Virus record (IMG/VR): IMGVR_UViG_3300046006_002139
Location: 1 to 26,660 of that record
From: a virus
Length of the DNA: 26,660 bases
Strand: one strand, 5' to 3'
Both the position numbers and the translations under genes were made by a program. A model generated the notes under the pieces. The model ran no database searches. It worked only from the letters and a program-made list of their open reading frames with translations, and had not been told where the DNA came from. This document shows positions 1 through 26,660 of this stretch, in pieces (position 1 is the first letter of the stretch; each line of letters begins with the position of its first letter).

Positions 1-698
1 AATCCTCCAGTACAAAAAGTATGGTGAAAGATGTCAAATGTAATTGGCACACCAACTTTTAAGTAAATCATTTCGTAAAGATCTGCAACTGAATACATAT
101 TAGCTTTATCATCGTTTTCTACAACGATTCGCTTACGGCAGTTTTCGGATAGCTTTAAAAAGTTATCACACCATCTTTGAGTTGCAGAAGCTTTATCACC
201 ATAAGCACCGCCTACGTGAATGTTTAAACAATTCCAATGAGACGGTTCTAAACCCATTTCATCAAACACACGAGAATGTTGCTCAAGATCTTTCATTGCT
301 TTTTCAACAGTAGACTCGGTAGGAGAAGCTAAAATTGTAAAATGACTTGGGTGAAATTCCAATCGTTGTTTAAATCTTGTAGCATCTTTTCCAATACTTA
401 ATAAGATTCCTCTAATCTTTTCCCAATCAGGTAGATCTTCAAAATTGTATTCTGTCCACCAAGGGAATAGGCCGCTTGAGATACGATAAAACTTAATCCC
501 GTTTTCCTCATTCCATTTAATTACTTTTTGTAAATCGGTAACATTAGCCAAAGCAAGAGCACTGATATGAGGTAATCCTTTAGTGGTAAAAGTTCTTTTA
601 ATTGCATCACGATTAGTTGTGATACCTTTAGCGGATAGCTGTGTATTAATACAAGCATAGCCGATTCGGTTTTCATACGGGATTACTTCAGTCTGCAT
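1..698 (-). CDS. uvsE: UV-damage endonuclease UvsE/UVDE, C-terminus cut by window edge
   Basis: UVDE-family endonucleases nick DNA 5' of UV photoproducts and other lesions, starting an excision pathway independent of UvrABC. The frame begins at ATG 698 and stays open to the window edge, showing 232 residues of a protein usually near 300. Family landmarks are present: RIGYACIN at residues 11-18, RISS at 72-75, EFHP with H116, NIHVGGAYGDK with H161, VENDD with E194, and FDIFHH with D222 and H225. Their spacing matches the metal-binding His/Glu/Asp set known from Thermus UVDE, so the visible TIM-barrel part looks intact. The start overlaps the end of the 97-residue gene upstream by 16 nt, so it is probably the last visible gene of the unit starting at 2035. 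The remaining C-terminal metal ligands lie outside the window. A phage could use it to repair its own DNA; that role is inferred. Confidence 0.93.
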   Translation of the reverse strand, partial: MQTEVIPYENRIGYACINTQLSAKGITTNRDAIKRTFTTKGLPHISALALANVTDLQKVIKWNEENGIKFYRISSGLFPWWTEYNFEDLPDWEKIRGILLSIGKDATRFKQRLEFHPSHFTILASPTESTVEKAMKDLEQHSRVFDEMGLEPSHWNCLNIHVGGAYGDKASATQRWCDNFLKLSENCRKRIVVENDDKANMYSVADLYEMIYLKVGVPITFDIFHHTFCTGG

Positions 699-976
699 AC
701 AGGAATATTTACAAATCCACTCTGAACAAATCTATGAGGAGCTTCAATGATTTCGTTATCTAATAGAAAATTTAAGACACCTTCGTTTTCAGAATAGTTC
801 TTGATAGCAACTTCATTTTCAGTTAAACCCGGAAGATTAACCGTTGCTGTTGCAAATGGAAAACCATCAGCACAGTCAATAAGTTGCATTGAAGTATTAC
901 CTTCTTGATAAGTTCCGTATTGAATTTGTAAAGTGTAACGACTTCCGCCGTACAGCGATTGGAATTGGTAGTTCAT
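683..976 (-). CDS. Small hypothetical protein, DUF4313-like
   Basis: This 97-residue protein resembles, from memory, the DUF4313 family found in Bacteroidota mobile elements and phages. The resemblance rests on the central pattern MQLIDCADGFPFATATVNLP (residues 30-49), an acidic or amide-rich middle, and the end QSGFVNIPVCRL. The family has no established biochemical role that I can state. ATG 976 lies 3 nt after the stop of the 351-residue gene, and its last 16 nt overlap the uvsE start, so the three genes are probably co-transcribed and translationally coupled. No membrane segment or signal peptide is visible. The coding call is secure from packing and composition; the family assignment is tentative. 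Confidence 0.75.
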   Translation of the reverse strand: MNYQFQSLYGGSRYTLQIQYGTYQEGNTSMQLIDCADGFPFATATVNLPGLTENEVAIKNYSENEGVLNFLLDNEIIEAPHRFVQSGFVNIPVCRLK

Positions 977-979
977 ATA

Positions 980-2035
980 TTATCGATTAATTAAGAATTC
1001 TTTTTTGTCAATGATTGCAGCGCGCACATCTTGTGTAAGTGCTTGGATATTGTAAAGGCGGGCATTCATATGTTGGTCTGTTATAGAACATGCCTGAAAC
1101 GCACGAATTGCATTTGTTAAGTGGATCTCTGCTGCGGCAAGTTTAAGTACTTCAATATAATCTGTGGTAGACTGTGAATTGCCTGGAATTGCTGTGGATG
1201 GATTGAACTTAGATTCCTCTCCAGCTAAAATAGAGATATTAGTTTTATTCACATCTTCAATATAGTTTTCAGTTTCAGAAGTTTTTGTTTCTTCTGTTGT
1301 AAAATAGATTACATTATAGCGTTCTTTTAATGTCTTTCCCAGAACTTTAAATGTGTACCTATTATTTATATTACTTCCACGCTCAATGATACCATCAGCA
1401 ATTAAATGTGCTATAATGGGTCCGTAGTTTTTATCCCCGGAATAGTAAGGTGTATTGGTTCGTCTGTAAGTCGATAATCTTGGATTTTTTAAATCTTCTA
1501 TAAAACAGTACAGAGCATTTTGACTTCTAAAATATAACGGTCCATTTGCATTTACATGTTTAATAAAAAGATTATAGACATGACGATTAGTTTTGTATAA
1601 TCTAGGAAGCGGTCGTTTAACTTGAACCTCAATTTGGATTTGAGTTTTACCTTCAAGTTTATTAAGGATATCCTCAACGGTCATTCCTTTATAATTATTA
1701 TGAAATGATCTGCGGTGAGTTCCATCTTGTACCCAGTCATATCCGCCATAGCCACGTAAAAAGAATAAGTGACCTAAGTCAAACCAAACAGGAAAATGTT
1801 TGATGACTTTATATTTTCCGTATGAAACTCGAGTTATGAATTTCTCTACGTTTTTAACATGTGATAGATAACTCCTAGTTGTATAGTAAGGATTGTTATT
1901 CCAATTTTTCCAACGGCTTGGTGTTTCGTGTGGACCTACCTTATTGATAAGATCGGATACTTGAAAGATTTCACCTTCTTCAACAGAATTGATAAAGGTA
2001 ACTAAATGATTGAATAATGATTCTGGATTTCTCAT
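980..2035 (-). CDS. Hypothetical protein, 351 aa, possible winged-helix segments
   Basis: I do not recognise this protein. Residues 1-110 contain helix-rich sequence followed by basic aromatic strand-like sequence (SYGKYKVIKHFPVWFDLG). A second segment near residues 150-250 has a similar pattern (LFIKHVNANGPLYF, then IIAHLIADGIIERGSNINNRYTFKVLG), which looks like a winged-helix fold: helices followed by a short beta wing. A possible reading is a tandem DNA-binding protein, but no catalytic motif is visible. The C-terminal 60 residues are helical. It is the first gene after a Bacteroidota-type promoter candidate (2057-2088) and is followed after 3 nt by the 97-residue gene and then uvsE. It may therefore be expressed earlier than the structural genes; this is inferred only from the promoter type. 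Confidence 0.8.
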   Translation of the reverse strand: MRNPESLFNHLVTFINSVEEGEIFQVSDLINKVGPHETPSRWKNWNNNPYYTTRSYLSHVKNVEKFITRVSYGKYKVIKHFPVWFDLGHLFFLRGYGGYDWVQDGTHRRSFHNNYKGMTVEDILNKLEGKTQIQIEVQVKRPLPRLYKTNRHVYNLFIKHVNANGPLYFRSQNALYCFIEDLKNPRLSTYRRTNTPYYSGDKNYGPIIAHLIADGIIERGSNINNRYTFKVLGKTLKERYNVIYFTTEETKTSETENYIEDVNKTNISILAGEESKFNPSTAIPGNSQSTTDYIEVLKLAAAEIHLTNAIRAFQACSITDQHMNARLYNIQALTQDVRAAIIDKKEFLINR

Positions 2036-2056
2036 AGTGATTAATTAATTATAGAG

Positions 2057-2088
2057 CAAATTTAACCAAAATAGTAAAGCAAAGCAAA
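2057..2088 (-). promoter_or_regulatory. Candidate host-type (Bacteroidota) promoter for the 351 aa - 97 aa - uvsE unit
   Basis: On the minus strand, TTTG (2088-2085) is followed after 20 nt by TAAATTTG (2064-2057). This matches the -33 TTTG and -7 TAnnTTTG elements described for the primary sigma factor of Bacteroidota. Transcription would start about 15 nt upstream of ATG 2035. The element differs from the GATATATA motif found before the structural genes. No experimental support; AT-rich background makes chance matches possible. Confidence 0.5.
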
Positions 2089-2117
2089 TTCTAAGTGTTA
2101 AATTTTTGTTAAACTTT

Positions 2118-2618
2118 TTATCGGATTTTATCTACTACAGGTAAGCAGCATTTCTTATACTTAAGTCCGGATCCGCATGGGCATTTCTCGTTTCTTTGAG
2201 CGCCACGGTATCTTTCTTTAAATTCAATTTCAGCATTACGTTTTGCTTCACGTTCAGCTTTTTCTGCAGCATAGATATCTTCTTGTCCGGCGTCATCTTC
2301 ATTAACAGTATAGCCTACAGGTTTATCCGCAACGTCCCTCATCATGTCAGCAAGTATATTGGATTTGGACATATCTTGGTATGCATTCATTAACTTGATA
2401 AAATCTTCTTTCTTCTTTTGCTTGTAACGTTCCCTTTGAACTAATACTTTATCTTCAGGAACTTCAGATAAGTAGTATGGCTGAAATTCTGTATCACAAG
2501 TATCACAATTGGTAGATGAAAACTTTTCTTCATCACTTCCGTTAATTCTTGTCTTATGAATTGTAAAATCTTGACAGGTTTTGCACCATGTTCTTTTTAC
2601 TGGTAGCGGAGTTGGCAT
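2118..2618 (-). CDS. SEC-C motif zinc-binding protein
   Basis: This 166-residue protein carries two probable zinc sites. The N-terminal one is C12xxC15 with C38xxC41, a zinc-ribbon-like arrangement. The C-terminal one is the SEC-C motif, C146-P-C148-GSGLKYKK-C157-C158, the CxCx8CC knuckle first described at the end of SecA and found in many otherwise unrelated proteins. The middle (about 55-140) is charged and helical, likely a coiled coil linking the two. The SEC-C motif binds zinc and usually mediates protein or nucleic-acid contacts; no enzymatic motif is visible, so the function is unknown. ATG 2618 is 10 nt after the 81-residue gene, suggesting one transcript. The coding call and the motif are secure. 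Confidence 0.88.
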   Translation of the reverse strand: MPTPLPVKRTWCKTCQDFTIHKTRINGSDEEKFSSTNCDTCDTEFQPYYLSEVPEDKVLVQRERYKQKKKEDFIKLMNAYQDMSKSNILADMMRDVADKPVGYTVNEDDAGQEDIYAAEKAEREAKRNAEIEFKERYRGAQRNEKCPCGSGLKYKKCCLPVVDKIR

Positions 2619-2628
2619 ATGTATATGA

Positions 2629-2874
2629 TTAAATGTTAGCTTCTAATTCGTAACTATCAGCGGCACCTTTATAGCCTAAAAGATTATCATAGTTTACAAA
2701 GTGACGGTTGCTGTTTAATGAGTGAACAACGATCTCACCTAAATCTTCTTGTAGTATTCTAACTGCTTCAGCTTTTTCGTCTTCAGACATAGAATGATAG
2801 TTATTAAGTTGTTTAACTTTAACTTTTACTTTAACTTCAATCTCGTAGTCAACTGGGTAATGATTTGATGCCAT
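2629..2874 (-). CDS. Small hypothetical protein, 81 aa
   Basis: Unrecognised. The first half is an alternating hydrophobic/charged strand (YEIEVKVKVKVKQL) followed by a helix with SEDEKAEAVRILQEDLGEIVVHSL, an alpha/beta pattern for a small soluble domain. It lies directly downstream of a strong terminator (2912-2939) and 10 nt upstream of the SEC-C gene. No promoter of either type seen in this window is evident in the 35 nt between terminator and start, so it may depend on read-through or a promoter I cannot recognise. Confidence 0.68.
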   Translation of the reverse strand: MASNHYPVDYEIEVKVKVKVKQLNNYHSMSEDEKAEAVRILQEDLGEIVVHSLNSNRHFVNYDNLLGYKGAADSYELEANI

Positions 2875-2911
2875 GTTAATGTAGTTTTTAATTGTTAGTT
2901 AAAAATAATAC

Positions 2912-2939
2912 AAAAAACCCACAAATAAAAATTTGTGGG
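2912..2939 (-). terminator. Rho-independent terminator after the appendage/accessory operon
   Basis: On the minus strand there is a perfect 9-bp stem CCCACAAAT / ATTTGTGGG with a four-base loop, followed immediately by TTTTTT. It lies 27 nt past the stop of the 140-residue gene and would end the long transcript that carries the collagen-like proteins, propeller fibre and amidotransferase. Confidence 0.88.
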
Positions 2940-2965
2940 ACTAAAGTTATTAACAAGTTTAAAAC

Positions 2966-3388
2966 TTATTTCTTAGATTCGTTTAACCAATTTTCATACG
3001 ATAAAACATTTGCCTCAATTACACTATCATCTTGTTGACCATTATGATTATCTTTAACTGCAGTTGTTGGATCAACAACAACTTCCTTGCCATCTTTATC
3101 AAGAATCTTATATCCTGAAACTTCTTGACCTGCTTGTATGACAGATAATACTTTACCTGCAACTTCTTCACCTTTTTCTCGAGTACCAGAAACGGTTTCT
3201 CCGTAAATGTAATCACCAATCTTAATTGCTTCTTGTTCCGCTTTGTCAGACTGTCCTCTTGGTTTTTGTTCAAGAGCTCCAGTCATTGGTAATATTTGTA
3301 CTTTAAACGCAGGGTTATTACCAACGATAGGAATTTGATTACCTCCGTTGCCTGTGTTTACGCTTCTTCCTGATGATGTTATCGGCAT
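2966..3388 (-). CDS. Hypothetical protein, 140 aa, possible SH3-like beta-barrel
   Basis: Unrecognised. The N-terminus is low-complexity and Gly/Asn-rich (SGRSVNTGNGGNQIPIVG). The middle (about residues 55-110) reads as short strands with turns, IKIGDYIYGETVSG, GKVLSVIQAG and SGYKILDKDGKEVVV, like a small SH3- or KOW-type barrel. The tail is acidic and ends in a helix. ATG 3388 is 6 nt after the stop of the upstream UVR-motif gene, and the terminator at 2912 follows, so it is the last gene of a long operon. A virion accessory or decoration role is possible from position but is not shown. An 84-residue overlapping frame inside it is a shadow. Confidence 0.78.
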   Translation of the reverse strand: MPITSSGRSVNTGNGGNQIPIVGNNPAFKVQILPMTGALEQKPRGQSDKAEQEAIKIGDYIYGETVSGTREKGEEVAGKVLSVIQAGQEVSGYKILDKDGKEVVVDPTTAVKDNHNGQQDDSVIEANVLSYENWLNESKK

Positions 3389-3394
3389 GATGAA

Positions 3395-3688
3395 TTATTT
3401 ATTTTTCCAATTTTCAATGCAGTCTCTAGATCTTGCTGCAAGATCGTACTGTTCAACATCAGCAAAGTATAGCATAGAACGCTCAAGCGAGTCAAGTATT
3501 CCAACTATATCTTTAATAATGAATTTTGTTATTCCTGCTTCAGTTTTAAGTAAAGCAACTTCAACTCGATTACTTCCATCTGGATGTAAAAGTTTATGTT
3601 CACATTGAACCAACACATCTCTGTAGATATCCTCCTTGTGTGCGAGGACCCAATTTGGTATGGGTTGATCTACCGTGTATAGCTTCAT
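3395..3688 (-). CDS. Small protein with C-terminal UVR-like motif
   Basis: 97 residues, starting at ATG 3688 (MKLYTVDQPIPN), 5 nt after the amidotransferase stop. A longer frame to 3775 exists but would overlap that gene by 82 nt and is unlikely. The C-terminus (about 70-97, LERSMLYFADVEQYDLAA then RSRDCIENWKNK) fits the UVR motif, a two-helix hairpin found in UvrB, UvrC, ClpC and McsA, with the usual pattern acidic-x-Y-x-x-AA-x-x-RD-x-I. In those proteins it mediates protein-protein contacts. The N-terminal 65 residues show no known domain. A second protein with the same kind of C-terminus is encoded at 13092-13508. Function unknown; not assigned to nucleotide excision repair. Confidence 0.78.
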   Translation of the reverse strand: MKLYTVDQPIPNWVLAHKEDIYRDVLVQCEHKLLHPDGSNRVEVALLKTEAGITKFIIKDIVGILDSLERSMLYFADVEQYDLAARSRDCIENWKNK

Positions 3689-3693
3689 AGCTT

Positions 3694-4272
3694 CTATTGT
3701 ATTATTTTTTGTAATTTGCATATAAACCATTCTTGCGCAGGAGTGCCATTCATTTCCGTATGTTCCGGGTGCCACTGTACTGCAAATTCTTTTGTTTCTT
3801 TATTCTCTATTGCTTCAACGATTCCATCAGTTGTTACATCTATAACTTCATATTGAGTTACTTCCTTTTCTTTTACTCCTTGGTGGTGTCTTGAGTTTAC
3901 AAGAAGACCATTTTGAGTTGTGTGCCAAGAAGATTGACCTCGCCAATCTCCTGATATTGTTGTATGAATAATTTCTTTTACGTAATCAGGTATATGATCA
4001 ATGAAAGCATTTCCACTTTCATTTAAATAAACCATTAACTGTAAACCTCTGCATATTCCTACAATAGGTTTTCCTAATTCTCGAAATTTTTTGTACAAAT
4101 AAATTTCATATTCATCACGTCCATCTCGCATTCCAATATCAGCACCGCCTGGTAATAATAAGAAGTCTGCAATCTCAGGATCTTCTTCTCTAGAATAACC
4201 AGCCTTATTCATCAAGTCTATGTAAGGTTCAATGTATAATGGAAATTCTCCAGTTGGTATATAGTATGTCAT
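3694..4272 (-). CDS. Class I glutamine amidotransferase-like protein (peptidase C26 / PuuD-like)
   Basis: The 192-residue protein has the full set of class I glutamine amidotransferase landmarks. LLLPGGADIG (38-47) lines the oxyanion region, GICRGLQ (72-78) holds the nucleophile C74, NSRHHQG (126-132) is typical of the gamma-glutamyl hydrolase (C26) branch, and VQWHPEH (165-171) supplies H168 and E170. All catalytic residues are present, so it is probably active, hydrolysing glutamine or a gamma-glutamyl amide. The length is a little shorter than bacterial PuuD-type enzymes (about 250), and the N-terminus is abbreviated. No synthase partner domain is fused or adjacent. It sits between the propeller-fibre gene (31-nt gap) and a UVR-motif gene (5-nt gap), in the same operon as tail appendages. 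The substrate cannot be inferred. Confidence 0.9.
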   Translation of the reverse strand: MTYYIPTGEFPLYIEPYIDLMNKAGYSREEDPEIADFLLLPGGADIGMRDGRDEYEIYLYKKFRELGKPIVGICRGLQLMVYLNESGNAFIDHIPDYVKEIIHTTISGDWRGQSSWHTTQNGLLVNSRHHQGVKEKEVTQYEVIDVTTDGIVEAIENKETKEFAVQWHPEHTEMNGTPAQEWFICKLQKIIQ

Positions 4273-4303
4273 GTTATTTATATTAAGTCAATCTTTAATA
4301 GTT

Positions 4304-6208
4304 TTATGGTAATGAATTCTTGATACCATTTGAATTTATTCTAACTATGTAATTTACTGTGGTAGCACCCCACATTGAAAAATCACCACCAGCAATAATG
4401 TTTTCATCAGGTGTCATTACGGAATCTCTAATTAAACTACCAAACTCTGGCGTAAATGAACTATCTCGTGTACCGTTTGTATTTAATTTAATTGCACTAA
4501 TAGGTATGTTAGATGGAAATGATCCAAGGGTTCCATCCCATTGATTAAACCAGCCAGTAGCTATTACTTGTCCGTTTGCAAGTGGATGCAAATTAGTTAC
4601 TTGTGGAGTTGATCCACCTGATGGACCATAAACTCCATTAAGACCAAATGCACGAGTTATTGCACTAGCATATGCAGTATCAAGAGTTCCTGTATTACTT
4701 AGTTTTGCAATTGTTTTGCAAGCAACACCGTTATATGTTGAAAACAGTCCGTGCGCCAATATACTTCCATCAGATTGTACTGCAATTGTTCTTACTGAAT
4801 TATTAAACCCAGTTCCTGTAACTAAAGAAGTATCAAGTGTTCCATTTGTTAATAACCTAATCATAGTGCCACAAGCGGATCCGTTATACGATGACATTAG
4901 TCCACCAATTAATATTCTATTATCTGCTGGCTGAATTTCAATTGTTAAGGGGGTCCCAACAATTCCAGCACCAGTAACAACTGTCGAATCGACTACACCA
5001 GACGGAAGTATACAAACTATTCTATTTGCTGTTGCGCCATTATAATTAGTGAAGCCGCCAATTACAAGATAGCTTCCAGTATTTAATATTTTAAGTCTAG
5101 TTGGATATGAACCTGTCGTAAATCCAGTTCCGGACGCAAAAGTACCATCAAGTGCACCTAATGAAGTTAACCTAACTATACCGTTTACAGTAGCGCCATT
5201 ATAAGTTGAGAAGCTACCCACTATTAATATTTTTCCATCGGACTGCACTTGAATATCATTTGGAAAACTATTAAACCCCGCTCCACCAGGATTAAAACTA
5301 GTATCTACACTACCATCTGCATTTAACCTAACAATTCTATTAGCAGCACCACCGTTAAATGTAGTAAAATCACCACCAACAAGTATTTTTCCATCTGGCT
5401 GTAACTGCACTACAGTTATTAAACCACTAGCAGCAGTACCAAAATTTAATTGGGCTACACGATTTACAAGTTTAATGTTAGCTTGTGACACAGGATTAAC
5501 TTTTGCGGCTAAACTAGGATTAATACTCAAAACCCACTGACCCAGGCCAGTTTCTACTAATAGATAAGGGCCAGACGTTCCCGCACTTATACCTGTTCTT
5601 TGTACAGTGAAAGGTGGTACCTCTACGTAACCATAATCATACGCGCTATCAACAATAGCTAGTTGCAATACAGGCTGCGAATTAAAATCATTTACAGCAT
5701 TTGCATTTAGTTGGATTGCATTCCAGCCAAGAGGGGGTGACGGAAGAGGTCCAGTATAATCAGTAACAAGACCACCCATACCTGTGCCGTTAGTTAATCC
5801 TGGTATTGCTTTATAATTACCACCCGTAACACCTGCTGTAGTGCTAGGTGCTGACGCTTTAACAATTCTTAACTCATTCTCCGCATTTGTTCTAAAGTGT
5901 ACATATAACTGTATAGAAAGTGCCGGTGAAGGAACACTAGCAGTAGAAAAGGCTGCAAAATATCTAGAGCACACTGCTTGATAACTACCAGGTGTGCCTG
6001 GAGGCGGTGATGGGTTTGGTGCAACTAAAGTGACCCAACTAGCTTCAACCGCGTTGTCAAAATCATTATTAACTACAGGTGACGGACCAATTGAGTTTAA
6101 ATTATCTCTTGCTTCGTCAAGCCATGTAGGTGATGGCGATGGTACCGGCGTACCATTGACGTATACACTTCCTCTTGTTGTTGCTGACGTTACATTATAT
6201 GTTGCCAT
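4304..6208 (-). CDS. Tail-fibre-like protein with seven-fold delta-60 (DUF5122) beta-propeller
   Basis: 634 residues. The N-terminal 250 residues are Pro/Ser/Thr-rich and beta-like, including several PSPSP and PPPG stretches, and probably form an attachment or stalk domain. From about residue 258 to the end there are seven repeats of roughly 50 residues with the delta-60 signature: QPDGKILVGGDFTTFNG, then a short strand, then RLNADGSVDTSFNPG. Repeats 2-7 are increasingly divergent (repeats 5 and 6 carry insertions). Seven copies fit a seven-bladed propeller. This family is common in secreted and surface proteins of Bacteroidota, so acquisition from a host is plausible. ATG 6208 follows the large collagen-like gene by 19 nt. 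Inferred role: distal appendage or receptor/glycan-binding protein of the virion. Confidence 0.85.
   Translation of the reverse strand: MATYNVTSATTRGSVYVNGTPVPSPSPTWLDEARDNLNSIGPSPVVNNDFDNAVEASWVTLVAPNPSPPPGTPGSYQAVCSRYFAAFSTASVPSPALSIQLYVHFRTNAENELRIVKASAPSTTAGVTGGNYKAIPGLTNGTGMGGLVTDYTGPLPSPPLGWNAIQLNANAVNDFNSQPVLQLAIVDSAYDYGYVEVPPFTVQRTGISAGTSGPYLLVETGLGQWVLSINPSLAAKVNPVSQANIKLVNRVAQLNFGTAASGLITVVQLQPDGKILVGGDFTTFNGGAANRIVRLNADGSVDTSFNPGGAGFNSFPNDIQVQSDGKILIVGSFSTYNGATVNGIVRLTSLGALDGTFASGTGFTTGSYPTRLKILNTGSYLVIGGFTNYNGATANRIVCILPSGVVDSTVVTGAGIVGTPLTIEIQPADNRILIGGLMSSYNGSACGTMIRLLTNGTLDTSLVTGTGFNNSVRTIAVQSDGSILAHGLFSTYNGVACKTIAKLSNTGTLDTAYASAITRAFGLNGVYGPSGGSTPQVTNLHPLANGQVIATGWFNQWDGTLGSFPSNIPISAIKLNTNGTRDSSFTPEFGSLIRDSVMTPDENIIAGGDFSMWGATTVNYIVRINSNGIKNSLP
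4310..5435 (-). repeat. Seven delta-60 / DUF5122 propeller repeats (coding)
   Basis: Imperfect in-frame repeats of about 150 nt encode the seven propeller blades. The recurrent features are xxQxDGKIL(V/I)xGxF, YNGxxxxxIxRL and GxxDxxF. Copies 1-4 are regular; copy 5 has about 13 extra residues after its terminal strand and copy 6 has an insertion between its strands. Boundaries are approximate. Confidence 0.8.
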
Positions 6209-6227
6209 ATCTTAAATTATTAAATTA

Positions 6228-10244
<4,017 letters not shown>

Positions 10245-10258
10245 TTATTATTGTATTT

Positions 10259-13090
10259 TTAATTCACTCCTATATTAATTGCACCTAATTGATTCAGAGT
10301 TCTGTACAATCTATAGTTGGTAGTAACACCATTACCGTTTGTCACAGGAACGATTTGATAATACCAGCCGTTCTGAACTTGGTTATATAAAGGATCATCA
10401 GAAACTGTCACCATTCCTACTGGGAATCCACCAGCAAAGAATCCACTAGTAGGTGAACTTACTGACGGTGAACCTAACGCGTCGTCCCATGCAAAATATT
10501 TGTAAGTACCAGAAGTCGTAAACGAGTATGTACCATTTTTAGTAGTCGTTGATATTGGCAATGAGGTTAATGCAGCAATTCCTGCTGAAGTTAAAGTTGT
10601 TGCTGGCGCTGGGCCGTAGAAAATTTTAAAATTCCATCTTACAGAATAGTTACGAGTAACCGGTCCTCCATTAGTATTTGTAGCTTGTATAAGAAAATTA
10701 CGCACACCTGGTAAATTTTGTGTTATTGAAGGATACACTGAAGTATACGGAGTAGCACTGAATGCTAAAGCTGTACCTCCTGGGTTTATCGGTATATTTC
10801 CCCCCGGTAAACCTTCAACATCGTATAAATTAATTGAGTTAGGTATGATATTTGCCGCGTTAGACGCAGTCCATGTATAAATTCTATTTGCCGCAATAGT
10901 AGCACCTACTTCTAAAGATGTTGCTTGACCAGTCATTCCAAACGATGTAAACTGTGGAACCTGATACGGATATAAAAGTGCGTCCCACATTTGTTGCATA
11001 TTTTGGTTTGTAAATGTAGAGCCAGCAGGGATACCACCAATACCTACAGCAGTAGGTGTTGAGTTACTATAAGTAACATTAATACCTGTCCATCCTGTGT
11101 CATAATCCGCACTAGATAATTTAACTAAAACTTGTCCGGTCGTACCACCTGTTGGGCCAAGACTTGCAGGGCCAGTTGGACCAGTTGGACCAGTATCACC
11201 AGTAGGTCCTGTTACTCCCGCTCCAGTTTCTCCGGTAGCTCCAGTTGGGCCAGTAGGACCTGTTACACCAATGCCAGTTGCTCCAGTAGGACCTATAGGA
11301 CCGCCCGCAGGACCAGTAGGTCCAACATCTCCAGTAGCTCCAGTAGGGCCGGTCGGACCAGGAACAGTTGAATCAGCACCCGTAGGTCCAGTAGGCCCAG
11401 GTACTGTTGAAGGTGCGCCCGAGGGACCAGGTGCACCAGGAATACCTTGTTGTCCTGTAGGACCAGTTATACTTACACCCGTTGCTCCAACAGGTCCTGT
11501 AGGCCCAGTAGGCCCAGGTACTGTTGAAGGAGCACCAGGAATACCTGTAGGTCCAGGGACGGTTGAAGCAGGACCAGTTGCACCAGTTGCACCAGCAGGA
11601 CCGGTTGCTCCAGTTTTACCAGTAGCACCCACAGCGCCTGCTGGACCTGTTACACCAGTAGCACCAATAGGGCCAGTAGGGCCAGCAGCACCAGTGTCAC
11701 CCGTTATTCCAGCAGGGCCTGTAGGACCAGTAGCTCCAGTAGGGCCACCAGCAGCACCAGTTGGGCCAGGAGGTCCAACTATACTTCCGCCAGCAATAGG
11801 AATTAAACTCCCTGCTGCAATAGAAGCTGCTAAGCTAGAACTATAATGATTATCAATTACTTGATATATTATGTGTGAGTTACGATCTAAAATTATTGAG
11901 TCTGATACCCAAGAACGATCCGACTCATATAACTGTTCTGAATTTTTTTGAACATATAATAAGTCAGGTGGGTTAAGAGCTTGTACCTCATACGTTGAGT
12001 TATTAGTTGCATTACTTAAAGGTCTTAATTGATGAGTAGAAAAAACTCCATAGTTAGCAGGTACAAAAACTACACCTAATACCAATTCATCGTCTGGTAT
12101 AACCGGTGGTTGAAGTATTAAGTAATCTGATACATCACCCAAAGTAATAAATGTAGTTGTAGTTAAAGTAGATGGCTTAGAAATACTAGCAGTACCAACA
12201 CCAACACCTGTAATTACGGTTCCGTATGGTAAACCTTCAGCTAAAACAATATCACCAATTGTAATTCCAGGAGTTTGTGGAGTAATACCAGTTATTGTAG
12301 TAGAACCTTGTGTTAAGTTTGCATAAAACCCTAATTGATTACCGAAAGCATCAATTGAAACTGCATACGCGCCAGAATTAACAGTTCCTGTGCTTGGTGA
12401 TGATAATGTTATTCCGTAATCATAAACCGCGGTTGCTGTAATTCCTGGAGCTAATCCTGGACCAATGATAGCATCACCAATGTTTATTCCGCTAACAGTC
12501 CCAGTCCCTAATGTAAATGCTAAATTAACACTTGCATTATCATTTCCTAAAAAAGTAACAGGTCTTCCTACAGTATATAAATCACCTTCATACACTTTAA
12601 ATTTACCACGATACTCATCAGTAAAACCTGGTGTAGTTGTTTGATTAGGATAGTCACTAGAAAAAGTAATTACATCATAACGCCCACGAGATAAGTCAGG
12701 GTTAGGATTAATTGTAAAATCACCAAGCGCAGTAGATTCAACATGCCAATATGATTTTCCGTTAATACGTGCTGAACCGCTTTTAGCTGCAAGGTAAAGA
12801 GGGCTACCACTGCCAGACGCAGGTTTCTTTAAAACTAAGCCATCAAGAATAGCTTTAGGCGCATTCAGTTCAAGAATTTCTTGACCATCATTACTATAAA
12901 CGCGTCCAGACGAAAGGTCAATAACCTCTTCGCCTTTATAAATAGTTCTTTCATTGAAATCGTTTGGATTGTCAATATGGTTGGTACCAGGTATAGCCGC
13001 ATTAGGACGTCTATCAGTATTTGTAACAGAATTGTAAAATTTTACAATTCGTCTAACAAACGAGGTAATAAGATTTGTTTTGTTGCTCAC
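10259..13090 (-). CDS. Collagen-like virion appendage protein, 943 aa
   Basis: Begins at GTG 13090, one base after the upstream gene's stop. Residues 1-435 form a globular N-terminal region that looks phage-structural ([19 protein letters not shown], later [18 protein letters not shown] and a second related [18 protein letters not shown] unit). Those two segments share the G-D-x-I/V, G-L-x-x-G, T-x-V/I pattern and may be a duplicated small barrel. A Gly-X-Y tract follows at about residues 437-650 with PGPTGPTG and ATGPTG triplets. The C-terminal 290 residues are globular, with [18 protein letters not shown] at their start, a phrase commonly following collagen stalks in phage fibres. It is followed by the 1337-residue collagen-like gene after 17 nt. 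The two probably build connected or alternative trimeric fibres; this is inferred. Confidence 0.86.
11148..11780 (-). repeat. Gly-X-Y collagen tract of the 943-aa protein
   Basis: About 210 codons of Gly-X-Y repeats, with Pro-Thr and Ala-Thr as the usual X-Y pairs and several interruptions of the type [10 protein letters not shown]. The same interruptions occur in the neighbouring 1337-residue protein, suggesting the two stalks share ancestry or exchange segments. Boundaries approximate. Confidence 0.88.
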
Positions 13091-13091
13091 T

Positions 13092-13508
13092 TTAATTTCT
13101 TATTGCTTTTTTATTTAGTGCATCTCTAATTTCAGCTGCATATTCATAGTCTTCTTTCTCGACTGCTTTTGCTAAGGCTTTTTCTAAAGCACCTCTAGAT
13201 TTTTTGTCTTCTTCATAAACAAATTCAGCTAAACGAAAAATAACTCGAATGTCTCCAATTGAATCGTCTTCACGATCCCAAAAGATTATCCAGCTACCGT
13301 ATGAAATGTAGTTTAGATTTTCTAGCAGCATGTGGTCAAATATGCTATGTAATTCATTTCGTAATTCTGAAACTGATGGCAATCTTTTAAAAGTTTCTTT
13401 ATCATCAGTAATTTCCCATAGGATATTATTGTTCTTATGATAACTTTTAATTTTACGCCAGTCTATACTTTGCATTACTCTCTCGAAGGCTACAACATAT
13501 TGATTCAT
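13092..13508 (-). CDS. Hypothetical protein with C-terminal UVR-like motif
   Basis: 138 residues. The N-terminal 95 residues form an alpha/beta domain I do not recognise ([40 protein letters not shown]). The C-terminus [20 protein letters not shown] followed by RDALNKK matches the UVR two-helix motif better than the copy in the 97-residue protein at 3395-3688. ATG 13508 is preceded at 13528-13540 by the ATAATGATATATA element, and the stop is one base before the GTG of the 943-residue fibre gene. It therefore opens the appendage operon. A chaperone or assembly role is possible from position but unproven. Confidence 0.8.
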
Positions 13509-13527
13509 GACACAACACTATTTTTAC

Positions 13528-13540
13528 TATATATCATTAT
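13528..13540 (-). promoter_or_regulatory. Candidate phage late promoter (ATAATGATATATA) of the appendage operon
   Basis: The 13-mer ATAATGATATATA on the minus strand ends 19 nt before ATG 13508. The identical 13-mer occurs before the gene at 18490, and shorter GATATATA forms precede other genes at similar distances. It is read as a -10-like late promoter element. Confidence 0.6.
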
Positions 13541-13583
13541 AGATGTTGGTATGAAAACAATAAGTGGGTAAAGATTTTGCTAT

Positions 13584-13889
13584 CTAGCTAGAAGTAGATA
13601 ATCCCATAACTTGAGTCTCTTCCTTGTTCGGGCCTGCTTCTATAAGAGTTTTTATTCTCATATAATATATTGCTCCTTCAACAAGCGAAGTGCTTGGGAA
13701 ACGTATTATTTGGCCTCCAACGGTTTCAATTATCAGCCATGATTCTGGACTCCAATTAAAAACATGAATACCAATGATGTGAGGTTCTTGTGCGGAAATT
13801 AGTGGACCGCCTTGTGTTAAATCAACAGAACTTTTTTCAGCAAAGAAAATATCTGTGATAGGGTAAAATTTTGATGTTATGTATGACAT
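13584..13889 (-). CDS. Hypothetical protein, 101 aa, probable small structural protein
   Basis: Unrecognised. The sequence is strand-rich (YITSKFYPITDIFFAEKSSV, PHIIGIHVFNWSPESWLIIE) and has no membrane segment or catalytic motif, like a small beta-barrel virion component. ATG 13889 is 11 nt after the stop of the 376-residue gene. A weaker GATATATG element at 13914-13921, inside the end of that gene, could give it extra expression, but co-transcription is sufficient. Confidence 0.72.
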   Translation of the reverse strand: MSYITSKFYPITDIFFAEKSSVDLTQGGPLISAQEPHIIGIHVFNWSPESWLIIETVGGQIIRFPSTSLVEGAIYYMRIKTLIEAGPNKEETQVMGLSTSS

Positions 13890-13900
13890 ATAAAAATGTG

Positions 13901-15031
13901 TTATCTACCAATCATATATCTTACAGGTATATCAAAGGCATGAGGGTTTTTAAGTACAACAGTTTCTATAAAGCAACGGTCAGCATCTCCTGTATCAGTT
14001 GCTCCTGACAAGAATAAAAATTCTCCTACATTTATCCATCTTGGAGTTGCAGGACCGTAAACGTTTGACATTGTGTAACCTGAATACGCAGAGTTAAGTG
14101 GCGCATCAAGTTCAATATCTTTTCCGTTTAAATATTCTATGTTAGCTCTAAACGGTACGCCATTGTCAACTTTCATTAAATCATTAAATGCAAAATGATA
14201 ACCTATGTGATCTGTTGCTGTAGTGTAATCCCATTCACAGTCAACTGATGTTACCAACGTTTTAATAATTACATTTGTGTCTGGATTATTTACTTCATCA
14301 TACTCTCCACGATTAACGTATTGAAAAAACTTTTGATTTGATTTCATATCACCTGACGCATCTGCACACCCACAAGTAGAAACATCTACTTTATTATAGT
14401 CAGGGAAAACTAAAATATACTTAACTCGGCCTTTAGGATATTTTGTATACGGAGTAAGAAGAGTTCCTGGTGATTTTAATTCATTAACACTACCATCATC
14501 AAATGTAAATACATGACGCAACTTAGTACTCTTATTATTTGCTCTTATAGTTAAGATACCCGTTGTTAATGTAGTAGCCACATCAAATGCAATTTTAGAT
14601 ATCATTAACGGGTGGTTACTATAGACTGTGTTTATAGCAGTTGGAAAATCTGCATATAATGGATTATTACTATCAATAGTAAAAGAAAACGAGTCTATGA
14701 AGTTTAAGTTTTCATCATATAAAGTATATGAGTGAGAAGACCCATTACGAAATACCGTTGGGTTAACTGTTGTCTTAAGTGAATCAAAACTAAAAGTTTC
14801 ATTTAACGGTCCGTACTCAGCAATATCATCAATGTTAATAACTCTCTCTGTACCCGCTTTAAGTGTAAGTGTTCCTTCAGTATGTTCAGCAATAGGAATG
14901 AATAATGAATTAAGATCTAGTGATGCTAATTTACTTATACCTTTTACAACACTTGCTAATTTACATTCAGATATTCTAAATGCAAGAATAGAATAATCTG
15001 GAGGACAAACAATTGGCGGTTTTAATGACAT
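13901..15031 (-). CDS. Hypothetical protein, 376 aa, probable virion structural protein
   Basis: I do not recognise the family. The protein is soluble and strand-rich through most of its length (TLYDENLNFIDSFSFTID, GILTIRANNKSTKLRHVFTF), contains a CGCAD cluster near residue 220, and ends with ETVVLKNPHAFDIPVRYMIG. Composition, with many Asn, Thr, Asp and aromatic residues, resembles phage baseplate, neck or fibre proteins. It lies between a membrane-protein gene and a small 101-residue gene within the structural block. The start ATG 15031 falls 19 nt before the end of the candidate -1 extension of the upstream gene (15050), so the two would be tightly packed if that extension is real. Confidence 0.8.
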   Translation of the reverse strand: MSLKPPIVCPPDYSILAFRISECKLASVVKGISKLASLDLNSLFIPIAEHTEGTLTLKAGTERVINIDDIAEYGPLNETFSFDSLKTTVNPTVFRNGSSHSYTLYDENLNFIDSFSFTIDSNNPLYADFPTAINTVYSNHPLMISKIAFDVATTLTTGILTIRANNKSTKLRHVFTFDDGSVNELKSPGTLLTPYTKYPKGRVKYILVFPDYNKVDVSTCGCADASGDMKSNQKFFQYVNRGEYDEVNNPDTNVIIKTLVTSVDCEWDYTTATDHIGYHFAFNDLMKVDNGVPFRANIEYLNGKDIELDAPLNSAYSGYTMSNVYGPATPRWINVGEFLFLSGATDTGDADRCFIETVVLKNPHAFDIPVRYMIGR

Positions 15032-15049
15032 TTTGGTTTAACGGTCTTT

Positions 15050-15155
15050 TTAAAAATTAACACCGGGTCTTACCTGCGGGTTAAGTTTTTTCTTTACTTT
15101 TACTTTAGGCGTATAAGATAAATCAAAGTAAGAGTTTAAATCAAACTTTTTTTTT
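15050..15155 (-). other. Candidate -1 frameshift extension of the membrane-protein gene
   Basis: The 0-frame gene ends at TAA 15136 just after a run of nine A residues (minus strand, 15155-15147). From that run the -1 frame is open to TAA at 15050 and would add about 33 residues: KFDLNSYFDLSYTPK, then a basic KVKVKKK patch and NPQVRPGVNF. This fills almost all of the 104-nt gap before the next gene at 15031, and the codons and composition look protein-like. It could be programmed ribosomal slippage at A_AAA_AAA, transcriptional slippage, or an error in homopolymer length in the sequence. Confidence 0.55.
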
Positions 15156-16074
15156 CACCATCAGTTATATTATCTATTTCTACAGATTCTTCAGTTTCAG
15201 CAAATTCTTTAATAACTTGTTCTTGATTAACTGGTGCTATAGTTTTTGGAAGTTTAGCTATTTCTTCAACCACTTCTTTTTGAGTTCCAACAAAATTGTT
15301 GCCATCTTCAAGTTCCGCAACAAGTTCAGCTTCTTTCTCAGGACTAATATCTAATCCTTTCATTTCAAGAGCGTCTTCAATAAATGGTAGTTCTTCTTTA
15401 TCTTCTAAACGGTATTGTGAATTAGCAAGAGCTGTTGGTTCTTCATCAGCTTGTTCATAAGTTGGAAGTTTACCTTCTTCTTTTAATTCTTCAACAATTT
15501 TAGCAACTCTATTTTGCTCTGCTTTTAAATCAACAACAGGAACTTCTATTTCGCGAGGCGCTTCATGTATGTTGGCATCATCACCAATAGCTGGTCTGAT
15601 ATAATCAACAAGTGATTTGATAAAACCTAAAGCAACAAGTGGTAAGATTGCTCCACTTATAATAGATAGGACTCTTTTTTGATAAAGTGGATCTTCATCA
15701 ACAAGTCCAAATAATTCAACCCAAGATTTAAAGTCTGTTAGATTGTTATATGCAAAGTATGTGTTACCCATCATTTGCATACAAGTTAAAATAATGAATA
15801 AGCCCCAAATTAGAGACTTATTCATTTTATCTAATACTATGATTGACGCAAGCGATGCAGCGGCTCCAATTTCAAAAGCAACCGCTAATGAAACTGCTAA
15901 CCAATACGGGTTGGATAAACTAAAGAACTCAATAACGTGAATCGTTGATATAACGCTCACAATTGCATACAAACTTACAAAGGTTGTAATAATGAATCCG
16001 TGTAGTAAATTATTTCTTTTCACTTTCAAGTTTAGTAATTTCAGAGTCAATTGCTGTTTGGCGATTAACATCAA
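15136..16074 (-). CDS. Four-helix membrane protein with long acidic cytoplasmic tail
   Basis: 312 residues by the 0 frame. Four hydrophobic segments are visible at about 26-50, 57-80, 87-108 and 135-155, followed by a Glu-rich soluble tail (165-312) with coiled-coil-like stretches. I do not recognise the family. The ATG at 16074 overlaps the upstream gene by 65 nt, more than elsewhere in the window. An in-frame GTG at 16023 would cut the overlap to 14 nt and still precede the first membrane segment, so it is a good alternative start. The 3' end is also odd: an A9 run precedes the stop and the -1 frame continues for 33 codons. Possible roles include inner-membrane modification, lysis control or exclusion; none is shown. 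Confidence 0.78.
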   Translation of the reverse strand: MMLIAKQQLTLKLLNLKVKRNNLLHGFIITTFVSLYAIVSVISTIHVIEFFSLSNPYWLAVSLAVAFEIGAAASLASIIVLDKMNKSLIWGLFIILTCMQMMGNTYFAYNNLTDFKSWVELFGLVDEDPLYQKRVLSIISGAILPLVALGFIKSLVDYIRPAIGDDANIHEAPREIEVPVVDLKAEQNRVAKIVEELKEEGKLPTYEQADEEPTALANSQYRLEDKEELPFIEDALEMKGLDISPEKEAELVAELEDGNNFVGTQKEVVEEIAKLPKTIAPVNQEQVIKEFAETEESVEIDNITDGEKKSLI

Positions 16075-16300
16075 GTATTCTACGGTCAGTAGATTGGATC
16101 ATTCTCTTTTCGGCTTTTAAACCTTCAATTTGAATTTCCTTTTTAGTTGCACAAGAATCTAATCTTGCTTCAACTTTGTCAAGACGTTTGTTAATACTTT
16201 TAACATCGCCTGAGCCACATGTATTCAAGAAGATTGCTACCAATAATACGATAGCAATCTTTTGAAAATGTGTATTAAGTATGTCAGTGATTTTATTCAT
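16010..16300 (-). CDS. Small membrane-anchored coiled-coil protein
   Basis: 96 residues. Residues 14-27 (QKIAIVLLVAIFLN) form a single hydrophobic segment followed by TCGSGD. C28 lies where a lipobox cysteine might be, but L-N-T-C is a poor match, so anchoring by the helix is as likely as lipidation. Residues 33-95 are a charged heptad-like coiled coil (INKRLDKVEARLD, ITKLESEKK). It sits between a 187-residue helical protein (11-nt gap) and the four-helix membrane protein. An outer or inner spanin subunit is one idea because of the anchor plus coiled coil, but no second spanin gene is evident. Function unassigned. Confidence 0.75.
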   Translation of the reverse strand: MNKITDILNTHFQKIAIVLLVAIFLNTCGSGDVKSINKRLDKVEARLDSCATKKEIQIEGLKAEKRMIQSTDRRILDVNRQTAIDSEITKLESEKK

Positions 16301-16311
16301 CAGTGCCCAAT

Positions 16312-16875
16312 TTATTTTGCTTCGTTTTCTAACGCAATTTCAGCAATAAGTTGATCTTCATATTCAGATACAGCTCCTTGGTCAATTGCATTCATTACTT
16401 GACCTAAATCTCTCTCCATTTGGTCTTTCTTATCTTTGTCTTGTTTAGCACGAGATAAAGCGTCTGTCACCGGTTTTAAGATTTCATTAAAGTAGTGTAC
16501 AGCTGAATTTAAACCAACTCCTGTTTCTTTTGACAAGAAGTAGTAAATTGCTTCAAGAGCTAAGATAGGTAACATAAGTTCATTACGTTTACCAGATTTT
16601 AAATCTTTAACAATAGTTTCTAACTGACGAGCTGTTTCAATGATTCCCATTGATTCAGAGAAATTCCATTTAGCATCGTTAGTAATAAAATAATGTAAAG
16701 CTTCTGCTACTTTACCTTTACCTTCAATAAGATATTGCTTTGATTCCAATTCTTTACGGAAATCATTTAATCTTTGTTCAAGATCTGCGGCAAGTTGTTT
16801 TCTTTGTTCTAATTTTCCATCTACATCGATAGGACCTTTTTCAATAGTAAGAACGGCGTCTTTAGTTTTAGTCAT
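16312..16875 (-). CDS. Hypothetical helical protein, 187 aa
   Basis: Unrecognised. Almost entirely helical by composition: a coiled coil at about 20-50 (LEQRKQLAADLEQRLNDFRK), a more globular helical centre (LPILALEAIYYFLSKETG), and a second charged helix at 140-187. No membrane segment or catalytic motif is visible. ATG 16875 is preceded by GATATATA at 16896-16903, and it is followed closely by the membrane-anchored 96-residue gene, so it probably starts the transcript that runs through to 13584. Confidence 0.75.
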   Translation of the reverse strand: MTKTKDAVLTIEKGPIDVDGKLEQRKQLAADLEQRLNDFRKELESKQYLIEGKGKVAEALHYFITNDAKWNFSESMGIIETARQLETIVKDLKSGKRNELMLPILALEAIYYFLSKETGVGLNSAVHYFNEILKPVTDALSRAKQDKDKKDQMERDLGQVMNAIDQGAVSEYEDQLIAEIALENEAK

Positions 16876-16895
16876 AATATTTGTTTTTCTTAATT

Positions 16896-16903
16896 TATAT
16901 ATC
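16896..16903 (-). promoter_or_regulatory. Candidate late promoter GATATATA before the 187-aa gene
   Basis: On the minus strand AAGATATATAAATT ends its TATA core 20 nt before ATG 16875. It matches the element found upstream of six other genes in this window in sequence and spacing. Confidence 0.55.
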
Positions 16904-16921
16904 TTGGAGATTTATGTAGGG

Positions 16922-17365
16922 TTAAAATAAGTTAATAACCCAGTTAATTGCGCTCATGATCTCAGTACGAAACACAAAAAGTAATATAAGATAAAAAAGG
17001 TTAACGAATACTTTCCATGTTGTTAAGTATTTAAAAATTGGATAGTACACAATAAGATAAGAATCTGAACCAGGAACTTTTTCACCTGATACTCCAACCA
17101 CTTCACTTAACCCTAATGAGTTAATGTATTTATGACAAGGTATCATTCTTTCACCAAGTTTAATGTCAAGCATTTTTTGATCATCACCTACATCAGCAGG
17201 ATTAGGATTAAAGACGGTGTAAATTCTACCAACCCAATCAACTCTTAAATTAAATCTAATCCAATCTGCGGTTCCGATATTCTTGCGAATAGCTCTTCTT
17301 AATATAATGTAATTTCTTGCATCACTTAAAAAGTTATTTAGATTTCTGAATCTGAATAGTCTCAT
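16922..17365 (-). CDS. Hypothetical protein with C-terminal membrane helix, coupled to the sigma gene
   Basis: 147 residues. The first 115 residues are basic and soluble (FRFRNLNNFLSDARNYIILR, RVDWVGRIYTVFNPNPADVG), and residues 120-147 form one hydrophobic segment, so this is a tail-anchored or C-terminally anchored protein. The start ATG overlaps the sigma-factor stop as ATGA (17365-17362), a typical sign of translational coupling. Being coupled to a sigma factor invites comparison with membrane-bound anti-sigma factors. It lacks the usual N-terminal zinc anti-sigma domain or extracytoplasmic part, so that is only a suggestion. Family not recognised. Confidence 0.77.
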   Translation of the reverse strand: MRLFRFRNLNNFLSDARNYIILRRAIRKNIGTADWIRFNLRVDWVGRIYTVFNPNPADVGDDQKMLDIKLGERMIPCHKYINSLGLSEVVGVSGEKVPGSDSYLIVYYPIFKYLTTWKVFVNLFYLILLFVFRTEIMSAINWVINLF

Positions 17366-18012
17366 GATATTTCTTGATTGTATAATTTAACTAAGTTAGG
17401 ATCTTTTTTCAAAATGTTTTCCCTAACTAATTCTCGTGCCTTACGGATACGAGTTCTAACGGTATTGTGTTTCCAACCAAGTTCTTCAGCAATCTCTTCG
17501 TATTTCTTTTTATCAATTTCACGAAGAGTTAAAACAGTTTTGTATAATTCTGGTAGGTTTCCAATTTCCTCAACTGCCATATCATATAGTAAATCTATTG
17601 GGTGGTCAGTATCAGATAAGAATGCGTCAGATTCTGTTATAGGACCTTTTGCTTCCATGTTAATACCCATTTCTGCCATTGCATCATATGAATAAGTTCT
17701 CTTTTTACTTCTGAAAAATAGCAGAGCCTCATTTCGAGCAATACGATAAACCCAAGTACTGAAATTCCAATACGGATCATACTGATGAATCTTTTGCCAT
17801 ACCTTAGCAAAAGCGGTTGCGATAACCTCGTTACGGTCATCTTGATTAGGAACCAACTCTCTCAAGTAATATGAGATACTTGGCTTAAGACGATGATACA
17901 CATTGGTAAAATCTCTTTCAGATTTAGTTTCAAAAAATGCTAATCCCATTTCTTGAAGTGATTTCGGTTTAGTTGACATAGAGTTTGCTTGAGAATTTTT
18001 AGTTAGTGCCAT
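17362..18012 (-). CDS. Phage-encoded sigma-70 family (ECF-like) RNA polymerase sigma factor
   Basis: 216 residues with the two-domain ECF layout. Region 2 spans about 34-105 (DFTNVYHRLKPSISYYL, then FSTWVYRIARNEALLFFRSK, the promoter-melting helix). A linker of about 40 residues follows, then region 4 at about 149-201 (LPELYKTVLTLREIDKKKY, then ELGWKHNTVRTRIRKARE as helix-turn-helix). No region 1.1 or 3 is present. ATG 18012 is used; M12 is an alternative. It should bind host core RNA polymerase and redirect it, plausibly to the GATATATA elements in this window, as gp55 does for T4 late genes although gp55 is a different branch. Its own upstream region carries TATATTTG, a host-type element. 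The stop overlaps the next gene by ATGA. Confidence 0.93.
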   Translation of the reverse strand: MALTKNSQANSMSTKPKSLQEMGLAFFETKSERDFTNVYHRLKPSISYYLRELVPNQDDRNEVIATAFAKVWQKIHQYDPYWNFSTWVYRIARNEALLFFRSKKRTYSYDAMAEMGINMEAKGPITESDAFLSDTDHPIDLLYDMAVEEIGNLPELYKTVLTLREIDKKKYEEIAEELGWKHNTVRTRIRKARELVRENILKKDPNLVKLYNQEIS

Positions 18013-18046
18013 TAGGATCGTTTAAGTTAAGTTATTATTTATTTTA

Positions 18047-18082
18047 CAAATATAATAAATTTATTGTGAAATAAAAAACAAA
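18047..18082 (-). promoter_or_regulatory. Candidate host-type promoter of the sigma-factor gene
   Basis: On the minus strand TATATTTG (18054-18047) fits the Bacteroidota -7 consensus TAnnTTTG, with TTTG at 18082-18079 upstream. The 24-nt spacing is slightly longer than usual. It lies about 35 nt before ATG 18012. No GATATATA element is seen here, which would fit transcription of this gene by host polymerase before the late phase. Confidence 0.42.
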
Positions 18083-18160
18083 TAGGAATAAAGTTTTTAA
18101 CAAATGACTAAACAGGAAAGAATCGCATAGCAATCCTGTCCTGTCGCATTTATAAGATAA

Positions 18161-18490
18161 TTAGTTAGCTGGTTCTTCAACCTTTGTAAGTTTTCTTACA
18201 GATTCTTTTTTCTCTCCTTTAGGAGCAGGTGCTACTTCTGGTTCTCCAGAAATACCTTCGTTTTCAGTTTCTTGAGTTACAATAACTGGAAGACGGTTAA
18301 ACAATTCAGCTACTTCATTGTAAGGAAATTCTCCAAGGAATTGTACAGTCTGGTTTAATTCAGCTTCTGTAAAAATGAAACCTTCACGGTTAATCAAATT
18401 CATGAAAGCAAATACTGATGTAAATTTCTTAGTGTTAAGAATGTCCGTTACACGAGTTTTAAACTCTGGTGTTACTACGTAATTTTGCAT
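18161..18490 (-). CDS. Hypothetical protein, 109 aa, with Pro/Glu-rich tail
   Basis: Unrecognised. Residues 1-72 form a compact helical domain (TPEFKTRVTDILNTKKFTSV, TEAELNQTVQFLGEFPYNEV), followed by a disordered Glu/Pro/Lys tail (GEPEVAPAPKGEKKES). ATG 18490 is preceded by the full ATAATGATATATA element at 18512-18524, identical to the one before the appendage operon, which argues for strong late expression and perhaps a virion or assembly role. The 148-nt gap after it before the sigma gene contains only a weak inverted repeat and the sigma promoter candidate. Confidence 0.75.
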   Translation of the reverse strand: MQNYVVTPEFKTRVTDILNTKKFTSVFAFMNLINREGFIFTEAELNQTVQFLGEFPYNEVAELFNRLPVIVTQETENEGISGEPEVAPAPKGEKKESVRKLTKVEEPAN

Positions 18491-18511
18491 GTGTCTAATT
18501 TATTTATAGTT

Positions 18512-18524
18512 TATATATCATTAT
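18512..18524 (-). promoter_or_regulatory. Candidate late promoter ATAATGATATATA before the 109-aa gene
   Basis: Identical 13-mer to that at 13528-13540, ending 21 nt before ATG 18490. A TATAAATA octamer also occurs just downstream of it. Recurrence of 13 identical bases at matching distances from two unrelated genes is unlikely by chance even in AT-rich DNA. Confidence 0.62.
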
Positions 18525-18530
18525 GGTTCA

Positions 18531-19067
18531 TTAGTTCTTGAAATCTGAAAAAAGTTTAGATAAAAATCTAAATTTATCAGTCATACGATAATCCATTGCT
18601 AAATCCCAATCTTCGGTTTTAATATAGTCAGCAAAGTCTTTATCGTCGGTTTTCATTCGACGTTTAACTTCTTTAGGATCATCACCACGTTTTAAAGATC
18701 TATCTAATCTTACTTCATCTGGTGTATGTATAAAAATAACAACCAAGTTTTCTCTACCTACTGCATGTATAAGTTTTTCTAATCCTCTTGGTGTTAAGAT
18801 AAGAAGATCACAATTCTTATAATCACTTTTTGTTAAACCGTAGTACCAATCATTAAATTCGTCCCATTCAACAAACTGTTCATTAGCACGTAACTTTTCA
18901 AAGTAATCACGAGTTACAAACCTATAACTAATGTCAGGTATTTCATTATGACGGATTGGTCTTGATGTAGTTGATAGAGCAGGACGGCAACCATTTTCTT
19001 GTAACATTGTTGCCAACTCAGTTTTACCTGAGCAAGATTTTCCAATAAGGACTATTTTCTTTTCCAT
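18531..19067 (-). CDS. Guanylate kinase-like nucleotide kinase
   Basis: 178 residues with a guanylate-kinase core. The P-loop is GKSCSGKT (9-16), the GMP-binding segment STTSRPIR (32-39) corresponds to the family's S-x-T-T-R-x-x-R, and ISYRFV plus FVEWDEFNDWYYG (65-77) match the D-Y-x-F and E-x-x-x-Y-G elements. The LID region carries DEVRLDRSLKRGDD (117-130). It would convert (d)GMP to (d)GDP with ATP in the cytoplasm, feeding nucleotide supply during phage replication. It is somewhat shorter than bacterial Gmk (about 205), and the family also includes non-catalytic members, but key residues appear retained. ATG 19067 overlaps the upstream small membrane-protein gene by 16 nt. Confidence 0.87.
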   Translation of the reverse strand: MEKKIVLIGKSCSGKTELATMLQENGCRPALSTTSRPIRHNEIPDISYRFVTRDYFEKLRANEQFVEWDEFNDWYYGLTKSDYKNCDLLILTPRGLEKLIHAVGRENLVVIFIHTPDEVRLDRSLKRGDDPKEVKRRMKTDDKDFADYIKTEDWDLAMDYRMTDKFRFLSKLFSDFKN

Positions 19068-19291
19068 AGGATAGCAAGTAATCCGAAGTAGACTACCAAT
19101 GATTCTAAAAAGTTAAACGGGATTTTGTTGAATTTTGTAAGTGTTAAGTATAACGCTCCGTAGAAGATAAGGAACTTTGCAATAAATACTAATAGAAATG
19201 CCACTCTAGAAACAGGAGTCTTTTCAGCATGTTCAGATGCTTCGTCAGACATTGTCTTAGTGTATAATTTTTGTTGGTTCTTGTCAATCAT
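19052..19291 (-). CDS. Small two-helix membrane protein, 79 aa
   Basis: Residues 1-27 are polar; two hydrophobic segments follow at about 29-49 (VAFLLVFIAKFLIFYGALYL) and 59-75 (FNFLESLVVYFGLLAIL), ending WKRK. It could be a holin by size and topology, but nothing specific supports that and no endolysin gene is adjacent. ATG 19291 is preceded at 19311-19318 by GGAATATA followed by AATAC, a variant of the late element. The end overlaps the kinase gene by 16 nt, so both share a transcript. Confidence 0.72.
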   Translation of the reverse strand: MIDKNQQKLYTKTMSDEASEHAEKTPVSRVAFLLVFIAKFLIFYGALYLTLTKFNKIPFNFLESLVVYFGLLAILWKRK

Positions 19292-19310
19292 TTTAAAAAT
19301 ATTTAGTATT

Positions 19311-19318
19311 TATATTCC
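19311..19318 (-). promoter_or_regulatory. Variant late promoter element before the 79-aa membrane protein
   Basis: Minus-strand GGAATATAAATAC, with the ATATA core ending 19 nt before ATG 19291, in the 141-nt gap between a terminator and the gene. It deviates from GATATATA by one inserted or substituted base but keeps the spacing. Confidence 0.4.
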
Positions 19319-19373
19319 AAAGATTGTAAAGAGTTCTTAAAAATGGGTAATATAGAGGACATTAAATGAAACA

Positions 19374-19402
19374 TAAAAAAATGTATGGTTATTGCCATAC
19401 AT
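19374..19402 (-). terminator. Rho-independent terminator after the tape-measure unit
   Basis: Minus strand: perfect 8-bp stem ATGTATGG / CCATACAT with a six-base loop, followed by a run of seven T. It lies about 30 nt beyond the stop of the 73-residue gene and would end the transcript carrying the tape measure. Confidence 0.88.
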
Positions 19403-19432
19403 TAATATCTAGAGTAATAGAAAAGGATCTGG

Positions 19433-19654
19433 TTAGTCCTTCTCATTTGGGGTTTGACCCTTACTGTCAGGCAATTCTTTATTGCTACTTGCAATCCTTG
19501 GTTTAAAGAATGACTTCTGATTATCAAAAGCTTTCTTAAACATATAGAACCCAGTATCACCAGGAGCTGGCTGTACTAAATACTTTGGTGCTTTATATTC
19601 GTCTGTTTCAGATTCAAACGTAGCAAAATCTGGAGTGCTATTCTTCTTTGACAT
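19433..19654 (-). CDS. Small hypothetical protein, 73 aa
   Basis: Unrecognised and probably partly disordered: polar start (SKKNSTPDFATFESETDEYK), a central YLVQPAPGDTGFYMFKKAFD stretch, and a Lys/Glu/Asn-rich end. ATG 19654 overlaps the preceding coiled-coil gene by 17 nt. It lies just before a strong terminator and downstream of the tape measure, so a tail assembly or baseplate role is possible by position only. Confidence 0.7.
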   Translation of the reverse strand: MSKKNSTPDFATFESETDEYKAPKYLVQPAPGDTGFYMFKKAFDNQKSFFKPRIASSNKELPDSKGQTPNEKD

Positions 19655-19961
19655 TTGTCTTACCTTCTTTTGATGTTGTTAAAGCAATAGTTTTAGCATG
19701 CTCTAAATCCTGTCTCTTTTTTGACAAGTCATTTTTTTCAATTTCCAACCTAATAAGTTTTCCATCTATTTCTAATATCTGTGCTTCAAAAGAATTCTTA
19801 TTTCTTATAGCTTCTTTACGAGCTTTTTCTACATCAGCAAGCTGTGCTATTAATCCTGCATTAGCTGATGGTTCAGCGGCAATAGGCATAGCCTCTTTTT
19901 CAGTATCTTCTTCAACAGATGCTGCTTTAAATTTCTTTGCTTCCCAATCTGAGAATTTCAT
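19638..19961 (-). CDS. Coiled-coil hypothetical protein downstream of the tape measure
   Basis: 107 residues from ATG 19961 (MKFSDWEAKKFKAASVEED). An ATG four codons upstream at 19973 is possible, but it lies only a few bases from the GAATATATAAAG element, whereas the second ATG has GGAAAA before it and the usual spacing to that element. After an acidic, Ala-rich start, residues 45-95 are a strong coiled coil (LADVEKARKEAIRNKNSFEA, LIRLEIEKNDLSKKRQDLEH). The sequence resembles a structural or scaffolding helper rather than an enzyme. It overlaps the next gene by 17 nt. Confidence 0.75.
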   Translation of the reverse strand: MKFSDWEAKKFKAASVEEDTEKEAMPIAAEPSANAGLIAQLADVEKARKEAIRNKNSFEAQILEIDGKLIRLEIEKNDLSKKRQDLEHAKTIALTTSKEGKTNVKEE

Positions 19962-19977
19962 GTAATTTTCCATACTT

Positions 19978-19986
19978 TATATATTC
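19978..19986 (-). promoter_or_regulatory. Variant late promoter GAATATATA after the tape measure
   Basis: Minus-strand GAATATATAAAG, its TATA core ending 16 nt before ATG 19961, in the short gap after the tape-measure stop. It could boost expression of the two small genes relative to the tape measure. One-base variant of GATATATA. Confidence 0.42.
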
Positions 19987-19992
19987 TTTGTA

Positions 19993-22900
19993 TTACTTAC
20001 TTAACTTTCCATTTATGTAAAGGTTAGTTACGTGTAATTCGGCAACTACCCCACCAGATCCAGGAACCGAAGGGTTATTAGTTGATGCCGGTCCAGCAGC
20101 TTTCTTAGTAGATGCATTACCACCAGCAGCAGCGCTAGCAGCACCTGCTGTTTTAGTTGCCGCAGTCTTAACTGGATTAGTTGCAGCAGCTGCGTCTTTA
20201 CCTACGCCTTTATTAGCATTATTTAAGTCTGCTTGCGCCTGCGCTTGTTCTTTAAGTGCTTTTGTAGTTGCTGAAAGTTTACCAGGATCAACACTTGCTA
20301 TAGTTTTTAATGCATCAGCGTATGTCTTTAAGTTAGAAGCATCATCTTTACCAAACGCATCCCATATTTTAACGAACGATCCCATTTCTTTTGTAAACTG
20401 ACCAAAAGTTTTAGCAAACTTTTCAAATGGAGTATTAATTTTTGTCATGCCTTCAGTAATTGTGGCAAACTTTTTGTACAGCGTAAGTTTCTTATCGTCC
20501 ATTTTATCAAATGATGAACCCATCTTTACTAAAGAACCAGCAAAGCCAGTTAACACACCGTCAATGTTTTTGCCATTCTTAGATGACTCTTCAATATTTT
20601 TTGTAATGTTAAGATAAGATTCAGAAACACTTAATATTTGTTTTGCAGCAGAAGACATTTTTGGCATAAACTCAATTGCGGTATCTATTTCATCTTCATA
20701 TTTGTCAATGTATATACCTAAGTTAGCAAATACTTGTGGAAATGCGTATAGCAATTTCTTTGCATTCTCAATTGCCATTGGAACCGCATCAGCAAAACTA
20801 ATTACACCTTTTGCTACAAGTTTAGCATCCTTTGTACCTGGATTAATTACTTCATTAATAGTTGCCTGTCCACCTGCAAGTTTAAGAACCATATCAGCCA
20901 TTTTGCTAATAGGATCAGTTACTTTACCAGCTGCTTCTAATCCAGCCTCAAGAGCACTGTCTGTAAACCAAGAACTTCCGTTTTTATAGTCTTTTCCAAA
21001 TTGTGTAAGAGGCTGCGTTAATGTTGTTAGGATAAGCCCAACATTATCAGCAGCAAGTGTAAAATCTTCAGCTCCTAACTTACGAGGAGTTCCGGTTGGA
21101 ACCAGCTTGCCATCAACAACAGCATAGTCAACTATACTAAGATTTGCCATGTCAGCAACACCTTTTGCAATAGATGCAATAGCATTACCTATTTTTCCAG
21201 CAGCTTGAATACCTTTTACGGTATAGCCGTCCCCCCAAAGTGCTCCTTCACCAGCAGATGCCCACATACCAAATTCAGTAAGAGGTTGTTGTAGTGTAGT
21301 TAAAATTAATGAGGTATTAAGACTTGCTAACAAGAAATCTCCTGCATTTAATTTACGAACTGCTTTAGGAACAAGCTTGCCATCTCTAACTTCATAATCA
21401 ACAACATTAAGTTGAGCCATGTCAGAAACACCTTTAGCTATACTAGCAATAACATTTCCGATGCCTGCTGCTGCTTTAATACCTTTTGCCATGTAACCAG
21501 CCCCAATAGTAAACGGACCAAATCCGGTTTCACCCATTGTTGACCACATACCAAAATTTGTAAGTGGCATTGCAAGTGCATTAAGTATCATTGCAGTATT
21601 TGGTCCAACTGCCTGGATTTCTTCATTAGTTAATTTAACTAATCTTTTAGGTACAAGTTTTTTAGCATCTTTATCATATTCCATTTCTGTGAATGATAAA
21701 GTAGCCATTGCTTTTACTCCTGACGCTAATGAAACTAATGCATTACCGATTAAAGCAATCACAGGAATTGCTGCAAGTAATTTAACCATACCCATTACAC
21801 CTACACCATCAAGTGCATGCGCAAATCCTTGAACCGTACTTGTAAGAGCGTTTTGTAATGATTCTCCATCAGATTCTTGCCATCCAATTTCTTTAAACTT
21901 ACCTAAAGCATATGTAAGAGGTATTAAAGCAAGTGAAGCAGGTATAAGAACCGCGGCACCAATAGCAGCAGGTATTGCAACTAACCCAAACTTAGCAAGT
22001 GATATACCAATTTGAGCAATAGCATATCCAAGGTTATCGGTTTTTTCTTTTGTAAAATCCGCTTTTGATAATATCCAAAGTGCACCAGCAAAAACTACAA
22101 GTGATGCAGCTAATGTTAATAAAACACCAGCACCAATTTCAGCAAACAGTGCAACTGCCGGATTTCCTAATACATAAGCAGCTAATCCTAAACCGACTAT
22201 AGCAGCACCCACCATAACTAACTTAAGACCTAAAGTAACAGGATCATCTTTTATAAGACTACCTACAATTGCTACACCAGCGGCAAAGCCTATCATAGGT
22301 GCAATTAATGAATCTAAAACTACAGATCCTTTTTTAATATCTTTATCAAATTTACCAAGTCCATACGCCGCAAGACCAATAACTACCATAGCAGCAGCAA
22401 GAGCGCCGGATCCTTTTAAAATTTCTTTCCATACTAGACCAGCAAGTGCCATAACTCCTCCAAATAATACTAGAGGTTTAGCCATACTGCCTAATGTTTT
22501 AACACCTTTATTAATCTGCGTTGCTTTCTTTCCTACCTCATTCATTACTATTGAAATAAATCCAATAGCAAGTCCTAACACAACTGCGCCTAAGGCTATT
22601 TGAACATATACAAGTCCAGCAAGAGCCATTGTTACACCAAATAATAATAGTGGTTTAATCATGCTGTTCATAGACTTGATACCTCTATTAATCATTAAGG
22701 AATTTTTTCCTACTTCCTTTAGCACAAACATGATTGCACTTATAGATAATACAAAGGCTAATGTACCAATAGCAAATTTATCAACAAAGTATCCGATAGC
22801 TATCATGGTTAATGCAAATAACATTACACCTTTAGCAATCTTCATTAGTGCTACTATCGAGTTAGTACCTTTTGTAGTTGCAGCAGTTGCATCTTTAAGC

Positions 22901-23931
22901 GCCCATAAAATAGCTTTTATACTTAATACAAAAAGTAATACACCAACTATATAAAGTGGAGCAAGTAATGCTATTCCTACCATAGTTAATGCAAATAGCA
23001 TTACTGACTTACCTAATTTAAGTAAAGACTCTAATTGATTAGCACCTTTGCCGGAAGCAGCATTCGCGGATTTTAATGACCATAAGATAGCCTTTATACT
23101 TAATACAAAAAGTAATACCCCAACTGCATAAAGTGGAGCAGTCAACGCAATAGTAACCATCGCTAAGGCAAACCAAATTAATGATGATCCTAGTTTAGTT
23201 ATTGTTTCAATTCCTGATGCGCCCTTTCCTGTAGCAGCGGTTGCATCTTTTAATGACCATATGATAGCTTTTATACTCATTACGAATAATAAAACACCAA
23301 CTGCATATAGTGGTGCAGTTACTGCAATTGCCACCATAGCCAAGGCAAACCAAATTAATGATTTTCCTAAGTTTACTATTGTTTCTATCCCACTAGCACC
23401 TTTAGCAGTTGCAGCTGTGGCATCTTTTAATGACCAGATAATCATTTTTAAACTTAAGGCAAATACCAAAGTTCCAAGCGCAACCGCAGGCGCCAATATT
23501 GCTATTGCCGTCATGCCTATTGCAAAATGTAGTAAACCTTTAGACATTCCAGTTAAGGCTTCTATCAGTTTTACGCCGTCAACTTCTTTTAAAGTTGTGC
23601 CTGCTTCTTTTAGTCCTTCAGAAAAATCTATTAAGAATCCTTTAACTAAAGAACCTGCCTTAGGACTAAGTATTTTGGTAGCTAAGATTAGTTTGCTGAG
23701 AGACCCAGCCATTCCGCCAATAGCAATAGCTTCTTCCGCGGTATTAACACGAGGCCCAGCATCAGCACCTTCAACTTTAGACTTTGTAGTTTTATTTTCG
23801 CCGTCCTTCTTATCTGCAGAATCAGCACCTTCCTTTTTCTTACTGCTATTTGGATTGAGATAGCTCTCAATCTTAGCAGTTAAGGAAACTAATTGGGTTA
23901 GTTTTTCATTGGCCTGGTTGGCTACTGACAT
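19993..23931 (-). CDS. Tail tape measure protein, 1312 aa, with two tandem repeat families
   Basis: Position after sheath, tube and chaperone-like genes, very large size, and Ala/Leu/Ile-rich helical composition identify a tape measure, which sets tail length and often enters the host envelope on ejection. After a coiled, charged N-terminus (1-125), about eight tandem repeats of 59 residues occur (about 128-600). Each has two strongly hydrophobic helices and a basic turn, for example KAIIWSLKDATAATGKG. A second family with period about 93 residues covers roughly 735-1080, marked by a strand plus DGKLVPK and then QPLTEFGMW. The C-terminal part is helical, then an Ala/Thr/Gly-rich linker and a conserved-looking end VAELHVTNLYINGKLSK. 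ATG 23931 lies 21 nt after a GATATATA element. No lytic domain was seen. Confidence 0.9.
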   Translation of the reverse strand: MSVANQANEKLTQLVSLTAKIESYLNPNSSKKKEGADSADKKDGENKTTKSKVEGADAGPRVNTAEEAIAIGGMAGSLSKLILATKILSPKAGSLVKGFLIDFSEGLKEAGTTLKEVDGVKLIEALTGMSKGLLHFAIGMTAIAILAPAVALGTLVFALSLKMIIWSLKDATAATAKGASGIETIVNLGKSLIWFALAMVAIAVTAPLYAVGVLLFVMSIKAIIWSLKDATAATGKGASGIETITKLGSSLIWFALAMVTIALTAPLYAVGVLLFVLSIKAILWSLKSANAASGKGANQLESLLKLGKSVMLFALTMVGIALLAPLYIVGVLLFVLSIKAILWALKDATAATTKGTNSIVALMKIAKGVMLFALTMIAIGYFVDKFAIGTLAFVLSISAIMFVLKEVGKNSLMINRGIKSMNSMIKPLLLFGVTMALAGLVYVQIALGAVVLGLAIGFISIVMNEVGKKATQINKGVKTLGSMAKPLVLFGGVMALAGLVWKEILKGSGALAAAMVVIGLAAYGLGKFDKDIKKGSVVLDSLIAPMIGFAAGVAIVGSLIKDDPVTLGLKLVMVGAAIVGLGLAAYVLGNPAVALFAEIGAGVLLTLAASLVVFAGALWILSKADFTKEKTDNLGYAIAQIGISLAKFGLVAIPAAIGAAVLIPASLALIPLTYALGKFKEIGWQESDGESLQNALTSTVQGFAHALDGVGVMGMVKLLAAIPVIALIGNALVSLASGVKAMATLSFTEMEYDKDAKKLVPKRLVKLTNEEIQAVGPNTAMILNALAMPLTNFGMWSTMGETGFGPFTIGAGYMAKGIKAAAGIGNVIASIAKGVSDMAQLNVVDYEVRDGKLVPKAVRKLNAGDFLLASLNTSLILTTLQQPLTEFGMWASAGEGALWGDGYTVKGIQAAGKIGNAIASIAKGVADMANLSIVDYAVVDGKLVPTGTPRKLGAEDFTLAADNVGLILTTLTQPLTQFGKDYKNGSSWFTDSALEAGLEAAGKVTDPISKMADMVLKLAGGQATINEVINPGTKDAKLVAKGVISFADAVPMAIENAKKLLYAFPQVFANLGIYIDKYEDEIDTAIEFMPKMSSAAKQILSVSESYLNITKNIEESSKNGKNIDGVLTGFAGSLVKMGSSFDKMDDKKLTLYKKFATITEGMTKINTPFEKFAKTFGQFTKEMGSFVKIWDAFGKDDASNLKTYADALKTIASVDPGKLSATTKALKEQAQAQADLNNANKGVGKDAAAATNPVKTAATKTAGAASAAAGGNASTKKAAGPASTNNPSVPGSGGVVAELHVTNLYINGKLSK
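20690..21725 (-). repeat. Second tape-measure repeat family, about four units of roughly 280 nt
   Basis: Units share IGNxIASIAKGVxDMAxLxxV, then DYxVxDGKLVPK, then NTxLILTTLxQPLTxFGMW. Copies 2 and 3 are most alike; copies 1 and 4 are divergent and carry insertions. Boundaries and period are estimated by eye. Confidence 0.75.
22132..23550 (-). repeat. First tape-measure repeat family, about eight units of 177 nt
   Basis: Period of 59 codons, counted directly on copies 2 and 3 which are nearly identical (LGKSLIWFALAMVAIAVTAP, AVGVLLFVMSIKAIIWSLK). Copies 5-8 diverge progressively and lose the Trp and the ATAATGKGA turn. The gradient suggests recent tandem duplication at the N-terminal end. 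Confidence 0.85.
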
Positions 23932-23952
23932 CTATTATCTATGGTCTTTTTG

Positions 23953-23965
23953 TATATATCATATT
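23953..23965 (-). promoter_or_regulatory. Candidate late promoter GATATATA before the tape measure
   Basis: Minus-strand AATATGATATATAC, core ending 21 nt before ATG 23931 and just inside the gap after the chaperone-like frame. Same motif and spacing as the other late elements. Confidence 0.55.
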
Positions 23966-23967
23966 AC

Positions 23968-24234
23968 CTATAACTTAAAGTTAGGCATAGATGGCATTGT
24001 AAAGTTTGGCATACTCATTTTAGGCATACTACTTTGTGCTTGACTCATAGTATTGCTTGCCGATGTATCTTGAGATTCTTCTTCTTTTCTACGTCTTTCG
24101 CCTTCTTCTTCATTAAAGTTTTTCAAATTCTCCATTAAGATCTCAGCGCGATAAAATTCCAGCCTGTCTAATTCAGAAGGCTGGAGTTTTAAAACTTTTA
24201 ATAAAATGAACTCAGCCTCAAACCAGTTCTCCAA
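23968..24234 (-). CDS. Tail assembly chaperone-like frame (gp51 / T-domain analogue), probably reached by frameshift
   Basis: About 88 residues; the usual start would be a TTG at 24234, with no ATG until 24135 (residue 34). The sequence EAEFILLKVLKLQPSELDRL followed by EFYRAEILMENLKNF resembles the second half of tail assembly chaperones (such as lambda T or T4 gp51 by position): acidic helix, P-S-E-L-D, then a Tyr/Arg helix. A charged linker (EEEGERRRKEEES) and a Met/Pro repeat end (PKMSMPNFTMPSMPNF) follow. It overlaps the gp26-like gene by 17 nt, and its frame is open upstream to 24279, so production as a +1 (or -2) frameshift fusion is likely. If initiated independently, TTG 24234 is the best candidate. 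Confidence 0.68.
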   Translation of the reverse strand: MENWFEAEFILLKVLKLQPSELDRLEFYRAEILMENLKNFNEEEGERRRKEEESQDTSASNTMSQAQSSMPKMSMPNFTMPSMPNFKL

Positions 24235-25198
24235 AGATATCTGAAATAAGGAAAATAGATTTGACTCCTCCTTGAAAGTTTAGGGGAGCTTTCCCTTCGC
24301 CTCCGCCCGATGTTTGGTATCTGATACCAGGATTAATTGAATCTGATAACATTTCAACAAGTTTGTCCATTACAGATATTTTTTGTATAGTCCAACCGAA
24401 TGAATCTTGTACAGCTTTATCGTAAGAGTTTTGATTAAGTAGCTTCCAATCGCCAAAAGCAAATGGTGCATACTTAATAAATGTTTTGTCAAAAGATTGT
24501 CCTGCTTGTTGTTTTTGTTTGATGTAATTCTTGATAAAAGTCATTACACCTAAAGATGGTAAAAAGATTTTAAAGTTTTCACCGTTTTTCATTTGGATAT
24601 TAAAACATTGATCTTCAGCGTTATAATACTTCATTAGCACTTCATCAGGATTAAAGTAATCTAATGAATCCTTAGTAACTTCTATTTTTTGATTAGCGCC
24701 ATCTTCATCAGATACACTAACAAATAAACGGTTCTCGCCATTCTTGAATGTATAATCACGTACTGCAAATATTAAGTAGAAACGGTCAATCTCTTTAAGA
24801 TCTTTAAATGTACCGGGTTTTCCAGGAACTTTAATTCTAACACACTTTTCCATGATAAAGTTTAGCATATCATCAAGAGCTAGTAAATCATTATCATCAA
24901 TAGTAGACCAGTGACGGATTTCTGAAACCGTAGCAGCGCGAATAGCTACTTGAGTTCCAGCTGCATAAAACATTCCTTGTGAAGGTAAAGATTCCATTGG
25001 CATATTCTTCCAACCAATTTCAGCTGCTAAAACATCATCTTCAGTTTCATAATCAGTAAACTTTTGTGCTCTACCTAATGTTGGTTTTGCTGGTTCATTA
25101 GCAATTACTTCTGCTACTTCGGATGCGTTTTCACCTTGTTGTATTAAAAGAGCTGCTTCTTTTTCCATTTGCTCCTTTAAGTTAATTTCTTCTGCCAT
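24218..25198 (-). CDS. T4 gp26-like baseplate/tail assembly protein upstream of the tape measure
   Basis: 326 residues from ATG 25198 (MAEEINLKEQ). A frame extension to 25234 would overlap the promoter motif and is rejected. Residues 1-55 are acidic and helical. Near residue 66 the motif MPMESLPSQGMFYAAGTQVA, followed by IRAATVSEIR, recalls the T4 gp26 / T4_baseplate family, in which a conserved LPS-x-G segment precedes a strand. A C-terminal helical half follows (QQAGQSFDKTFIKYAPFAFG). It lies between tail tube and tape measure, where tail assembly chaperones are encoded in many phages, and its 3' end overlaps a chaperone-like frame. The family call is from memory and moderately sure; a role in tail or baseplate assembly is well supported by position. 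Confidence 0.72.
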   Translation of the reverse strand: MAEEINLKEQMEKEAALLIQQGENASEVAEVIANEPAKPTLGRAQKFTDYETEDDVLAAEIGWKNMPMESLPSQGMFYAAGTQVAIRAATVSEIRHWSTIDDNDLLALDDMLNFIMEKCVRIKVPGKPGTFKDLKEIDRFYLIFAVRDYTFKNGENRLFVSVSDEDGANQKIEVTKDSLDYFNPDEVLMKYYNAEDQCFNIQMKNGENFKIFLPSLGVMTFIKNYIKQKQQAGQSFDKTFIKYAPFAFGDWKLLNQNSYDKAVQDSFGWTIQKISVMDKLVEMLSDSINPGIRYQTSGGGEGKAPLNFQGGVKSIFLISDIFGELV

Positions 25199-25224
25199 AT
25201 TTTCTATATTATTTAGATTTAGAT

Positions 25225-25232
25225 TATATATC
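25225..25232 (-). promoter_or_regulatory. Candidate late promoter GATATATA before the gp26-like gene
   Basis: Minus-strand TGTGATATATAATC, core ending 26 nt before ATG 25198. It follows the terminator at 25264, so a new late transcript for the chaperone and tape-measure genes would begin here. It also decides the start codon of the gene, because an upstream in-frame ATG (25234) would overlap it. Confidence 0.58.
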
Positions 25233-25263
25233 ACAGGTGTGTAATGGTTCTTAGTTTTTCACA

Positions 25264-25294
25264 TAAAAAAAGAGAACCCTTGCGAGTTCTCTTT
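25264..25294 (-). terminator. Rho-independent terminator after the tail tube gene
   Basis: Minus strand: stem AAAGAGAAC / GTTCTCTTT with an eight-base loop, followed by a T run (six T beyond the stem). It begins about 20 nt after the tail-tube stop and would end the sheath-tube transcript. Confidence 0.87.
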
Positions 25295-25312
25295 GTAAAA
25301 AGTTTAAATTGA

Positions 25313-25870
25313 TTAAAGAATCGTTTCTTCCCAGTAGTCTGCTGTAAAAGAGAATCCTGAAATTTTGTAGATTCCATTGTCTGTGAAGTCAGATCCCATA
25401 GCAGGAAGTGGAGATTTAGGAAAAACCACAGGACATTTAACTTGACGGTAGATATCTCCCGCTTTGTTGAAATAGTTGATGATCATTGGACCACCTGTGT
25501 AATCTTTCTTAAGACCCATACGGCCAGTAAGTGGATCGTATATTAAATCACACCATTTACGAAGTGCTTTATATACGTAAGCTGAATTACTGTCATCCAA
25601 GTTAACCTCAAAATCTAATTTGATTTCAAGAACCGCGTCAGTAACCATACCACCAGCGAATGTTCTAGTCGCTGATTTGTATGTTTGCTTAACTTGTTCC
25701 GGTAACCTGTTTGTTTCAATACCGTCAACTTTTGTAACGTTTTCCATTACCAGCGTCCAACCAGTAACGGCTGCAGGAGGGGTAAGAAGAATTTCGAACT
25801 GTGCTACGTATAGCGGTTCGAACTTTTGCATAGCCGCCTGCGAGTTTCTATAATGTGGAAGTCCTGCCAT
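25313..25870 (-). CDS. Tail tube protein (T4 gp19-like)
   Basis: 185 residues, the size of T4-type tail tube proteins (about 160-190). The pattern FEVNLDDSNSAYVYKALRKW followed by CDLIYDPLTGRMGLKKDYTG is characteristic of the T4 gp19-like tube family, in which a beta-sandwich with a long insertion forms hexameric rings inside the sheath. It lies 42 nt downstream of the tail sheath gene in the same orientation, as in T4 (gp18-gp19), and is followed by a terminator. ATG 25870 opens MAGLPHYRNSQAAMQKF with an A-rich leader. No internal late-promoter element is visible before it, so it probably shares the sheath transcript. Confidence 0.87.
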   Translation of the reverse strand: MAGLPHYRNSQAAMQKFEPLYVAQFEILLTPPAAVTGWTLVMENVTKVDGIETNRLPEQVKQTYKSATRTFAGGMVTDAVLEIKLDFEVNLDDSNSAYVYKALRKWCDLIYDPLTGRMGLKKDYTGGPMIINYFNKAGDIYRQVKCPVVFPKSPLPAMGSDFTDNGIYKISGFSFTADYWEETIL

Positions 25871-25912
25871 TTTTTATCTTTTATTTATTTTTCTTATTCT
25901 ATTGGTTAATCC

Positions 25913-26660
25913 TTATGCTGCTGTAAAACCTCCAGAAGAGATAGTTCCAGTTTTTAGGATTGTCATACGGTTGATGAATTTTTGGATTCCACGAGCTGGC
26001 TCGATTGCAACATCGATTATACCGAAGTTTTGGTCAATGATTGCAGGCGTGTTGTTTGTATCATCCATGATAACCGCGTAGTTATATACACCTCCAGCAT
26101 TTCTAACAGTATCAAGATACGTTTCTACGATAGAGCGAATTTCTAAACGGGTTGAAGCGTCGTTAAATTCGAACAAGTATTGTTGTAAGATTTCAGCAAT
26201 TGCTTCTTCAATCGTAATAAGTAAGTCTCTAACATGTAAGTTATTAAATGCAGATAGTGTACGTTGGTATGCTGTTTGATTTGCGAAAATCATTGGTCCA
26301 ACATTTTTAACTGTTACGATTGGATTAATACCAACTGGCTCAAGAAACTCTCTGTCAGATAGTAAGTAATCATATTCCATTTTAACAAATTTCGGATTTG
26401 AGATAACCCCACGACGAGGACCAGCTACGATAGCAAATGGTTCACCGTTGATAAACTTACGTACGAAATTGTTAGATACATCTGCAGCAGGTGGAATACT
26501 AATGTCTTTGTTATTCTCACGGATAATAATGTTTGGAGAGAATACTCCGATAAATTTAGCTCCTTGACCTTCATCAGGTAATCCCCAGATATAAGATGGT
26601 CCTAATGAAAGATTACCACCAGTAGAGATAAACTCAGTCTTTAATACAGGTTTTGGATTC
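25913..26660 (-). CDS. Tail sheath protein (T4 gp18-like), N-terminus outside the window
   Basis: The frame is open from the window edge to the stop at 25913, giving 248 codons of the C-terminal part; an internal Met at 26380 is not the start. Diagnostic sheath features are present: PFAIVAGPRRGVISNPKF (as in the xxxAPAGxRRG segment), the NPIVTVKNVGPMIF strand, NLHVRDLLITIEEAIAEIL followed by YLFEFNDA (the conserved helix and LFExND), NTPAIIDQN, and IEPARGIQKFINRMTILKTG at the C-terminus. The protein forms the contractile sheath around the tail tube. It is followed by the tube gene, in the same order as T4. The upstream end cannot be judged. Confidence 0.92.
   Translation of the reverse strand, partial: NPKPVLKTEFISTGGNLSLGPSYIWGLPDEGQGAKFIGVFSPNIIIRENNKDISIPPAADVSNNFVRKFINGEPFAIVAGPRRGVISNPKFVKMEYDYLLSDREFLEPVGINPIVTVKNVGPMIFANQTAYQRTLSAFNNLHVRDLLITIEEAIAEILQQYLFEFNDASTRLEIRSIVETYLDTVRNAGGVYNYAVIMDDTNNTPAIIDQNFGIIDVAIEPARGIQKFINRMTILKTGTISSGGFTAA

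Follow-up and report, generated by a model that had tools for sequence, protein, structure and literature searches.

A phage ECF-type sigma factor as a candidate middle sigma beside a gp55-type late sigma in T4-superfamily myoviruses of Bacteroidota

Introduction

Which genes does an ECF-type sigma factor serve when it is encoded by a T4-like phage, and does it take the place of the phage's own late sigma? The textbook example of a phage appropriating the host sigma is T4, whose middle genes are transcribed through MotA and AsiA. The DNA analysed here (the window, an IMG/VR fragment of 26,660 bp) encodes the C-terminus of a tail sheath, a tape measure protein and a tube- or baseplate-like protein related to those of PAU, PTm1 and the Lak phages, and belongs to a myovirus of the T4 superfamily; that its hosts are Bacteroidota is read from its relatives and its promoter type. 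It also carries a sigma factor gene, for which an earlier sequence-only reading proposed a two-step cascade: the host polymerase would make the sigma, and the sigma, instead of a gp55-type factor, would then direct late transcription from the element found before structural genes, GATATATA.

A canonical ECF-type sigma factor

The sigma gene is a real ORF of 216 codons (Table 1), and its product consists of sigma2 and sigma4 only. Sigma2 matches Pfam Sigma70_r2 at residues 39-106 (47.6 bits, cut-off 24), while sigma4, with its helix-turn-helix, matches Sigma70_r4_2 at residues 148-194 (49.9 bits, cut-off 25.7); the intact regions 2 and 4 claimed in the sequence-only reading are thus both present above the Pfam cut-offs. 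The two regions are joined by a linker of about 41 residues, within the limit of fewer than 50 that marks ECF factors. The protein scores 65 bits against the NCBIfam sigma70-ECF superfamily (TIGR02937, cut-off 42.9), and the solved structures closest to it are SigW (4e-15) and E. coli sigmaE (1e-12). It falls below the curated cut-off of the Bacteroidota sigma-70 subfamily TIGR02985 (84.8 versus 126.4 bits) and has no match to PHROG 234, the gp55-type late sigma family. The 216-residue protein is a canonical ECF-type (group IV) sigma factor.

Close orthologues with 60-93% identity are carried by 17 viral loci, on contigs of up to 238 kb. When cellular genomes were scanned with the ECF alignment, through two peptide patterns only, just two remote matches came up, so that no close cellular source of the sigma was located. 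Directly 3' of the ECF gene, in all loci read and including two contigs in which the ECF sigma is about 35% identical (G037 and G044), lies a gene for a membrane-type protein of 147 residues. A structure search with this neighbour gave no informative fold match and no anti-sigma similarity was found; it may be an anti-sigma factor or another partner of the ECF sigma.

Table 1. Genes and regulatory elements of the window, with positions counted from its first nucleotide.
Feature	Position	Strand	Evidence or context
ECF-type sigma factor gene	17362..18012	-	Pfam, NCBIfam, structure matches, orthologues
147-residue protein gene, C-terminal hydrophobic helices	16922..17365	-	start overlaps sigma gene stop by 4 nt
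-7 box TATATTTG (TAnnTTTG) of sigma gene promoter	18047..18054	-	upstream alignment; consensus PMC9723704
-33 position, TTTT, 20-nt spacer	18075..18078	-	TTT[TG] block kept across relatives; TTTG in L010/L011
Palindromic site, ATTTGTTAAAAACTT in the window, consensus AGTTGTTAATAACTT	18091..18105	-	upstream of the -33 element; 18/18 sequences
Terminator-like hairpin, approximate limits	18105..18150	-	between the 109-residue protein gene and the sigma gene
Class S promoter AAGAACT-N16-ATATAA	19310..19338	-	before 19052-19291; without late element; conserved footprint block
Class S promoter AAGAACT-N16-ATATAA	18511..18539	-	before 18161-18490; overlaps GATATATA at 18519-18512; kept in six genomes
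Class S promoter AAGAACC-N16-ATATAA	25224..25252	-	before 24218-25198; overlaps GATATATA at 25232-25225
Class S promoter AACT-N16-ATATAA	4278..4303	-	before 3694-4272 (glutamine amidotransferase-like); conserved in G003
Late element GATATATA	23953..23960	-	before the tape measure gene 19993-23931
Late element GATATATA	16896..16903	-	before 16312-16875
Late element GATATATA	13528..13535	-	before 13092-13508

A host-type promoter and a palindromic site before the sigma gene

When the 18 orthologous loci are aligned upstream of the sigma gene, three elements prove conserved: a -7 box, a TTT[TG] block at a 20-nt spacing from it and, farther upstream, a palindrome. The box has the form of the Bacteroidota sigmaA -7 box, TAnnTTTG (PMC9723704); the closest loci keep it in an unchanged position, and the most distant have drifted to sequences resembling TTATTTTTAT. 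The host-type promoter claimed in the sequence-only reading accordingly stands in its TATATTTG box at 18054-18047, but the TTTG at 18082-18079 that was named with it lies 24 nt from that box and is probably ruled out as the -33 box by this spacing. The same reading was right that the sigma gene lacks the structural-gene element, no GATATATA being present before it. A hairpin separates the sigma gene from the gene upstream (fold of 18086-18162, -21.9 kcal/mol). Given its host-type promoter, the ECF sigma is probably made by the host polymerase in a first step. Host-type promoters in a relative, G012, stand before early small genes.

The palindrome AGTTGTTAATAACTT lies 10-12 nt upstream of host-type promoters and recurs at about nine promoters in G003, where 13 of 13 matches are intergenic (shuffle, 1). 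There the combination of palindrome and host-type promoter precedes the ECF gene and the genes for an NAD-dependent ligase, NAMPT, ribose-phosphate pyrophosphokinase (Prs) and RNA ligases. From its placement the palindrome is a candidate activator or operator site, and it resembles the binding site of a regulator that controls a delayed-early regulon. A second copy occurs in the window at 2958-2944 (minus strand). The NAMPT and Prs genes of G003 (55426-56943 and 58142-59044) form an NAD salvage pathway pair and share the palindrome-type promoter with the NAD-dependent ligase. The repeat TTTTGGTTAATTTTAACTATC of G003, considered as an ECF promoter, was rejected since it belongs to host-type TTTG-N20-TAATTTT promoters.

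A bipartite promoter class before replication genes

Another promoter class, class S, combines an AAC-type -35 element with the -10 sequence ATATAA and was first noticed in one alignment; upstream of 19052-19291 it forms a footprint, a conserved AAGAACT...GAATATAA block. The exact form, AAGAAC-N17-ATATAA, is found near start codons at a spacing of 17 only (3 of 3 in the window, 8 of 9 in G003) and, in genomes with the ECF gene, is confined to the coding strand, with counts of 9/0 in G003 and 8/0 in G002 and 0 for a reversed-pattern control. Contigs scanned after the motif had been fixed gave strand counts of 5/0 (G018), 5/0 (G020), 4/0 (G021) and 3/0 (G023). A relaxed form, AAC[TC]-N15/16-ATATAA at no more than 75 nt from starts, which was fixed after inspection of G020 and G027, occurs 4 times in the window, 17 times in G003, 8 in G014, 23 in G012, 8 in G020 and 17 in G027, against shuffle means of 0.1-0.5. 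The same scan is at chance in PAU, MaF61 and PTm1 (0 each) and pT24 (1), with 2 in MA9V-2. When all pairs of words at all distances were ranked with no motif given, the class S pair came first in G003 and in the top two in G012, and stood at the top in G027 as AAAC/TATAA.

Class S promoters precede the genes for DNA polymerase, the medium and large subunits of topoisomerase II, a UvsX-like recombinase, a DnaB-like helicase, the gp44 clamp loader and dUTPase/MazG, as well as those for SSB and exonuclease subunits, and are kept at the orthologues in G003, G012, G014 and G027 where these have a promoter of their own. Not all stand before replication genes: some are followed by tail, accessory or unknown genes. 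The three promoter classes (host-type, class S and GATATATA) differ in gene content.

The form and the distribution of class S both point to the ECF sigma. ECF promoters characteristically have AAC in the -35 element (PMC8103513), and the predicted targets AAC[TC]-N15/16-ATATAA would share this feature. Their -10 sequence is not the CGT that is a hallmark of the classical, early-studied ECF members (PMC8103513), a departure that we do not take as decisive. Positive autoregulation is a further ECF hallmark, with listed exceptions (PMC8103513), from which this sigma departs, its gene being preceded by a host-type promoter, with class S absent. Across genomes, class S is strong where the ECF sigma is at least 58% identical, shifts to AAAAC in G027 (59%), is down to 3-4 copies in G037 and G044, where the ECF sigma is about 35% identical and its sigma4 helix differs, and is at chance in most phages lacking the ECF gene, although the motif-free genomes are also the more distant relatives, so that shared descent partly confounds the association of sigma and motif. 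PAU has AAC-type promoters (TGAAACTTT...TAGTA) alongside a different sigma, and an AAC-type -35 is thus not unique to this ECF family.

That a host ECF sigma reads the AAC-type promoters, leaving the phage sigma some other task such as redirecting host genes, is very unlikely in our estimate: Flavobacteria do possess several ECF sigmas (PMC9723704), but in F. psychrophilum the host promoters of ECF type that have been described carry CGT, not ATATAA, as their -10 box (PMC9723704), and class S tracks the phage gene, being at chance in most other Bacteroidota phages tested.

A gp55-type sigma and the late element

The window is a 26.7-kb fragment and the gp55 gene itself lies outside it. A sigma region 2 search of the relatives' contigs yielded, in six of them, a second and shorter match, an ORF of 114 residues; these six near relatives therefore carry both the same ECF gene and a gp55-type late sigma. 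The 114-residue protein matches PHROG 234, a family named late sigma transcription factor that includes T4 gp55 itself, at E values of 2e-12 to 2e-13 and aligns with Lak phages at 48% and with cyanophage gp55 at about 33%. With its AlphaFold model (pLDDT 85), Foldseek ranked first in the PDB the chain 7d7c_F (TM 0.71, E 0.01), which is T4 gp55 in the gp55-dependent open complex. A variable stretch is followed by a conserved C-terminal S[LI]S..N[LF]Y. motif, where model confidence is low. Searches for gp33 and gp45 with PF02916, phrog_223 and phrog_254 gave nothing convincing in these relatives or in PAU and PTm1, likely as a result of sequence divergence. An ECF control of gp55 through a site upstream of its gene, at 28102 of G012, was considered and dropped, the site lying inside the upstream ORF and its -35 not being kept in G014.

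Ten of ten T4-like Bacteroidota phages gave a PHROG 234 match when tested, those in PTm1 and MaF61 being weak. PAU, PTm1, pT24, MA9V-2 and MaF61 have no ECF-type region 4 or one that scores under the cut-off; in a set of 27 gp55-bearing contigs tested, 19 have the ECF family. Because gp55 is present both with and without class S, it is unable to explain the class S distribution. Nor is there support for a replacement of gp55 by the ECF sigma, as the sequence-only reading supposed: contigs whose ECF sigma is 93% identical also encode the gp55-type sigma, a finding that the reading itself had named as one that would overturn its proposal and that here applies to the group.

GATATATA occurs five times in the window, always 27-34 nt before a start codon (p ~6e-9), and ranks first or close to first among upstream 8-mers in G003, G014, G012, G020, G027, G037 and G044. 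Gp55-bearing phages without this ECF have the equivalents TATACATA (PAU, PTm1) and GATAAATA (MaF61). The late element of T4 is TATAAATA, and all four fit [TG]ATANATA. An information profile of 48 sites reveals no conserved -35 element upstream of GATATATA; T4 late promoters likewise have an 8-bp -10 element with no -35 (PMC2988020). To judge from this architecture, GATATATA behaves like a late promoter of the T4 type.

The ECF sigma and gp55 could share the middle and late work, with virion genes behind hybrid AAGAAC/GATATATA promoters turned on early by the former and later by the latter, an arrangement that we regard as improbable. Overlapping elements of this kind stand at 25252-25224 and 18539-18511, both kept in G003 and the first also in G014 and G020, which makes a minor ECF role at a few late genes possible, but hybrids number just 0-2 per genome and G012 and G027 have none. 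We consider it very unlikely that late transcription is the task of the ECF sigma, through direct recognition of GATATATA, as proposed in the sequence-only reading. This would accord with the strong tie of GATATATA to structural genes and with the AAGAAC found at ECF spacing by two of the five window copies; it is opposed by the variable -35 region across the 48 sites, by the gp55 homologue in relatives, by the equivalent elements in gp55 phages that lack this ECF family and by the full strength of GATATATA in G037 and G044 despite their different ECF sigma4.

Discussion

Taken together, the promoter classes and their distribution suggest that the phage ECF-type sigma is probably the middle (delayed-early) sigma of a T4-superfamily Bacteroidota myovirus, with gp55 serving the late genes. 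Host sigmaA polymerase would first transcribe the ECF gene from its TAnnTTTG promoter with the upstream palindrome. The ECF sigma with host core polymerase would then read the (A/g)AAC[T/C]-N15/16-ATATAA promoters of the DNA polymerase, exonuclease, clamp loader, DnaB-like helicase, UvsX, topoisomerase II, SSB and dUTPase genes, together with some accessory and tail genes. Finally, the 114-residue gp55-type sigma, encoded about 28 kb away in relatives, would direct late transcription from the -35-less GATATATA. The two-step cascade of the earlier reading would survive in its first step, the making of the ECF sigma by host polymerase, but not in its second, given the gp55-type sigma of the relatives. 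More tentatively, a large clade of Bacteroidota T4-superfamily phages may use a three-sigma cascade, in which a phage-specific ECF clade, possibly with a membrane-bound partner, would fully replace MotA/AsiA and some virion promoters would be read by the ECF sigma and then by gp55.

The ECF system would occupy the place of T4 MotA and AsiA. In both systems the replication genes are under a distinct middle promoter class, but T4 remodels host sigma70 whereas here a whole sigma factor is apparently supplied. With the T4 late system of gp55, gp33 and gp45 the phages share a gp55 homologue and an 8-bp, -10-only element (PMC2988020); they differ in the length of that homologue (114 residues versus 185 in T4), in the element itself (GATATATA) and in gp33 and gp45, which are not detectable by profile. 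Phage sigmas that recruit host RNA polymerase to middle and/or late genes are known from phiEco32 (gp36) and phage 7-11 (gp47), and a sigma of the phiEco32-like phage SU10 has been annotated as ECF (PMC4281155, PMC8948821). The promoters of 7-11 resemble class S in being bipartite with a 16-nt spacer. However, phiEco32 and 7-11 are enterobacterial podoviruses with one sigma for middle and late genes, or late genes only, and no gp55-type sigma described, and their promoter sequences, tAATGTAtA and GTAAtg-16-aCTA, differ from class S. Bacillus phage SPO1 has separate middle (gp28) and late (gp34) sigmas (PMC9429907), a division proposed here as well, except that here the late factor is of gp55 type and the middle factor a canonical ECF sigma.

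A survey reports two sigma types in T4-like jumbo phages, the second belonging to group 2, and in its passages on them assigns to that second sigma neither a promoter class nor a temporal role (PMC7824862); a core sigma factor is listed without detail for the aquatic Bacteroidota 'moraphages' (PMC12619734). Phage ECF-type sigmas (phiEco32) and middle sigmas (SPO1) are thus already known. What appears to be new here is the combination of an ECF sigma for replication genes with a gp55 late system: the open literature searched, which leaves subscription journals outside, yielded no such combination and, among T4-like phages, no ECF sigma reserved for middle or replication genes. If the proposed role is correct, a widespread branch of the T4 superfamily solved the middle switch with an ordinary ECF sigma and kept gp55 for the late genes. 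With its AAGAAC, AAAAC and lost forms, the set of sigma-promoter pairs would form a natural series for the study of changes in ECF specificity, the ECF sigma and class S would offer an orthogonal promoter system for Bacteroidota, and the promoter classes are so sharply defined that, for uncultured phages, they can serve to predict the expression class of a gene.

Several further features were observed. In PAU (NC_019521, L060-L070), some 28 promoters are nearly identical, TGAAACTTTCGAGGGTTTCGTAGTA..., with an AAC -35 element and, in many of them, a CGTA box; this phage also encodes a divergent sigma-like protein of 362 residues at 94-1182, apparently a different phage sigma-promoter pair. The 462-kb phage LR756500 (W05) encodes four sigma region 2 proteins as well as a gp55-type sigma and has GATATATA elements. 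On the minus strand of the window, a guanylate kinase-like protein is encoded inside the tail gene cluster (18531-19067), and two long collagen-like proteins of 1337 and 943 residues (6228-10241 and 10259-13090) are rich in G-x-T/P-G-P-T repeats. The proteins of 13092-13508 and 3395-3775, on the same strand, end in a UVR-like motif, the first with weak matches to UvrC and McsA.
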